DNA of 64,000 nt. Source: Kiloniella sp. EL199. GTDB lineage: Bacteria > Pseudomonadota > Alphaproteobacteria > Kiloniellales > Kiloniellaceae. The stretch is taken from assembly GCF_900313065.1 (NCBI RefSeq), contig NZ_OMPU01000014.1:239612-303611 (forward strand). The letters are read 5' to 3'. Positions within the stretch are counted from its first letter, which is position 1. Each line of letters starts with the position of its first letter. A model generated the notes under the pieces. That model was not told the origin of the DNA and ran no database searches. It saw only the letters and a list, made by a program, of their open reading frames with translations. Positions 1 through 64,000 of this stretch are shown here, piece by piece. Made by a program: the position numbers and the translations under genes.

Positions 1-554
1 AGATTCTTGCCGCCAATGCCGTATTAATGCATTTCCTCTATTTCTCAGCCTATGGGCTGGATGGTTTTGCCCATGCAGCGGAAATAACAACGGGTCATGC
101 AAAGGGGAGAAACGACAATGAAGAGTTCAGGAAAGCCGTAAAAGCCAGTAGTGCCATGGCGTTTTTCACTGCAATTATCTTCGTTATACTCTTTTATCTG
201 TCTGGGCAGTTTATTGTAGATTTGTTCACAGATATCCCAAGTGTCAAATCGACTGCAGCAAGTTATATTTATTGGCCTATTATTATGCCGCTGATAAGTG
301 TTGCAAGCTTTCAATTGGACGGCATTTTCATTGGCACAACACGCACAGCAGATTTGCGAAATGCCATGATACAGTCATTGGCTACATTTCTGATCAGCGC
401 ATGGCTTCTTGTCCCAACATGGGGAAATCACGGACTATGGCTTGCAATGACTATTTACATGGCTGCGCGTGGTATAACGCTTCTGAAATATTACCCTGCG
501 CTTGCCAGATCAATTGGCCCCGGAACGAGCGAAATCAAATCTATTAAATCTTAA
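1..554 (+). CDS. MATE family efflux transporter, C-terminal part
   Basis: This is the 3' end of a multidrug/toxin-extrusion (MATE) transporter of the DinF-like branch, an inner-membrane antiporter that expels organic cations. The reading frame is open to the left edge with its first full codon at base 3, so the gene starts upstream; the ATG at 27 is internal. The opening residues (ILAANAVLM, then SAYGLDGFAHAAE) match the conserved segment of the second half of DinF-type proteins. Several hydrophobic helices follow, for example around AFFTAIIFVILFYLSG. About 184 residues are visible, against roughly 440 for a whole MATE protein. It converges on the histidine kinase gene with a 39-bp gap that holds no obvious terminator. 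Confidence 0.85.
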   Translation, partial: ILAANAVLMHFLYFSAYGLDGFAHAAEITTGHAKGRNDNEEFRKAVKASSAMAFFTAIIFVILFYLSGQFIVDLFTDIPSVKSTAASYIYWPIIMPLISVASFQLDGIFIGTTRTADLRNAMIQSLATFLISAWLLVPTWGNHGLWLAMTIYMAARGITLLKYYPALARSIGPGTSEIKSIKS

Positions 555-593
555 CTTCACTGAGATCAGAAATCCGGTGGATATTTAGGGCCA

Positions 594-2171
594 TTATTCA
601 CCATTCTGTGGTAGAGAAACAATAATAGACAGTCCACCGTCTTGACGGTTTTCTGCCCGGACATAACCGCCAATTGCCTCTACATTTCTGCGAACAATCC
701 ATAATCCAATACCCATGTGATTAGAGGATCCCACACTTGTTCCATACTGTTCACCTCCTCCGACATCCTGTCCTATTTTCTTTGGCCTGTAAGAAACATA
801 TCGTTCGAAAATACGCTCCAACTCACTTTCCGGCACACCGGGTCCACGGTCACGAACCGCCAACTCCGCTGTTTTTCTGCCATTGATTAAATCAACGGTA
901 ACTGTCGTACCACGCGGAGAAACTTCAAGAGCATTATCAATAATATTCTCAAGAATTGTCTCCAGCATGTCTTCACCTGCAAGAACAGAAATTTCATGAT
1001 CTATAGAGCTTTGCAAGATCACCCCTTGCTGGGAGAAGCTCACATTATAAGCTTCAAGCATCCTCAACAAGAGAGCAGAGAGATCAATATTTTCTCTGGG
1101 CGGATTCAAAAGTTCAGCTGAGGTATGTTCGAGATGACGAGCTGTCGAAACCAAATTCTCCAGGCGATCAAGAGCCTCCTCAACAACCTGAAGAGCCCGA
1201 CGGCCTCTTTTATTCTCTGTCTCGACCGTCTTGTTCAAAGGTTCAAGCGCTTGCCTGATAATTGCCAGAGGTGTTTTGAAAGCATGCGCATTATCCTCTG
1301 CAGCCCTACGAATAGAATCAGATGACTCCCGCAACGTATGAGTCATCCGATCAAATTCATGAGCAACAGGCTCCAGTTCTGGAACTTTGTTACTCATCAT
1401 AAAGCTGCTTTTGTCAACGCTCCCCTCACGAATACCACGGGCAAGATCACGAAAACGCATCAAATCACGCCACACGGTAAAAACAAGAATAGTGAGAATA
1501 AGTGCCATGCCAAGATAAATTGCAGCCGCAATCTGAACCTCAAGTGTTTTCCAGTAAGGTTGCCCGATAGAAGACCCAAGGAAAACTTCTGCCGACTGTG
1601 TTGCAATAACCGCCCAACACCCTGCATCTGTTCTGATTGCTGTCATTGAGGTCAGAAGCTCTTCAATCCCACTAGGTCGAAGATGTCTTATCGCCATAGG
1701 CCGTTCGATCAGACAGCTGGCAGTCAGATTATCGAAAACCCCTTGAGAGACCAGTGTTTCACGCTCTTTGCGTAACTCGTCCCCCGAAATTCGTGGCTCA
1801 GATGCAACAAAGAACACTCCCTGTACACCTTCTTCTCCAGCAGGGCGGAACAGAACTTTAATACCGTTGCCTTTAGTTGCTATGCGCTCGATTTCATCAG
1901 GTAAATCCAACAAAATAGATGGATCGGCACTCTCAAGCATCGGCCGCAAGCTTTCGGCCATAAGGCGTCCTTGTTCACGGACAGCGGTTAAAACAATATT
2001 TTGGCGATCCAGATCAGCCTGACGAAATTCTTGATACAAAAGGGCCGGGACAGCAAAAAACACCAAAAGCATAATAACAAACTTGGCAAACAACGAGTGT
2101 ACGGCCCGGCTCACTCGTGATCGCCGCACTTTCTGTTCACTCTCGTTTATGATCACGCTTTGATGCTTCAC
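594..2171 (-). CDS. Sensor histidine kinase, ChvG-like
   Basis: This 525-residue inner-membrane sensor kinase should phosphorylate the response regulator encoded 19 bp upstream. Two membrane helices (about 32-46 and 213-235) flank a periplasmic domain. A HAMP-like linker follows, then the dimerisation helix with the phospho-acceptor His296 in the motif NAHAFKTPLAIIRQ. The ATPase part has an N box (ENIIDNALEVSP), a G1 box (VRDRGPGVPE) and a G2 box (MGIGLWIVRRN). The His-Ala-Phe-Lys-Thr-Pro form of the H box is unusual against the common HELRTP. The pair resembles the ChvG/ChvI (ExoS/ChvI) acid- and envelope-stress systems of alphaproteobacteria by architecture and gene order; identity as the true orthologue is inferred. 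Confidence 0.85.
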   Translation of the reverse strand: MKHQSVIINESEQKVRRSRVSRAVHSLFAKFVIMLLVFFAVPALLYQEFRQADLDRQNIVLTAVREQGRLMAESLRPMLESADPSILLDLPDEIERIATKGNGIKVLFRPAGEEGVQGVFFVASEPRISGDELRKERETLVSQGVFDNLTASCLIERPMAIRHLRPSGIEELLTSMTAIRTDAGCWAVIATQSAEVFLGSSIGQPYWKTLEVQIAAAIYLGMALILTILVFTVWRDLMRFRDLARGIREGSVDKSSFMMSNKVPELEPVAHEFDRMTHTLRESSDSIRRAAEDNAHAFKTPLAIIRQALEPLNKTVETENKRGRRALQVVEEALDRLENLVSTARHLEHTSAELLNPPRENIDLSALLLRMLEAYNVSFSQQGVILQSSIDHEISVLAGEDMLETILENIIDNALEVSPRGTTVTVDLINGRKTAELAVRDRGPGVPESELERIFERYVSYRPKKIGQDVGGGEQYGTSVGSSNHMGIGLWIVRRNVEAIGGYVRAENRQDGGLSIIVSLPQNGE

Positions 2172-2190
2172 GATCTAACCTTCTGGTGAA

Positions 2191-2973
2191 TTAAGCCGTA
2201 CCTGACGGACCATCATTCCGCCAGCGATAGCCAAATCCGGGATAGTTTTCAATATGTTCAAAACCATCATCAATTTCACGGAATTTCTTACGTATGCGCT
2301 TAATGAATGACCGAACATTCGCTTTGTAGCCATCCGTACCGTAACCAGCGACGAAGTCCTTACCATGTACAAGATCGTATATCTGGCGGTAGCTGACATC
2401 GTTACCAATACCAGTGGCAAGAAAGCAGACAATTGCAAACTCTGTAAGTGTCAGATCAAGCTGTTCTCCTTTCCAGTAAGCCCGCATGATATCTTCCCGA
2501 ATTTCAAGATCACCAATACGAGAAGACAGTGGATTGCCTGCATCCTGTTCATCTGATTGAGCGGAAGAACTTCCCTTTGTACCTTCGGCAATCAACCGTA
2601 ACCGTTGTAAAATGATCGGCAAACGCCTGGATTTATCGATAAAATCAACGGCTCCCCAGCGAAGAGCAGCTTCTTCGTAAATTTCATCACTGAGCATTGT
2701 CAAAAAAATGACCGGATTATTCATACGCGCTTCGCGCAAGCGTCTAAGAACAGCTAAACCATCAAGCCCGGGCATACGCCAATCCAAGAGAATTGGATCA
2801 AGCGAGGGTTCATTCAATAAATAACTCAACACATCAGAGCCATTATCAAAATCAATAACATTAAACCCTTCTTCGGAAAGGTTCAGCCCAAGTGATTCTC
2901 GAAAAAGATCATCATCATCAACCAAAATAACGCGCGGACTTACTGTCTCAACTACTGTCGTCGCTGCCATCAT
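2191..2973 (-). CDS. OmpR-family response regulator, ChvI-like
   Basis: A 260-residue transcription factor with an N-terminal receiver domain (about 14-125) and a C-terminal winged helix (about 160-255). The acidic pocket is VDDDD at 18-22, the phospho-acceptor is Asp64 (ILLDWRMPG) and the conserved lysine is Lys114 (FIDKS). The linker near 130-145 is Ser/Gln/Asp-rich. The C-terminal block ending ENYPGFGYRW is of the kind seen in ChvI-like regulators of Rhodospirillales. The gene is the first of a two-gene operon with the sensor kinase (19 bp gap). The start has two adjacent Met codons, and the second could also be used. Confidence 0.87.
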   Translation of the reverse strand: MMAATTVVETVSPRVILVDDDDLFRESLGLNLSEEGFNVIDFDNGSDVLSYLLNEPSLDPILLDWRMPGLDGLAVLRRLREARMNNPVIFLTMLSDEIYEEAALRWGAVDFIDKSRRLPIILQRLRLIAEGTKGSSSAQSDEQDAGNPLSSRIGDLEIREDIMRAYWKGEQLDLTLTEFAIVCFLATGIGNDVSYRQIYDLVHGKDFVAGYGTDGYKANVRSFIKRIRKKFREIDDGFEHIENYPGFGYRWRNDGPSGTA

Positions 2974-3063
2974 TTTTTATCTCCTGCATTCACATTCATT
3001 ACTCTTGAGTGGTCACACACATCACAAATTCATCAAAGAATTTACTGTACAAATCAATTTGCC

Positions 3064-3849
3064 TCATGAATCAGGCGACAAACTGTCAAGAACGTCTCTT
3101 TTTAAAGAGTTCGTATCTTCCATTATTTTTTGAAAACAGGCCTGAACGACTGCATGATCCTCTTCGCTGATTGCACTTGGCTTTAACGGTGAAGTACTTT
3201 CTGTCAGTTTTTCATCATCGACTTTCAGCGATGTAACCCTTGAAAGACCATCCCCGTTCAAACCACTTTCATAAGCCAGAACTCGATAATCCCCAGCCTG
3301 ATCCAGTTTCGGGTAGAAAAAAATCTGCAAACTACAGGTCTCAATATCGTAACCCCAAACACGAGCGGGATAGACATCCCTAATCCATACAGGCTGTCCC
3401 AGTTTCTCCCGGACCTGAAGAAAAGACATGCCAAGCAGTTCGCTAATTTCCGGTGTAACCAATAACGATTTTTCTGAAGCATCCTGTTTTTCTGAAGCAT
3501 CCTGGTCGGATTGCAGTTCCAGCAAGCCTCCTACCGGTTCCGGCCTATCTGGTATATCTTCAGGCTTCCAGTTTGGTTTCGGAACCTCGAATTCAGCAAC
3601 CTCTTGCGGTTCATGCTCCGCATTACCGCGTGCAGCAATCTGAGGTTCAGCAGGCTTCTGTGCATCACTCGCAGTATTTTTGTTCGCAAAGAAACCGCCC
3701 TTACCTGGAAAATTACTGCATCCAGCTAAAAGAAGCATCATTACAAAGAAAAATGGATAACGAAGTGATCCCCCGACCCTGTTCATTCCTAGATGACATC
3801 CCAGCATAATTGTCTCGTAGCGCGAACGCTGATTATCCCTTATCGACAC
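3064..3849 (-). CDS. Predicted lipoprotein of unknown function
   Basis: I do not recognise this 261-residue protein. It has a lipoprotein signal ending in the lipobox LLAGC, so it should be lipid-anchored. The first possible start is a GTG at 3849 with GGAAGG just upstream; an internal ATG at 3786 would give the more usual length of signal peptide (MNRVGG then a hydrophobic stretch). A Pro/Glu-rich linker follows. The second half (about 130-215) has a small-domain pattern with ISELLGMSFLQVREKLGQP and VWGYDIETCSLQIFFYPKLD, reminiscent of lipoproteins of the SmpA/BamE type, though I would not assign it. A perfect in-frame 18-bp tandem duplication repeats QDASEK. It lies 90 bp upstream of the response regulator on the same strand. 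Confidence 0.75.
   Translation of the reverse strand: MSIRDNQRSRYETIMLGCHLGMNRVGGSLRYPFFFVMMLLLAGCSNFPGKGGFFANKNTASDAQKPAEPQIAARGNAEHEPQEVAEFEVPKPNWKPEDIPDRPEPVGGLLELQSDQDASEKQDASEKSLLVTPEISELLGMSFLQVREKLGQPVWIRDVYPARVWGYDIETCSLQIFFYPKLDQAGDYRVLAYESGLNGDGLSRVTSLKVDDEKLTESTSPLKPSAISEEDHAVVQACFQKIMEDTNSLKRDVLDSLSPDS
3469..3504. repeat. Perfect 18-bp tandem duplication inside the lipoprotein gene
   Basis: Two identical 18-bp units (3469-3486 and 3487-3504) lie head to tail and keep the reading frame, giving a doubled six-residue QDASEK segment in the lipoprotein's linker. A perfect copy suggests recent slippage. Confidence 0.9.
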
Positions 3850-3931
3850 AAACCTTCCAAGGCTTGTGTTTATTTTGTGGTCAAGACTTAATCGATGTTA
3901 AAACAAACAACGTATAAGCAATTCAAAACTG

Positions 3932-3963
3932 CCTGATAACAGTAAACCCTGATAACAGTAAAC
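3932..3963. repeat. Perfect 16-bp tandem repeat
   Basis: The unit CCTGATAACAGTAAAC occurs twice in direct succession (3932-3947, 3948-3963). It lies 83 bp upstream of the lipoprotein GTG, so it could be a doubled operator or a simple slippage duplication. Confidence 0.9.
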
Positions 3964-4098
3964 AAAGAGCAACCTTTCCCCTCAGAAGCCCGGCAAGAAT
4001 TCCGTCAGGATACCGGAGGAAACAAAAGCCGCCGTTGCCATCATAAACGATAACATCATTGATGACCACGGAAAGGCGATTACACTAACGTTTCCTTA

Positions 4099-4133
4099 TA
4101 GGCTTTAAAAAATGTCATTTTAAAGGAAGCCTA
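4099..4133. other. Interrupted A/T-rich inverted repeat
   Basis: TAGGC-TTTAAAA (4099-4110) pairs with TTTTAAA (4118-4124) and GCCTA (4129-4133), with a 7-nt loop and a GGAA bulge. It has no following T-run. It could be an operator or a leader hairpin; its role is unknown. Confidence 0.4.
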
Positions 4134-4339
4134 AACAAAATAGTAATTACTTGAGAAAGAAAGACAACCGGAAACCAGTAGAACTCCTGCTTTCAACCAT
4201 TGCACCGCATCAAATAAATCGGTATGTCAAACACTCCGTTTTGGAAATAATTTTACTAATGCATTTCCGTATGGGCCCGACAACTATATGATGCCCCTGT
4301 CCGGGTATGTTTTCTTAGAATATAATCAGCAGGAACCGA

Positions 4340-5467
4340 ATGAAAATCTGCCAAATTTGCGCTGTCGATTTCTCGCTTTACCATATGCTTCTTCCCTTGA
4401 TGAAGGGAATGCGGGATGCAGGACATGAAGTTGTTGGCGTATGCAGTGACGGCCCTTTGATCGAAAAGATTCGAGCTGAAGGATTCCGAGTTGAAACCAT
4501 CAAAATTGAGCGATCTTTAAATATTTTTTCGCATACCAAATCATTTGGCACTCTTACCCGCTTTTTCAAAAACGAGAAATTTGATCTGGTACACACACAC
4601 ACGCCTGTGGCATCTTTGATTGCTCGCTTTGCAGCCCGTGCTGCCAGTGTTCCCCAAATAGCCTATACAGCGCACGGTTTTTATTTTCACGAAAATATGC
4701 CTGCAATAAAGAAAAACATCTTTGTCGGACTGGAATGGATTGCCGGACGCTTTACAGATACGCTGTTCACCCAAGCCCAGGAAGATGCAGAAACAGCAAA
4801 GAGACACAAGCTGTGTAAAAACGGAACTATAGTTGCCATTGGCAATGGCATTAACGTCAACAAGTTTTATCCTGCGACCCCAAAATCCTACAGAAAAGCA
4901 CTCAGGACAGAACTGGGGGCAAAGGACGATGAAACTGTTATTTTGATGGTTGGACGCCTGGTCCGGGAAAAAGGCTATGTTGAGTTGATTGAAGCCATGA
5001 AGAAAGTCAACGCAACACTGTGGATTGTAGGAGATCGCCTTGCGAGTGATCACGCCACAGATATTGATGATGCCATGACACAGGCTAAAACAGATGAGAA
5101 GTTAAAAAAACGCATTCGGTTTCTCGGCTACCGTGATGATGTGAACCAAATCATGCGGGCTGCTGATATTTTTACTCTCCCCTCTCACCGAGAAGGAATG
5201 CCAAGATCAATTATCGAGGCAATGATGACTGGCCTTCCCGTCATTGCTACGAACATCCGGGGGTCTCGAGAAGAAGTAGATGATGGAAAGACGGGCATTC
5301 TGGTTCCTGTCAATGAACCAGAAAAGTTGTCCGATGCACTTTGTAAGCTCGTGAATAGTCCCAAGCTACGAGAAACCATGGGTACTGCAAGCAGAAAGCG
5401 TGCCCTAGATCTCTATGATGAGCAGAAAATAATCGCAACCCAACTCAAGCTTTTAAATCTCAATTAA
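4340..5467 (+). CDS. Glycosyltransferase family 4 (GT-B fold)
   Basis: A 375-residue cytoplasmic glycosyltransferase that should add a sugar from a nucleotide-sugar donor to a surface-glycan intermediate. It has the two Rossmann-like halves of a GT-B enzyme. The N-terminal acceptor half carries DLVHTHTPVASL (82-93) and TAHGFYFHEN (110-119). The donor half carries VGRLVREKG (204-212) and the family EX7E motif, Glu285 and Glu293, in REGMPRSIIEAM. CAGGAA lies 5 nt before the ATG. It is followed 10 bp later by waaA, which points to LPS core or a capsule-like polymer. The exact sugar and linkage cannot be told from the sequence. Confidence 0.85.
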   Translation: MKICQICAVDFSLYHMLLPLMKGMRDAGHEVVGVCSDGPLIEKIRAEGFRVETIKIERSLNIFSHTKSFGTLTRFFKNEKFDLVHTHTPVASLIARFAARAASVPQIAYTAHGFYFHENMPAIKKNIFVGLEWIAGRFTDTLFTQAQEDAETAKRHKLCKNGTIVAIGNGINVNKFYPATPKSYRKALRTELGAKDDETVILMVGRLVREKGYVELIEAMKKVNATLWIVGDRLASDHATDIDDAMTQAKTDEKLKKRIRFLGYRDDVNQIMRAADIFTLPSHREGMPRSIIEAMMTGLPVIATNIRGSREEVDDGKTGILVPVNEPEKLSDALCKLVNSPKLRETMGTASRKRALDLYDEQKIIATQLKLLNLN

Positions 5468-5477
5468 GGCAAAGTGC

Positions 5478-6764
5478 ATGACGACATTACGCACAAAAAT
5501 TGCCATGGGTTTATACGCTTCTGTTGCAACCTTTATGACACCGTTCGTTAAATATCATCTAACGAAACGTATAAAACGCGGTAAAGAGCATCCTGTTCGT
5601 TTTACAGAAAAGCTTGGCCATGTGTCTCAAACAAGACCCAAAAGCAAGTTGGTATGGATACACGGGGCATCTGTCGGGGAATCTCTTTCGATCCTTCCTC
5701 TACTTGAAACTTTTCACAACCTACAACCAGATCTGAAGTTCCTTGTTACAACAGGGACAGTAACATCAGCACGATTGATGGAAGAGCGCTTGCCGCCATA
5801 CGCTATGCATCAATTTGTGCCGGTTGACCTGCCTCTGGCCATTGGACGTTTTCTTAAAAATTGGCGCCCGGATATTGCTCTGGTTGTTGAATCAGAGCTA
5901 TGGCCCAATATGATTTTCCAAACGAAAGCCCGGAATATTCCCCTTGTACTTCTCAACGGGCGTATGTCACAAAAATCTGCAAAGTCCTGGGGCAAAGCGT
6001 CATTTTTCATTCAAGATTTACTGAATCAATTTGACCTAATCCTCGCCCAATCAGCAACAGATGTACGTCGCTATACAGAATTGGGGGCACCACATGTTAA
6101 GAAGCAAAGTAATCTTAAGTTCGCAGCCGCACCTTTAAGTTATAAACAAGATGACTTTGATAAGCTTTCAACACAGATAGGCACACTACCTGTCTGGTTT
6201 GCCAGTTCCACCCATAGGGGTGAAGAGGTTTTTCTGGCAGAGACACATGAAAAGCTTAGAGAAAAAATTCCAAACCTGCTTTGTATCATTGCCCCCAGGC
6301 ACCCGGAACGAGGTCCCGAAATTCTCAATGAATTTCAAAGAAAAAACCTTCCTCTTACTCTCAGAAGCGAAGGCAAGGGTATAACGCCCGATACCTCCAT
6401 TTATCTGGCCGATACTTTGGGAGAGCTAGGGCTTTTTTATGCCCTCTCACCTGTGGTCGTCATCGGGGGATCATTGTTACGCAAAGGCGGTCAAAATCTT
6501 CTGGAACCAGCCAGACAGAACTGCGCTATTATCTGTGGACCTGAAATGCAGAACTTTGAAGAAATCTGCAACGAAATGGTTGAAAATCATGCTGTTATAA
6601 AGCTCACTCAAGCGGAAGATGTCACAACACAACTGGAAGCGCTTTTACTCAATGAACCACATCAACAGAAATTGGCGCAAAAAGCTGCTGTTTATGTGAA
6701 AGATCGCGGACAGGAAATTAATGATGTGGCTAGAGAGATACTGCAAAAAATCCCGGTTGGGTAA
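5478..6764 (+). CDS. waaA: 3-deoxy-D-manno-octulosonic acid (Kdo) transferase
   Basis: WaaA (KdtA) transfers Kdo from CMP-Kdo to the lipid A precursor on the cytoplasmic face of the inner membrane. The 428-residue length is typical. An N-terminal membrane-anchoring helix (about 8-27) is followed by RFTEKLG and the catalytic motif WIHGASVGE, with the expected base Glu68. Further family blocks are VESELWPN, LLNGRMS, APRHPERG and GGSLLRKGGQNLLEPA. It forms a two-gene operon with the upstream glycosyltransferase. The last codons overlap a hairpin that appears to terminate the convergent deacetylase gene. Confidence 0.93.
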   Translation: MTTLRTKIAMGLYASVATFMTPFVKYHLTKRIKRGKEHPVRFTEKLGHVSQTRPKSKLVWIHGASVGESLSILPLLETFHNLQPDLKFLVTTGTVTSARLMEERLPPYAMHQFVPVDLPLAIGRFLKNWRPDIALVVESELWPNMIFQTKARNIPLVLLNGRMSQKSAKSWGKASFFIQDLLNQFDLILAQSATDVRRYTELGAPHVKKQSNLKFAAAPLSYKQDDFDKLSTQIGTLPVWFASSTHRGEEVFLAETHEKLREKIPNLLCIIAPRHPERGPEILNEFQRKNLPLTLRSEGKGITPDTSIYLADTLGELGLFYALSPVVVIGGSLLRKGGQNLLEPARQNCAIICGPEMQNFEEICNEMVENHAVIKLTQAEDVTTQLEALLLNEPHQQKLAQKAAVYVKDRGQEINDVAREILQKIPVG

Positions 6765-6776
6765 CAATTAACCGGG
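6743..6776 (-). terminator. Rho-independent terminator of the deacetylase gene
   Basis: CCCGGTT (6752-6758) pairs with AACCGGG (6770-6776). Read on the minus strand, the stem is followed by a run of six T (6746-6751). The minus-strand gene ends at 6791, so this is its terminator, although it lies partly within the end of waaA. Confidence 0.6.
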
Positions 6777-6790
6777 CAAGCAACAGTACC

Positions 6791-7702
6791 CTATGATATT
6801 CGATCCAGTTTCTGAGACAAAAGGATCAACCCTTCCAATGTAGATGGTGCCATATACCTTTCAAAAATCGGAAGCTGTGTTACAGGATCTTTTTGTAGTG
6901 CCCTATTCACCGATTGCCTGCTCATCAAAACAGCAGAACATTTTGCTTCCTTGGCGCAGATAAATGTATGCACATCCACGTCTTTTGTCCCACCGAAAGG
7001 AACTGCAAAGGAAGAGGTCGTTCTATATTCCCCACTATTGAGCCAAGCTTGACAGGAAGTGATCTCTTCACGCTGCTGATCTTGTGACAAAGAAGATAAA
7101 ACATAATGAGAGGCACTGTGATTTCCGTAACTGATCAGAGGGTTCACAATCAGATCATCCTTTTTCGCAATCACCTTGGAAAGGTCAAGCAACTCATTGT
7201 CAAAATTGTTCTCGGCAAAAAAATCATCTAATGCCTGATCTATAAGCTTACTATTCAGCTCTGGCTTTTTGCTATCTTTATAAAATCGTTCTGATCTTAT
7301 TTGTTGCGCCCATTTTTCTTGCGAAAAGTATCTTAAAAAGGCTCCTTCAAGCCCTTTTGACAGGACAAGCCGTACTTTGTCCCGCCAAAAAATGCCCCCA
7401 TCAATCAGGTTACTGTTGAGAAATATCGTAGATGGCAATTTTTCACTAATCAACCAAGGTATCGCGTGGGTAAATAGATCTGTATAGGCATCGTCAAAAG
7501 TAATTACTGCAAGGCCTTGCCGGTTCTCTGCCGCAATAAAATCATCCAAAGAAACGATTTCAAACTGATCTCGCAACCACGTTATCTGTTTCCTGAATTC
7601 AATCGGGTTGACGTTATGCAAACGACTTTCCAAGCCCATTGGAATATTTTCAAAAACGCCATGATACAACAGGATGTGACCACTTTGATATTTAGCCGTC
7701 AA
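6791..7702 (-). CDS. Polysaccharide deacetylase family protein (NodB-like)
   Basis: A 303-residue protein of the carbohydrate esterase 4/NodB family, which removes N- or O-acyl groups from glycans. Motif 1 is present as ITFDDAYTD with Asp70 and Asp71. A metal-binding His motif is seen as GNHSASH further on, where the family has HxxxH. There is no signal peptide, so it would act in the cytoplasm or on a membrane-bound lipid-linked sugar. It converges with the waaA operon, which fits a role in surface-glycan maturation, but the substrate is unknown. Confidence 0.75.
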   Translation of the reverse strand: MTAKYQSGHILLYHGVFENIPMGLESRLHNVNPIEFRKQITWLRDQFEIVSLDDFIAAENRQGLAVITFDDAYTDLFTHAIPWLISEKLPSTIFLNSNLIDGGIFWRDKVRLVLSKGLEGAFLRYFSQEKWAQQIRSERFYKDSKKPELNSKLIDQALDDFFAENNFDNELLDLSKVIAKKDDLIVNPLISYGNHSASHYVLSSLSQDQQREEITSCQAWLNSGEYRTTSSFAVPFGGTKDVDVHTFICAKEAKCSAVLMSRQSVNRALQKDPVTQLPIFERYMAPSTLEGLILLSQKLDRIS

Positions 7703-7762
7703 TTATTTTTCCTAATGTAACCATTTCCTTGACACCAGTTATTCGAACGAAAGTTAGGAACT

Positions 7763-8215
7763 TCATTCTTTATAGGCAATAACCTCTACCCGGCGATCTT
7801 CATCTGCCTTATCTCCGGTTCCCCAAAGAGAGAAACTCCCATAGGCTTCACCACGGAAAACGGTTTCAATCCTCTTTTTGGCTATACCTTTTTTAACCAG
7901 GTAATTCTTGGCGCTTTGCGCCCGTTTAAGAGACAATTTTTTATTGGCTTCCGGATCACCCTGTTTATCAGCCTGACCGATGGCACAGATTTTAAGTGAA
8001 GGATGACCATCAACAACGTCAAATAGATCATCTATTTTTTTTTGCGCTTTTTTGGAAAGGCTGGATTGCCCAACGTCAAAATAAATGACTTTTTTCACCA
8101 GAGGGTTTTGATCAACTGGCACTGAACAATCAACCGGGCTAGACATCGCAGTAGAAATAGTAACACCCAGCACCAAGCAGCCAGGAACCAAATACCGAAT
8201 GACAAACTTCACCAT
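7763..8215 (-). CDS. OmpA-domain envelope protein
   Basis: A 150-residue protein with an N-terminal signal peptide (about 1-25) followed by a single C-terminal OmpA/MotB-type domain. The domain shows IYFDVGQSSLSKKAQKKIDDL and ends in DRRVEVIAYKE. The usual NxxLSxxRA helix is represented by NKKLSLKRAQSAKNYLVKKG. Such domains bind the diaminopimelate of peptidoglycan, so a periplasmic, wall-associated role is likely. There is no beta-barrel and no lipobox, and the protein is much shorter than OmpA. It stands alone between the deacetylase and dusA on the same strand. Confidence 0.8.
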   Translation of the reverse strand: MVKFVIRYLVPGCLVLGVTISTAMSSPVDCSVPVDQNPLVKKVIYFDVGQSSLSKKAQKKIDDLFDVVDGHPSLKICAIGQADKQGDPEANKKLSLKRAQSAKNYLVKKGIAKKRIETVFRGEAYGSFSLWGTGDKADEDRRVEVIAYKE

Positions 8216-8281
8216 GATAAGTACCCCCTTAAATATGTCTTCTGTAAATCAGTTTAGCTTACTGACCACGAGAAAACTACC

Positions 8282-9298
8282 TCAAGCCACTTCACGTGAT
8301 TGTCCTGCGGCCAAAAACTCTTCGTATGCCTGTTGAATAACACGCTCATCTGAACCCGGTTTAAATGCATTTTGACTCAAGCTTCTTCGCCAGGCACGGG
8401 CACCCGGTAATCCATTAAAAAGCCCCAGAACGTGTCGTGTGATTGACTTAACTGGAACACCTTCAGCAACTCTTTCAGCTGCATAAGCACAGAGCTCATC
8501 AATAACTTCGCCCCGATCCTTGATCTTGGCTTCGCCATAAAATCTCTTATCAACTTCTGCCAGAACATAAGGATTTTGATAAGCCTCCCTGCCAATCATG
8601 ACACCATCTACCTTTGTGAGATGATTTTCGACCTGATCCAGCGTTTGCACACCACCATTAAGAATAATTTCCAGATCCGGAAAATCCTGTTTAACCCGGT
8701 ACACCACATCATACCTCAATGGCGGAATCTCTCTATTCTGCTTTGGACTTAACCCCTCCAACCAGGCTTTGCGAGCATGAACAATCAATGTTTGGCAACC
8801 TGCGTTTTTGACCTTTGTTACTAACTCGTGCAAAAATTCATATGAGTCTTGCTCATCAATTCCGATACGCGTTTTGACTGTTGCTGGCAATCCAGATTGG
8901 GCCATAGCAGAAACACATTCAGCAACCAGATCAGGTTCAGCCATCAAACATGCACCGAACCGTCCTTTCTGAACACGATCACTCGGACACCCGACATTAA
9001 GATTAACTTCATCATATCCAAAGTCGGCTGCTTTAGTAGCACAAGCTTTGATTGCTTCAGGGTCACTTCCCCCTAGTTGCAACGCAATTGGATGCTCTCT
9101 TTTGTCGAACCTCAAAAAACGTTCCGGATCTTTGCCATGAAGTAAAGCGCCGGTAGTGACCATTTCCGTGTAAAGAACTGTATGTTGTGAAATCATGCGC
9201 AAAAAAGAGCGCTCGTGCCGATCTGTCCAATCAAGCATAGGAGCAACACAAACTTTTCTGTCCATTGTTTTCTTTTCCATCAACCTACCCAACGTCAT
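8282..9298 (-). CDS. dusA: tRNA-dihydrouridine(20/20a) synthase DusA
   Basis: DusA is an FMN enzyme that reduces uridine 20/20a in tRNA with NADPH. The hallmark N-terminus CVAPMLDWTDRHERSFLR is present, which separates DusA from DusB and DusC. NLNVGCPSDRVQKGRFGACLM contains the catalytic Cys. VKTRIGID, IVHARKAWLEGLSPKQNR and the phosphate-binding ILNGGV and MIGREAYQNP follow. It has 338 residues from the first ATG; ATGs at residues 7 and 12 are also possible and the upstream signals do not decide. Confidence 0.93.
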   Translation of the reverse strand: MTLGRLMEKKTMDRKVCVAPMLDWTDRHERSFLRMISQHTVLYTEMVTTGALLHGKDPERFLRFDKREHPIALQLGGSDPEAIKACATKAADFGYDEVNLNVGCPSDRVQKGRFGACLMAEPDLVAECVSAMAQSGLPATVKTRIGIDEQDSYEFLHELVTKVKNAGCQTLIVHARKAWLEGLSPKQNREIPPLRYDVVYRVKQDFPDLEIILNGGVQTLDQVENHLTKVDGVMIGREAYQNPYVLAEVDKRFYGEAKIKDRGEVIDELCAYAAERVAEGVPVKSITRHVLGLFNGLPGARAWRRSLSQNAFKPGSDERVIQQAYEEFLAAGQSREVA

Positions 9299-9712
9299 CT
9301 CACCTACAAAACCTGTGGTTCACAAACTCAATACAATGGAGCCATGATAACAAACCAGAGTTTTTAAAGCATTGGCCTTTTAACAGGTATCGCACAAACA
9401 TCAAACGATAGATGCCTCCTTCACGCCAAAGAAACGCCTTACTACCCACCAAGAAATTGAGCTTCCCCCTAATGAACAGAAAACAAGGCCACTAAGCACC
9501 ACAAAAACCATTTTTCAAGCAGTCCAATTACTCAAAATTGCCAAACATACATCAAATAAACCACACAAAAACACAAATACCCACTATTATCCCACTTTTA
9601 ACTTGTTCAAAATGACATTCCCTTTTATGATCGCCCCATAAGTCAAAAATGACACAAACACCTACTAACTCTGCGTTCAAAACCACGCACAGACTGAAAG
9701 AGGAAGCCCGCA
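9299..9712. other. 414-bp intergenic region, G-poor on the plus strand
   Basis: This gap lies between divergent dusA and the HAD gene. From about 9470 to 9665 the plus strand is rich in A, C and T and very poor in G. No coding frame or stable hairpin is apparent. It must contain the promoters for both sides and may be a long unstructured 5' leader. Confidence 0.6.
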
Positions 9713-10471
9713 ATGATCAAGGCCATCACCTTTGACCTATGGGACACAATTGTCGATGACGATTCAGACGAACCCAAACGTGCCGCTCAGGGCTTAAGAA
9801 GCAAAAAGGAAGAACGTCGTCACATCGTATGGACAGCCCTGAACGAAGTTGCTCCTATAGATATGGAAACGGTTAACCTTGCCTATGATGTTGCCGATGC
9901 TTCTTTTAATATTGTCTGGAAAGAACTCTTTATAAACTGGACTGTTGAACAACGCATTCGCGCTATTCTCAACGGTCTGGATCGCAGCCTTCCAAAAGAC
10001 CTTTTCGATCGCGTTGTCAAAGAGACTGGCGACATGGAGATCAACATCCCCCCCAATGCAATAGATGGTGTCAAAGCAGCCCTGGCAGATCTTTCAAGCC
10101 GCTATAAACTCTGTATTGTCTCAGACGCCATTGTCACGCCGGGAACAGGTCTTAGACAAATTCTCGAAAACTACGACCTAAAACAATACTTCAGTGGCTT
10201 TGCCTTTTCTGATGAAGTCGGACATTCCAAGCCTCATCGCAGCATGTTTGATACAGCCGCAAAGCAGCTTGACGTTCAAGTCGAAGAGATGTTGCATATT
10301 GGTGACCGAGACCACAATGACATCAAAGGGCCGCATGCATTGGGAATGAAAGCCATACTTTTCACAGCAACGCGCGATGTTGACAAAGATCACACAACAG
10401 CCGATGCAATTGTCAACAGCTACGCAGATTTACCTTCTGCAATTGATGCCCTTGCGAACACCAGTAAATAA
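9713..10471 (+). CDS. HAD-superfamily hydrolase
   Basis: A 252-residue phosphatase-like enzyme of the haloacid dehalogenase superfamily. Motif I is ITFDLWDTIVDDD, with the nucleophile Asp8 and general acid Asp11. Motif II is in CIVSDAI. Motif III and IV regions are GHSKPHRSMFDTA (conserved Lys) and HIGDRDHNDIKGPHALGMKAI. An alpha-helical cap lies between motifs I and II. It lacks the sequence features of phosphonoacetaldehyde hydrolase (PhnX), so I do not assign that activity. AGAGGA precedes the ATG. It is followed after 29 bp by the amidotransferase gene, probably in one operon. The substrate is unknown. Confidence 0.85.
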   Translation: MIKAITFDLWDTIVDDDSDEPKRAAQGLRSKKEERRHIVWTALNEVAPIDMETVNLAYDVADASFNIVWKELFINWTVEQRIRAILNGLDRSLPKDLFDRVVKETGDMEINIPPNAIDGVKAALADLSSRYKLCIVSDAIVTPGTGLRQILENYDLKQYFSGFAFSDEVGHSKPHRSMFDTAAKQLDVQVEEMLHIGDRDHNDIKGPHALGMKAILFTATRDVDKDHTTADAIVNSYADLPSAIDALANTSK

Positions 10472-10500
10472 CACTTAGATCCAAACCGGAGAAAGACAAT

Positions 10501-11364
10501 ATGTCTCAAAGTCCACGTTTTCTCGTTGTTGATGGCTATGCCAAAGAAGGACGTGACGGCCTGAAAGAAGGTGGCGCTTCTACTGCAGGTGACCTTTATG
10601 TTAAAATGCTGGAAACACAAAGCCCCGGCGCCAAATGTGATATCGTTTATCCAGCAGATCCGGGGGCCAGCCTTCCTTCTGGTGCTGGTCTTGAGCAATA
10701 TGACGGCATCGCCTGGACCGGATCGAGCCTGACGGTTCACTCTGATGATCCAAAAGTTGTTCCCCAGATTGAATTTGCCAAAGCTGCCTATGAAGCACAG
10801 GTTCCAAGCTTTGGCAGTTGCTGGGCGGCACAAATTTCTGTCGTTGCAGCCGGTGGTGCCTGCGCAGTTAACCCCAAGGACAGAGAAATGGGCTTTGCCC
10901 GCAAAATCTCTCTGACCCCTGAAGGTCGTGCCCATCCTTTGTTCGAAGGTAAAAAATCAGTCTTTGATGCCTTTATCAGTCACGACGATGAAATCACACA
11001 TCTTCCTCCCAATGGACAGGTACTGGCTTCTAACGACTGGACATCAGTTCAGGCCGTATCCGTAACCCACAAGGGGGGCGTGTTCTGGTCTGTACAATAC
11101 CACCCGGAATATGATCTCCACGAGATGGCAAGACTATGTTATTGCCGCAAGCAAAAACTTGTCGACAAAGGCTTCTTTACAAACCTTGAAGATGCTCAGA
11201 AATTTGTAGACATGCTCGAAGCACTTCATCAAGATCCAAGCAGAAAAGATCTATGGTGGCTGCTCGGTATTGATCATGACATCATGAACGCCGACATTCG
11301 CCAGGCCGAAGTTAAGAACTGGATTGAACGCCTCGTCATTCCAACAATGGCTCGCAGACGCTAA
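10501..11364 (+). CDS. Class I glutamine amidotransferase-like protein
   Basis: A 287-residue stand-alone class I glutamine amidotransferase domain. The nucleophile Cys107 lies in SFGSCWAAQ, and the partner His201 and Glu203 in QYHPEYD, so the triad is complete. The fold is like the GATase half of GMP synthetase, with an extra 70-80 residues at the C-terminus. Stand-alone members hydrolyse glutamine for a partner synthase or act on gamma-glutamyl compounds; no synthetase partner is nearby. GGAG precedes the ATG. It is co-oriented with the HAD and HD genes, and the run looks like an operon whose pathway is not apparent. Confidence 0.82.
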   Translation: MSQSPRFLVVDGYAKEGRDGLKEGGASTAGDLYVKMLETQSPGAKCDIVYPADPGASLPSGAGLEQYDGIAWTGSSLTVHSDDPKVVPQIEFAKAAYEAQVPSFGSCWAAQISVVAAGGACAVNPKDREMGFARKISLTPEGRAHPLFEGKKSVFDAFISHDDEITHLPPNGQVLASNDWTSVQAVSVTHKGGVFWSVQYHPEYDLHEMARLCYCRKQKLVDKGFFTNLEDAQKFVDMLEALHQDPSRKDLWWLLGIDHDIMNADIRQAEVKNWIERLVIPTMARRR

Positions 11365-11384
11365 CCCGCTGCAGACGATTTGCA

Positions 11385-11425
11385 AAATCAGGTCTGTGGC
11401 TCGCAACGAGAAACAGACCTGATTT
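11385..11425 (+). promoter_or_regulatory. Perfect hairpin touching the start codon of the HD gene
   Basis: AAATCAGGTCTGT (11385-11397) is exactly complementary to ACAGACCTGATTT (11413-11425). The loop itself can pair CTCG (11400-11403) with CGAG (11407-11410). The ATG of the next gene begins at 11426. There is no T-run and no Shine-Dalgarno sequence, so this may be a translational control element or a transcription barrier after the amidotransferase gene. Confidence 0.7.
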
Positions 11426-12043
11426 ATGAGTATCTCTAAGAAAGAAAAATCTGTACCAGCGCCTCGCGCATGGCAGCGCATGCTAAGCGGACGAAGACTA
11501 GATCTTCTTGACCCCTCTCCCCTCGACATCGAGATCGAAGATATCGCGCTCGGCCTTTCCCGTGAAGTACGATGGAACGGACAGACACTTGGCGAGTGGG
11601 GCTATACCATCGCCGAACATTCTCTTCTTGTAGAAGAAATTGTAAACCTGCTTAAACCGGATACAAAACCCGAGATCTGCTTAGCCGCTCTGCTCCACGA
11701 TGCCCCGGAATATGTCATTGGCGACTTGATAACCCCTTTTAAATACGCAATTGGCAGTAGTTACAAAGATCTGGAGAACAGATTAATGCAGACCATTCAT
11801 GTCCGCTTTGGCTTACCCGCCAATTTACCAGACACAACCAACAAACTGATCAAACGTGCGGATCGTATGGCAGCCTATCTTGAGGCAACCCAGTTGGCTG
11901 GCTTTAGTGACAAGGAAGCCAGCAAAATATTTGGCAAGCCCCGCGCCATGCCAAATATTCGCATCACAGCTATATCACCACAAGAAGCCAAAAAAAATTT
12001 CCTAAAGCGTTTTGAAGAGCTTTCAGAACACACGAAATTTTAA
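11426..12043 (+). CDS. HD-domain phosphohydrolase, YfbR-like
   Basis: A 205-residue metal-dependent phosphohydrolase of the HD superfamily, similar to YfbR-type 5'-nucleotidases. Metal ligands are His65 (TIAEHSLLV), His91-Asp92 (AALLHDAPEYVIGD) and Asp146 (IKRADRM). The N-terminal block PRAWQRMLSGRRLDLLDPSP is typical of alphaproteobacterial members. The ATG at 11426 is the first start after an in-frame stop and directly abuts a hairpin; it lacks a Shine-Dalgarno sequence. The 3' end overlaps the convergent LysR gene by 4 bp. The natural substrate is unknown; deoxynucleoside monophosphates are a family-based guess. Confidence 0.82.
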   Translation: MSISKKEKSVPAPRAWQRMLSGRRLDLLDPSPLDIEIEDIALGLSREVRWNGQTLGEWGYTIAEHSLLVEEIVNLLKPDTKPEICLAALLHDAPEYVIGDLITPFKYAIGSSYKDLENRLMQTIHVRFGLPANLPDTTNKLIKRADRMAAYLEATQLAGFSDKEASKIFGKPRAMPNIRITAISPQEAKKNFLKRFEELSEHTKF

Positions 12044-12912
12044 CTGCGAAACCTCTCGGCAACCGCATGAAAAGCTTTTACAATTCTGAGTTCTCTTCGA
12101 CGCTTCAGCGTTAAGAGGTATTCTGTAGTTTCCAGGTCAGCATCTATGACTTCTAAAGTATGAACACGTTGATCTCGTGGTAACTCATGAGAAGATACAA
12201 TCCCGATACCTAAGCCAGAGGCAACAGCTTCGAACAGGCTTTCCCGGCTTGCAATTTCCATGATGGGCTTAATATCAAGCGATTTTGCCTGACAGGCTTT
12301 TTCAAAAACCTGACGTGTTATGGATTGAGGCTCGCGCCAAATCATTTTTTCTTCACTTAATTCAGAAAGCTTGATTTCTTTTTTGCCGGATTGCGCCCAA
12401 GGATGTGTATGGCAACAGAAGACAACCACGTTATGACGATAGAAAGGAATTGCTTCAACCTGTGGATTTTCTTCCCATTCGGTTTGTAAGGCGATATCGA
12501 CTTTCTCTGTCAAAAGATCCGCTGTCACTTTTTGCGAGTTACCAATATTCAAGCCAATGTGTACCTCCGGATACTTCTTCTGAAAAGCCGCGATGATTGG
12601 AACAATGAAATAGGGACTTCCCGCAGCAATCCGACACGTCCCGCTCCGCAGTTCCTTGGTCGCATTCAAAAGTTCTACTGCTTCATCTTCAAGTGCAAAA
12701 ATTTGAACTGAAATTTTTAAGAGATCCTCACCCACTTCAGTCAAGGTAACGCCACGGCTGTTTCGGCGGAAGAGACTAAGCTCGTATCTCTCTTCCAATG
12801 CCCTGATATGTGCAGTTACAGCTGGCTGGCTTATAGATAACTGTTCTGCAGCTTTCGTCAAACTTCCTTCACGCGCCACAACATTGAATGCTCTCAGTTG
12901 AGATAGGTTCAT
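12040..12912 (-). CDS. LysR-family transcriptional regulator
   Basis: A 290-residue LysR regulator: winged helix-turn-helix at about 1-60 (LSQLRAFNVVAREGSLTKAAEQLSISQPAVTAHI) and a periplasmic-binding-like effector domain from about 90. It is transcribed divergently from the PLP-enzyme gene at 13027 with a 114-bp shared control region, the usual arrangement for a LysR protein and its target. The effector may therefore be the substrate of that enzyme (an inference). Its 3' end overlaps the HD gene by 4 bp. Confidence 0.88.
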   Translation of the reverse strand: MNLSQLRAFNVVAREGSLTKAAEQLSISQPAVTAHIRALEERYELSLFRRNSRGVTLTEVGEDLLKISVQIFALEDEAVELLNATKELRSGTCRIAAGSPYFIVPIIAAFQKKYPEVHIGLNIGNSQKVTADLLTEKVDIALQTEWEENPQVEAIPFYRHNVVVFCCHTHPWAQSGKKEIKLSELSEEKMIWREPQSITRQVFEKACQAKSLDIKPIMEIASRESLFEAVASGLGIGIVSSHELPRDQRVHTLEVIDADLETTEYLLTLKRRRELRIVKAFHAVAERFRS

Positions 12913-12947
12913 CTCTTATCCATAATTTTTAATTATATCTGAAATAA

Positions 12948-12981
12948 AAATATCCAATTAGATTTATACCTATAGATATTT
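12948..12981. promoter_or_regulatory. Possible LysR operator in divergent promoter
   Basis: AAATATC (12948-12954) and GATATTT (12975-12981) form an inverted repeat with 20 bp between the arms in the 114-bp gap between the LysR gene and its divergent neighbour. Half-sites of this size and position suit a LysR-type regulator, but the region is very A/T-rich and chance is possible. Confidence 0.35.
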
Positions 12982-13026
12982 CATAGTTCAGAACAAATCA
13001 ACAAAACCTGCAAAGGCCCTTGTCTT

Positions 13027-14415
13027 ATGACCAGTCATCTATCCTCACAAACTACAACACCCCAAGGGGCGGAGGGGGATGTCAATCACTCCCCTCGACG
13101 TAAAGTATGGCATGAGAAAAATATTGATGAAGATGCCAAGGAACTGCTGCGCAGGGATGAGCAGGTTTTCCTCCACCAATCCGTTTCCACGCCCTGCCTC
13201 TCTGTCATCAAAAAAGCCGAGGGGATTTGGATCGAAGATAATCGCGGACATCGGTTCATGGATTTTCACGGCAACAATGTGCATCATATTGGCTATGGTC
13301 ACCCGCGCTTAAAACAAGCAATTAAACAACAACTGGATGATCTTCCCTTTGCGCCACGGCGCTTTACCTGTGATCCCGCAGTAGAGCTTGCCGAAAAGCT
13401 GACAAGTCTGGCACCCGGCGACCTAGACAAGGTCCTCTTCGCAACCGGGGGATCAGACGCCATTGAAATTGCCCTTGCCTATGCCCGTGCCAAGACAGGA
13501 CGGTTCAAAACGATTTCTTTCTGGGATTCATTCCACGGGGCCGGTTTTGGTGCGCGTTCAATTGGCGGGGAAGAAATGTTCCGTTCTGGCCCCATAGGTC
13601 CCCTCTTACCCGGCTCAGAACACGTACCGCCATTCGGTGATTACCGCAATGCCTGGGGCGTTACGGAAGGTTCGGCCGAGCTTTGTGCAAATACAATACG
13701 CTACGTTCTGGAAAAAGAAGGGGATGTTGCCGCAGTCATAGCCGAGCCAACCCGTGCTGTCCCTTATATTGCGCCGCCCGGATTTTGGAAAAAAGTTCGC
13801 AAAGCCTGTAATGACTTTGGCGCTCTTCTCATTTTTGATGAAATTCCAACAGGACTGGGAAAAACCGGAAAGATGTTCTCTTGTGAATACGATGAGGTTA
13901 TCCCTGATATTCTGGTTGTCGGCAAAAGCCTTGGCGGGGGTATTCTCCCCATTGCAGCCACCATCTGCCGCCCGGAACTGGATATTGCTGATCGCTATGC
14001 CTATGGTCATTACACACACGAAAAGAATCCTGTAACGACACGTGCTGCGCTGACCACGTTACAAATCATCGAAGACGAAGGCTTGGTTGAAAATGCCGCA
14101 AAAGTTGGGGCTTATGCCCTTGAACGCCTGCGGGAAATGCAAAACCGTCACCCCCTGATCGGCGATGTTAGAGGACGTGGCTGTTTATTCGGCGCAGAAC
14201 TTGTTACAGACAGAGACACCCGCGAACCCGCTAATGACGCTGCCGACATGGTTTTATATGCAGCTCTGGACAAAGGCCTTAGCTTCAAAACCACCATGGG
14301 TAATGTTCTTACCTTCACACCTTCTCTGGTCACAACTCAGCAAGAAATTGAAGACGCGATGAACATCATTGATCACTGTCTGGATGAAGTAGAAAAGAAG
14401 CTGGGGTATAAATAG
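13027..14415 (+). CDS. Class III PLP enzyme resembling PbfA (hydroxy-aminoethylphosphonate ammonia-lyase)
   Basis: A 462-residue fold-type I PLP enzyme of aminotransferase class III. Lys300 in VVGKSLGGGILP should bind PLP, Asp271 (IFDEIPTG) its ring nitrogen, and Gly141-Gly142 its phosphate. The N-terminal pattern RRDEQVFLHQSVSTPCL, FMDFHGNNVHHIGYGHP and the block SIGGEEMFRSGPIGPLLPGSEHVPP resemble, from memory, PbfA, the (R)-1-hydroxy-2-aminoethylphosphonate ammonia-lyase that feeds phosphonate degradation; it is less like ordinary ornithine or GABA aminotransferases. No PhnW, PhnX, PhnA or PhnY lies nearby, so the phosphonate role is an inference. The divergent LysR gene is its likely regulator. 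A GNAT gene follows after 81 bp. Confidence 0.68.
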   Translation: MTSHLSSQTTTPQGAEGDVNHSPRRKVWHEKNIDEDAKELLRRDEQVFLHQSVSTPCLSVIKKAEGIWIEDNRGHRFMDFHGNNVHHIGYGHPRLKQAIKQQLDDLPFAPRRFTCDPAVELAEKLTSLAPGDLDKVLFATGGSDAIEIALAYARAKTGRFKTISFWDSFHGAGFGARSIGGEEMFRSGPIGPLLPGSEHVPPFGDYRNAWGVTEGSAELCANTIRYVLEKEGDVAAVIAEPTRAVPYIAPPGFWKKVRKACNDFGALLIFDEIPTGLGKTGKMFSCEYDEVIPDILVVGKSLGGGILPIAATICRPELDIADRYAYGHYTHEKNPVTTRAALTTLQIIEDEGLVENAAKVGAYALERLREMQNRHPLIGDVRGRGCLFGAELVTDRDTREPANDAADMVLYAALDKGLSFKTTMGNVLTFTPSLVTTQQEIEDAMNIIDHCLDEVEKKLGYK

Positions 14416-14496
14416 ATCCTCAGCTTTTTTCAGTTCATAGAATCTGATTGAGATTATGACATTGCAGAGCAATGAGATCGCTTTTATCCTGCAATC

Positions 14497-14958
14497 ATGA
14501 CAAATATTACATTCAGACACGCAGAGGAAAAAGATCTTCCCGCTATCATTTCCATGCTGGCAGATGACGAACTCGGCGCGAAGCGTGAAGATGCGTCTTT
14601 ACCTGTGAATCAAAAATACAAAACAGCCTTCGAAGCCATTGATAAAGACCCGAACCAATACCTCGCCGTTGTAGAGCAGGGAAAGGAAATTGTCGGCTGT
14701 CTTCAACTTACCTTCATCCCAGGTCTTTCTCGTCTGGGGATGTGGCGGGGACAAATTGAGAGTGTTCGCATAACTTCCAGCCATCGAGGGTCAGGCCTTG
14801 GCAGCCAAATGTTTGAATGGGCCATTGCAGAGTGCCGTAAGCGCGGGTGCGAACTTGTCCAGTTAGCAACAGACAAAGCGCGTCCTGATGCCCTCAAATT
14901 TTACGAAAAACTCGGTTTCAAGGCGAGCCACGAAGGTATGAAACTCAGTCTAGACTGA
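14497..14958 (+). CDS. GNAT-family N-acetyltransferase
   Basis: A 153-residue acetyl-CoA-dependent N-acetyltransferase. The acetyl-CoA pyrophosphate loop is SSHRGSGLGSQMFEWAI, matching R/QxxGxG/A, and the C-terminal LKFYEKLGFKA completes the fold. It follows the PbfA-like gene by 81 bp on the same strand and may share its transcript. If the upstream enzyme handles aminoalkylphosphonates, an aminophosphonate acetyltransferase role like PhnO is conceivable, but nothing in the sequence shows this. Its 3' end overlaps the convergent cupin gene by 9 bp. Confidence 0.82.
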   Translation: MTNITFRHAEEKDLPAIISMLADDELGAKREDASLPVNQKYKTAFEAIDKDPNQYLAVVEQGKEIVGCLQLTFIPGLSRLGMWRGQIESVRITSSHRGSGLGSQMFEWAIAECRKRGCELVQLATDKARPDALKFYEKLGFKASHEGMKLSLD

Positions 14959-15276
14959 TCCTTTCTTTTCAATCACCAGAACTCTTGCAGCACCAACGGG
15001 ATGAGCAACATGCTCGTCCCCTTCTCCGGCATAGAATATATTTCCGGCTTCGATCAACTGTTCCAGTTCTTGCCCTGCTTCTTTATAAAACATTCTGACC
15101 TTGCCATCCAAAACAACAAAAACCTCATCTCCGTCGTTCTGATGCCACTTATAAGGCTTGTCAGTCCAATGCAGTCGGATGGTTGCCCCTTCGATTTGTG
15201 CAATGTCCATCGCATCCCAAGCTGCATTCCCGATAAACTTGGCTGTTTCTATAAACTTCACTTTGCACCTCATCAC
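14950..15276 (-). CDS. Small cupin-domain protein
   Basis: A 108-residue single-domain cupin. Motif 1 includes HQNDGDEVFVVLDGKVRMFY and motif 2 EGDEHVAHPVGAARVLVIEK, giving metal-binding His and Glu. Such proteins bind small metabolites or act as isomerases and dioxygenases; no substrate is indicated. The first start is a GTG at 15276, but a GTG at 15261 gives MKFIETAKFIGN, a natural-looking N-terminus with AGG upstream. The gene is divergent from an Lrp-type regulator with a strong operator between them, so it is probably that regulator's target. Confidence 0.8.
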   Translation of the reverse strand: MMRCKVKFIETAKFIGNAAWDAMDIAQIEGATIRLHWTDKPYKWHQNDGDEVFVVLDGKVRMFYKEAGQELEQLIEAGNIFYAGEGDEHVAHPVGAARVLVIEKKGSV

Positions 15277-15336
15277 TCAATAGTTAATTCTCCTTTGATG
15301 GTAAGGACTTGTCCAAAGCGATGATATAGGCATGAT

Positions 15337-15366
15337 GTATAGTTAAGCCTGTTATTTTAACTATAC
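15337..15366. promoter_or_regulatory. Operator: perfect 10-bp inverted repeat before the Lrp gene
   Basis: GTATAGTTAA (15337-15346) and TTAACTATAC (15357-15366) are exact complements with 10 bp between. A further copy of the half-site TAGTTAA lies at 15281-15287, close to the cupin start. The site ends 13 bp before the ATG of the Lrp gene. It is the probable autoregulatory and cupin-controlling site. Confidence 0.75.
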
Positions 15367-15379
15367 CATTTTTAGAAAT

Positions 15380-15811
15380 ATGACCCGATCTCTTGATCAC
15401 AAAGACCTAAAACTCTTAGCCCTGCTACGCAACAATGCGCGTGCGTCAATCAAAGAGCTGGCTGCAGGTGTCGAACTATCCCGTACGGCATTGATAGAAC
15501 GCATCAGGCGTCTGGAAGAAGATGGTGTCATCGAGGGATACACCCTAAAGAAAGCGCAAAGAGAAGCGCCTCTGACATTTTTTCTGTTGATAAAAACGCA
15601 TCAACCATCATGCGAACTTATTGCACCTCGCCTGACAGAAATTCATGAGATAACAGCCTGCCATTCACTTGGTGGAGATATTGACATAATTATTGAGCTA
15701 TCAACAAATACCCCACAACGCGCAAATGAGATCAGAGAAGAAATATCCGGCTACCCGGAAGTCGCCCACATAGCGACCTCAACACTTTTGAAAACTCATT
15801 TCGAAAAATAA
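15380..15811 (+). CDS. Lrp/AsnC-family transcriptional regulator
   Basis: A 143-residue Lrp/AsnC regulator. The N-terminal helix-turn-helix is seen in LDHKDLKLLALLRNNARASIKELAAGVELSRTALIERIRRLEEDGVIEGYTL, and the C-terminal RAM effector-binding domain spans about 65-140. The ATG follows a 30-bp inverted repeat by 13 bp and has only a weak Shine-Dalgarno sequence. The divergent cupin gene is its likely target. A terminator directly follows the stop codon. Confidence 0.88.
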   Translation: MTRSLDHKDLKLLALLRNNARASIKELAAGVELSRTALIERIRRLEEDGVIEGYTLKKAQREAPLTFFLLIKTHQPSCELIAPRLTEIHEITACHSLGGDIDIIIELSTNTPQRANEIREEISGYPEVAHIATSTLLKTHFEK

Positions 15812-15838
15812 AAGGCCACCTTGAACAGATGGCCTTTT
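15810..15838. terminator. Bidirectional Rho-independent terminator
   Basis: AAAAGGCCA (15810-15818) pairs with TGGCCTTTT (15830-15838) around an 11-nt loop. Its A- and T-rich flanks allow it to end both the Lrp gene and the convergent metZ transcript. Confidence 0.8.
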
Positions 15839-15867
15839 CATCACTGCTTATAAGAACAGTTTTAACA

Positions 15868-17070
15868 TTATCCGCGAATTGCCTGCTCCAGATCTTCTTT
15901 CAGATCATCGGCATCTTCAAGGCCGACCGAAATCCGTAAGAAGCCCTGTGTAATGCCAACTGCCAGACGTTCTTCTTCGCTCAGGCGTTGATGCGTTGTC
16001 GAGGAAGGATGTGTAATCAAGGTTTTGGAATCCCCTAGATTATTTGAAATATCGGCAACACGAAGACGATTTAAGACTTTAAAAGCAGCTTCTTTGCCAC
16101 CCTCTAGTTCCAGACCGATCAGCGTACTTCCCTTCCCGGACATCTGCGTCATGGCAAGGTCATATTGTGGATGTGATTTCAACCCGGGATAAATTACCTT
16201 TTTAAGGCCCGGCAATCCTTCGATATGGCTTGCCAGTGCCAAAGCATTATCACTCATTCTGTCAACGCGAAGGGCAAGGGTTTCAAGCCCCTTAACCATC
16301 GTCCAGGCGTTAAAGGGACTCATAGACGGACCTGTATGACGCAGGAAATCCTTGAGATGGTCAGCATCAAATTCCTGGGAACACAGAATAGCGCCGCCCA
16401 TACAACGCCCCTGTCCGTCTATATGTTTGGTTGTTGAGTAAACAACAATGTCCGCACCAAATTCCAGTGGCTTTTGCAGCATTGGTGTCGCAAAAACATT
16501 ATCAACAATGACCAAGGCACCTGCAGCGTGCGCCATATCACAAACAGCTTTGAGATCAATGATATCCAGGGCCGGATTTGAAGGTGTTTCCAGCAAAACA
16601 GCTTTAGCGCCTTTGGCAAGGGCTGCTTCCCAAGCTTTCAAGTCCGTTCCGTCAACAACTTCTGTCTCAACACCATACCGGGGTAGAAGTTCGTTCAAAA
16701 TAAACAGGCAGGATCCGAAAAGAGCCTTGGCACCGACAACGCGATCCCCGGCTTTAACCTGTGAAAGGAGCGCTGCATTAACCGCGGCCATACCGCTTGC
16801 TGTTCCACGGCAAACTTCTGCTCCTTCCAGCAATCGCATTCTCTCTTCAAACATGGAAAGGGTAGGGTTTGCATAGCGGGAATAGACATAGCGTTCACGA
16901 TCACCATTGAAAGCTTCTTCTGCTTCTTCTGCTGAACTATAAACATAGCCAGAATTCAGATACAGCGCTTCGCTTGTCTCATCAAAGCCACTGCGCATGA
17001 GCCCGCCTCGCACCAGTTCAGTCTGGGGGCGAAGCTTGCGTGCTGAAGCATTTGAATTGCTGTCCGTCAT
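15868..17070 (-). CDS. metZ: O-succinylhomoserine sulfhydrylase
   Basis: A 400-residue cytoplasmic PLP enzyme of the Cys/Met metabolism family. MetZ makes homocysteine from O-succinylhomoserine and sulfide in methionine synthesis. Lys215 in YSTTKHIDGQGR binds PLP, Asp190 (VIVDNVFATP) the pyridine nitrogen; YSRYANPT and GTASGMAAVNAALL are family blocks. The phrase KHIDGQGRCMGGAIL is characteristic of MetZ rather than MetB or MetC. The rhodanese gene lies 71 bp upstream on the same strand and is probably co-transcribed, which suggests supply or handling of reduced sulfur. I found no SAM riboswitch motif upstream. Confidence 0.9.
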   Translation of the reverse strand: MTDSNSNASARKLRPQTELVRGGLMRSGFDETSEALYLNSGYVYSSAEEAEEAFNGDRERYVYSRYANPTLSMFEERMRLLEGAEVCRGTASGMAAVNAALLSQVKAGDRVVGAKALFGSCLFILNELLPRYGVETEVVDGTDLKAWEAALAKGAKAVLLETPSNPALDIIDLKAVCDMAHAAGALVIVDNVFATPMLQKPLEFGADIVVYSTTKHIDGQGRCMGGAILCSQEFDADHLKDFLRHTGPSMSPFNAWTMVKGLETLALRVDRMSDNALALASHIEGLPGLKKVIYPGLKSHPQYDLAMTQMSGKGSTLIGLELEGGKEAAFKVLNRLRVADISNNLGDSKTLITHPSSTTHQRLSEEERLAVGITQGFLRISVGLEDADDLKEDLEQAIRG

Positions 17071-17141
17071 CTTTCTATTCCATTTACTCTATTCAAACCC
17101 TTTGGAAGTTATCCCAAAAGACATACAATGTTGGTTCCAAA

Positions 17142-17564
17142 TTAATTTTGCTTCCAGGGCATACCAGCGGCTTTCCAACCTGCAACGTTTCCCCGATGGC
17201 CGCGTTCATCTGCAGGTCCTTCGAAACCGTGCAGAATATTAAAACAATTTTTATATCCCTGTGTCGTCAGGGCAATTGCGGCTGAAACAGAACGCACACC
17301 TGAACGACATAGAATATAAAGGGATTGTTCTTCCCTAATCCTCAACTGCTTTACCGTCGTCACAAAATCAGGATTCACCTGCATCTGCGGGTAGGCCTGC
17401 CAAGGCAAGAGTTGCGTATCTTTCCCCAAGGCAGACAGATCAGGTACGCCCACGAACTGGAACTCTGGGATACTTCGCACATCAAGTAAAACAGCATCGG
17501 GATCTTTTTCCAAGACATCCCATGCTTGCTCTACCGATACATCGCCAGCGTAGTTTTGTTCCAT
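17142..17564 (-). CDS. Rhodanese-domain sulfurtransferase
   Basis: A single rhodanese domain with the catalytic Cys in LYILCRSGVRS, a six-residue active loop that usually goes with sulfur transfer. LLDVRSIPEFQFVGVPDL and the C-terminal GNVAGWKAAGMPW are typical. The frame is open to an ATG at 17576, but the second ATG at 17564 has GGAG six bases upstream, so I prefer it (140 residues). It precedes metZ in the same direction, so it may deliver or detoxify sulfide-level sulfur for homocysteine synthesis; that link is inferred from position. Confidence 0.83.
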   Translation of the reverse strand: MEQNYAGDVSVEQAWDVLEKDPDAVLLDVRSIPEFQFVGVPDLSALGKDTQLLPWQAYPQMQVNPDFVTTVKQLRIREEQSLYILCRSGVRSVSAAIALTTQGYKNCFNILHGFEGPADERGHRGNVAGWKAAGMPWKQN

Positions 17565-17684
17565 TCCGATCTCCATTTGTGCCCGGCAATTGGTTAATGG
17601 CGCTTATTAATATTGAGAATTAGGGATTTTAAAACCTTTTTCATCAAATACTTTATTCAAATACTTTTGAAATAGGATTCAGGC

Positions 17685-18827
17685 ATGTCTGATTTAGAAG
17701 AACTTCGTACCCGGGTAGAAGCAGCTGAAGAACACTTTGGTCTCATCGCTGATCAGCAAAAAGGCTATAGCCAACGCTTGATTGCCCTGCTCAATATTAC
17801 CGAGCAGAAGGATCAGACCATCGGAAAACTCGAATACGAAAACGAGCAACTTCGTACAATGCTGTTCTCTCTTTTACAATCTATCGAAAAGGGAGACACC
17901 ACAAACACCCTTCAGGATATGGATACGCGCATTTCGGCAATGACGAGAGAACCTGTTGAAATAGAAAACAAATCAGCGGATTCCGATCTATCCCTTCCTG
18001 CTCCCGAAGACGAGGTTGCAGCCGAAGAAGAAGCTTCTGACGTTGAAGAAGACACACCGGAACTAGACAATTCTTCACCACAAGAAAACGCTGATGAAGA
18101 CAGCATCGACGAGATCGAAGAACTTGTCACGGACCTGGAATCTTCGGACAGCGACAGCTACATGGCTGTGGATGAGAATGACCTTTCTATGGATGATACG
18201 AACGAAAGCACAGATGATGAAATAGTCGACGTGTCTATGGCAGATGTCAGCGAATCTGAAAGCGAACCCGATTCTTCAGAATCCGAACCAGATGAAGTTT
18301 CTCTGGCAGATTCGACTGTAGACGTTTCAGAAACAGAAATAACCGAAGATATTTCTGAAAACCTGGCAGAGGATATAACTGAATCGGAAACTGCCGATGC
18401 CGCTGGAGATGATGTCATCGCTGAAATCGCAGACAACCTTGAAGAAGCATTGCCGGCAGAAGGCAAGGACGAAGACAGCACTGAAGAAGCTATGACTGAA
18501 TCTGCAACAGCAGAAGATATCGATAGCCCGTTAGAAGGGCTGGAAGATCCTCTCGAAGATCAAATTTTATCTCAGGATGCAACCACAGAAGAAACTTCGC
18601 CGAAAACAGGAGCTGCAGATGGTATGTCTGCCGAAGCAGAACCCCCTGAAGCGACGGAGGCATCAGAAGAGGTCGTAATTAATGATGAAGAAATCCCCGT
18701 GAGTGAAGATACTGACATTGACAGCTTCCTTGATGAAAACGCTGGTGAAGAAGAAAAATCAGGCAGCCCGGAGATCGAAGATATAATGGAACGCATTTCA
18801 AAACAGGCGCTTTCTCAGGGTGAATAA
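17685..18827 (+). CDS. Very acidic protein with N-terminal coiled coil, unknown function
   Basis: I do not recognise this 380-residue protein. Residues 1-75 form a predicted coiled coil (heptad-like LEELRTRVEAAEEHFG, then EQKDQTIGKLEYENEQLRTML). From about 90 to 355 it is a low-complexity stretch dominated by Glu, Asp, Ser, Ala and Thr, by eye more than a third acidic, with almost no basic or aromatic residues. It ends in a short helix, EIEDIMERISKQALSQ. There is no signal peptide. The layout suggests a cytoplasmic scaffold with a disordered linker joining two short binding helices. The diaguanylate cyclase gene follows after 104 bp, so a shared role is possible. Confidence 0.7.
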   Translation: MSDLEELRTRVEAAEEHFGLIADQQKGYSQRLIALLNITEQKDQTIGKLEYENEQLRTMLFSLLQSIEKGDTTNTLQDMDTRISAMTREPVEIENKSADSDLSLPAPEDEVAAEEEASDVEEDTPELDNSSPQENADEDSIDEIEELVTDLESSDSDSYMAVDENDLSMDDTNESTDDEIVDVSMADVSESESEPDSSESEPDEVSLADSTVDVSETEITEDISENLAEDITESETADAAGDDVIAEIADNLEEALPAEGKDEDSTEEAMTESATAEDIDSPLEGLEDPLEDQILSQDATTEETSPKTGAADGMSAEAEPPEATEASEEVVINDEEIPVSEDTDIDSFLDENAGEEEKSGSPEIEDIMERISKQALSQGE

Positions 18828-18931
18828 AGAAGGAGATCATTCACACAAAAGATCGTTTCTATTTTCCCTAGGCACTGTCTTGCGTTAATGCCTGTTTTTA
18901 CGTCTTTCTTTTTCGAGAAGCATCCTTACCC

Positions 18932-20152
18932 GTGATTTCGGACTATTTAAAATTATACCTGCCACCAACACTGCTCGTCACAGGGGCTATTTATCTCGTC
19001 GCCTATCCTCAAAACTATCCTGCGCCTATAAATCTGTTACTTGGCATTGCCCCGACGGCTCTATCCGTTTTAGGTGCAGGGCTTTGCCTTTGGTTTAGAA
19101 AGTCCAATCCGGTTTTTTGTTTCGCTATTGCAGTTTCCCTTGCCTATTTCAGCAGTGATATGTCCGAAACCCAATCCTCTGCCGCATTTCTTTTCATACC
19201 ATTGGCATGGATGGGGCTGGCAATCAGTGAAGAACGGGGCCTTTTAACACCTTCCGGTTTTACCAAGGGACTCTTGCTGTTCGTCGCGGGATGCATGATT
19301 GCCACACTGGGTTACCCCGCCAATGACCTGGGCATATTTTCCAACCTTTGGATTGATTTAAACTACGCGATGCAATGGCGTCCTGCATGGGGATTATGGA
19401 TGCCTTTACCTACCCTGGCTTTTGGCGGTTTCAGCCTTGCTGCTCTGGTTTTGACCGTTCGTCTGATCATAAAACACAGACCAATGGATGCGGGATACCT
19501 CGGCGGGATCATTGCACTCTTTGGTGTTGCCCTTCGGTACGGCGATTCACCAGCCACGCCAATGTTTATAACCCTCGCTTCTCTTCTACTCATTCTCAGT
19601 CTTTTCCAGGAATCACACCGTATGGCGTTTCTGGATGAACTAACCCGTATTCCCGCACGACGGGCACTTCTTGCAGATATGAAGAAGTTAGGGCGCCGCT
19701 ATACACTGGCGATGGTAGACATCGATTTTTTTAAAAAGTTCAATGATACCTATGGGCATGATGTCGGTGATCAGGTTCTTAGAATGGTCTCGTCTCGCCT
19801 CAGCCAGACTGGTGGCGGTTGCCGCGCCTATCGCTATGGCGGTGAAGAGTTCACGTTGCTTTTCCCCGGAAAATCTATTGATGACGCCTTTGACTATCTT
19901 GAAGAAGTCCGGGAACGTATCCAGGGAACTGTCTTTGTTATCAGGGGGTCAGATCGCCCCACAAAAAAACCGACAAAATCAAAGAAAAGCTCGCAAAAAA
20001 ACACGGGAAATAAAAAGGTCAAAGTCACCGTATCTATCGGTGTCTCAGAACGCACTGAAAAGCACGAAGACCCAATGGACGTGATGAAAAAAGCTGACCG
20101 CGCCCTGTACAAAGCAAAAGACAAGGGCAGAAACTGTGTCATTGAAATGTAA
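18932..20152 (+). CDS. Membrane-bound diguanylate cyclase (GGDEF domain)
   Basis: A 406-residue protein with about seven membrane helices in residues 10-228 and a GGDEF domain from about 232. It should make cyclic di-GMP from two GTP. The active-site loop is YRYGGEEF (GGEEF at 303-307), which is catalytically competent, and MVDIDFFKKFNDTYGH holds the metal-binding Asp. The RxxD inhibitory site normally just upstream is absent. A Lys/Ser-rich insertion (about 340-360, KKPTKSKKSSQKNTGNKKVK) breaks the domain before VTVSIGVSE. The start is GTG. It is downstream of the acidic coiled-coil gene. Confidence 0.87.
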   Translation: MISDYLKLYLPPTLLVTGAIYLVAYPQNYPAPINLLLGIAPTALSVLGAGLCLWFRKSNPVFCFAIAVSLAYFSSDMSETQSSAAFLFIPLAWMGLAISEERGLLTPSGFTKGLLLFVAGCMIATLGYPANDLGIFSNLWIDLNYAMQWRPAWGLWMPLPTLAFGGFSLAALVLTVRLIIKHRPMDAGYLGGIIALFGVALRYGDSPATPMFITLASLLLILSLFQESHRMAFLDELTRIPARRALLADMKKLGRRYTLAMVDIDFFKKFNDTYGHDVGDQVLRMVSSRLSQTGGGCRAYRYGGEEFTLLFPGKSIDDAFDYLEEVRERIQGTVFVIRGSDRPTKKPTKSKKSSQKNTGNKKVKVTVSIGVSERTEKHEDPMDVMKKADRALYKAKDKGRNCVIEM

Positions 20153-20172
20153 GTGATAGACACCACCAGATT

Positions 20173-20215
20173 ATAAAGAAGCTCAGATTTCACAGGAAAT
20201 TCCGAGCTTCTTTAT
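20173..20215. terminator. Bidirectional Rho-independent terminator
   Basis: ATAAAGAAGCTC (20173-20184) pairs with GAGCTTCTTTAT (20204-20215), a 12-bp stem between the convergent cyclase and Lrp genes. Confidence 0.85.
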
Positions 20216-20248
20216 TATTCATCCAATGTATTTTGTGCAATACAGGCT

Positions 20249-20749
20249 TTATTCCTGCCCACCCAGAAGAAGCGCATCATTGTCATCAATGGGAACCCCT
20301 GGGGTATTCTTCGAACTTCTGATGACCTGAATGGTTTGCACTGTCGCTACATGAGGTGCAGCAGTCAGTTTTTCCGTCAATTCGTTTTCATGACTGGTAT
20401 TGCGGGCAACCAGCTTCAAAACAAAGTCGTTTGAGCCACGTGTCATGCTGCATTCACGCACTTCGGGCCACTCATTCATATAGCTCTCAAATTCTGTCAA
20501 AACCTGCTCGGACTGACCTGTCAGGCCAACCAAAGCATAGAATGTCACTTCATAGCCCAAGGATTCAGCCTCTAGCTCTGCGTGATAGCCCTTGATAAAA
20601 CCAGCTTCTTCCAAAGCCCGGACCCGTCGAAGGCAAGGAGGAGCCGAAATACCTGCCCGGCGGGCGAGTTCGACGTTCGTGACACGTCCATCTTCCTGAA
20701 GATCCTGAAGTATACGAAGATCTATACGATCTAACTTTACGCGGCGCAT
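20249..20749 (-). CDS. Lrp/AsnC-family transcriptional regulator
   Basis: A 166-residue Lrp-type regulator with the helix-turn-helix at about 5-55 (LDRIDLRILQDLQEDGRVTNVELARRAGISAPPCLRRVRALEEAGFI) and a RAM domain at about 70-145. It carries a slightly longer acidic C-terminal tail than the 143-residue paralogue at 15380. It is divergent from the ELM1-family gene, with an inverted repeat in between that may be its operator. In other alphaproteobacteria an Lrp gene is often found near trxB, which is the case here two genes away. Confidence 0.9.
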   Translation of the reverse strand: MRRVKLDRIDLRILQDLQEDGRVTNVELARRAGISAPPCLRRVRALEEAGFIKGYHAELEAESLGYEVTFYALVGLTGQSEQVLTEFESYMNEWPEVRECSMTRGSNDFVLKLVARNTSHENELTEKLTAAPHVATVQTIQVIRSSKNTPGVPIDDNDALLLGGQE

Positions 20750-20835
20750 GCAAACGTCCTGTACAGTGTTTCCGGTAACACCCTAAACCTTCATGTTCTT
20801 ACATGATAAACAATTAGAGCGAATCGAGTGATTTT

Positions 20836-20852
20836 GAGTAACAATATTACTC
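20836..20852. promoter_or_regulatory. Candidate Lrp operator
   Basis: GAGTAA (20836-20841) and TTACTC (20847-20852) form an inverted repeat with a 5-bp A/T-rich centre, 87 bp upstream of the Lrp start and 108 bp upstream of the ELM1-family gene. Size and symmetry suit an Lrp/AsnC dimer site. Confidence 0.45.
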
Positions 20853-20960
20853 GCGACCTCCGGTTTTTCAAGATACAACAAACAAATTCTATTAGGTTAC
20901 TGTCTCAATGATGGTCTTTTCCTTGCCTAGATCCTCTTGTCGCGCGATATTCCCTGAACA

Positions 20961-21968
20961 ATGACAGAGATTAAGAAAAACCTTGTTTGCTGGGCTGTTA
21001 GCGATGGACGCGCCGGTATCGAAGCCAATTGTCTGGGCCTTGCAGCGGCTATGGGATTATCCCCTGTCATTCACCATGTGCAGATGAAATCCTTTTGGAA
21101 GTGGCTACCACCTTCGCTGATCCCTTTACATACCAGCATCTATGATGCATCCGCGTTTTCGCCAAAAAATGCCCCCAAAGCCAAAGGAAAACCAAAAGAC
21201 AACTGGCCAGATATCATTATAGGTTGCGGGCGTCAGGTTGCTCTTTTCACGGCATTGGTTCGTAAACTGAGTATGGGAAAAACTTTTGCCATTCAGATTC
21301 AAGACCCCAAAGTATCCCCCAATCTCTATGATTTGGTTATTACACCTGAGCACGATAGATTAAGAAGCCCCAATGTTCTAGCTACTTGTGGTGCCCTCAA
21401 CAAAATTACGCCTGATCTTCTTGAACGGGGCAAAGAAGAGCTCACCCCTCGCATAACGCATCTGCCCAGACCACTAGTTGCAGTTTTGATCGGTGGCAAA
21501 AGCAAAGCCTATGACCTCACAGCCGATATTATTCACCAGCTAGGTAACAAACTTCAGAAACTGCACCAACAAACGGGATGTGGTTTTTTGGTGACAACAT
21601 CCCGGCGAACCGGACAGGACAACGAAGCGCTATTATCAAACTACCTGAAAGACCTCCCCGCATTTGCGTGGGATGGACAATCCCCCAACCCCTACTTTGG
21701 TTTTCTGGGATCTGCCGACGCCATAGTCGTCACCAGTGATTCAGTGAACATGGTTACAGAGGCAGCGAGTACCGGTCGCCCTGTCTTTACCGTTGATCTG
21801 CAAGGCGGGAACAAAAAGTTTGATCGTTTTCACAGGAAGCTCAGGGATGATGGCATCATTCGCCCTTTTACTGGTACGCTGGATTCATGGCATTATCCGC
21901 CGCTTTGTGAATCACAGCGGGTTGCCAAAATCATATTGAAAAAACTGGATGATTCCGGACGGTTATAA
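20961..21968 (+). CDS. Mitochondrial-fission ELM1 family protein
   Basis: A 335-residue protein of the ELM1 family (formerly DUF1022). Plant ELM1 recruits dynamin in mitochondrial division; the bacterial role is unknown, and the fold resembles GT-B glycosyltransferases. Visible family blocks are CWAVSDGRAGIEANCLGLA, DIIIGCGRQVA, QIQDPKVSPNLYDLVITPEHD and VTSDSVNMVTEAASTGRPVF. The C-terminal region resembles the nucleotide-sugar-binding half of GT-B enzymes. No signal peptide is seen. It stands alone between the Lrp gene and trxB. Confidence 0.85.
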   Translation: MTEIKKNLVCWAVSDGRAGIEANCLGLAAAMGLSPVIHHVQMKSFWKWLPPSLIPLHTSIYDASAFSPKNAPKAKGKPKDNWPDIIIGCGRQVALFTALVRKLSMGKTFAIQIQDPKVSPNLYDLVITPEHDRLRSPNVLATCGALNKITPDLLERGKEELTPRITHLPRPLVAVLIGGKSKAYDLTADIIHQLGNKLQKLHQQTGCGFLVTTSRRTGQDNEALLSNYLKDLPAFAWDGQSPNPYFGFLGSADAIVVTSDSVNMVTEAASTGRPVFTVDLQGGNKKFDRFHRKLRDDGIIRPFTGTLDSWHYPPLCESQRVAKIILKKLDDSGRL

Positions 21969-22226
21969 CAGAAAAACAAAAGCCTGTAGAGAAAGCTGAA
22001 AAGATATTGATCTCCCCCTTGTAGAGAGCGAGAAGGCACTCTATTTTTCACACAAGCACAAGACGATTCTATCGTGATTTTCGCCGAGATTTCCCCAAGA
22101 TTATTGTAGGGATTTCCACCTCGTTTCTCACCATTAAGATCAGCTATTGATCAATTTTGGTGTTGTTATGGTGTCTCGGAACAATGTTGATCCGGTAAAG
22201 ATATAAACGAGAAAGATACAAAGAGC

Positions 22227-23171
22227 ATGTCCGAAACCCACCGCACCAAAGTACTGATTATCGGTTCTGGCCCCGCCGGTTATACCGCCGCCATCTATGC
22301 AGCGCGCGCGAACCTGGAGCCAATTCTGGTTCAGGGCCTGCAGCCCGGCGGCCAGCTGACGATCACCACAGAGGTCGAAAACTACCCCGGGTTTGCAGAC
22401 GTTATTCAAGGCCCGTGGTTAATGGAACAGATGCAGAAGCAGGCTGAGCACGTTGGCACAAAAATGCATTTTGATATTATTAATGAAGTCAACTTTGATG
22501 AACGCCCCTTTGTCTGCACAGGCGATAGCGGCAACAGCTACGTTGCCGATACAGTCATCATCGCGACCGGGGCTCAGGCACGCTGGCTGGGGCTGCAAGG
22601 GGAAGAAACATACAACGGGCGCGGTGTTTCCGCTTGTGCAACCTGTGACGGCTTTTTCTATCGCGGCAAAGAAGTTGCCGTTATCGGGGGCGGGAACACC
22701 GCTGTCGAAGAAGCCCTCTATCTTGCGAATATCTGTTCCAAGGTAACACTGGTTCATAGAAGAGACGCCCTGCGGTGTGAAAAGATCCTCGAAGATCGCC
22801 TGTTGAAAAATGAAAAAATCGATATTCAGTGGAACAAAGTTGTTGATGATGTCTTGGGCACGCCGACAGATGGCGTAACAGGTCTGAAGCTAAGAGATAC
22901 TCAGAATGATTCATTCTCTGAGCTTGATGTCAGCGGCATGTTTGTGGCCATCGGGCACGATCCTGCGACAGCAATCTTCAAGGGCAAGCTGGATCTGGAT
23001 GACGAAAACTACATTCTGGCAACCCCCGGCACGGCAACAACCAATGTTCCCGGTGTTTTTGCGGCAGGTGACTGTGTCGACAAAATTTATAGACAGGCCG
23101 TAACCGCCGCCGGAATGGGCTGTATGGCTGCACTGGAAGCAGAACGCTATTTGACTGAAATGAATGACTAG
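22227..23171 (+). CDS. trxB: Thioredoxin-disulfide reductase
   Basis: A 314-residue FAD/NADPH flavoenzyme that reduces thioredoxin. The FAD-binding [15 protein letters not shown] (13-27), the redox pair Cys137/Cys140 in [11 protein letters not shown], the NADPH-binding [13 protein letters not shown] and the C-terminal [22 protein letters not shown] are all present. The length equals the usual low-molecular-weight TrxB. It is followed by a terminator and then by a VtlR/LsrB-type regulator, an arrangement found in many alphaproteobacteria and linked in Sinorhizobium to redox responses. Confidence 0.96.
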
Positions 23172-23192
23172 AACGGGTCACACAATCAGGAT

Positions 23193-23227
23193 AAAAAAGC
23201 GGAGCTTGCAAGAGCTTCGCTTTTTTT
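23193..23227 (+). terminator. Rho-independent terminator of trxB
   Basis: A stem GCGGAGCT/AGCTTCGC (one G-U pair) with a 6-nt loop, flanked by six A and seven T, begins 27 bp after the trxB stop codon. Confidence 0.88.
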
Positions 23228-23401
23228 ATTTGTCCAAAATACACTCAAGTGGGGATTGAATTTGGACATTTAGTTTGATTTGGGCCTTCCCAAAAGCATA
23301 CGCTTAGGCACAATTTGTTAAGAAGCTGTAATTACAGTAAGATATTGATAATTTACGAATCGCTGCCGCGAATTCAACGCGCAGACTAAGGGAGAAATGG
23401 T

Positions 23402-24337
23402 TTGTCAGAGGGCACAAAACGCCGGAGTGGCCTGAAAGCATCGATTATGGACTGGGATAAGCTGCGTATTTTTCACGCCGTTGCCGAAGCCGGAAGCTTT
23501 ACCCACGCCGGGGAGCAACTGAACCTCAGCCAATCAGCCGTCAGTCGACAAATCTCTGCTCTGGAAGACAGCCTCAAGGTATCTCTTTTCCATCGCCATG
23601 CGCGCGGGCTGATCCTGACGGAACAGGGGGAACTCCTTTACAGAACGGCTCATGATGTCTTTGGCAAACTTGCCATGACAGAGGCACAGCTAACCGAGAG
23701 TAAAGACCGCCCCAAAGGCCCACTTAAGATCACAACAACCGTTGCTTTTGGCTCAACATGGCTCTCACCGCGCCTGCACGAGTTTATTGATCTCTACCCG
23801 GATGTCGAAGTACAGCTTATTCTATCAGACAAAGAGTTGGATCTTTCCATGCGCGAAGCTGATGTCGCCGTGCGTCTGCATCCGCCAAGACAGGCCGACT
23901 TGATCCAGCGGCACCTGCTCACAGCCCAGATGCATATCTATGCATCCGCCAGCTATATTAAGAAATATGGCATGCTGCGCACTGTCGAGGAAATCTCTGA
24001 TCACAGGCTCGTTGTTTATGGCGACGATACAAAACCGCCGCTACCAGATATCAACTGGCTCTTACATGTGGGAACCGAAGGTCGTGGACTGAGACGTGCA
24101 TCCATGGCGATTAATAACATCTATGCCATTATGAAGGCTGTGCGCTCTGGTGCAGGTCTGGGGGCGCTTCCTGACTTTATGACACAGGAATCAAGCGATC
24201 TCGTACAGGTATTACCAGAGGTTGAAGGACCTCAATTCGACGCCTACTTTGCCTATGCCGAGGAAATGAGATCATCAAAACGAATTGCCATTTTCCGCGA
24301 TTTCCTATTACGCAAGGTCGCAGAATCAAAATTCTAA
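23402..24337 (+). CDS. LysR-family regulator of the VtlR/LsrB type
   Basis: A LysR regulator whose winged helix (MDWDKLRIFHAVAEAGSFTH, then LNLSQSAVSRQISALEDSL) is close to the VtlR (Brucella) and LsrB (Sinorhizobium) group. In those bacteria it controls small RNAs of the AbcR family, DUF1127 proteins and redox genes. The frame opens at TTG 23402 with GGGAG about 8 bp upstream (311 residues); an ATG at 23447 gives the family's common N-terminus MDWDKLR but lacks a clear Shine-Dalgarno. It lies downstream of trxB, and a structured small RNA gene begins about 150 bp after its stop. Confidence 0.87.
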   Translation: MSEGTKRRSGLKASIMDWDKLRIFHAVAEAGSFTHAGEQLNLSQSAVSRQISALEDSLKVSLFHRHARGLILTEQGELLYRTAHDVFGKLAMTEAQLTESKDRPKGPLKITTTVAFGSTWLSPRLHEFIDLYPDVEVQLILSDKELDLSMREADVAVRLHPPRQADLIQRHLLTAQMHIYASASYIKKYGMLRTVEEISDHRLVVYGDDTKPPLPDINWLLHVGTEGRGLRRASMAINNIYAIMKAVRSGAGLGALPDFMTQESSDLVQVLPEVEGPQFDAYFAYAEEMRSSKRIAIFRDFLLRKVAESKF

Positions 24338-24382
24338 GGCAAAACGCCTAAAATTACGCTTTTATTACAAAATCTTAATAGG

Positions 24383-24399
24383 TATGCACATAATGCATA
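24383..24399. promoter_or_regulatory. Inverted repeat upstream of the sRNA gene
   Basis: TATGCA (24383-24388) and TGCATA (24394-24399) flank 5 bp, a size close to a LysR T-N11-A box. It lies about 90 bp before the predicted sRNA start, a reasonable position for activation by the adjacent LysR regulator. Confidence 0.4.
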
Positions 24400-24450
24400 T
24401 CGGCACTGTAATAATGTAAATCGACATCCGCAAAAAAAATGCTACATTCA

Positions 24451-24480
24451 TTGTCATCAGATGTTGCGTTGCAATATCTA
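24451..24480 (+). promoter_or_regulatory. Probable promoter of the sRNA gene
   Basis: TTGTCA (24451-24456) matches a -35 box, and ATATCT or TATCTA (24474-24480) lies 17-18 bp further as a weak -10. Transcription would begin near 24487. Confidence 0.5.
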
Positions 24481-24486
24481 CTTTGA

Positions 24487-24618
24487 CTGGCTGTTGAGCT
24501 TGCTCCGGCTGGTCTGTTTCCAGGCTCCGGCCTGGGGGTCTTCGGACCCCACGTCTCCCAGACGTGAAGCCTCCCTGTTCAACTTGCCCCCAAGACATTG
24601 TTCTTGGGGGTTTTTTTT
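24487..24618 (+). ncRNA. Structured small RNA, possible AbcR/alpha-r15-type sRNA
   Basis: About 130 nt of highly structured G/C-rich sequence sits in an A/T-rich gap and ends in a strong terminator. GTTGAGC (24492-24498) can close with GTTCAAC (24577-24583). Inside lie AGGC/GCCT, a GGGGTC-UUCG-GACCCC hairpin (24535-24550) and an ACGTCT-CCC-AGACGT hairpin (24551-24565). C-rich, ribosome-binding-site-like stretches CUCCC and CCUCCC are in a loop and a single-stranded joint. In rhizobia and Brucella, AbcR (alpha-r15) sRNAs lie beside the VtlR/LsrB gene and use such C-rich loops with Hfq to block ABC-transporter mRNAs. The position and layout match; primary sequence identity was not tested. The 5' end is approximate. 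Confidence 0.65.
24587..24618 (+). terminator. Rho-independent terminator of the sRNA
   Basis: CCCCCAAGA (24587-24595) pairs perfectly with TCTTGGGGG (24602-24610), 6-nt loop, followed by eight T. Confidence 0.93.
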
Positions 24619-24784
24619 GCTCAATCGATTCCTGATATTACTCTAATGTATTTATTTTACTCCTTTTCACAATGTTCTCACCACATTTAGTCATCTTTCT
24701 AATCGTTACGATAACTATGAATGGCCAAGCCAGCATGCTACACAGCTTATGAGTAATGAAGCAAACGTCCAAACAGGAAACACT

Positions 24785-25342
24785 ATGAAAATATTTATGG
24801 CTCTATCTTTTTTGCTTGTTACAGCGTCTATCTGTTCTGCTGATGAATTTAATGAAGTTAAAGCCGCTTGCGATGCTGGAAACCCAAAAGGATGTTATTA
24901 TCTCGGGTTATCTTACGAGGGCGGAATTGGGGTCGAACAAAATTTTCAAAAAGCAGTTATTCCATATAATTACGCATGCAATGGCGGATACTCTAAAGGA
25001 TGTATTAATCTAGGAGAGATGTATAGAAATGGTTATAAGATCGAACGAAATCTTGAAAAAGCAGCAGCCCTATTCACACATGCATGTGAAAATAATTACA
25101 TAATAGGGTGTTACTCCCTTGGAATCGCGTATTTGCATGGAGAAGGCATTCAGCAGAATTCTCAAAAAGCCGCGATCAAATTCAAACAAGCCTGTAATGC
25201 CGATGACGCGCCATCATGTTATGTCCTAGCAGATTTGTATCATGACGGAGAAGGCGTCGTACAAAATATCGAAAACACAACAATATATTTCCAGAAAGCC
25301 TGTAACTTAGGGCTTTCAAAAGCTTGTGAAAGGCTTAATTGA
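24785..25342 (+). CDS. Secreted Sel1-repeat, cysteine-rich protein
   Basis: The frame opens at 24749, but the ATG at 24785 has AGGA seven bases upstream and begins a clean signal peptide (MKIFMALSFLLVTASICSA), so I use it (185 residues). The mature protein is built of four to five Sel1-like helical repeats of about 36 residues, each with a Cys pair (KGCYYLG, YACN; KGCINLG, HACE; IGCYSLG, QACN; PSCYVLA, KACN). This is the pattern of Helicobacter Hcp proteins, with one disulfide per repeat. It should be periplasmic and bind a protein or peptidoglycan partner. Codon use is more A/T-rich than the neighbours, which may mean acquisition. Confidence 0.8.
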   Translation: MKIFMALSFLLVTASICSADEFNEVKAACDAGNPKGCYYLGLSYEGGIGVEQNFQKAVIPYNYACNGGYSKGCINLGEMYRNGYKIERNLEKAAALFTHACENNYIIGCYSLGIAYLHGEGIQQNSQKAAIKFKQACNADDAPSCYVLADLYHDGEGVVQNIENTTIYFQKACNLGLSKACERLN

Positions 25343-25374
25343 AATATGCACAAATCTAAACCATAATAAAATAA

Positions 25375-25401
25375 GAGTGCTGACGAAGAGTATCAGCACT
25401 C
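25375..25401. terminator. Terminator between convergent genes
   Basis: GAGTGCTGA (25375-25383) pairs with TCAGCACTC (25393-25401). On the minus strand it is followed by a T-rich stretch, so it mainly serves the MFS gene. Confidence 0.7.
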
Positions 25402-25422
25402 CAATAAGATACAGCTTGCCCC

Positions 25423-26643
25423 CTACTCCGCAGCCTGCGGCAAAGATTGCGTCCCACCTATAACAACCTCATTACCCGGCCTTGGATCTCTCGGTACATT
25501 GAAAGCCAAAATCAAGGATATCACAGCCATGCCTGCACCAGCAGCGAAGACCATCCACATGGCTTCGTCGGGGAAGGCATGTCCGAAGAGGACCGGTATA
25601 AAGACAGCCGGGATATGGTTGATGGAAAAGCTGACGCCAGAGGTAGAGGCAATATCTTTGGGATCAGCGATTTTTTGCAGGTAGCTTTTCTGTGCAATGG
25701 CAAAGGAAAAGAACAGGTGATCCAATATATAGAGGACAGCACCGATCCAGGCTTCTGCGACCAGGGCATAGCCAGAAAATACCAGAATAAGCCCGATGTA
25801 TTCACAGACCAATGCGCGGCGCTCGCCCCAGCGTGAGATGAATTTACCGATTTTAGGCGCAAGCCAGAAATTAATCGCCTGATTCACCAAGTAGAGCATG
25901 GTGATTTCGGCCACAGAAAAATCGAACTTCACGACCATCATAAAGCTGGCAAAAGCGACAAAGATCTGACGACGCGCTCCGCCCATAAAGGTCAGCGCAT
26001 AAAAGAGCCAATAGCGTTTGCGCAAGATCATCTTCTTGTGCTGCACTTCCTTTGGCTGATAGGAAGGAAAAGCAAATACAACAAACAGGACGAGCAAGAT
26101 GGTCATGGTACCACCCGCCAGATAGACCCATTTATAATCAAGGCCAAAAAAGGTGAAGATCACCCAGATCATGCCGTAGGCAATGATTGACGCGATGGAA
26201 CGGGCAGAAAGCTGTCGCCCCATAGACAAGGGCGCGCGTTCCTTATCAACCCACTGCAGGGTTAGCGACATCTGGACGGTTTCGTAATAGTGAAACCCCA
26301 CAGACATGATAACGGTGGTCACATAGAGGCCAAAGGCACTGGGGTAAAAGCCCGTAACGGCAACACCCACGCCCAACAGAATTAAAGCCATAAGGCCAAA
26401 AGTGCGTTCCTTGATAAAAAGAAGGAACAAAAGAGCGCTCACCACCAAGAGGCCGGGAATTTCACGCACAGACTGCAAGATGCCGATTTCAGCGAGACCA
26501 AAGTCGGCCTTTTCCACAACAAAATTATTCAGCAGGCTCATCCAGGTTGCAAAGGCCAACGGCATGGCCGCGGAAAGAATGATCAGGCAACCTTCAGGCG
26601 TACGCCAGACTTCCGGTTTCAAATAATGACCGAGGGATTTCAT
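25423..26643 (-). CDS. Major facilitator superfamily transporter
   Basis: A 406-residue inner-membrane protein with about twelve predicted membrane helices in two halves. The loop between helices 2 and 3 is short and reads SVREIPGLLVV. No known substrate signature is recognised. The basic loop LRKRYWLFYALTFMGGARRQ begins the second half. It is transcribed divergently from an AraC-type regulator with a 119-bp shared promoter region, so it is probably the regulator's target. Substrate and direction of transport are unknown. Confidence 0.85.
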   Translation of the reverse strand: MKSLGHYLKPEVWRTPEGCLIILSAAMPLAFATWMSLLNNFVVEKADFGLAEIGILQSVREIPGLLVVSALLFLLFIKERTFGLMALILLGVGVAVTGFYPSAFGLYVTTVIMSVGFHYYETVQMSLTLQWVDKERAPLSMGRQLSARSIASIIAYGMIWVIFTFFGLDYKWVYLAGGTMTILLVLFVVFAFPSYQPKEVQHKKMILRKRYWLFYALTFMGGARRQIFVAFASFMMVVKFDFSVAEITMLYLVNQAINFWLAPKIGKFISRWGERRALVCEYIGLILVFSGYALVAEAWIGAVLYILDHLFFSFAIAQKSYLQKIADPKDIASTSGVSFSINHIPAVFIPVLFGHAFPDEAMWMVFAAGAGMAVISLILAFNVPRDPRPGNEVVIGGTQSLPQAAE

Positions 26644-26672
26644 ATGTTATTTTCCATCAAGACTTTTTTTAA

Positions 26673-26720
26673 TTATCGTTACAATAAGACATAGCGACGA
26701 AGGCTGTCTTGCGTTATCGT
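26673..26720. promoter_or_regulatory. Repeats in the MFS/AraC divergent promoter
   Basis: TTATCGT occurs directly at 26673-26679 and 26714-26720, and AAGACA (26686-26691) mirrors TGTCTT (26705-26710) between them. Direct half-sites with about 41 bp between starts suit an AraC-type regulator. Confidence 0.4.
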
Positions 26721-26762
26721 GCCATATGATATCGACAAACGGACATTTGCGGGAAAAACCTC

Positions 26763-27563
26763 ATGAGAATTGAACCGCTACCCAATCAGCCCTTGGTATC
26801 GAAACCCAATGATGTGCCAGAAGAACTGGTGCGCCCGGTAATGGTACGCGCTGCGAATATGCGCCCCGGCAGGCGGGTCTTGCCCCACAGTCATGCATGG
26901 TGCCAACTCGCCTACGCAGCCGAAGGGGTTCTCGCTATTTACACAGATCAGGGTAGCTGGGTCGTGCCCCCGCAACGGGCCGTGTGGATCCCCCATGAAA
27001 CTGATCACGAAGTCTATTCCCCCCACGGTTCAAAATGGCGGGCGCTGCATCTGGACAAAGAATTCTCTCAGGGTATGCCAGATAGCTGTTGCGTTATTTC
27101 CGTCTCAAAGCTGTTGAGGGAAATGTTACTGCACGCTGCCAATCTACCCATAGAATATGATGAGCAAGGGCCTGATGGGCGGATGATGCAGGTTCTTATG
27201 GATCAGATCCGGACAGCCAGAACCGTTCCCCTTCACTTACCCCTTCCTCAGGATCTCAGGTTACGTCGTGTTACCGAGTGTTTAATCCACACTCCTTCTG
27301 ATCCGAGAGGATTAGGAGATCTCGCCAACGATGCGGGCGCAAGTAGCCGTACGCTTGCAAGATTGTTTTCCAAAGAACTGGGCATGACCTTTCGCCAATG
27401 GCGTAGCCAGTGCCGCCTGATGGCATCCATGGAACGTCTGGCTCATGGCGAACCGGTGACATCTGTCGCTATTGATTTGGGATATGACAGCCCCAGTGCC
27501 TTTATCGCCATGTTCAAACGTACCTTGGGAAAACCCCCTGCCGCCTATTTCGCCGCTCAATAA
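26763..27563 (+). CDS. AraC-family transcriptional regulator
   Basis: A 266-residue regulator with an N-terminal cupin-like sensing domain (RVLPHSHAWCQLAYAAEGVLAIY, and VWIPHETDHEV) and a C-terminal pair of helix-turn-helix motifs (about 165-262: GLGDLANDAGASSRTLARLFSKELG and VTSVAIDLGYDSPSAFIAMFKRTLGKPPAAYF). The second helix-turn-helix is the most conserved part of the family. It is divergent from the MFS gene and ends just before a bidirectional terminator. Confidence 0.9.
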   Translation: MRIEPLPNQPLVSKPNDVPEELVRPVMVRAANMRPGRRVLPHSHAWCQLAYAAEGVLAIYTDQGSWVVPPQRAVWIPHETDHEVYSPHGSKWRALHLDKEFSQGMPDSCCVISVSKLLREMLLHAANLPIEYDEQGPDGRMMQVLMDQIRTARTVPLHLPLPQDLRLRRVTECLIHTPSDPRGLGDLANDAGASSRTLARLFSKELGMTFRQWRSQCRLMASMERLAHGEPVTSVAIDLGYDSPSAFIAMFKRTLGKPPAAYFAAQ

Positions 27564-27597
27564 AAAAAGCCACGCATTTCTGCGTGGCTTCTTAATT
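27562..27597. terminator. Bidirectional Rho-independent terminator
   Basis: AAGCCACGCA (27567-27576) pairs perfectly with TGCGTGGCTT (27581-27590) around TTTC, preceded by a run of A and followed by a T-rich stretch. It separates the convergent AraC and BCCT genes. Confidence 0.92.
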
Positions 27598-27611
27598 TTC
27601 ATGCCGAAAGA

Positions 27612-29462
27612 TTATTCAGCTGCTTGTGTCGTCTCTGCAATCTTCTCTCTGTGGTTATCTCTATAGAGAGCCTTGGCAAGAGAGATCACCATCAGAACCA
27701 TCACCATTGTGAAGGGAAGCGCCCCAATGATCATCGCATTCTGAAGCGCGCCAAAAGGATTTGCTTCTGCACCACTATTACCAGCAATAATCAAAGCACC
27801 GATTACACTGGTTAGAATCACGCCCCAGATAATGCGGTGCTTGATACCTGTTTCCTGCTCACCACCGGACATAATTGTATTCATCACAAGAATACCAGAG
27901 TCAGCCGATGTCACCAGGAAGGTCATGATCAGAACAACACACATGATCGTTAAACCGGACAGAACACCGCCGGAAAGCATCTGACCAAGGGTCACAAATA
28001 GCTTTGCAGTATTGGTCGCGCCGATAATCGCGCCATCAGCAACGCCCGTTAGCTCAAGATCAATTGCTGTTCCGCCAAGGATGGTCATCCACAGGAAACA
28101 AACAATCGCCGGTGCGATAACACATCCAAGGATGAATTCACGAACAGTACGACCTTTGGAAATACGCGCAAGGAAAAGACCAACAAATGGAGAGAAAGCA
28201 ATCCACCACGCCCAGTAGAAGGTTGTCCAGCCGGCTTGCCACCCAAACTGACGTCCTTCTGTACCAGCAGCATAAAGTGCTACCGCGACTTCGTCTGAAT
28301 TCTCAAGTGCAGTCACAGAGGCAGGCAAAGTCTCTTTGAAACCGTCCAAAGATCCCCATGCGTTGGTCGCACCGCTAAAGATAGACGCAATGTCTTCGGC
28401 TGGCAGACCTTTGGCAACGTCAGGAAGCGCCATCGCAAACTCTTCAGCAGACAGCGGGCCATAAGCACCAAATGACATTTGAGCGAAGTGAAGGATATAA
28501 TCAACCAAACTCGTACCAAAGGTTGTCATTGCAAAAGCAAAAGAGCCAAAGAAAACAAATGTCAGAAGCAGGATGATTGATAGTACCAGGTTGAGGTTAG
28601 AGAGATACTTGATCCCGCGACCAACACCAGAAACGGCAGACAGGATTGATAACCCCATAATGATGAACAACGCCGCAAGCAAACCAACGACACTTGGTTT
28701 TGGCGCTTCGGCATCGCCGTTCATAAGCCAGCTCATATCTGTGACAGCATAAACACCATCTACAAATTGGCTGACACCAAAGCCAATGGTCACTGATACA
28801 CCAAGAATGGTCGCAACAACGCCAAGAACATCAACGATGTGACCAAATGTTCCATTGATCATTTTACCAAAAAGAGGGGTCAGAGCTGAACGAATCGTCA
28901 AAGGCATATCGCGAGTGTATGCGTAGTAAGCCAATGACAGTCCTGTGGTCACATAAATAGCCCAGGCATGAAAACCATAGTGCAGGAAGGTATAGCGATA
29001 GCCAGATTGGACCGCCTCTTCAGTATTTGGAACCACATCTCCATCAATGATAACCGGGTTTGATCCCCATAGACCGAGAGGTTCTGCGGTCGCGAAGACC
29101 ATCAAACCAACTCCAAGGCCAGCACCAAACATCATTGAGAACCATGAAAAGTTGGAAAATTCAGGCTTAACCCCTTCAGCACCCAGCCTTTTCCTGCCTG
29201 AGGCCGGTATCAAGGCAATGATAAACAGGAAGAATGCAAAACCGCCAACGGCGATAATATAAAAGGTGTTAAAACTATTCAGGACGTTAGAATTCAAAGC
29301 AGACAGGACGCTATTGGCATTGCCCGGCCAGACCAGCGCCCATATAACAAGTAGGGTCATACTGATCTTACTGATTAGGGCAATGGGGACACTGTATCCC
29401 TCATAAAAGCCTCCCTCGGCCTTCTTGATCTCAAGATCAGTGAATGGTGGTTTGATTGACAT
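27612..29462 (-). CDS. BCCT-family betaine/carnitine/choline transporter
   Basis: A 616-residue secondary transporter with about twelve membrane helices, importing compatible solutes such as glycine betaine, choline or DMSP, usually with Na+. The glycine stretch MFGAGLGVGLMVFATAEPL and the signature WTTFYWAWWIAFSPFVGLFLARISKGRT are diagnostic. A loop near residues 355-400 is longer than in short members. It suggests osmotic adaptation in saline water or use of methylated amines. No choline or betaine catabolic gene is adjacent, so it probably acts as an osmoprotectant importer. The exact substrate is not readable. Confidence 0.92.
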   Translation of the reverse strand: MSIKPPFTDLEIKKAEGGFYEGYSVPIALISKISMTLLVIWALVWPGNANSVLSALNSNVLNSFNTFYIIAVGGFAFFLFIIALIPASGRKRLGAEGVKPEFSNFSWFSMMFGAGLGVGLMVFATAEPLGLWGSNPVIIDGDVVPNTEEAVQSGYRYTFLHYGFHAWAIYVTTGLSLAYYAYTRDMPLTIRSALTPLFGKMINGTFGHIVDVLGVVATILGVSVTIGFGVSQFVDGVYAVTDMSWLMNGDAEAPKPSVVGLLAALFIIMGLSILSAVSGVGRGIKYLSNLNLVLSIILLLTFVFFGSFAFAMTTFGTSLVDYILHFAQMSFGAYGPLSAEEFAMALPDVAKGLPAEDIASIFSGATNAWGSLDGFKETLPASVTALENSDEVAVALYAAGTEGRQFGWQAGWTTFYWAWWIAFSPFVGLFLARISKGRTVREFILGCVIAPAIVCFLWMTILGGTAIDLELTGVADGAIIGATNTAKLFVTLGQMLSGGVLSGLTIMCVVLIMTFLVTSADSGILVMNTIMSGGEQETGIKHRIIWGVILTSVIGALIIAGNSGAEANPFGALQNAMIIGALPFTMVMVLMVISLAKALYRDNHREKIAETTQAAE

Positions 29463-30122
29463 TATGTTTCCCCGTTTAGATCTTTATTATCGTTTTTTGT
29501 GTAGCAGCTTTATTAACTCTGATTACTCAAAACGATTTTTGGCAAAAACGGGTGCAGTCGAGTACACCGGAGTATTTTTATTATCTATCTATGTCTTTGC
29601 AAGAAGCCCAAGTATGATTTCACAGAGTTCAAACAGATAGCTGTCACCAGAGTACTTCATTTTTCCTCATAACGTTACACAAATATTACTTTAACTTTCA
29701 CACAAATATTCAGTCAAATTTAAATTATTTAAGTTTATTAAAATAAAATTGAAATAACCTTAAGAATTATTGACCTAAAAACCATGAATATACGAGACCA
29801 AAAAAGCAGATCGATCCTCATCGACACTTTCTCTTTTAGATCTTTCCAAGCATCTTTTAAGCTAAAACGTTACGCGTCCTGTCAACACCACAACCTGCTG
29901 GCAAGAAAATTATTTCGGTTAAGATTAGTATCGAATGTTCATCCAGTTATAACTCGAACTGACAATACTTTTCATATCATTTTTAGCAACATTCTCATGA
30001 ACCTAAAACTCCCTCTAAAATAGAAAAATACAACTATTAACTCTCTTTGTATTTGACCTTAAACAGAACCTAGGGGAGTATATAGCTCCTCACATTTTGC
30101 GGTCATTTCCTGGAATTCAATC
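29463..30122. other. 660-bp A/T-rich intergenic region
   Basis: This region lies between divergent bcct and the protease lipoprotein gene. It contains a pair of 11-bp direct repeats (listed separately) and a long A/T-only-like stretch around 29715-29765. A 79-codon frame at 29784-30023 has no Shine-Dalgarno sequence or recognisable protein pattern and is probably not a gene. Confidence 0.6.
29677..29710. promoter_or_regulatory. Two 11-bp direct repeats
   Basis: ACACAAATATT occurs at 29677-29687 and 29700-29710, 23 bp apart, about two helical turns. The pair lies about 215 bp upstream of the BCCT gene and could bind a regulator. Confidence 0.35.
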
Positions 30123-31298
30123 ATGCAAATCAAAAGCTTAATTTGTTTAGCGTTATCACTGCTAATTTCAGGATGCGGAATATCAGCCACATATCAATCA
30201 AAAGGCGACTATTCTGCGCAGAATGATAAGCAGTACAACTATGCAATTTTATCACCACTGTCTCATCCTCTAGCTAAACAAGAGATGCGTGGTTTCCTCC
30301 TTGAGAGAGGTTATACGGTTATACCAGCCAACCTGTACAAAGCTGTTCTAGAAAACTTTATCATTCATGATGCACTCGTTTTTCAATGTAATGCAGCCGG
30401 TACAGCGGAAAGAGCCGTGATAGGCATCTCACAAAAAGTAAGCTGTTCAGCAGTCGATTATGAAACAGGAAAACCAGTTTATAACGGCTTTGGGGAACAT
30501 ATGGGGGACTTTGAGGAAGATGACTTTATCGGTGCAACAGCAGCAGCCTTAAATAACATTTTTCCTACCGGACAGGTAGGGCGTATTTTGACGATACAAG
30601 AGCTCGCAACAAACTTTGCTCAAAAAGAAACTTCTCCTTCTGCATCAGGATCAGAAAAAGAGAATGAATCATCTGAGTCAACTGGCACAGGCTTCTTCGT
30701 TAACAACAAAGGTTATGTAGCAACAAATCATCACGTCATAGATGGGTGTAAACAAATCAATATAAAAAACAGCCTTGGCGCAACATCAAGTGCTGAAGTC
30801 ATAATATTTTCCGAAGAAGACGATCTTGCAGTAATAAAAACCAAGATTAAATCTAATAAATTTGCTTCAGTTTCAGCGCCTCCCCTGCAAGGAGAATATG
30901 TAGCAACATATGGCTTCCCTCTTCCTGGGCTTTTATCAACAGATGGTATTTATACTGATGGAAGAATTAATGCTTTAAGAGGTATGGGAAGCAATAAAAA
31001 CTTCCTACAGGTTTCAGTTCCTGTGCAACACGGAAATAGTGGTGGAGCATTAGTAAACAAATACGGTGAGTTAGTCGGAGTTATTGCCTCAAAGCTCAAT
31101 GCCGTTGCAGTCGCGGGTATGACAGGTGACATCCCTCAGAATGTTAACTTCGCCGTCAAAGAAAGCCGCTTAACGCGGCTTCTTGACAGAGTCGATGTAC
31201 CCTATAATTCACACGAAACAAAAAACACCAAATATTTACCTGAAGACCTGAATAACAAAATCAAAGCTTACTCAGTCTTAATTCATTGCAAAAGCTGA
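30123..31298 (+). CDS. Lipoprotein with trypsin-like (DegP-type) protease domain
   Basis: A 391-residue predicted lipoprotein: lipobox LISGC with Cys18. Residues about 35-160 form a domain I do not recognise. A low-complexity Ser/Glu linker (165-187) joins it to a serine protease domain of the trypsin/DegP fold. The triad is complete: His204 (YVATNHHVID), Asp234 (DDLAVIK) and Ser306 (QHGNSGGALV). There is no PDZ domain after it. It should act in the periplasm, tethered to a membrane, in protein quality control or activation of a partner. The tail after about 360 is short and polar. Confidence 0.82.
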   Translation: MQIKSLICLALSLLISGCGISATYQSKGDYSAQNDKQYNYAILSPLSHPLAKQEMRGFLLERGYTVIPANLYKAVLENFIIHDALVFQCNAAGTAERAVIGISQKVSCSAVDYETGKPVYNGFGEHMGDFEEDDFIGATAAALNNIFPTGQVGRILTIQELATNFAQKETSPSASGSEKENESSESTGTGFFVNNKGYVATNHHVIDGCKQINIKNSLGATSSAEVIIFSEEDDLAVIKTKIKSNKFASVSAPPLQGEYVATYGFPLPGLLSTDGIYTDGRINALRGMGSNKNFLQVSVPVQHGNSGGALVNKYGELVGVIASKLNAVAVAGMTGDIPQNVNFAVKESRLTRLLDRVDVPYNSHETKNTKYLPEDLNNKIKAYSVLIHCKS

Positions 31299-31310
31299 TC
31301 TTCTCTCAAT

Positions 31311-32318
31311 TTAAGTATAAAGACGTTCGCCTTTAATATCTTTATATAGATCAGCGACTTCATCAGCATATCCGTTAAACAACAGTGTCGGCACCCGCTC
31401 GCTTTTGCCGAGTGGTTGCTCAGTAGCCTGGCTCCAACGCGCATGGGCAACGTCCGGGTTAACATTCGCCCAGAACCCATATTCCGATTCTTGAATTTCT
31501 TCCCAGAATGAAATCGGTCTTTCATCTGTGAAGGTAAATTTTATAATCGACTTCGTAGATTTAAAACCGTATTTCCACGGTGTTACTAATCGAAGCGGTG
31601 CTCCGTTCTGTTTTGGCATTGGCTTGCCATAAATCCCTGTGGCAATAAACGCAAGATCGTGAGATGCCTCTTCAATCGTCAATCCCTCGATATAGGGCCA
31701 GGGATACCAATGCGCTTTCTGACCGCTGGCAATATCAGGCAGATTAAAGGTCTCCATACGGATATACTTTGCACTGGACAACGGACGAGCAAGTTCGACC
31801 AGTTTCCGTAAAGGAAACCCGGTCCACGGAACAGCCATCGACCATGCTTCAACACAACGATGACGGTAGAAACGTTCTTCAAAATCAATCCTTGCAAAAA
31901 GATCATCTACATCCAGCAGCATCTCCTTCTCTACCATGCCATCTATGGCAATCGACCATGGGCGCAAGTGCAAAGCCTGAGCTTTTTTATGAATGTTTTT
32001 CGAAGAACCAAATTCATAAAAATTGTTATAGGTTGTCGCAAGCTCTTCAAGACTCAGATCCCGATCAAGCTTATAGTGATCGTTTCGTTTCGCAGGATAA
32101 TATTTGGCGCTTGGATCCAGACTGGACTGCGTTGTTGTCTTTTCGGACGGTGCTGTTGCCTCTGCCGAGGGTTCATCACACCCCGTCACAAGGCCGGCGG
32201 ATAAAACTGCTGATCCCAAAGCAGCTTGCTTCATAAAATTGCGCCTATTCAAATATACACTTTCCTCGGTTAACTGACTTTCTTTCAGCTCCCAAGGTTT
32301 GCAAAATTTCAATAACAT
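31311..32318 (-). CDS. msrP: Periplasmic methionine sulfoxide reductase, catalytic subunit
   Basis: MsrP (YedY) is a molybdopterin enzyme that repairs oxidised methionine in periplasmic proteins. A twin-arginine motif (NRRNFMKQAALG, Arg25-Arg26) directs Tat export of the folded enzyme. Cys155 in YRHRCVEAWSMAVPW is the molybdenum ligand. The block KYGFKSTKSIIKF and WEEIQESEYGFWANVNP are typical near the C-terminus. The 335-residue length is normal. The heme membrane subunit MsrQ, usually the next gene, is missing here. The Tat signal ends in LVTGC, which resembles a lipobox. Moco genes lie about 14 kb away. Confidence 0.92.
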   Translation of the reverse strand: MLLKFCKPWELKESQLTEESVYLNRRNFMKQAALGSAVLSAGLVTGCDEPSAEATAPSEKTTTQSSLDPSAKYYPAKRNDHYKLDRDLSLEELATTYNNFYEFGSSKNIHKKAQALHLRPWSIAIDGMVEKEMLLDVDDLFARIDFEERFYRHRCVEAWSMAVPWTGFPLRKLVELARPLSSAKYIRMETFNLPDIASGQKAHWYPWPYIEGLTIEEASHDLAFIATGIYGKPMPKQNGAPLRLVTPWKYGFKSTKSIIKFTFTDERPISFWEEIQESEYGFWANVNPDVAHARWSQATEQPLGKSERVPTLLFNGYADEVADLYKDIKGERLYT

Positions 32319-32429
32319 TATAAATCCTCTGTCATGTTACAGTTACAGAGATACTCTTTGTCTTTCTCACAAACAAATCACTGCTGCGTTAACACCCCGT
32401 GTAACAGATACTTCAAGCTATCAACAAAA

Positions 32430-32461
32430 TGAAAAAGGGTACATCGAATGATGCACCCTTT
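32430..32461 (-). terminator. Rho-independent terminator of the aspartate aminotransferase gene
   Basis: AAAGGGT (32434-32440) pairs with ACCCTTT (32455-32461), with CATC/GATG extending the stem. Read on the minus strand it is followed by a T-run. Confidence 0.75.
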
Positions 32462-32529
32462 CATAGTTTTAAACCAAATCCTCTCGTTCAAATATTTCGC
32501 GAGAAACTGATCGTATCCTTAACTCATCT

Positions 32530-34109
<1,580 letters not shown>

Positions 34110-34313
34110 ATGCACCGAACAGGATATGTCCGCGATTCATACAAGCAAAATGATCGGAAAACTGGTCTTGTGAGTCTGACAGCTCTTTTGGTTCTGTTGG
34201 TATTTGTTTCGACAGTTTCTGTTTCTTTAGCTGCGATCCTGTCCCCAGAAAGCTTTCTTGCTGACCGGATGACCCACCAAGAACGAGACGAAATAAAAAA
34301 AGAGTCTCAATAG
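34110..34313 (+). CDS. Small single-pass membrane protein, unknown function
   Basis: A 67-residue predicted protein. A polar, basic N-terminus (MHRTGYVRDSYKQNDRKTG) is followed by one hydrophobic helix (about 20-43, LVSLTALLVLLVFVSTVSVSLAA) and a charged tail (MTHQERDEIKKES). GAGGAG lies about 8 bases before the ATG, which supports translation. I know no family for it. It stands alone and converges on ahpD. It is small enough that it could be spurious, but the helix and ribosome-binding site argue for a gene. Confidence 0.5.
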   Translation: MHRTGYVRDSYKQNDRKTGLVSLTALLVLLVFVSTVSVSLAAILSPESFLADRMTHQERDEIKKESQ

Positions 34314-34358
34314 CCTCTTTCCTTGCACACTGCTTTTAAATCTTAGAAAGTTACTTTC

Positions 34359-34892
34359 CTATTCGGCCAAAGCATCTTCACCATCAAACGTAGCAGCAAG
34401 AGCATGCATTACAGACGCAATACGTATAGCGTCCTGAATACCTTCTTTGGAAATACCGCCCGCAGCAACCTGCTTTTCATGGGATTCAATGCACATGCCA
34501 CAGCCATTGATGGCTGAAACTGCCAAGGACCAAAGTTCAAAATCAACTTTATCAACGCCAGGGCGACCGATGATATTCATGCGTAATCTGGCTGGAAGCT
34601 TCAAATAATCCTCATTCCCGCTTAAATGTGCAAAGCGGTAATAGATATTATTCATCCCCATAATGGATGCCGCTGATTTTGCTGCTGAATAAGCTTCAGC
34701 AGACAATTTTTCTTTTGCTTCAGCGTTAATTGCCTTGATGACAAAAGCATTTCGACTAGCCAGAGCAGAAGATAGCGCAGCTCCCCAAATTTGCTGCTCA
34801 TTCAGGGATGTCGACGTCAGAACATTGGTGATGTTCAATTTGAGGTCTTTGGCATAATCAGGAACTGCTGACTTCAGATCACTAATAGACAC
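34359..34892 (-). CDS. ahpD: Alkylhydroperoxidase AhpD
   Basis: A 177-residue carboxymuconolactone-decarboxylase-fold protein. AhpD reduces oxidised peroxiredoxin, linking it to lipoamide in Mycobacterium. The redox motif is Cys131-Cys134 in [13 protein letters not shown], with His138 and the upstream Glu of the proton-relay in place. The start is GTG with GGGAG upstream. It follows ahpC by 113 bp; a terminator-like hairpin sits in that gap, so AhpD may be expressed at a lower level than AhpC. Confidence 0.92.
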
Positions 34893-34954
34893 GATCTATA
34901 TCTCCCTTTATCGCGTGATGTCATAATTTTGATACTAAGTTGAGGTTTAACTGA

Positions 34955-34988
34955 AAAAGGCGGGTTCGGTTGCCCGGACCCGCCCTTT
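34955..34988 (-). terminator. Intergenic terminator/attenuator between ahpC and ahpD
   Basis: AAAAGGCGGGT (34955-34965) pairs with ACCCGCCCTTT (34978-34988, one mismatch), with a T-run on the minus strand after it. It lies directly downstream of ahpC and upstream of ahpD. Confidence 0.85.
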
Positions 34989-35005
34989 TCTAAAGCTCTT
35001 GGTTC

Positions 35006-35545
35006 TTAAGCAACTTTAAGAACGTCGTCGCCTTTGTTCCAGTTACATGGGCACAGCTCATCAGTCTGTAGCGCATCAAGGATACGAAGAGTCTCTTGTG
35101 GGTTACGACCAACATTCAAACCATTTACACCAACGTGCTGAATGATTCCGTCAGGATCAACGATGAAAGTTGCACGAAGAGCAACACCAGCTTCTGCGTC
35201 CAGAATACCAAGATCTTCACAAAGCTCGCGCTTGATGTCGGAAACCATTGGGAAAGGAAGGTCATTCAGATCTTCGTGGTCTTTACGCCATGCCATGTGT
35301 ACAAAATCGCTATCGGTAGAAACACCAAGAATCTGCGCATCACGATCTTCGAACTCTTCGTTCATTGCACCAAAGGCAGCAATTTCAGTTGGGCAAATGA
35401 ATGTGAAATCTTTTGGCCAGAAGAAAACAACTTTCCATTTTCCTTCATAGCTTTTGTCTGTGATTTCAACAAAACCATCAGTTGGGTTATTAGAAACAAC
35501 AGCCGTCAAAGCGTATTCAGGAAACTTATCACCAATCGTAAGCAT
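35006..35545 (-). CDS. ahpC: Peroxiredoxin AhpC
   Basis: A 179-residue typical two-Cys peroxiredoxin reducing hydrogen peroxide and organic hydroperoxides. The peroxidatic Cys51 lies in FFWPKDFTFICPTE and the C-terminal block DELCPCNWNKGD holds the resolving Cys pair, as in AhpD-dependent AhpC. Arg is retained in the DAEAGVALRATFIVD segment. It is the first gene of an ahpC-ahpD pair. The upstream region (35546-35810) is shared with the divergent dpaL gene; no OxyR gene is present here. Confidence 0.93.
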   Translation of the reverse strand: MLTIGDKFPEYALTAVVSNNPTDGFVEITDKSYEGKWKVVFFWPKDFTFICPTEIAAFGAMNEEFEDRDAQILGVSTDSDFVHMAWRKDHEDLNDLPFPMVSDIKRELCEDLGILDAEAGVALRATFIVDPDGIIQHVGVNGLNVGRNPQETLRILDALQTDELCPCNWNKGDDVLKVA

Positions 35546-35810
35546 GCTTACTTGTCCTCATAATTATGCCCACCTTGTGAGCGCCGGTATTAATGCAAAT
35601 TTTAATTGCGTCAAAATCTAATTGCGCAAGGCCCTGCGCAGAGGGTATTTTCATGCACCTACTTAATCTCCAGAAATTCACGAAGTCAAGATTTTTTTAG
35701 AATAATTCTAATTAACAACTAACTTTGTGTCTTTACCCTCTTTCCCTCTCTTTGGAAAAAAGTTTAACTAGGCAGAGCCAAGTACCTTTGAACACGGTAG
35801 ATTAAACCAA

Positions 35811-37064
35811 ATGGACCGCTATTTCTCAATCTGGAAAAGATCTCAATTCAACCTTCTTCCCAACCCTGATGCGTCCAGATCCATGGCTTATGGAGAGGAT
35901 CTCGATCACATACTCTCCAAAGAAAGCTGTCAAAAGGCCCTTGAAGAAATAACCAGTTGGCCTGAGTATAAAGTCAGCCCGCTTGTCTCATTGCCAGGTC
36001 TTGCCAGAGAACTTAATCTTGTCGACATCAGTTTCAAGGATGAAAGCAAACGATTTCACCTCGGCTCTTTCAAAGCACTCGGCGGCGCCTATGCTGTTTA
36101 CAGATTTTTGAAATCAACTGTTGAGCAAAAGTTGGAGACAGAAATAGGCGCTGACGATTTAAGAAAAAAAACTTACCGTGACATCACGTCTGAATTAACA
36201 GTTACAACTGCGACTGATGGTAATCATGGACGTTCAGTTGCATGGGGCGCCCAAATCTTTGGATGTAAAGCGACAGTCTTTGTTCCAGAGAGTTGTAGCA
36301 CATCTCGCATAGCCGCCATTGAAGAATTTGGAGCAACTGTAATCCAAACGTCCCTGGATTACGACGACACTGTTGAATACTGCTCCAGGGACGCTGAAAA
36401 TCAAGGTGCCCAGATCATCTCGGATACGTCATGGGATGGTTATCGCGACATTCCTGCACAGATAATGCAGGGCTATAGCATTATTGCAGAAGAAACCCTG
36501 AAGGAATATTTCACACGTCGTTTTCGACAGGCAATTCCTCCATCACATATATTCCTTCAGGCTGGTGTTGGAGGATTAGCCGCGGCACTAACCGGTTATT
36601 TCTGGGCTCATCTTGGCGAAAGACGGCCAAAAATCATCATTGTGGAACCAGAAACTGCGGCCTGTTTATATGCATCTGCAGCCGAAGGCTCTTTAATCAA
36701 AGCAAGTGGTGATAAAGAAACCGGAAAAATTCACACGATTATGGCTGGGCTGGATTGTGGCGAAGCATCTCCTATCGCTTGGGAAATTCTATCTCATGGA
36801 GCCGATTTCTTCATGACAATACCAGATACAATAACGGGCCCGACAATGAAGTTAGTCGCAGGTTCCCCCTTTAATGATCCTGTTTTGGAAGCAGGCGAAT
36901 CAAGTATCGCAGGCCTCGCCGCTTTGATTATGACAGCAACACACGAGGATACACGTGAAGTACTTGGCTTATCACCTGATTCACGTATTCTTCTTATTAA
37001 CAGTGAAGGTATTATGGACCAATCCCTGTACCGAAAACTTGTAGTTGAAGATCAACCTAATTGA
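35811..37064 (+). CDS. dpaL: Diaminopropionate ammonia-lyase
   Basis: A 417-residue fold-type II PLP enzyme that turns 2,3-diaminopropionate into pyruvate and two ammonia. The N-terminal DISFKDESKRFHLGSFKALGGAYAV holds the PLP lysine (Lys88). TVTTATDGNHGRSVAWGAQ binds the substrate carboxylate, and QAGVGGLAAALTGYFW the PLP phosphate. The insertion with DWDGYRDIPAQIMQGY and TIMAGLDCGEASPIAW is typical of this enzyme rather than threonine dehydratase or tryptophan synthase. It stands alone, 57 bp before uvrB. Confidence 0.9.
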   Translation: MDRYFSIWKRSQFNLLPNPDASRSMAYGEDLDHILSKESCQKALEEITSWPEYKVSPLVSLPGLARELNLVDISFKDESKRFHLGSFKALGGAYAVYRFLKSTVEQKLETEIGADDLRKKTYRDITSELTVTTATDGNHGRSVAWGAQIFGCKATVFVPESCSTSRIAAIEEFGATVIQTSLDYDDTVEYCSRDAENQGAQIISDTSWDGYRDIPAQIMQGYSIIAEETLKEYFTRRFRQAIPPSHIFLQAGVGGLAAALTGYFWAHLGERRPKIIIVEPETAACLYASAAEGSLIKASGDKETGKIHTIMAGLDCGEASPIAWEILSHGADFFMTIPDTITGPTMKLVAGSPFNDPVLEAGESSIAGLAALIMTATHEDTREVLGLSPDSRILLINSEGIMDQSLYRKLVVEDQPN

Positions 37065-37121
37065 GCTTACATAACTTTCTAAATCTCCAGACCAGAAAAC
37101 ACGCCAAACCAGAGAATATAA

Positions 37122-39248
37122 ATGACGTCTCCATTAATAGAACGCATCTCGGACAGTTTTTTCAAAGATGATTCGAAGCCCTTTCGCCTTGATTCAGAGT
37201 TCTCGCCATCAGGGGATCAACCCCAAGCAATTAAAGAACTCTGTGATGGATTAAATGAAGGAGAGCGCAGTCAGGTTCTACTGGGGGTAACCGGGTCTGG
37301 TAAAACTTTCACAATGGCGCAAACAATCCAGAAATTGCAACGCCCCGCCCTTGTTCTTGCCCATAACAAAACGCTCGCAGCTCAGCTCTATACAGAGATG
37401 AAAGGTTTTTTCCCGGACAATGCGGTTGAATACTTCGTCTCGTATTATGATTATTATCAGCCCGAAGCTTATGTCGCTCGTACTGATACCTACATAGAAA
37501 AAGACAGTTCAATCAATGAACAGATTGATCGCATGCGCCATGCTGCAACCCGTGCACTTTTTGAACGAGATGATGTCATCATTGTTGCTTCGGTCTCATG
37601 CATTTATGGTATCGGGTCCCCTGAAACCTACGCCCAGATGACACTTAGCCTCAAGGTCGAGCAGGAAGTCAACATGCGTGATATTCTGAAATCACTCGTA
37701 GAGCTTCAGTATACCCGTAATGATATCGCTTTTGGCCGCGGCACTTTCAGAGTACGTGGTGACACGCTAGAGGTTTTTCCGGCACACTACGAAGATCGTG
37801 CATGGCGGATATCTTTTTTTGGCGATGAAATTGAAACAGTTCAGGAATTTGATCCACTAACTGGTGAGAGAACCGCAGATTTAGAGGGCGTTAGAGTATA
37901 CGCCAACAGTCACTATGTGACCCCCCGCCCCACACTCTTACAAGCAGCGAAAGGCATCAAAGCGGATCTAAAGGTTCAACTGGAGAAATTCAATCAGGAA
38001 AACAAGCTCCTTGAAGCCCAGCGTCTAGAACAACGAACAATGTTCGATCTGGAAATGATCGAGGCAACAGGAGCCTGTGCAGGTATTGAAAACTATTCCA
38101 GATACTTGACCGGGCGCGCGCCCGGTGAACCACCGCCCACTCTATTTGAGTACCTGCCTGACAATGCACTGCTCTTTGTCGACGAGAGCCACGTGACCAT
38201 CGGGCAGCTTAACGGCATGTACAATGGTGACTTTGCAAGAAAATCCAATCTTTCTGAATATGGTTTCCGTCTCCCCTCTTGCATAGATAACCGCCCACTT
38301 AAATTCCAGGAATGGGAAGCCATGCGCCCGCAAAGTATTTTTGTGTCGGCTACGCCGGGTCCATGGGAACTCAATGAAACCGGTGGTGTTTTTGCTGAAC
38401 AGGTTATCCGCCCGACCGGTTTGCTGGACCCTGTTTGTGAAATCAGACCTACAGAAACCCAGGTCGATGACCTTATCAAGGAATGTAAGGGTGTCGTCAG
38501 TCGAAACATGCGTGTTCTTGTCACAACACTGACAAAACGCATGGCAGAAGACCTGACAGAATATCTGCACGAAGCCCATCTGAAAGTCCGTTACATCCAT
38601 TCCGATATTGATACCTTGGAAAGAATGGAGATTATCCGGGACCTTCGCAAAGGTGTGTTTGACGTTCTAGTTGGCATCAACCTTTTACGTGAAGGGCTTG
38701 ATATTCCCGAATGTGGCCTGGTCTGTATTCTTGATGCGGACAAGGAAGGGTTCTTGCGTTCGACCACGGCTTTGGTTCAAACCATTGGCCGTGCCGCACG
38801 TAATGTTGATGGCAAGGTCATTCTTTACGCCGACAAGATGACACCTTCTCTGACCAAGGCTCTTGATGAAACCAATCGCCGCCGGGAAAAACAACAGGCT
38901 TATAACGAGGAACATGGGATTACCCCTGAATCTGTTCGCAAACAAATAGGGGATATACTCGGCTCTGTATACGAAAGCGACCATGTCACTGTTGACCTGA
39001 AAGATACAAGTGACAGTCATCGTGTCGGACACAACCTCAAATCCTACATAGACGATCTGACCAAGCGAATGCATGAAGCTGCCGCTGATCTGGAATTTGA
39101 AGAAGCCGCCAGAATTCGGGATGAAATCAAAAAACTGCAAGATGATGAGCTTGGTCTCTCAAACACCTCAGGTGGCGATCTGTCTGATCGTATGGCTGTT
39201 GCCGAAGCGAAATCCAAAAGCAAGAAGTACCGTAAAGCGAAACGGTAA
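37122..39248 (+). CDS. uvrB: Excinuclease ABC subunit B
   Basis: UvrB is the damage-verifying helicase-like subunit of nucleotide-excision repair. The 708-residue protein has Walker A GVTGSGKT (55-62), the beta-hairpin [21 protein letters not shown] that inserts in DNA, the DESHVT box, motif VI ([13 protein letters not shown]) and a C-terminal UVR motif ([16 protein letters not shown]) that binds UvrC. It ends in a basic tail. No LexA box is evident in the 57-bp gap before it, unlike uvrC. The dpaL gene upstream is on the same strand. Confidence 0.97.
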
Positions 39249-39341
39249 CTTGATTCAAAACATTCTCTCCCCGTCGTGCGGGTTAAACTTCCAAACTCCT
39301 TCGCGCAATGATATCCTGCGATTAACTACTGGATAGAATAT

Positions 39342-40874
39342 ATGACTTCGTCTATGACTGGAAAGCTGCCAGAGTTTCAATTCTGGCAGGATTTATTAGC
39401 CTTTAACAGGCTAAGTACAGCCATTTGGGTCTTCGATATAGAAGGCCATAGTATCTGGTGGGGAAATGAGCCCGCTCTCAAATTTTGGGATGCCAATACG
39501 CTTGATGATCTGATCCAGAGAGATTTCTCAACGGACTCCAGTTCAGTAAGAAGACGCCTCTATGAGGTGTTTGAAACATCTGCCAAAGGTGACCGGGTTG
39601 AAGAAAACTGGACGCTCTATCCAAATGGCCAACCACAAATGGCTATTCTGACCTTCACACCAATTTTGATCGAAAGCGAAAAAAAAGCCCTTCTTATTGA
39701 GGCAACACCGCAGGTAAAAGATGAACTGGATCACAGAACAAAAAGAATTTTGGAGGCGATCAGACACACTCCTCTGATGATCACCACGTTTGATGGAGAC
39801 GGCAGTTTACTGGCACAAAATCCTGCCGCGGCCAATGCTTATAATGTTCAAGAAAAATCAAAAACTATAGAAGACCGGTATAATGACCCAGAAATCCTCA
39901 AGCGTATTCTGGATCACCACGGTACACTCAAGCGCTTTAAAAGAGACATCAAGACATACACAGCCTTTGGAGAACGCTGGCATACCTTAACAGCGGAAAT
40001 GGGCCTTGACCCCATTTCCGGGCGACAAGTTATTGTCACGACAGAAGAGGATATAACAGAACGTGTTAAAGCGCAGGAAGAACTGAGACGACTTAACTTG
40101 AATCTGGAACAACGAGTTGCTGAACGCACACACAAGCTAACTATCGCCCGGCAGGAAGCCGAGAACGCAAATAAATCCAAAGGTAATTTTCTGGCAACAA
40201 TGAGCCATGAACTCCGCACCCCTTTGAACGCAATTATTGGCTTCTCCGACATGCTTGAACATCAAGTTTATGGGCCAGTAAACGCCAAACAAACAGCAGC
40301 GTTGAAAGACATTCATTCCAGTGCCCAGCACCTATTGGAATTGATAAATGAATTACTTGATGCTTCTACCATTGATAGCGGCGAACTGAAGCTGTTCGAA
40401 GAGTATTTTCAGCACGATGATATCGTTGATTATTGTCATGCCACTTTTGAACTCGAAGCAATGAAAAAAGACCAGAATCTGATTGTAGAAAACAACGTCA
40501 GAGACATATTGATCAAAGGAGATTCCAGACGGTTTCGTCAAATATTGATCAACCTGCTTGGTAACGCGTTTAAGTACACACCCGAAAAGGGATCTGTCTC
40601 GCTAAAAATAGATTATGACCCGGACAATAATCTTCTTTTCCAAATAACAGATACCGGAATTGGTATCGAAGAAACACGCCTTCCTGATATTTGCAAAGCC
40701 TTTACACAAGCAGCCTCTTCTTCTTGGGCCGCAGGCAAAGGTGTTGGGCTTGGTCTCTACATTGCTTCACGTTTAATTGATGCTCATGACGGAACGCTCA
40801 CTATCGCAAGCAAAATCAATCAGGGAACAACTGTAAAGGTTTCAATTCCGAATAGCCGCCTGAAAGACGCTTAA
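39342..40874 (+). CDS. Soluble PAS-domain hybrid-type sensor histidine kinase
   Basis: A 510-residue histidine kinase with no membrane helix. Two PAS-like segments come first (about 20-120 with FDIEGHSIWWGNEPAL, and 135-245 with TTFDGDGSLLAQNPAAANAY ending ITERVKAQEELRR). A coiled coil leads to the dimerisation helix with His289 (FLATMSHELRTPLNAIIGFSDML). The ATPase has the N box LINLLGNAFKYTPEKG, G1 DTGIGIEE and G2 GKGVGLGLYIA. It carries no receiver domain, so it is not a hybrid kinase; its partner regulator is not adjacent. The signal is unknown. Confidence 0.88.
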   Translation: MTSSMTGKLPEFQFWQDLLAFNRLSTAIWVFDIEGHSIWWGNEPALKFWDANTLDDLIQRDFSTDSSSVRRRLYEVFETSAKGDRVEENWTLYPNGQPQMAILTFTPILIESEKKALLIEATPQVKDELDHRTKRILEAIRHTPLMITTFDGDGSLLAQNPAAANAYNVQEKSKTIEDRYNDPEILKRILDHHGTLKRFKRDIKTYTAFGERWHTLTAEMGLDPISGRQVIVTTEEDITERVKAQEELRRLNLNLEQRVAERTHKLTIARQEAENANKSKGNFLATMSHELRTPLNAIIGFSDMLEHQVYGPVNAKQTAALKDIHSSAQHLLELINELLDASTIDSGELKLFEEYFQHDDIVDYCHATFELEAMKKDQNLIVENNVRDILIKGDSRRFRQILINLLGNAFKYTPEKGSVSLKIDYDPDNNLLFQITDTGIGIEETRLPDICKAFTQAASSSWAAGKGVGLGLYIASRLIDAHDGTLTIASKINQGTTVKVSIPNSRLKDA

Positions 40875-41396
40875 CAGGATTCTGCTTCCTTCAAATAAGT
40901 GTGAGAATCTTGTTTTTATTTATATACCAAGTCAATTTTCTGACACACAGACAAACAAGCAGTTGATTTTTTTCTGCCTCGTCTCACATAAAAGAGAGAT
41001 AAAGGAGCGTGGTGTTTTGATGGTACAAAGAATACGATTCTGGAAGTAGCTGACCTTCATTTTAAGAACCTGTCAATAACGGCTACGTCATGACGGGAGA
41101 AGGCCATTCACACGGAGAGCATTGGATAGAAATTCTTGGTGCGAAATGCAACACCCACTTAAGCCATGTTTTTCTCAACAGACCAAAACCCACAGGCTTG
41201 AGCTACTGTGCCAATTCATCCTCTTTAAACCTGAAAGTAAAAGCAGAGCCAAAACCCGACAAATAAGGCCAAAATTTGACAATCCTTAAGATAGACTATT
41301 GAAATACTCCTCAATGAGGGGCATTTAATGGCCTGTATTCTCTCGCAGTATAAGCCGAGAGAGATCCGGCGCGAACATTAATAGAGTGAAGTACAT
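40875..41396. other. 522-bp intergenic region
   Basis: This region precedes the antiporter gene. A short frame of 58 codons (41090-41266) has no Shine-Dalgarno sequence and no recognisable pattern. CTCTCG/CGAGAG (41340-41361) can pair in the antiporter leader. I see no other structure. Confidence 0.5.
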
Positions 41397-42368
41397 ATGA
41401 CGGCAACAGCATTTCTGGCAGCAGGTGGCGGCCTTGTCCTATTAGCAGTAGGCGGCGAAGTTCTCCTCCGTGGTGCACTGGGAATTGCTCGAAAGCTTGG
41501 TATTTCACCGATGTTAATTGGCCTGACTATTGTGGCCTGCGCAACTTCAATGCCGGAACTTATGGTAACGTTAGTTGCTGGACTTGATGGAGCAACAGAC
41601 ATCGGGGTTGGCAATGTTATCGGATCAAATATCGCCAACATCCTTTTAATTCTCGGGGTTGGTGCGTTGATATCCCCGTTGGCGACAAAGCCTTGTGATG
41701 TCATGCGTGATACAATCGCAATGTTGATTGCAACGGCGATTTTTATGATCTTTTCTTTTTTAGGTACCTTCACTATTTGGCATGGCGTCTTTATGCTGGC
41801 CACCCTTACATTCTACATCTGGCGTAGTTATTACCGCGAAAAAAAATGTAACCCCAAAGAAGAGGCTGATCCTGAATTGGCCGAAGAATTGGAAGCTGCT
41901 CCCGGTTCAATTCCCGTTTCAATTTTTCTTCTGATAGTGGGTGTTGCAGGCCTTATCATTGGCTCTGACCTGCTTGTTGATGGCGCCGAAACTATCGCGC
42001 GGGCCGCAGGTATTTCCGAAACAGTTATTGGTGTAACACTTGTTGCTCTGGGAACATCACTTCCAGAATTGGCAACAGCCATTGTCGCAGGTCTGCGGAA
42101 ACATACGGATGTTGCCCTCGGCAATGCTCTTGGTTCAAATATATTTAACCTGCTATTGATCTTGGGTGTTCTGGCAATTGTATCCCCTTTTAGTGTTTCC
42201 CAAGCCGTTATTGAATTTGATATGTGGGTAATGGCTGGCGTCAGCCTGTTGATTGTGCCAACCATGTTTCATGCGGGTAAAATCTGTCGATCCAAAGGGG
42301 TTCTTTTTATTGCCCTCTATGCTGCTTACATTCTTTATCAGTTCAAAGACAAGCTTTTTCTGACTTAG
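41397..42368 (+). CDS. Calcium/sodium antiporter, YrbG-like
   Basis: A 323-residue inner-membrane cation exchanger of the CaCA family, which extrudes Ca2+ in exchange for Na+ or H+. It has two inverted homologous halves, each with the alpha-repeat: CATSMPELMVTLVAG with GNVIGSNIANILLILGVGALISPL, and LGTSLPELATAIVAG with GNALGSNIFNLLLILGVLAIVSPF. The central loop (about 145-180) is rich in Glu. The length and motifs match YrbG. It is separated from folB by 108 bp that holds a weak GCCCGA/TCGGGC hairpin (42432-42458). Confidence 0.92.
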   Translation: MTATAFLAAGGGLVLLAVGGEVLLRGALGIARKLGISPMLIGLTIVACATSMPELMVTLVAGLDGATDIGVGNVIGSNIANILLILGVGALISPLATKPCDVMRDTIAMLIATAIFMIFSFLGTFTIWHGVFMLATLTFYIWRSYYREKKCNPKEEADPELAEELEAAPGSIPVSIFLLIVGVAGLIIGSDLLVDGAETIARAAGISETVIGVTLVALGTSLPELATAIVAGLRKHTDVALGNALGSNIFNLLLILGVLAIVSPFSVSQAVIEFDMWVMAGVSLLIVPTMFHAGKICRSKGVLFIALYAAYILYQFKDKLFLT

Positions 42369-42494
42369 GAATAAATGCTTCAACACCTCAAGGTTTGCTT
42401 TTGACCAATAAAGGTTCACGGCGTAGATTATGCCCGAGAAATTGCCCGTGATTCGGGCTTGAAATAGACAGTTTAAATGAAAAGGAATGTCGGG

Positions 42495-42887
42495 ATGACA
42501 TCCGAAAAATCAACCATTTCCAGAAGCCAGTTAACAGAGCAAAAATTAACTGTGCGAGACCTTACTCTCAGCTGCAATATCGGGTTAACAGAAGAAGAAA
42601 GGCTGCGTCCACAGAGATTAAAGGTCAATCTTGAGCTAACATTAAATCCTTTACCGGTTCTCAACGATGAAATTGATGAAACCATCAACTACGGCACTTT
42701 GGTAAAGAAGGTCAGAAATGTATGCTTACAAACAAAAGTGAAACTTCTGGAAACACTCGCCAACGACATCTCTGAAACCTGTTTTTTTGACGATCGAATT
42801 AAAACAGTTCATATGCGTATCGAAAAACTTGATCGCTATCCTGATGTCGCAGGGGTAGGTATTGAAATTACCCGGCACCGATCCTGA
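42495..42887 (+). CDS. folB: Dihydroneopterin aldolase
   Basis: FolB converts dihydroneopterin to 6-hydroxymethyl-dihydropterin in folate synthesis. The frame opens at 42477, but the ATG at 42495 has AAAAGGA eight bases upstream and fits better (130 residues). It shows LTVRDLTLSCNIGLTEEERLRPQRLKVNLEL, the ETINYGTLVKKV block with the conserved Tyr, and the C-terminal HMRIEKLDRYPDVAGVGIEI. It stands alone; folK and folP are not adjacent. Confidence 0.88.
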   Translation: MTSEKSTISRSQLTEQKLTVRDLTLSCNIGLTEEERLRPQRLKVNLELTLNPLPVLNDEIDETINYGTLVKKVRNVCLQTKVKLLETLANDISETCFFDDRIKTVHMRIEKLDRYPDVAGVGIEITRHRS

Positions 42888-43268
42888 TAAAAGATACTTT
42901 ATAAATTGAAAGACCAGAAAAAACTCTGACCTTTTCCATATATGAAATTACAGGAAACCTTAATCTTTAATAGCGACTCGCGACCTAATAATTTTCTAGC
43001 CAGATTCGCCCCTTACTCATAACGACCATAAATAAAACCTAAAGGAATCAAAGAGATTTAATTCTGAGAATCCTTGACTTGTGCACAGGAGAAATCTTTC
43101 TGTAACCGTCAAGCCATAAAAAAGAATTTTTTTTATAGTTTTGAACATTGACTTTGAATTTAACAACAAAATCAAATACTTACAAAATATGCCTATTTTT
43201 TAAGCAGCTTATTGTAACACTAGTGTTTTCAAGGGGTATAAGCTTAGGCTCACAAGATAGCCACAAAG

Positions 43269-43290
43269 TTATCCACAGGATCCGTGGATA
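43269..43290. promoter_or_regulatory. DnaA box within an inverted repeat
   Basis: TTATCCACA (43269-43277) is a perfect DnaA box. It overlaps an inverted repeat TATCCAC (43270-43276) and GTGGATA (43284-43290) around AGGATCC. DnaA could regulate uvrC here, or the site could belong to a minor origin-like region. Confidence 0.55.
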
Positions 43291-43377
43291 TAATTCACCC
43301 CGGTTTCACAAGGGAAACACAACAAATGGGACGAATCCTATAACTTCTAAAGAGTCCCTCTAAAACGTTAACAAAGT

Positions 43378-43392
43378 GTTCTTGACCTGTTC
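43378..43392. promoter_or_regulatory. LexA (SOS) box, GTTC-N7-GTTC, upstream of uvrC
   Basis: GTTC (43378-43381), a 7-bp spacer TTGACCT, and GTTC (43389-43392) match the direct-repeat operator of alphaproteobacterial LexA exactly. The spacer contains the probable -35 element TTGACC, and a weak -10 (ATCTAA, 43406-43411) follows at 18 bp. LexA would therefore block RNA polymerase. The site is 112 bp before the uvrC ATG. Confidence 0.82.
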
Positions 43393-43504
43393 CACATTAA
43401 ACGCCATCTAAGATGTCATTATGTACTCATTCACTTCTTAGGTTACCTGTATGCTGTTACATTAACTCCGAGAGTGTCAGATCAGTTCATCAATTAAAGC
43501 AGCC

Positions 43505-45583
43505 ATGACAAAAATACCCTCGCGCAAAGCAAGAAAAAAAGACCCCTCCCAAGGCGGTAAACGCTCGGCAATGGCAGCGCATGAAGATTTGGATCAGACA
43601 GCTTCCAACAACCTGCTTGATACTGTTTCTGGCTTATCTGAGGAAACCATCAGTTGGGAAGCTGGATCACAGTCTGAAACTGAGCAGTCAGCAGGAACCA
43701 GTAATATAGAAATAGGAACGAGTGTTATTCTCGGTGTCGTCAAAACTCTACCGGGTTCCCCGGGTGTTTACAGAATGATGGACAGCGAGGGGAACCCTCT
43801 CTATGTAGGGAAAGCAAAGAACCTCAAGAAACGTGTTGTTTCTTATACCCGGGTTGACCAGCTTCCATATCGAATAAAGCGTATGGTTTCAGAGACCCGA
43901 TCTATGGAAATCGTACAGACCAATACCGAAGCCGAAGCCCTTTTGCTGGAAAGCAATCTCATCAAACGGCTTGCGCCACGTTACAATGTCTTGCTTAGAG
44001 ATGATAAATCATTTCCCTACATTCTGATTACTGGTGATCACGAGGCACCGCAGATCACAAAACATCGCGGAGCTCAAAAAAGAGAAGGTCAATATTATGG
44101 TCCCTTTGCCGATGCACGATCTGTAAATCAGACCATAACAGCATTGGAAAAAGCTTTCTTACTTCGCTCGTGCAGTGATGGGGTTTACACAAATCGCACT
44201 CGGCCTTGTCTGATGTATCAAATTAAACGTTGTTCAGCTCCCTGTGTTGGTCGCGTTTCCTTATCCAATTATGCCTCTCATGTACGTGAAGCAGAAAGCT
44301 ACCTAAGTGGTTCATCCTCGGATTTTCAAAAGGAAATGGCCGAGAAAATGCAAACTGCAGCAGAAGAGCAGGATTACGAACAGGCCGCAGTATACAGGGA
44401 CCGCATTCGTGCCCTTACGGCAATTCAATCCAAACAGGAAATCAACATTGCTGAGCTGGATGATGCAGATGTTTTTGCCCTTTTTGAAAAGGCCGGACAA
44501 TCCTGCATTCAAGTGTTTTTCTTTCGCGCAGGCCGAAACTATGGCAATCGTTCTTACTTTCCAAAGCATGATAAAACCATAGAAGCAGAGACTGTTCTCA
44601 CGTCATTTATTGCTCAGTTTTATGCAAACAAACCTGTCCCCAAGTTGGTGATGGTGAGCCACAAGTTGCCCGAAGCCTCAATCCTTGCCGAAGCCCTTGC
44701 GACAAAAGCCGGACGCCGCGTCGATGTCACACAGCCATCACGAGGTCCCAAAAGGAAACTTGTTGAAAACGCAACAGTCAATGCTCGTGAAGCCCTAGCT
44801 CGACGCATGGCAGAAAGCGCGAGCCAACGTCGCTTGCTGGAAGGCTTGTCTGATATGTTATTTCTGGAAGCAACGCCAGAACGGGTAGAAGTGTATGATA
44901 ACTCGCATACCCAAGGTTCAGAAGCTTACGGCGGAATGATTGTTGCCGGCCCCGAAGGCTTCATGAAAAAAGCCTATCGAAAATTTAAAATTCGCGGCGA
45001 TAAACCCCAGGAAGATCAAGGCGAAGAAGCCTCTGCCACCTATCAGGCAGGTGACGACTACGCCATGATGCGAGAAGTTTTAACCCGCAGGCTCTCAAGA
45101 AGCCTAAAGGAAGATCCTGATCGGCAGACGGATCAATGGCCTGACCTCTTGATACTCGACGGGGGACAAGGACAGTTATCAGTTGGCATAGAAGTTCTGG
45201 AAGAACTTGGGCTCACAGACATTCCGATCGTAGCCATTGCGAAAGGGCAAGACCGAAACGCCGGGCGTGAAAGAATTTTCCTTCCCAATCGCCCTTCGTT
45301 CCTCGTCGATCCAAAGGACCCGGTACTATACTTCATTCAACGTCTGCGAGATGAAGCCCACCGCTACGCCATAGAAACCCATCGTAAAGGTCGCACCAAT
45401 GCGCGTTTGAAATCGGCCCTTGATGGTGTGCCTGGAATTGGTGCCAAACGTAAAAAAGCACTATTGTTCCGTTTTGGCTCAGCAGATGCTGTTGCCCGTG
45501 CAGGTGTAGAAGATCTGGCTACGGTAGAGGGAATCAGCCGTGTCGTGGCACAGTCAATTTATGACCATTTCAACACCGAATAA
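43505..45583 (+). CDS. uvrC: Excinuclease ABC subunit C
   Basis: UvrC makes both cuts beside a lesion in nucleotide-excision repair. The GIY-YIG domain is seen in LPGSPGVYRMMDSEGNPLYVGKAKNLKKRV (about 80-110). The Cys-containing segment RPCLMYQIKRCSAPCVG, a UVR motif near 275-310, an RNase H-like endonuclease domain (EVYDNSHTQGSEAYGGMIV, LLILDGGQGQLSVG) and C-terminal helix-hairpin-helix motifs (LDGVPGIGAKRKKALLFRFGS) follow. About 75 extra polar residues precede the GIY-YIG domain, making it 692 residues against about 610 in E. coli. It has an SOS operator. In many alphaproteobacteria pgsA follows; here the Moco genes do. Confidence 0.96.
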   Translation: MTKIPSRKARKKDPSQGGKRSAMAAHEDLDQTASNNLLDTVSGLSEETISWEAGSQSETEQSAGTSNIEIGTSVILGVVKTLPGSPGVYRMMDSEGNPLYVGKAKNLKKRVVSYTRVDQLPYRIKRMVSETRSMEIVQTNTEAEALLLESNLIKRLAPRYNVLLRDDKSFPYILITGDHEAPQITKHRGAQKREGQYYGPFADARSVNQTITALEKAFLLRSCSDGVYTNRTRPCLMYQIKRCSAPCVGRVSLSNYASHVREAESYLSGSSSDFQKEMAEKMQTAAEEQDYEQAAVYRDRIRALTAIQSKQEINIAELDDADVFALFEKAGQSCIQVFFFRAGRNYGNRSYFPKHDKTIEAETVLTSFIAQFYANKPVPKLVMVSHKLPEASILAEALATKAGRRVDVTQPSRGPKRKLVENATVNAREALARRMAESASQRRLLEGLSDMLFLEATPERVEVYDNSHTQGSEAYGGMIVAGPEGFMKKAYRKFKIRGDKPQEDQGEEASATYQAGDDYAMMREVLTRRLSRSLKEDPDRQTDQWPDLLILDGGQGQLSVGIEVLEELGLTDIPIVAIAKGQDRNAGRERIFLPNRPSFLVDPKDPVLYFIQRLRDEAHRYAIETHRKGRTNARLKSALDGVPGIGAKRKKALLFRFGSADAVARAGVEDLATVEGISRVVAQSIYDHFNTE

Positions 45584-45707
45584 CTTTCTATCCCGCAGCG
45601 TCTTATTCCGTGGTCGCCATCACCTTATTTGATCTATAACATAGCAACCGCCTTATCCAGGCATTATATAGCTTGTAATAACTTACCAACACGTCAGAGG
45701 ATTTATT

Positions 45708-46229
45708 ATGAAGGTTTTTGGCCTTGCAGGTTGGAGCGGTAGCGGCAAGACAACTCTTCTCAAGCAGTTGATCCCGGTTTTCGTCAAGCGCGGCTTAAAG
45801 GTTTCAACATTAAAGCATGCGCACCACAAATTTGACGTCGACAAACCTGGCAAAGATTCTTACGAACACCGCGAGGCTGGTGCCAGTGAAGTTATGATTT
45901 CATCAGGAAACCGTTGGGCTCTGATGCACGAACTGCGGGATGAAAAAGAGCCAACACTGGAAGAGTTAATCCCCCATATGACCCCCGTGGACATTCTTTT
46001 AATCGAAGGGTTTAAGAGGGAAAGTCATAAAAAACTGGAAATTTTCCGTCCGGCACTTGGCAAGCGCATGCTTCACAAAGATGACCCCAACATTATCGGG
46101 ATTGCAACAGATGACGAAGAAATAGATACCTCACTGCCTGTAACAAGTCTCAACGACATTGAAGCTATCGCTGATTTCATCTGCTTGTCCTGCGATCTAC
46201 ATGACAAAATCAGAAAGGCCGCGGACTAA
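45708..46229 (+). CDS. mobB: Molybdopterin-guanine dinucleotide biosynthesis adaptor MobB
   Basis: A 173-residue GTP-binding protein that assists MobA in attaching GMP to molybdopterin. Walker A is GWSGSGKTT at residues 8-16; LKHAHHKFDVDKPGKDSYEHREAGA and LIEGFKRESHKKLEIFRP are typical MobB blocks. It heads the Moco operon: its stop codon overlaps the moeA start by 1 bp (TAATG). No mobA is in the window. Confidence 0.93.
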   Translation: MKVFGLAGWSGSGKTTLLKQLIPVFVKRGLKVSTLKHAHHKFDVDKPGKDSYEHREAGASEVMISSGNRWALMHELRDEKEPTLEELIPHMTPVDILLIEGFKRESHKKLEIFRPALGKRMLHKDDPNIIGIATDDEEIDTSLPVTSLNDIEAIADFICLSCDLHDKIRKAAD

Positions 46230-47488
46230 TGGCCCAGCTTTCAGATGATTGTTTCGCTCACGGCGGCAAGTTAATGACAACTGCCGAAGCCCTTTCCCTG
46301 CTGGAAGAAAAGCTTAAATGCATTACTGAAACAGAAACAATATCTGTTGTTGAGGCTTTAGGCCGAATATTAGCTGAAAATATTGTCTCACCTTGCAACG
46401 TCCCCCCGCATGACAATTCTGCCGTTGATGGCTATGCTGTATGTTTTGAAGATCTAAGCCATACATCTGCAACCATTTTGCCAATTAGTGATCGTATAAC
46501 CGCCGGAAGTCACGTTAGAGAAACTCTTCGCAAAGGCACTGCAGCACGAATTTTTACCGGCGCTTCCATGCCACTGGGCGCAGATACTGTACTAATGCAG
46601 GAAGACTGCACGCTTGAAGGAGCCGACAAAGTCTCTATTCCCGTTGGCATCAAGCCAGGATCAAATAGAAGGTTTGCTGGTGAAGATGTAGAGAAAGAAT
46701 CTGTTATTTTCGCTGCAGGACGCACAATACGGCCACAGGATATGGGGTTGATTTCTGCAGTCGGCATATCGACCATAAAAGTACGTAAATCTCTTCGCGT
46801 TGCTTTTTTCTCTACAGGCGATGAGCTTAAAAGCCCCGGAACACCATTAGAAAGCGGGCAAGTCTACGATTCAAATCGCTATACAATAAACGGCTTGTTA
46901 AAAAATCTGGGCTGTAACGTAACAGATCTTGGTATTCTTCCCGATAAGCCTGACCTTATTCACAAGGCGCTCAAGAACACGATTAATCAATATGATCTCG
47001 TTCTGACATCGGGAGGTGTATCTGTTGGTGAAGAAGACCATGTAAAGCAGATTGTCGAATCTTTGGGATCACTCCACGCCTGGCGACTGGCAATCAAACC
47101 CGGCCGACCTATTGCGTTGGGCCAGATAGGATCAACTGCTTTTGTCGGACTCCCCGGCAACCCTGTGGCTGTCATTGTCACCTTCTCAAACTTTGTCCGC
47201 CCACTGATCAATTTACTTTCCGGCGCATCAAATACACAGCCCAAGGTATTTCCTGTTATTGCCGCCTTTTCCCATAAGAAGAAAAAAGATCGCAAAGAAT
47301 GGGTCCGTGTCCATCTGAAAGAAAACCTTGAAGGACATTTGGAAGCACATAAGTATCCAAAAGAGGGTGCTGGCATTCTCTCATCAGTTTGTCATTCCGA
47401 TGGCTTTGCCGTTCTTGGCGAAGATATATTATCCATCAAACCGGGAGACATGATTTCCTATTTGCCATTTAACGAGGTTGCTTTATGA
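46229..47488 (+). CDS. moeA: Molybdopterin molybdenumtransferase MoeA
   Basis: MoeA inserts molybdenum into adenylylated molybdopterin. The 419-residue protein has HDNSAVDGYAV, TGASMPLGADTVLMQED, FSTGDELKSPGTPLESGQVYDSNRY, TSGGVSVGEEDHVKQ and GLPGNPVAVIVTF, all family signatures. The start overlaps the mobB stop, and the end overlaps moaD by 4 bp (ATGA), so translation is coupled. An alternative in-frame ATG lies at residue 16. Confidence 0.95.
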   Translation: MAQLSDDCFAHGGKLMTTAEALSLLEEKLKCITETETISVVEALGRILAENIVSPCNVPPHDNSAVDGYAVCFEDLSHTSATILPISDRITAGSHVRETLRKGTAARIFTGASMPLGADTVLMQEDCTLEGADKVSIPVGIKPGSNRRFAGEDVEKESVIFAAGRTIRPQDMGLISAVGISTIKVRKSLRVAFFSTGDELKSPGTPLESGQVYDSNRYTINGLLKNLGCNVTDLGILPDKPDLIHKALKNTINQYDLVLTSGGVSVGEEDHVKQIVESLGSLHAWRLAIKPGRPIALGQIGSTAFVGLPGNPVAVIVTFSNFVRPLINLLSGASNTQPKVFPVIAAFSHKKKKDRKEWVRVHLKENLEGHLEAHKYPKEGAGILSSVCHSDGFAVLGEDILSIKPGDMISYLPFNEVAL

Positions 47489-47736
47489 AAATTCTCTACT
47501 TTGCCTGGTTAAGAACCACAATTGGCAAATCTTACGAGGAAATTTCGCCTCCTGACACTGTCAGAACCGTGGAGAACCTTCTCGATTGGCTACCCTCCCT
47601 TGGTGAAGATTATTCTATCATCCAAGAGAAAAGAGACCTCTTACGTATCGCGATTAATCAGGAATATGCCAATCTTGAGCAGAAAATTAAGCAAGGTGAT
47701 GAAATAGCCCTCTTCCCACCAGTAACCGGGGGATAA
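47485..47736 (+). CDS. moaD: Molybdopterin synthase sulfur-carrier subunit MoaD
   Basis: An 83-residue ubiquitin-fold protein that carries the thiocarboxylate sulfur used for the dithiolene of molybdopterin. It ends in the required Gly-Gly (LFPPVTGG). It overlaps moeA by 4 bp and is 2 bp before moaE, its partner subunit. Confidence 0.95.
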   Translation: MKILYFAWLRTTIGKSYEEISPPDTVRTVENLLDWLPSLGEDYSIIQEKRDLLRIAINQEYANLEQKIKQGDEIALFPPVTGG

Positions 47737-47738
47737 AA

Positions 47739-48191
47739 ATGATCAGGGTACAGGAAAGCGATTTTGATGTCGGACAGGAGATTAAAAACCTCACCAATGG
47801 AAATCATGCCATCGGTGGTGTTGCCTCTTTTCTAGGTCTTGTCCGAGACATAGCAAGTGACGAAGAAATATCAGCCATGACGCTCGAGCACTATCCCGGA
47901 ATGACCGAGAAAATGCTCGAAGAAATAGAAGCCGAAGCAAATCGTCGTTGGGAACTTGATGCCAGCTTGATTATCCATCGCTATGGACGCATGGAACCGG
48001 GCGAACAGATCGTTTTGGTTATCACCTGTAGCAAACATCGCAAAGCAGCTTTCGAGAGCTGTGAATTCCTGATGGATTATTTAAAGACAAAAGCCCCTTT
48101 TTGGAAACTTGAAGAAACACCAGAAGGCGGCAAATGGGTGGATGCACGCGATAGTGATGACACCGCAGCATCCCGCTGGATAGAAACGTAA
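47739..48191 (+). CDS. moaE: Molybdopterin synthase catalytic subunit MoaE
   Basis: A 150-residue subunit that, as a heterotetramer with MoaD, turns precursor Z (cPMP) into molybdopterin. GGVASFLGLVRD, MTLEHYPGMTEKMLEEI, RYGRMEPGEQIVLVI, SKHRKAAFESCEFLMDYLKTKAPFWKLE are characteristic; the last segment holds the catalytic lysines. It is the last gene of the Moco run. Confidence 0.95.
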   Translation: MIRVQESDFDVGQEIKNLTNGNHAIGGVASFLGLVRDIASDEEISAMTLEHYPGMTEKMLEEIEAEANRRWELDASLIIHRYGRMEPGEQIVLVITCSKHRKAAFESCEFLMDYLKTKAPFWKLEETPEGGKWVDARDSDDTAASRWIET

Positions 48192-48265
48192 TTTCTTAAC
48201 AGCAGCCATAAAGATAGCCCCATATCAATGAAGCACGGTGCTATTTTTATAATGTTTTTCTCTTG

Positions 48266-48299
48266 TAATGCCCCGGTAAATTTAATGCCCAGTAAATTT
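48266..48299. repeat. Imperfect 17-18-bp tandem repeat at the ilvE end
   Basis: TAATGCCCCGGTAAATTT (48266-48283) is followed by TAATGCCCAGTAAATTT (48283-48299), differing by two positions. It overlaps the stop codon of ilvE. Confidence 0.75.
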
Positions 48300-49245
48300 A
48301 TACAGCAGGCGCACGAACCAACTGGTCATAAGCCAGTAAAAAATCTTTTGTTACCTCGCCGGGAGTGAACTTATAATCACCGATTTCGGAAACAGGAGTT
48401 ACTTCAACCGCAGTCCCTGTCAGGAAAACTTCCTGCGTTTGTGCGAGCTCTTCTGGCATAATAGACCGCTCAACAACGTCATAGCCTTTTTGTTTGGCCA
48501 AATCGATTACAGTACGCCGCGTAATCCCATCAAGAAAACAGTCCGCAATTGGCGTGTGAAGTTTCCCGTCCTGTACCAAAAAGACATTAGCGCCTGTCGC
48601 TTCTGCAATTTGTCCCCTGTAATCAAGCATCAAGGCATCATTATACCCCTTTGCTTCTGCAGTATGTTTGGACAATGTCGCAATCATGTACAGTCCCGCA
48701 GCTTTGGAATGAACCGGTGCCGTAGCTGGATCAGGACGGCGCCACTCTGCGAAATCCAGACGAATACCTTTCAAGCGATCTTCCGGAGAAAAATACGACG
48801 GCCAATCCCAAGCGGCGATCGCGACATGAATTCGGGATTTTTGTGCAGAAACGGCCATCATTTCGCTCCCTCGCCAGGCGACTGGTCGTAAATAGCCATC
48901 AACGATGTTATTTGCATCCAGAACTTTTTGCGAAGCCTGGTGAAGCTCCTCAACCGAATAAGGAATATCAAACCCGAGGAGTTTTCCTGAATTGATCAGT
49001 CGTTCATGGTGCTCCTGCATTTTGAAGATACGTCCATTATAGGAACGCTCGCCTTCAAAAACACTGCTTCCGTAATGGAGGCCATGACTGAGAATATGAA
49101 TCTTGGCCTCACGCCAGGGAATGATTTCACCATTGTACCAGATAAAACCGTCGCGATCATCAAATGGAAGCATAGCCATAGCTTTCATGTTAAAGGTGGT
49201 ATAGAGTTTGTTTTCACGATATTTCCATAACATTACGCATGACAT
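48298..49245 (-). CDS. ilvE: Branched-chain amino acid aminotransferase
   Basis: IlvE makes valine, leucine and isoleucine from their keto acids. The fold-type IV core shows YNGEIIPWREAKIHILSHGLHYGSSVFEGERSYNG, the PLP lysine in VHSKAAGLYM, and MLDYRGQIAEATGANVFLV and LDGITRRTVIDLA. From the first ATG it has 315 residues, about 22 of which are extra; ATGs at 49188 and 49179 (MAMLPFDDRDGFIWY) look more natural, but no clear Shine-Dalgarno decides. It is divergent from the MarR gene. Confidence 0.92.
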   Translation of the reverse strand: MSCVMLWKYRENKLYTTFNMKAMAMLPFDDRDGFIWYNGEIIPWREAKIHILSHGLHYGSSVFEGERSYNGRIFKMQEHHERLINSGKLLGFDIPYSVEELHQASQKVLDANNIVDGYLRPVAWRGSEMMAVSAQKSRIHVAIAAWDWPSYFSPEDRLKGIRLDFAEWRRPDPATAPVHSKAAGLYMIATLSKHTAEAKGYNDALMLDYRGQIAEATGANVFLVQDGKLHTPIADCFLDGITRRTVIDLAKQKGYDVVERSIMPEELAQTQEVFLTGTAVEVTPVSEIGDYKFTPGEVTKDFLLAYDQLVRAPAV

Positions 49246-49362
49246 CAGTTGCTTAAGAAGATGGAAGTAACGTAATTTTATTACAAGAACAGGTGATTGG
49301 TTGACATTTTTGACTAGAAAATCACAAACAATAGATAATACTAATTCAACAGATAAGTCAAC

Positions 49363-49869
49363 ATGACTGACATAAAATCCGGCCCAAACCCTCTTTTCCT
49401 TCGAACAGATGAAATTATGCAGGCAATTGAGTTGTTGTTTTTTGCATATAGAGATTTCACAGGGGAGCCCGACGAATTACTGGCTGAGTATGGTTTTGGA
49501 CGCGCCCACCACAGAGTAATACACTTTGTTGGACGCCACCCGGGCATGACAGTGAGTGAGCTGTTATCGATTCTGCAGATTACGAAACAATCCTTATCCC
49601 GGGTTCTGTCTCAACTGGTTTCTGAGGGTTTTATCAAACAAACGCCAGGAGTAATTGATCGCCGACAACGATTATTAAAGCTTACCGAAAAAGGGCTAGA
49701 GCTGGATGAAAAGCTTTTTAATGTTCAACGACAGAGGATAGTCAAAGCCTATAAAGAATCTGGCGTAGAAGCTGTTGCAGGGTTCAGGTCTGTTCTGATG
49801 AATATGATGGAAGAAAGTGATCGTACCCGCTTTTCAAAGAAGGGTTCCTCCCCCTCTACTCGACGCTAA
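49363..49869 (+). CDS. MarR-family regulator, PetP-like
   Basis: A 168-residue winged-helix regulator with the MarR pattern LLAEYGFGRAHHRVIHFVGRHPGMTVSELLSILQITKQSLSRVLSQLVSEGFIKQ. The N-terminal sequence IMQAIELLFFAYRDFTGEPDELL is typical of PetP, which with PetR lies upstream of the cytochrome bc1 operon in Rhodobacter. The neighbour order ilvE-marR-OmpR type regulator-kinase supports this, but petABC is absent. Its ligand is unknown. Confidence 0.82.
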   Translation: MTDIKSGPNPLFLRTDEIMQAIELLFFAYRDFTGEPDELLAEYGFGRAHHRVIHFVGRHPGMTVSELLSILQITKQSLSRVLSQLVSEGFIKQTPGVIDRRQRLLKLTEKGLELDEKLFNVQRQRIVKAYKESGVEAVAGFRSVLMNMMEESDRTRFSKKGSSPSTRR

Positions 49870-49953
49870 AGTTCATTAAAACTTTAACGACAATAGATTT
49901 GGTTTCAAAATTAAGATCTGTGCATACGAAAGCGACACGCTATACTGTAAGAC

Positions 49954-50649
49954 ATGAATGATATTTGCCCGCACTTACTGGTCGTTGATGATGACGATAG
50001 ACTCCGTGAACTCCTCCGGAAGTTTCTGACGGATCAAGGCTTTATGGTCACTGCCGCTTCAAGTGCAGAAGAAGCCAGATCAAAGTTGGCATCCCTGTCA
50101 TTCGATCTATTGATCCTCGATATTATGATGCCTGGCGAAAGCGGGCTGGAGCTTACCAAATCCTTACGAGAAAAGGATGATGTTCCCATCTTGCTTCTAA
50201 CAGCGATGGGGGAAACAAGTGATCGTATTAACGGATTGGAAGTCGGGGCTGATGATTACCTGTCAAAACCCTTTGAACCAAGAGAGCTTGTTTTACGTAT
50301 AAATGCGATTCTAAAGCGCATACAAACGACTGCTCCCATCACAGAACTTTCAACAGAGAACGTTGTTTTTGGGTCTTTCAGGTTTGATGTTCGCAAATCT
50401 CAACTCTGGAATAATGACGAGTTCATTCATCTGACCGATGTAGAGGCAACCCTGTTAAAAACCTTGGCTCAACAGGCAGGGACTGCTGTCGGACGCGATG
50501 ACTTGATTGAGAATGGACCAGAGCTTTCCAATACGCGAAGTGTAGATGTGCAGGTAACTCGCCTGCGTCGCAAGATTGAACAGGATCCCAAATATCCCCG
50601 TTTTCTTCAAACAATCCGCGGCGTCGGATACATTCTGAAAACCGATTAA
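49954..50649 (+). CDS. OmpR-family response regulator, PetR-like
   Basis: A 231-residue regulator with a receiver domain (VVDDDDRLRELLRKF; Asp56 in LLILDIMMPGESG; Lys105 in DDYLSKPFEPREL) and an OmpR-type winged helix (SVDVQVTRLRRKIEQDPKYPRFLQTIRGVGYILK). The downstream kinase gene overlaps its stop by 1 bp (TAATG), so the two are translationally coupled. With the upstream MarR gene the set resembles petP-petR. Confidence 0.9.
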   Translation: MNDICPHLLVVDDDDRLRELLRKFLTDQGFMVTAASSAEEARSKLASLSFDLLILDIMMPGESGLELTKSLREKDDVPILLLTAMGETSDRINGLEVGADDYLSKPFEPRELVLRINAILKRIQTTAPITELSTENVVFGSFRFDVRKSQLWNNDEFIHLTDVEATLLKTLAQQAGTAVGRDDLIENGPELSNTRSVDVQVTRLRRKIEQDPKYPRFLQTIRGVGYILKTD

Positions 50650-52061
50650 TGACCAGCGCACCATTAAAAGAAACCTTTCTTGATGAAGAAGAAACGAGCC
50701 TTCAAAAAAGAAAACATCCTTTCTTTCTAAAACGATTTCTTCCCAAGTCTCTTCTCGGTCGATCCCTTATCATTATTATCACTCCCCTACTACTGGTACA
50801 GGCCATTTCAGTGTGGGTTTTTTATGATCGACACTATCAGACGGTTACCAAACGTCTGGCACAAGGCATAGCTGGTGATATTGCAACGGCTATCTTACTT
50901 CTTGAGGATGCAGAAACACCTTATGCAAAAGCCAATGTTTTCCAGCTTATGCAAAAAACAGCGGACTTGTCTCTCACACTCCATCACGGGATTGAGTTGC
51001 CACCCGTTCACTGGCGACCAGGGTGGTCCGTTCTGGAGCAGCGCCTTGACCAGGCCATTAATGATCAACTCATTAAAAACCTGCAAAAAGACTATCGTTA
51101 TGAAATCGATACCACCAGCCTAGCTGATCAAGTGAAGATACAAATAGAGTTGAAAAATGCTATATTATTGGTCCTTGTCCCCAGTAAACGGCTTTTCACC
51201 TCAACGACCTATCTTGTCATACTCTGGATGGTTGGGTCATCGGTTATTACTTTTGGCGTTGCCGTTATCTTCATGCGTAATCAGGTCCGTCCGATCCAAC
51301 GCCTTGCCCGAGCTGCAGAGAGTTTTGGTAAAGGCCGTGATGTAAAAGGTTTCAAACCCGAAGGGGCAACAGAAGTCAGACAAGCTTCCGGTGCGTTCAT
51401 CCGCATGAGATCACGGATAAAGCGACAGGTTGAACATCGCATGGCCATGCTTGCTGGTGTGAGCCACGACCTGAGAACACCGCTCACCAGAATGAAACTT
51501 CAATTAGCTATGTCAGGACAGTCTGAAGATACAAAAAACCTTCAGGTTGACGTCTCTGAAATGGAAAAGATGATTGATGGCTACCTTGCCTTTGCCCGTG
51601 GAGAAGGTCGAGAACAAACCGCAACATACAACGTTTCCGCCCTGTTAAAAGGCTTGATGCGGCAACTAAGCTTCAACAACAATCCTATTGATTTACATAT
51701 CGAGCAAGAAATCAATATTCAGCTTCGGCAGGAAAACTTCAAGCGCGCGATTAGCAATCTGGTTACGAACGCACAACGCTATGGCAGTCATGTAATGGTT
51801 TGTGTCAGAAAGAAATCAAAAGACACAGACGAACTTCTTGAAATAACCATTGATGATGATGGCCCCGGCATTCCAGAAGAACACAGGAAAAATGTTCTCA
51901 AACCCTTCTTTCGATTAGAACAATCACGGAACCAGGCAACTGGCGGCGTTGGATTAGGTCTCTCAATCGCCAATGACATTATCAGTAATCATGGCGGAGA
52001 TCTTTCATTGGAAGATGCCCCCGGAGGTGGATTACGCGCAAGAATTTCTCTTCCTTTTTAG
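50649..52061 (+). CDS. EnvZ-type sensor histidine kinase
   Basis: A 470-residue inner-membrane kinase. Two membrane helices (about 38-58 and 188-208) border a periplasmic domain of about 130 residues. A HAMP linker (NQVRPIQRLARAAESFGKG) precedes the dimerisation helix with His273 in AGVSHDLRTPLTRMKLQLAM, like EnvZ. The ATPase has NLVTNAQRYG, DDGPGIPEEHR and GGVGLGLSIANDI. It overlaps the upstream regulator gene and should phosphorylate it. The signal is unknown. Confidence 0.9.
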   Translation: MTSAPLKETFLDEEETSLQKRKHPFFLKRFLPKSLLGRSLIIIITPLLLVQAISVWVFYDRHYQTVTKRLAQGIAGDIATAILLLEDAETPYAKANVFQLMQKTADLSLTLHHGIELPPVHWRPGWSVLEQRLDQAINDQLIKNLQKDYRYEIDTTSLADQVKIQIELKNAILLVLVPSKRLFTSTTYLVILWMVGSSVITFGVAVIFMRNQVRPIQRLARAAESFGKGRDVKGFKPEGATEVRQASGAFIRMRSRIKRQVEHRMAMLAGVSHDLRTPLTRMKLQLAMSGQSEDTKNLQVDVSEMEKMIDGYLAFARGEGREQTATYNVSALLKGLMRQLSFNNNPIDLHIEQEINIQLRQENFKRAISNLVTNAQRYGSHVMVCVRKKSKDTDELLEITIDDDGPGIPEEHRKNVLKPFFRLEQSRNQATGGVGLGLSIANDIISNHGGDLSLEDAPGGGLRARISLPF

Positions 52062-52084
52062 CGCTTATATATCTCCGCTATATT

Positions 52085-52426
52085 TTAGTGCATTCTGCTT
52101 CCATTAGGTACTTTATGGTCAGGAGCAAGCAAAACAATCCCCTCCTCCTCATCCAAAGCACCAAGAACAAGAATTTCCGACAGAAACGTGCCAATCTGGC
52201 GAGGTGGAAAATTCACAACAGCCATGACCTGTCTTCCAACAAGAGCTTCGGGTGTATAATGATCGGTAATTTGAGCAGATGATTTACGGACACCTATTTC
52301 TTCCCCAAAATCCACCCAAAGCTTGATCGCCGGACGACGAGCTTCAGGATAAGGTTGAGCATCAATAACAGTTCCAGCTCTGATATCAACTTTCAGAAAA
52401 TCATCAAACGTCAATTCGTTACTCAT
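52085..52426 (-). CDS. csaA: CsaA-like tRNA-binding-domain protein
   Basis: A 113-residue homodimeric OB-fold protein (CsaA) related to the tRNA-binding domain of methionyl-tRNA synthetase; in Bacillus it acts as a chaperone in protein export. Family blocks are FLKVDIRAGTVIDAQPYPEARRPAIKLWVDFG, SSAQITDHYTPEALVGRQVMAVVNFPPRQIG and the C-terminal VPNGSRMH. It converges on the kinase gene with a 23-bp gap. Confidence 0.9.
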   Translation of the reverse strand: MSNELTFDDFLKVDIRAGTVIDAQPYPEARRPAIKLWVDFGEEIGVRKSSAQITDHYTPEALVGRQVMAVVNFPPRQIGTFLSEILVLGALDEEEGIVLLAPDHKVPNGSRMH

Positions 52427-52491
52427 ATAACTTATTCCCTCAATAGATAGAGCAAAATAATTATACGTAACGCATTGAAAAGCAAGAAAGC

Positions 52492-53091
52492 TTAAGCTGC
52501 TTTTGATCTACTCACCCTATTCATTCCAGAACAACGTCTCGCCACGGTATCCAGCCGCCCTAAAACTTTATCCAGCTTGACCATCGTCTTACCCAAATCT
52601 TCAGTGTTGTCATTTAGCCAAGTTTGAAGTGCTACAAGATAAGCGACAGAGAAGGCTTTCACCCTCAATATTCCTCGAAGGCCGGATGTTGAGAGCCCGG
52701 TGGTTTCCAACATCAAAGGCATAGATCGTTTCAGGTTACAAAGGAACAATAAAGTAGAAATCGGATCTCTACGACTATCCTTGGCAATAGCGCGAATGCC
52801 CTCTTTATAAGGTATCAGAGCGTCAAACCTGTTCATGCAAATATCAAACAACCTGTCTTTCGCTGGTTGCTCAAGGTAATCATTATCATGCTCTTCCAAA
52901 ACACCTTGATCTGCCTGTTCAGAGATAAATCGCAAAATAGAATTCCTAGAAGGAAAAATCTGGTGCAAATCAGATAATGATACTTTTGATGCAACAGCAA
53001 TTTCAGCAAGAGACAGAGTTGCCCACCCCTTTTCAACAGCCAAAGACATCGCTGTTGAAACAATATGTTGGGGTATTTCTGACTTTTTCAT
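52492..53091 (-). CDS. TetR-like protein, possibly COQ9-related
   Basis: The frame opens at 53187, but the ATG at 53091 has GGGGAGAG just upstream and begins MKKSEIPQHIVSTAMSL, so I use it (199 residues). The N-terminal 55 residues form a TetR-type helix-turn-helix (TLSLAEIAVASKVSLSDLHQIFPSRNSIL). The C-terminal half (KAFSVAYLVALQTWLNDNTEDLGKTMVKLDKVLGRLD) resembles the lipid-binding part of COQ9, a ubiquinone-synthesis factor of TetR fold. Either a repressor or a COQ9-like protein is possible; ubiK lies three genes away. It follows proC on the same strand. Confidence 0.72.
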   Translation of the reverse strand: MKKSEIPQHIVSTAMSLAVEKGWATLSLAEIAVASKVSLSDLHQIFPSRNSILRFISEQADQGVLEEHDNDYLEQPAKDRLFDICMNRFDALIPYKEGIRAIAKDSRRDPISTLLFLCNLKRSMPLMLETTGLSTSGLRGILRVKAFSVAYLVALQTWLNDNTEDLGKTMVKLDKVLGRLDTVARRCSGMNRVSRSKAA

Positions 53092-53204
53092 CACTACTCT
53101 CCCCACAATGAAGATATCTCTACTTATATAGGTCAGAAACCAGAGATTAAAAGGCAGCTTGCCTGTTTCAATATCTTCTAACTCCAAGAAAATGCGTTAA
53201 AGGC

Positions 53205-54026
53205 CTATAACAACTCTCTACTTCGATTTGCTGCCGCAGCGACAGCCTTGTTCATAACTGGCTGTAAACCATCAGCAGCCATAAGAACGTCAAGTGCAGC
53301 TTGCGTCGTTCCATTAGGGCTGGTGACGTTTATACGCAGTTGACTGGGGCTATCATTGGAAAGCCTGAGAAGTTCACCAGCACCGGATACCGTTGTATCG
53401 GCGAGTTTCCTCGCCAACTCTTTCGGTAATCCCGCATCAACACCGGCTTGCGCCAGGCATTCCGCTAGGTAAAAAATGTAAGCCGGGCCGCTACCTGAAA
53501 CACCCGTAACAGCATCAATCTGCTCTTCACTGTCAAGCCAGGCCGTTTCCCCGACAGCTGCCATAAGCTCTTCACATGCATCGGCTTGCTCTTTGCTGAT
53601 GTTTTGATTTCCATAAAGAACAGTCATACCACGCGATACTGCAGCAGGTGTATTCGGCATTGTCCGCACAATGGCAGCATCTGTACCTAGATGTTTTTCA
53701 AAAAATGAGATTTGTTTTCCGGCAATAACGGAAAGAAACACTGTCCCTTGTCTGGCATAGTTCTGGTAGTCAGTAATCGCCGAATCAATCATCTGTGGCT
53801 TCACTGCAAACAAGATATAATCCGGCAGGAATGACTTTCCCAGATCAGCCAAAGTTTCGACGGCCTGAACACCGTCATCAACAAAGGTTTGCATATAATC
53901 AGCCCGGGCAGAGGGATCGACAATAGCAACTTGTGATCCCTTTAAGCCACGATCCAGCCATCCTTGCAGCATTGCGCCGCCCATCTTGCCACAACCAACA
54001 AGTAGCAAGGTACCATTGTTAAGCAT
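53205..54026 (-). CDS. proC: Pyrroline-5-carboxylate reductase
   Basis: ProC reduces pyrroline-5-carboxylate to proline with NAD(P)H. The Rossmann domain begins LLLVGCGKMGGAMLQGWLDRG (about 7-27); VKPQMID, RTMPNTPAAVSRGMTVLY and the C-terminal dimer block DAVTGVSGSGPAYIFYLAECLAQAGVDAGLPKELARKL and LRINVTSPNGTTQAALDVL are diagnostic. The 273-residue length is normal. It follows the YbjN gene by 39 bp. Confidence 0.95.
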   Translation of the reverse strand: MLNNGTLLLVGCGKMGGAMLQGWLDRGLKGSQVAIVDPSARADYMQTFVDDGVQAVETLADLGKSFLPDYILFAVKPQMIDSAITDYQNYARQGTVFLSVIAGKQISFFEKHLGTDAAIVRTMPNTPAAVSRGMTVLYGNQNISKEQADACEELMAAVGETAWLDSEEQIDAVTGVSGSGPAYIFYLAECLAQAGVDAGLPKELARKLADTTVSGAGELLRLSNDSPSQLRINVTSPNGTTQAALDVLMAADGLQPVMNKAVAAAANRSRELL

Positions 54027-54065
54027 ATTCAGCGTCCTGTTCCATAAACCCTAAGAAACAGAACT

Positions 54066-54566
54066 CTACGCTTCTCCTGCCGTATCCATCAAGGCAAGAT
54101 CAACAGCATTTAATTCGGAATCCCCCCCAGCGGAAACCAATTGGATCGCAGGGATAAGACGATCCCACTCTGCAACTGCGGTCGCGACCAGATCTTCGGT
54201 TTGATCCTGAGAAAAACCATCCTGCCCTCTTAATGGCACAGTATGCCGATAAGCAGGCCCCCCGGTTTCAGGAACCAGATCAAAATGCCCAAGCCAGAGC
54301 TGGTTGTTGACGGAAATCAACAGTTCACAAATACGGCTTTTGGCCAACTGCGGGATAACAACTTCACCATGACAGGCAAAAAACATTGCCTGTAATTCGC
54401 CCTGCCATTGAAAATGAAGATGAAGTGGTCCCCAATGTCCTTCAATCACTGCCAGAAGCTCGAAATCACTTTCGCGCTCAAAATCCCAGTTATAGTCCAG
54501 GATCCATTCTTCGATAGCATCAATAGGATTGAAAGGTAGTCGCTCATTCGTAGTTTCTGAGTTCAT
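54066..54566 (-). CDS. YbjN-domain protein
   Basis: A 166-residue protein of the YbjN family (type III secretion-chaperone-like fold). It shows FNPIDAIEEWILDYNWDFERESDFELLAVIEGHWGPLHLHFQWQ and FFACHGEVVIPQLAKSRICELLISVNNQLWLGHFDLVPE, the alphaproteobacterial form of the family. YbjN proteins modulate stress and motility phenotypes by an unknown mechanism. It lies just before proC on the same strand, a common gene order in alphaproteobacteria. It follows the ubiK terminator, so it has its own promoter. Confidence 0.87.
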   Translation of the reverse strand: MNSETTNERLPFNPIDAIEEWILDYNWDFERESDFELLAVIEGHWGPLHLHFQWQGELQAMFFACHGEVVIPQLAKSRICELLISVNNQLWLGHFDLVPETGGPAYRHTVPLRGQDGFSQDQTEDLVATAVAEWDRLIPAIQLVSAGGDSELNAVDLALMDTAGEA

Positions 54567-54706
54567 TGCACTAACCCCTCACTAAGTATAGTTGAGCAAG
54601 ATACAATAGTCGCCGCCACAATCCATATATTGAATTAATGTGACAGAATACTACCAAATATAGTGTGACACAGAACGAATCTTGGGATCAAGAAAAAACG
54701 TAAAAT

Positions 54707-54732
54707 AAAAGCCCGAACGGCATTCGGGCTTT
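54707..54732 (-). terminator. Rho-independent terminator of ubiK
   Basis: AAAGCCCGAA (54708-54717) pairs with TTCGGGCTTT (54723-54732), with a 5-nt loop; on the minus strand a T-rich stretch follows. Confidence 0.88.
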
Positions 54733-54823
54733 CTCAGGTCCCATATCAGGGACACATATTTGGTTACAAGCTATTCAGAAGCGGAATTCATCTCTGATCA
54801 GCTGGTTATACCAAATCAAGATA

Positions 54824-55141
54824 TTAGCCCGCTTTTTTAGGTGCCGCTTTTTTACCAGCTGACGTGCGAGGTGTCGATTTTGTTGCGCCTTCCAGCTTGG
54901 ACAGTCTTGCTTCAAGCGCAGCAACTTTTTCGGCCAGATCTTCGCTTTCTTCCCGGGCCTTGACAGCAACAGCTTTCATAACATCGAATTCTTCACGTGG
55001 AACAACATCCATCTGAGCGATAATACGTTCAAACTGTTCACGAATCCGAGCTTCAACCTCTCCTCTCATACCTGCGGCGGCCCCCATGGCACTGCTGGCA
55101 ACTTTAGCCAGATCATCAAGGATACGATTTTGAGTTTGCAT
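54824..55141 (-). CDS. ubiK: Ubiquinone biosynthesis accessory factor UbiK
   Basis: UbiK (BMFP/YqiC) is a small coiled-coil protein that helps the aerobic ubiquinone-synthesis complex. The frame opens at 55183, but the ATG at 55141 with AAAGG upstream gives the family N-terminus MQTQNRILDDLAKVASSAMG (105 residues). A long C-terminal coiled coil (VPREEFDVMKAVAVKAREESEDLAEKVAALEARLSKLE) and a Lys/Ala-rich tail follow. It is divergent from hldD and has its own terminator. Confidence 0.9.
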   Translation of the reverse strand: MQTQNRILDDLAKVASSAMGAAAGMRGEVEARIREQFERIIAQMDVVPREEFDVMKAVAVKAREESEDLAEKVAALEARLSKLEGATKSTPRTSAGKKAAPKKAG

Positions 55142-55372
55142 GTCTTTGCCTTTCACATTGTAAGCCTTTTCAGAGTAATCCAATTTCGACTCACATTTTT
55201 GACTTTATTTGAGCCTAATATGGCTCTTTGATCACTCGGCTTCAACCTTGTTCGTTATTGTTTGAACAAAGGTCTCAAAAAATATCCTTAAAATATCGAT
55301 GCAAAAGCTTCTCTATAGCGTCTCAAAAGCATATATAGAGAAGCAGAAGATATATCACGAAAGGCTTCAAGC

Positions 55373-56356
55373 ATGTTTCTCGTTACTGGCGGCGCTGGTT
55401 TTATTGGTTCAAACCTCGTTGCATCCCTTGTTGAACAAGGCAAATCCGTTGTCGTCAGCGACTGGCTTGGCCATGGTGACAAGTGGCGAAATTTGGCAAA
55501 ACATGAACTTGAAGACATTATTAAGCCCGAAGCTCTTCCAAAGTTTTTAGCTGAAAACGCAGATAAACTAGAAGGTGTATTTCACATGGGAGCCATTTCG
55601 GCGACCACCGAAACCGATGGTGATGCCCTTATGGAAAACAATTTCAAACTCAGCAAAGACCTATGGCATACCAGTGCAAAACACAATGTGCCCTATATCT
55701 ACGCTTCATCCGCTGCGACTTATGGTGGCGGAGAACACGGCTTTGATGACAACGAAGATATTGCACATCTTGCAAAACTTCATCCCTTAAATGGCTATGG
55801 CTGGAGCAAACAGCTTTTTGATCGCTGGGTTGCCCGTCGGATAGCGAACAACGATCCGCAGCCACCACAATGGGCTGGCCTCAAGTTTTTTAACGTCTAT
55901 GGCCCAAACGAGTATCACAAAGGTGGACAGGCAAGCGTTGCTTTCCATCTTTTCAATCAGGTTATGTCGGGCGAAGCGGCAAAGCTATTTCAATCTCACC
56001 ATCCTGATTATTCTGATGGCGGTCAATTGCGCGACTTCATTGCAGTTGAAGACTGCGTTGAAGTGATGATGTGGCTTAAAAAAAATCCCAAGGTAAGCGG
56101 CCTGTTTAACGTTGGAACAGGTCAGGCGAGATCTTTCGTCGATTTGGCCCGGGCCGTCTTCTCGGCAATGGACCGTAATGAAAACATCAAATATATTCCG
56201 ACACCTGAAAACATTCGCGATAAATACCAATACTTTACCGAAGCCTGTATGAATAAACTCAAAGATGCAGGCTATAATCGCCCCTTCACATCGCTAGAGG
56301 ATGGAGTTCAGCGTTATGTGACAGAATTTCTTGCACAGGAAGACGCTTACAAATGA
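55373..56356 (+). CDS. hldD: ADP-L-glycero-D-manno-heptose 6-epimerase
   Basis: HldD (RfaD) converts ADP-D,D-heptose to ADP-L,D-heptose for the LPS inner core. It is a short-chain dehydrogenase/epimerase with GGAGFIGSN (6-14) and Tyr142/Lys146 in NGYGWSKQLFD. HMGAISATTETDGD, FNVYGPNEYHKGGQASVAFHLFNQ and LRDFIAVEDCVEVMMW are typical. The stop overlaps the lgt start by 4 bp. The heptose ADP-activating genes are not here, and this gene is not in an LPS cluster, unlike many relatives. Confidence 0.93.
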   Translation: MFLVTGGAGFIGSNLVASLVEQGKSVVVSDWLGHGDKWRNLAKHELEDIIKPEALPKFLAENADKLEGVFHMGAISATTETDGDALMENNFKLSKDLWHTSAKHNVPYIYASSAATYGGGEHGFDDNEDIAHLAKLHPLNGYGWSKQLFDRWVARRIANNDPQPPQWAGLKFFNVYGPNEYHKGGQASVAFHLFNQVMSGEAAKLFQSHHPDYSDGGQLRDFIAVEDCVEVMMWLKKNPKVSGLFNVGTGQARSFVDLARAVFSAMDRNENIKYIPTPENIRDKYQYFTEACMNKLKDAGYNRPFTSLEDGVQRYVTEFLAQEDAYK

Positions 56357-57252
56357 CACAAGAACTGGTCTTCGCTGCCCTCACCTATCCAGAAATTGAC
56401 CCCATAGCTATTAGCTTGGGTCCTTTGGTGATACGTTGGTATTCGCTGGCTTATATCTTTGGCATTATTCTTGGTTGGCGCTATTGCCGATGGCTCTGCT
56501 TTCAGGCTCCAAGACAGTTACGACCAATAGCCATGGATGATTTTATCGTCTGGGCAACACTCGGAATTATTCTCGGGGGTCGGTTGGGCTACGTTCTGTT
56601 CTATAACTTTACCTATTTCCTCTATAATCCACTGGAAATCTTTGCCGTCTGGCAAGGCGGGATGAGCTTCCATGGGGGATTACTGGGTGTTATTACAGCC
56701 ATGGTGCTCTTCGCGCGCAAAGAGAAAGTACACTTTCTGGCTCTGGCTGACATCATCGCCTGCGCAACACCAATCGGTCTATTTTTTGGTCGTCTCGCAA
56801 ACTTTATCAACGGCGAGCTATTTGGCCGGGTAACAACCGCAGAAATTGGCATGGTGTTTCCAAATGGGGGGCCCCTGCCTCGCCACCCCAGCCAACTCTA
56901 TGAAGCGGGCCTCGAAGGATTGACCTTGCTTCTGATCCTCTACCTCGTTGCCCGTACAGGTGGGCTTCATCGCAGAGGCCTGACAGCTGGCCTGTTTCTG
57001 GTTGGGTACGGCCTGTCCCGAACAGTTGTTGAATTTTTCAGGGAACCGGACGCCCACATTGGCTTCCTCTTTGCAGAGATAACAATTGGTCAGCTTTTGT
57101 CATCGCCCATGATACTGGTCGGTATAGGTCTTGTTGTTCTGGCTTTCCGGCAACCGCTCCAAACAACCGGACCAGAATTCAAACCTGAAGACATCTCTCC
57201 GAAAGAGGCTGATAAAGCAGCAAAAAAGAAAGCTTCATCGAATAAGAAATGA
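56353..57252 (+). CDS. lgt: Prolipoprotein diacylglyceryl transferase
   Basis: Lgt moves diacylglycerol from phosphatidylglycerol to the lipobox Cys of prolipoproteins, in the inner membrane. It has about seven helices; the signature GRLANFINGELFGR, WQGGMSFHGGLLGV, and the C-terminal FREPDAHIG are present. A basic Lys-rich tail ends the protein. Start overlaps hldD (ATGA) and stop overlaps the next gene (ATGA), so translation is coupled throughout. It would serve the lipoproteins at 3064, 30123 and 59257. Confidence 0.96.
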   Translation: MTQELVFAALTYPEIDPIAISLGPLVIRWYSLAYIFGIILGWRYCRWLCFQAPRQLRPIAMDDFIVWATLGIILGGRLGYVLFYNFTYFLYNPLEIFAVWQGGMSFHGGLLGVITAMVLFARKEKVHFLALADIIACATPIGLFFGRLANFINGELFGRVTTAEIGMVFPNGGPLPRHPSQLYEAGLEGLTLLLILYLVARTGGLHRRGLTAGLFLVGYGLSRTVVEFFREPDAHIGFLFAEITIGQLLSSPMILVGIGLVVLAFRQPLQTTGPEFKPEDISPKEADKAAKKKASSNKK

Positions 57253-58367
57253 ATACAACGCCCAAAAAAGGATCACTTTTTGAAAGCTTTCGACGACGCA
57301 TAAAGCTCGAAGGTGCGATATCTGTCGCTGACTATATGGCTGATGTTCTGATCGCTCCGACACATGGCTATTATATATCGAATGAACCTTTTGGAGTATC
57401 CGGAGATTTCATTACCTCCCCCGAAATAAGCCAGATGTTCGGTGAGCTCATCGGCTTTTGGTGTGCAGATACCTGGAACAACATGGGGGGGCCAACTGAA
57501 ATTCATCTCGTTGAGATGGGCCCCGGTCGTGGCACACTCATGAGTGATCTTATGCGTGCAGCTGCGATGGTGCCCGGCCTTCACTCGGCTGTGAAAATAC
57601 ACCTCATCGAAGTCAGTCCCAAGCTGCGTAAAAAACAAAAAGAAGCCCTAAGCGAATATGATGTTAGCTGGTATGACGACTTAACAGATCTCCCCCAAGG
57701 ACCCTGTATCTTTATTGCCAATGAATTCTTTGATGCACTCCCTATTCGCCAATTTGAGCGTTCTCCCAAAGGCTGGTGCGAGCGGTTAATCACCTTGGAC
57801 GAAGATGAAACCGATCTGGTTTTTACGCTTTCCTCCCCTTCAAAAGCGATTGAAACAATTATCCCCCTAGAATTGGTTGATAGTCATGAAGGGGCCGTCG
57901 TCGAGCTTTCGTCCATAGCTGCGAACGTTTCTGCGCAAATATCCCATCATATAAACAACTATGGGGGCGCAGCGCTTTTTGTGGACTATGGGTGGGCAAC
58001 ACCAACAGCCAAGCCAAGTTTGCAAGCTATCCGCAGTCACAAAAAGCACCCTGTCTTGCAGGAACCGGGTACGGCAGATATTTCAGCCTTTGTTGATTTT
58101 CCCACACTGAAAAAATCAGCTCAAGCAAATGGGGTCACTGTTTACGGCACTATCACCCAGGGAGACTTTTTACGAAGTCTTGGGATTGAACAACGTGCCG
58201 AAATGTTACGTCGCAATGCAGATCAAAAGCAGGTGATTGATATCGCCGCAGCTGAACATCGCTTAACTGATCCCAGCCAGATGGGAAATCTCTTTAAAGT
58301 GATGGCCCTGACAAAATCAGACCAACCAACACCAGCCGCATTTCCAGAACAAAAGGAGGCATCATGA
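57249..58367 (+). CDS. SAM-dependent methyltransferase of the MidA/NDUFAF7 family
   Basis: A 372-residue methyltransferase; the mitochondrial relative methylates an arginine of complex I subunit NDUFS2. SAM-binding glycine motif is VEMGPGRGTLMSDLMRAA; the family blocks SVADYMADVLIAPTHGYYISNEPFGVSGDFITSPEISQMFGE and IFIANEFFDALPIRQF are clear. The bacterial target is not established. It sits between lgt and pgeF with 4-bp overlaps on both sides, a highly conserved order in Rhodospirillales. Confidence 0.9.
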   Translation: MNTTPKKGSLFESFRRRIKLEGAISVADYMADVLIAPTHGYYISNEPFGVSGDFITSPEISQMFGELIGFWCADTWNNMGGPTEIHLVEMGPGRGTLMSDLMRAAAMVPGLHSAVKIHLIEVSPKLRKKQKEALSEYDVSWYDDLTDLPQGPCIFIANEFFDALPIRQFERSPKGWCERLITLDEDETDLVFTLSSPSKAIETIIPLELVDSHEGAVVELSSIAANVSAQISHHINNYGGAALFVDYGWATPTAKPSLQAIRSHKKHPVLQEPGTADISAFVDFPTLKKSAQANGVTVYGTITQGDFLRSLGIEQRAEMLRRNADQKQVIDIAAAEHRLTDPSQMGNLFKVMALTKSDQPTPAAFPEQKEAS

Positions 58368-59140
58368 TAAAAAGCCCTGCGCTGGACCAGCATGACCGTA
58401 TTAAACATGGCTTTCTCACACGACAAGATGGGGTAAGCCAAGGCCTGTATTCATCACTCAACTGCGGGTATGGTGCAGATGAGGCGAATGAAAATGTAAC
58501 CCGGAACAGGAAAATTGCACTTGATCGCATGGGATGTCCCCAAGCACAACTCGTCACAGGTTATCAAATTCATTCCGCAAATGTAGAGATTGTCAAAACG
58601 CCGTGGAACTGCCCCGAAGGTGCACCGGAAGTAGATGCCTTGGTAACCAACCAACCAGAAATCGCATTGGGCATCATGACAGCAGACTGTGCACCTGTTC
58701 TCTTTGTTGATCCTGATGCGCAGGTGATCGGAGCAGCACACGCGGGCTGGCAAGGCGCTTTCAAAGGCGTAACCGACAGTACAATTGAGGCAATGGAAAG
58801 CCTGGGCGCAACCAGATCAAATATCTACACTGCAATTGGTCCCTGTATTGCCCAAGCGTCTTATGAAGTTGGTGCAGAATTTGCGCATCGTTTTTTTGAA
58901 GATACTGACGATAACATGTCGTACTTCATTCCCGCTCCAAGGGAAGGGAAGTTTCTTTTTGACCTTCGCCAATATGTGGGGGACAGGTTAAAAAAATATG
59001 GCGTAAAACAGGTATCTATTTCAAAGAATGATACCTATGCTGAAGAAAATCTATTTTTCAGCTATCGTCGATCATGCCACAGAAAAGAAGCTGATTACGG
59101 CAGAGGTATATCAATTATATCATTGGAAAGAACAAACTGA
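58364..59140 (+). CDS. pgeF: Peptidoglycan editing factor PgeF (laccase-domain protein)
   Basis: PgeF (YfiH) keeps L-serine and other wrong residues out of peptidoglycan stems, and members also hydrolyse purine nucleosides. The metal site is seen in YQIHSANV, TADCAPVLFVD and AAHAGWQGAFKGV, together with AIGPCIAQASYEVG. The 258-residue length is normal. It overlaps the methyltransferase by 4 bp. A 116-bp gap separates it from the next lipoprotein gene. Confidence 0.92.
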   Translation: MIKSPALDQHDRIKHGFLTRQDGVSQGLYSSLNCGYGADEANENVTRNRKIALDRMGCPQAQLVTGYQIHSANVEIVKTPWNCPEGAPEVDALVTNQPEIALGIMTADCAPVLFVDPDAQVIGAAHAGWQGAFKGVTDSTIEAMESLGATRSNIYTAIGPCIAQASYEVGAEFAHRFFEDTDDNMSYFIPAPREGKFLFDLRQYVGDRLKKYGVKQVSISKNDTYAEENLFFSYRRSCHRKEADYGRGISIISLERTN

Positions 59141-59256
59141 TGCCACACTTAATTCTCTTCTTTCTAATGTGTATTCTCGGTATTCTTGCGACGTGCAGTT
59201 TCATGTGATTGCAAATTTGACCTGATATCAATGTCTTTGTTTCATTCTTCAAGCAT

Positions 59257-60168
59257 ATGAAAAACCTTTCCCTGCTCCTCTTTATCTTGATGATAACTGC
59301 CTGTGGTCCTCTACCACGACCTTTTATGGCCGAGGAACCAGATAGCAATCCGCTTCTAAAGTTAGAGAACACCCGCCCCCTCGCCGTTGAGCCGCCTATT
59401 TTTCAGCTAAATGAAACGGCTATAGAGACAAGTGACCTTACCCTATGGGCACAGAATAACCTGAGCATAGCTTTACGTGATCAGGATCTACCAGCAGCAA
59501 ACTATGCTTTTGCCTCAAACAACCTCCATCTATACAGCAGCTTTGAAACAGAAAATACTGCTGGCGATCAAGTCTTCTTGAGCCTCAAAATCAAAGTTAC
59601 CGAAACCGCAACGCCAGATCTTTTCCTCGTTGAATTGGAAGAAAGAACCAAAATCCCCGCGGTACATTTGAGTAAAAATGCAAAACCAATCCTTGCAGAA
59701 CTCATAAAAAGAGCAGCACAAAACGTTAGCTTTGAGATTTCACAGCTTGATCAAGGACCCTCCCCAAATCCACAAACGGCAGATCATGTATCTATCCAAC
59801 TCGCCTCCTTACCTGACCATCTTGATGACAGAACCAGGAAGGTACTGGAAAACGAATTGAGAGCATCATTTCAAATCAGAAAACTGTATCTGACTCACCA
59901 GATGACCGAAGCTTTCACCTACAAACTCAATCTGGAAATCAATCTATCAAAACAAAACGAACAAGGGATTTTGTCTCTGCTTTGGATTCTTGAAGATGGT
60001 GCCAACGGTAGCGAAATCGGCCAAATCAGCCAAACGAACCCAATTCCCAACCTGTCCCTTTCCCGTATACTGATTCCAGCTGCCGAGGCAATCGCAGAGG
60101 GAACAGCTATGGGAATCAAGGACCTGCTGCAACAAAAGAGTCTTCAAAATCAAGCTGTTCTGAAATAA
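59257..60168 (+). CDS. Predicted lipoprotein of unknown function
   Basis: A 303-residue protein with an N-terminal signal and lipobox (ITACG, Cys17), so it should be lipid-anchored by Lgt encoded upstream. The mature part has no motif I know. It contains amphipathic beta-rich stretches and a helix AAEAIAEGTAMGIKDLLQQK near the end. A lipoprotein occupies the same place, between pgeF and prs, in related bacteria, so it may take part in envelope maintenance. The gene lacks a strong promoter signal and may be the last of the hldD-lgt operon. Confidence 0.75.
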   Translation: MKNLSLLLFILMITACGPLPRPFMAEEPDSNPLLKLENTRPLAVEPPIFQLNETAIETSDLTLWAQNNLSIALRDQDLPAANYAFASNNLHLYSSFETENTAGDQVFLSLKIKVTETATPDLFLVELEERTKIPAVHLSKNAKPILAELIKRAAQNVSFEISQLDQGPSPNPQTADHVSIQLASLPDHLDDRTRKVLENELRASFQIRKLYLTHQMTEAFTYKLNLEINLSKQNEQGILSLLWILEDGANGSEIGQISQTNPIPNLSLSRILIPAAEAIAEGTAMGIKDLLQQKSLQNQAVLK

Positions 60169-60293
60169 CAAAGAAATGAATCCTTATGGGCGTTTACAGA
60201 AAAGACTGAGATTGCTAAGTTCCGCCCGTCCAATATGAAAACTGCCGACAAGTCATCTGTTATGGCTTGTCCAGCCTAGCCGGGGATTTTGGC

Positions 60294-61226
60294 GTGAAGA
60301 TCTTAACGGGTAACAGCAACCGACCATTGGCCGAGGCCATTTCTGCATACTTGAATCTACCACTGACCAAAGCATCAGTGCGACGGTTCTCCGATGAAGA
60401 AGTTTTTGTGGAAATCCATGAAAACGTGCGCGGTGAAGATGTATTTATTATTCAACCGACATCCTATCCTACCAATGACAACCTTATGGAACTCTTGGTA
60501 ACGATTGATGCTCTGAAACGCAGCTCTGCGAGCCGTATAACAGCCGTAATGCCATACTATGGCTATGCGAGACAGGATCGTAAATCCAGCCCTCGCACAC
60601 CTATTTCGGCCAAACTTGTTGCAAACCTGATTCAAACTGCCGGGGCGGATCGCGTTCTTACCATGGATCTACATGCCGGACAGATTCAAGGTTTCTTTGA
60701 CATCCCAACCGACAACCTTTTTGCGGCACCTGTCTTTACCAAAGACATTCAGGAACGCATGTCCAAAGGACCTCTGACCATCGTTTCTCCGGACGTAGGT
60801 GGTGTTGTACGTGCACGTGCCATTGCAAAGCGTCTGGATGCTGATCTGGCTATCATCGACAAGCGTCGTGAGAAAGCTGGTGTATCCGAAGTTATGAACA
60901 TCATCGGGGATGTCAAAGGTCAACGCTGCATTCTTATTGATGACATCGTGGATTCTGCAGGTACTCTGTGCAATGCAGCTGGGGCTTTGAAAGATGCTGG
61001 CGCAACTGCTGTTTCCGCATACATCACACACGGAGTTCTTTCCGGTGGTGCCGTTGCACGTGTAACCGCCTCCCCACTAGAAGAGCTGGTTATGACCGAT
61101 TCAATTCAAGCAACTGAAGCCGTTCGTGTCGCCCACAACATGCGTCAGATTTCAGTTGCTCCACTGATGGGTGAAGCAATGCGCCGCATTAGTGACGAAC
61201 AATCCGTATCCTGTCTGTTTGACTGA
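60294..61226 (+). CDS. prs: Ribose-phosphate pyrophosphokinase
   Basis: Prs makes PRPP from ribose 5-phosphate and ATP for nucleotide, His and Trp synthesis. The frame opens at TTG 60267, but the GTG at 60294 has GGGGA seven bases before it and gives the family N-terminus [16 protein letters not shown] (310 residues). [22 protein letters not shown], the divalent-cation loop [17 protein letters not shown] and the PRPP-binding loop [13 protein letters not shown] are present. A 125-bp gap precedes it. Prs is followed by rplY. Confidence 0.95.
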
Positions 61227-61380
61227 TTACGACTGATCGCCACAGATTGATTTGACGAATAGCTTTCGTCCGTATACAAGACGGGCGAATTCTCTGGCTC
61301 AGCACCCCTGGAGGCTGGCCAGTTACTACCTCGGCGGAGCAAATACTCCACCGCTGTTATTTTACTTTTGGAGACAAAAA
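61227..61380 (+). promoter_or_regulatory. Leader between prs and rplY with two hairpins
   Basis: CTGGC (61294-61298) pairs with GCCAG (61318-61322) and AGC with GCT inside; then CGG-C-GGAG (61332-61339) pairs with CTCC-A-CCG (61346-61353). The second hairpin ends 27 bp before the rplY ATG. It could be a ribosomal-protein leader or simply a spacer with secondary structure. Confidence 0.4.
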
Positions 61381-62028
61381 ATGAGTGATATCACAAAAGT
61401 GAGCGCAGAAGCTCGCGAAAGAGCCGGCAAGGGGCCCGCTCGTGCCGCTCGTCGTGCAGGTCTTGTTCCTGCCGTCATCTATGGTGCAAAAAAAGACCCT
61501 GTAATGATTAACCTGGACCCACGTCCAATCGTTAAAGAGTACAACTCTGGTCAGTTCGGCACCCGTCTTTGGGAAATCGAAATCGGTGGAAAGAAAGAAC
61601 GTACACTTCCACGTGACATTCAGTTGCACCCTGTAACAGACATGGTTGAGCACGTTGATTTCCTTCGCGTATCTGCAAAGACATCTGTTAACGTTATGAT
61701 CCCTGTCAATTTCATCAACGAAGACACTTGCCCGGGCCTTAAACAGGGCGGCGTTCTTAACGTTGTACGTTACGATATCGAACTTTCTTGTCGTGCAGAT
61801 CACATCCCGGAAAATATCGAAGTTGATCTGGCTGGTGTTGAACTGGGCGACAGTGTTCACATCTCTTCCGTTAAACTTCCAGACGGTACAGAGCCGGTAA
61901 TTTCCGATCGAGACTTCACAATCGCAACTATTGCTGTACCAAGCTCTGTTAAATCTGCGAAAGCTGATGAAGAAGGCGATGAAGAAGAAGTTGCTGGTGA
62001 AGAAGAAGCTGCCGCAGCTGAAGAGTAA
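61381..62028 (+). CDS. rplY: 50S ribosomal protein L25, general stress (CTC) form
   Basis: A 215-residue bL25 of the long CTC type that binds 5S rRNA. The frame opens at TTG 61252, but the ATG at 61381 (MSDITKVSAEAR, with GGAGA upstream) is the expected start. GKGPARAARRAGLVPAVIYGAKKDPVMINL is the N-terminal L25 domain; the C-terminal domain (RADHIPENIEVDLAGVELGDSVHISSVKLPDG) is typical of CTC proteins. The C-terminal tail after about 190 is almost all Glu and Ala. The order prs-rplY-pth-ychF is conserved. Confidence 0.94.
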   Translation: MSDITKVSAEARERAGKGPARAARRAGLVPAVIYGAKKDPVMINLDPRPIVKEYNSGQFGTRLWEIEIGGKKERTLPRDIQLHPVTDMVEHVDFLRVSAKTSVNVMIPVNFINEDTCPGLKQGGVLNVVRYDIELSCRADHIPENIEVDLAGVELGDSVHISSVKLPDGTEPVISDRDFTIATIAVPSSVKSAKADEEGDEEEVAGEEEAAAAEE

Positions 62029-62068
62029 GATATCTCTCTTTTGATCTGAACCCAGAGGTTAAACTGGC

Positions 62069-62818
62069 ATGCTATTGTTTGTAGGTCTCGGTAATCCAGG
62101 TCAGAAGTACGAGAATAACCGACACAACATCGGTTTTATGGCGGTGGACGATATTGCCCATCGCCATAATTTTTCGCCATGGCGTTCTCGTTTTCAGGGC
62201 AAGACTTCCGAAGGCAGAATAGGTTCTGAAAAAGTTCTGGCCCTCAAGCCTGAAACTTATATGAACGAATCTGGTCGTGCTGTTGGCGAAGCAATTCGTT
62301 TTTTCAAAATTGATCCCGAAGATGTCTTTGTCTTTTATGACGAGCTTGATCTTGCTCCAGGGAAACTCCGCATCAAAAAATCCGGTGGATCAGGCGGACA
62401 TAATGGGATCAAATCTATTGATGCCCATATCGGTAAAGAATACTGGCGCTTACGGATGGGCATTGGCCATCCCGGTCATAAAGAACGTGTTACAGGTCAT
62501 GTCCTCGGTGACTTTTCAAAAGCTGATCAAGATTGGTTAGGAAAAGAAATCAATGCCATTTCTCAGCACATAGATCTTCTTGTCAAAGGAGATAGTCCCG
62601 GTTTTATGTCAAAGGTTGCACAGGATGTTGCTCCGCCAAAGCCAAAGAAAGTACCTGCGACAAAAGCCTCTTCGAATGCCCCCGAAAGCGGCAAAGACAC
62701 TTATAAAACGGTAAAGGCAGAAGCCATCAAAACCGACGCCAGTGTCAAAAATAGCAAAGACGGATGGCAATCGACCTTGGCTAACTGGTTCAGTAATAGT
62801 AAAACCCCCCAAGATTAG
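62069..62818 (+). CDS. pth: Peptidyl-tRNA hydrolase
   Basis: Pth frees tRNA from peptidyl-tRNA dropped off ribosomes. [21 protein letters not shown] (4-24) holds the catalytic His; [47 protein letters not shown] and [18 protein letters not shown] are diagnostic. The protein is 249 residues: about 55 residues beyond the catalytic core are Lys/Ala/Pro-rich and end in a short hydrophobic helix ([12 protein letters not shown]). This tail is not needed for catalysis in relatives and its role is unknown. Confidence 0.94.
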
Positions 62819-62918
62819 TAATTACATCAAGCCACTGGCTGATAGATAGATAAACAACCAACTGTTCTCGGCGTCATAACCACGCTTTTGCGAGAACCAT
62901 AGTAAAAGGGAACATCCC

Positions 62919-64000
62919 ATGGGTTTCAACTGCGGCATCGTCGGCTTGCCGAACGTAGGCAAATCCACGCTTTTCAATGCGCTGACCGAAACAGCAGCAG
63001 CTGAGGCGGCCAACTATCCTTTCTGTACCATTGAACCAAACGTTGGTCGGGTTGCAGTACCCGATCCACGACTGGACAAGATTGCAGCTATTGCCAGTTC
63101 CCAAAAAATTATTCCAACACAGCTCGAGTTTGTTGATATCGCGGGTCTGGTCCGCGGCGCGTCCAAGGGCGAAGGCATGGGCAACGAATTTCTTGGCAAC
63201 ATTCGTTCTGTTGATGCGATTGTCCATGTTTTACGCTGTTTTGATGGCGAAGTTACACATGTTGACGGGTCAGTAGATCCTGTGCGTGATGCCGAGACAG
63301 TCGAAACAGAGCTTCTTATTGCAGACCTTGAATCTGTTGAGAAGCAGATCACATCAAATGCAAAGCGGGCAAAAGGCGGTGACAAAGAAGCCAAAGCCAA
63401 GCTTGAAGTTCTGAACATCGTTGTAGAAGCCTTACAAGAAGGCAAGCCCGCAAGAACGGCAGATATCTCTTCGGATCAACGCGCTCTATACAATCAACTT
63501 CAACTGCTCACAGCAAAGCCTGTCCTGTATGTGGCGAACGTTGAAGAAGAAAATGCCGCAACCGGAAACAATTATTCCAAAAAAGTTGAGGAGATGGCCG
63601 CAGCCTCGGGCGGTGTAAGTGTCATTATTTCTGCAGCGATTGAAGCCGAAGTTGCCTCGCTTTCCGATCCAGAAGAAAAATCCGAATTTCTTGCGGATCT
63701 CGGTCTGGAAGAAACTGGCCTGAAAAGAATTATTGCCGCCGGGTATGGCCTACTTGGCCTCCTGACCTTCTTTACTGTTGGCCCCAAAGAAGCACGCGCA
63801 TGGACAGTTGTCGAAGGATCTACGGCACCAAATGCAGCAGGCGCTATTCACACTGACTTTGAACGCGGCTTCATTCGCGCTGAAACCATTGCCTACGATG
63901 ACTACATCGAATGTAATGGCGAACAAGGTGCTAAGGATGCCGGAAAAATGCGTGCAGAAGGAAAAGAATACATCGCCAAAGATGGTGACATTTTCCACTT
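62919..64000 (+). CDS. ychF: Redox-regulated ATPase/GTP-binding protein YchF (Obg family), lacks last residues
   Basis: YchF is an OBG-family P-loop protein that binds ATP and associates with ribosomes. The frame begins at ATG 62919 and stays open through the right edge, giving 360 full codons; only the last few residues are missing compared with the usual length of about 366. Walker A is GLPNVGKS (9-16), G3 is DIAGLVRGASKGEGMGNEFLG, a coiled-coil insertion spans about 130-185, and the TGS domain follows with FTVGPKEARAW and FERGFIRAET. It is the last gene of the prs-rplY-pth block. Confidence 0.95.
   Translation, partial: MGFNCGIVGLPNVGKSTLFNALTETAAAEAANYPFCTIEPNVGRVAVPDPRLDKIAAIASSQKIIPTQLEFVDIAGLVRGASKGEGMGNEFLGNIRSVDAIVHVLRCFDGEVTHVDGSVDPVRDAETVETELLIADLESVEKQITSNAKRAKGGDKEAKAKLEVLNIVVEALQEGKPARTADISSDQRALYNQLQLLTAKPVLYVANVEEENAATGNNYSKKVEEMAAASGGVSVIISAAIEAEVASLSDPEEKSEFLADLGLEETGLKRIIAAGYGLLGLLTFFTVGPKEARAWTVVEGSTAPNAAGAIHTDFERGFIRAETIAYDDYIECNGEQGAKDAGKMRAEGKEYIAKDGDIFH

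Follow-up and report, generated by a model that had tools for sequence, protein, structure and literature searches.

A predicted small RNA behind an LsrB/VtlR-type lysR gene of Kiloniella, AbcR-like in position and in predicted targets

AbcR has been studied mainly in rhizobia, Agrobacterium, and Brucella. In the window, the whole stretch of 64,000 nucleotides of Kiloniella sp. EL199 that was analysed, a sequence-only reading had pointed to an RNA-like block in the gap after a VtlR/LsrB-type gene, and had left two possibilities, an AbcR (alpha-r15) RNA or a new sRNA with the same position. The locus raises the question of what this RNA is, what would control it, and on which mRNAs it would act. 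Our main reading, to which we give a probability of roughly 0.75, is that 24455-24618 encodes a LysR-activated sRNA of ~163 nt which would silence the mRNAs of ABC and TRAP solute-binding proteins by means of CCUCCCUGUU, an AbcR-like RNA of a different sequence family.

The RNA block behind lysR

The gene order in the window is trxB, lysR, the RNA block, and a Sel1-repeat gene, the last of which was absent at that place in most of the relatives examined. The gap of 447 bp was recovered as described, from the stop of lysR (24337) to the next ATG (24785), with an alternative longer reading of the downstream gene from 24749. The features of the locus are the following.

22227..23171, + strand: trxB, thioredoxin reductase, the gene that precedes lysR in Rhizobiales too (NCBIfam TIGR01292 above cut-off; trxB-lysR order in relatives)
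23402..24337, + strand: lysR, LsrB/VtlR-type regulator of 311 aa, no cysteine (best PDB match 9hh1; cysteine scan)
24384..24398, + strand: LTTR-type box ATGC-N7-GCAT, containing T-N11-A, centre at about -64 to the predicted start (recurrence upstream of RNAs against shuffles)
24421..24448, + strand: predicted promoter TCGACA-N16-TACATT, between box and RNA (consensus scan, near shuffle expectation and not significant alone)
24455..24618, + strand: predicted small RNA of ~163 nt (folds, conservation; 5' end placed from promoter and hairpin)
24459..24479, + strand: 5' hairpin with GATGTTGC-type palindrome (motif in 22 of 30 loci of the order; fold)
24485..24514, + strand: second hairpin, variable between families (fold; two-sided changes within Kiloniella at one pair)
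24536..24549, + strand: P3 stem with UUCG loop, GGGUC-UUCG-GACCC (sequence, fold, compensatory changes in other families)
24550..24566, + strand: hairpin whose loop holds part of CUCCCA, the same sequence as motif M1 of AbcR (near-invariant in 35 sequences)
24570..24579, + strand: open seed CCUCCCUGUU between the CUCCCA hairpin and the terminator (unpaired probability; kept in 32 of 44 class-wide matches)
24586..24618, + strand: intrinsic terminator with eight T (sequence; stem letters vary and are still paired in relatives)

The elements named by the sequence-only reading were all present in the sequence: the UUCG hairpin, CUCCC at 24555-24559 (as CUCCCA at 24555-24560, inside its hairpin), CCUCCC in the joint at 24570-24575, and a terminator with a perfect stem of 9 bp, formed by CCCCCAAGA (24587-24595) and UCUUGGGGG (24602-24610), with eight T at 24611-24618. 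The fold of 24487-24618 had an energy of -60.8 kcal/mol and a z of -4.02, and none of 200 shuffles was as good; with the 5' part included (24460-24618) the z was -5.56, again with none of 200 shuffles as good. The nested stems that had been reported exist in the short fold, but open into separate hairpins when the 5' part is included. In the predicted fold the seed region was exposed, with a mean unpaired probability of 0.91 over 24571-24580. Position 24487, formerly taken as the start, falls inside the RNA, whose 5' end is probably some 30 nt further upstream, near 24455, judging from the promoter-like hexamers at 24421-24448 and the recurring 5' hairpin at 24459-24479. The sequence of this hairpin (GATGTTGCGTTGCAAYATC) forms a nearly perfect palindrome that many loci of the order retain, and it could also act as a binding site for a protein.

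By blastn with a query of 134 bases, the RNA block was matched in all 41 genomes searched from the order (our own and 40 relatives, with 19 genera and 8 families), the assignment of the relatives to Kiloniellales being inferred from the named Kiloniella genomes, whose lysR products were 87-99% identical to that of the window. Across 35 distinct sequences, the part from the CUCCCA hairpin through the terminator was nearly invariant, and where letters of the terminator changed the pairing was kept. Upstream of the CUCCCA hairpin the sequence diverges between families, and the P3 stem is kept by compensatory changes, with variants that differ on both sides (AGGGCCUCC/GGAGGUCCU, AGGGCCUGC/GCAGGUCCU, AGGGCCUUC/GAAGGUCCU, and AGGGCCCGC/GCGGGUCCU); this comparison searched for pairing, so the stems are selected ones, another stem or none was chosen in a few loci, and it is the two-sided letter differences that count. 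Conservation of the stems in relatives was found for both P3 and the terminator.

A covariance model of the 3' module (R1; 69 positions, 13 pairs) matched 197 of 385 alphaproteobacterial genomes (E <= 0.01), belonging to 140 of 276 genera. In our own genome a second R1 match was counted at this threshold. Among the matches listed, the RNA was present in 131 genomes and lysR in 150, with 106 in common, and in 84 of these 106 the RNA was on the strand of lysR and began 150-486 bp downstream of it (median 216). In the other 22 it was located 0.6-6 kb after lysR (13 genomes), on another contig (6), or far away (3; G025, G338, and G415). Forty-four genomes had lysR and no RNA among the matches listed; 40 of their loci were examined, G201, G225, G240, and G419 being omitted for having lysR near a contig end. 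R1 matched behind lysR in 15 of the 40 (17 matches, E <= 1e-6), and 25 gave none at that threshold, several of the latter showing other C-rich hairpins and terminators. Three R1-negative loci with the box (L121, L130, and L142) had, behind lysR, longer RNA-like stretches bearing CCUCUCCCC and CUCCUCCCC motifs, which are perhaps further RNA forms in the same slot. Among 44 class-wide R1 matches, CCUCCCUGUU was exact in 32, CUCCC was found in 41, and CUCCCA in 31. Tandem copies were also seen, two in G008 (L006 and L043) and three in L147 (G378), which recalls AbcR1/AbcR2.

The regulator and the upstream box

The best PDB match of the lysR product of the window was 9hh1, with 332 bits over residues 15-307, against 117 bits for the next one. 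This entry is the LsrB of A. tumefaciens (PMC11975290). By sequence orthology, and with trxB as neighbour, the product is an LsrB/VtlR ortholog, and the proposal of a likely small RNA adjoining such a gene outside Rhizobiales was borne out in Kiloniella. The lysR product was found in 216 of the 385 alphaproteobacterial genomes (E <= 1e-75), an observation at odds with a section heading of a 2025 paper, "LsrB is a LTTR unique to Rhizobiales" (PMC11975290). In A. tumefaciens, LsrB is described as a redox switch acting via C144 and C273 (PMC11975290). No equivalents of these residues were found in the LysR protein of the window, nor any cysteine in its entire sequence; therefore a redox switch of the A. 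tumefaciens type cannot work in the same way here.

Of the 40 RNAs of the order, 39 had the box ATGC-N7-GCAT upstream, as did 32 of the 44 matches from the class, compared with 0.8% of shuffled upstream regions; the other 12 class-wide RNAs had no exact box upstream. When the 450 bases that follow lysR were searched for the exact dyad, it was present in 34 of the 38 loci from the order, in 13 of 15 class loci with the RNA, and in 15 of 41 further loci, but in just 1 of the 12 loci from Rhizobiales (1-2% in shuffles). Two Rhizobiales loci, L046 and L047, were read by eye and had GCATAGCTGCAAT instead of the dyad, which fits the published LsrB-binding box GCAT-N3-TG-N3-T (PMC7486931). The box of the window reads GCAT-N3-GG-N3-T, and keeps the dyad ATGC-N7-GCAT instead. 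In the abcR1 promoter of S. meliloti the LsrB motif is given at -61 to -49, and T-N11-A is cited as the general LysR-type signal (PMC8844928).

In G025, where the RNA is located ~3 Mb from lysR, it has its own box (L074) and there is no box after lysR (L073). Seven RNA copies that were separated from lysR by more than 10 kb, or were not on its contig, were examined; four had the box (L074, L085, L089, and L093) and three lacked an exact one (L082, L090, and L094). No second R1-type RNA was found at the box sites elsewhere in our own genome (best 7.6 bits). One of these box copies, at L157 (G000:C8:60886), adjoins ~1 kb without an ORF of at least 90 codons, and no R1-type RNA was found there.

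Predicted targets of the open seed

The complement of the seed, AACAGGGAGR, occurred 21 times in our own genome, one of them being the RNA itself, against 10 occurrences of the reversed pattern. A site was considered at start position when a start codon followed 3-11 nt after it and opened an ORF of at least 80 codons, a rule that also admits internal and antisense frames (e.g., L252, L288, and L319), which were retained in the denominators. Five of the 20 non-self sites were at start position, 5-7 bases before the start codon, and four of the five genes encoded periplasmic substrate-binding proteins: SBP_bac_1 (L168 and L179), DctP (L182), and NMT1 (L183). The fifth was a class-II fructose-bisphosphate aldolase (L176). 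The control for the flanks took sites with the same GGGAGR and other flanks, in our own genome only (56 sites listed, 55 distinct). Three of the 55 were at start position, one of these inside a gene, and one belonged to a substrate-binding protein (L227). The difference was significant both for the start position (5/20 versus 3/55, Fisher p 0.028) and for substrate-binding proteins (4/20 versus 1/55 sites, Fisher p 0.016).

Five relatives of four families (G003, G015, G024, G025, and G036) were examined as well, with 75 seed-complement sites against 18 for the reversed pattern. Seventy-four of the 75 were read, four being the RNA itself, and the remaining one is by its place the RNA of G003. 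Of the 70 other sites, 29 were at start position, and 17 of these 29 genes encoded substrate-binding proteins according to Pfam: SBP_bac_5 (L257, L269, and L324), DctP (L258, L274, L291, L311, L316, and L320), NMT1 types (L259 and L263), SBP_bac_8 or SBP_bac_1 (L275, L276, L304, L306, and L323), and Peripla_BP_6 (L277). Another start-position gene, L321, encoded a LivG-type ATPase by Pfam. When G003 was excluded, being of the same genus and having as targets orthologs of those in our own genome, the proportion was 14 of 25, in four other genera.

As background, 111 genes of our own genome (55 from the window and 56 at control places) were compared with the target set by phmmer, which may miss some, and 3 of them proved to be substrate-binding proteins. 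No substrate-binding-protein family was among the 25 commonest Pfam families listed in the background check. Against this background, the Fisher p was 2e-5 for 4/5 targets in our own genome and 5e-10 for 14/25 in the relatives. None of the 11 SBP_bac_5 genes of our own genome was among the five with an exact complement; therefore only part of the importer genes fit. The duplex energies of the whole module failed to separate the targets (-17.8 to -26.2) from genes of the window (best -24.5 and -24.2).

Considering these results together, the mechanism that we propose would begin with LysR binding the box ATGC-N7-GCAT and activating the promoter, from which the RNA would be transcribed. The RNA, probably with Hfq as putative partner, would then pair CCUCCCUGUU with the ribosome-binding sites of importer mRNAs, with which CUCCCA perhaps pairs too. 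Such pairing would block translation, as AbcR1/2 do in S. meliloti (PMC8844928).

Relation to AbcR and SorX/SorY

At gathering scores no Rfam family was found in the window, 6S RNA included, and riboswitch, cis-attenuator, 6S RNA, and other Rfam families were set aside for lack of a family at cut-off. Nor were the RNAs of 20 class loci named at gathering scores, the single hit being int-alpA, elsewhere in L094. On the gap, the scores below threshold were 28.1 bits for anti-hemB, 27.5 for mmgR, 26.4 for a betaproteobacterial sRNA, 23.5 for NsiR1, 19.9 for SorY, and 17.9 for SorX. With mmgR (RF00519, listed as suhB) the RNA shares a hairpin, a CUCCCU joint, and a terminator, but its score is below the cut-off of 41 and the alignment is mainly CUCCCU and the terminator.

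Alpha-r15 has been described for Rhizobiaceae and Brucellaceae (PMC3712013), and AbcR has been called conserved throughout the class Alphaproteobacteria (PMC5461406). The ar15 model (RF02345) was not among the hits in the window (gathering scores), in the gap (E <= 10), or in 21 genomes of the order, this last search having matched none of its 14 control genomes either. It gave 27-31 bits, below the cut-off of 40, in 4 of 13 comparison genomes, three of these beside lysR (L150, L151, and L153). By the covariance model of the family the RNA of the window is not alpha-r15, with no ar15 control genome scoring above the cut-off, and the membership that had been contemplated was not supported. With R2, a covariance model built on the AbcR core and of poor predicted structure, nothing was found in the 385 class genomes or in the 40 loci behind lysR, an empty outcome that carries no weight as to whether the two RNA types exclude each other.

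The likeness to AbcR is nevertheless considerable. The RNA occupies the slot after trxB-lysR, which is the AbcR position (PMC7486931), and it has a terminator, an LTTR signal upstream, and tandem copies in some genomes. The C-rich loops, likened to those of AbcR by the sequence-only reading, include CUCCCA, the motif M1 of AbcR (PMC5461406), in a hairpin. Both RNAs have two anti-Shine-Dalgarno motifs (for AbcR, PMC5461406 and PMC8844928), which in AbcR1/2 of S. meliloti silence transporter mRNAs, LsrB driving AbcR1 (PMC8844928), and ABC importers are targets in both, by prediction only for the RNA of the window. The differences are found in the joint, which holds CCUCCCUGUU where AbcR has as second motif M2 GUUCCC or aSD2 UUCCCCUC, absent here, in the box, where the TG of LsrB is replaced, and in the lack of an ar15-model hit.

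CCUCCCUGUU is shared with the Rfam consensus lines of SorX (RF02784) and SorY (RF02651) of Rhodobacter, which limit the import of spermidine and malate (PMC5036791), with control of takP described too (PMC6238624); importer control is again a likeness by prediction only on the side of the window. SorX differs in its origin, cut from an ompR-type 3' UTR (PMC8625941), versus a place beside lysR. The RNA of the window scored below the Rfam cut-off for both, and the best relative reached 44.1 bits for SorX (cut-off 46.6). Behind the lysR of L147 there are three consecutive R1-type RNAs, and the first, with 53.3 bits for R1 and these 44.1 for SorX, combines the CUCCUCCC loop, the aSD1 of AbcR, with an R1-type module. 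The RNA thus resembles AbcR in predicted function, shares its position, and is closer to SorX/SorY in sequence. The alternative of a new sRNA in the same position fits best, except that the spread is far wider than expected and the predicted targets are of the AbcR kind. The best reading is that the RNA belongs to an ancient, undescribed, class-wide family without an Rfam model at cut-off; a description of it or of its exact core strings was not found in the open-licence literature searched.

Taking into account the shared slot after trxB-lysR, the identical CUCCCA, the same predicted target class, and the mixed composition of the first RNA of L147, the RNA might be a true alpha-r15/AbcR by descent that diverged beyond the family model. 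We regard this as unlikely, given the missing ar15 hits in the window, the gap, and 21 genomes and the absence of M2 (GUUCCC); moreover, AbcR-like RNAs scored no more than 8-17 bits with R1, owing to the terminator, and the best score of the AbcR-core model in the window, 10.5 bits, fell outside the RNA. It is far less probable still that the block is nothing more than the 3' UTR and terminator of lysR, or a cis-acting leader. The block does stand directly behind lysR on the same strand, and SorX, to which it is related in motif, is processed out of a 3' UTR (PMC8625941), but a box and a promoter-like sequence lie between lysR and the RNA, copies away from lysR exist, some with the box, and the following gene is not kept.

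Two further explanations accept the RNA and dispute its control or its action, and we give low odds to each. The box could serve autoregulation of LysR or another factor, with LysR not controlling the RNA: its binding is a prediction, the dyad departs at TG from the published GCAT-N3-TG-N3-T (PMC7486931), and the exact dyad follows lysR in only 1 of 12 Rhizobiales loci. Against this, the dyad contains T-N11-A (PMC8844928), is placed near -64 between lysR and the RNA, and in G025 accompanies the RNA and not lysR. As for the action, solute-binding-protein genes might merely favour AACAGGGAG as ribosome-binding site, the RNA acting elsewhere, and the background set and the flank control each come from one genome; yet the bias extends to the AAC flank, beyond the ribosome-binding core (5/20 versus 3/55 at start position), and the complementary seed is kept over the class (32/44). 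An RNA activated by LysR and directed to importer mRNAs is accordingly the reading that we prefer.

Regarding the origin of this arrangement, we propose tentatively, and at somewhat less than even odds, that there was one ancestral LsrB-sRNA pair silencing solute-binding proteins, early in Alphaproteobacteria, of which AbcR and SorX/SorY would be local descendants and the Kiloniella type the widespread and least changed form, with a regulator without redox sensing by cysteine. If our reading is true, an LsrB-type regulator and its sRNA partner are spread over much of Alphaproteobacteria, in a circuit reaching far beyond Rhizobiales, and the original job of the pair would be the tuning of nutrient import, virulence and symbiosis being later uses. 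Two RNA lines described separately, AbcR and SorX/SorY, would be tied to a single genomic slot and a single class of targets, and a searchable RNA family missing from Rfam would become available together with its candidate target genes.
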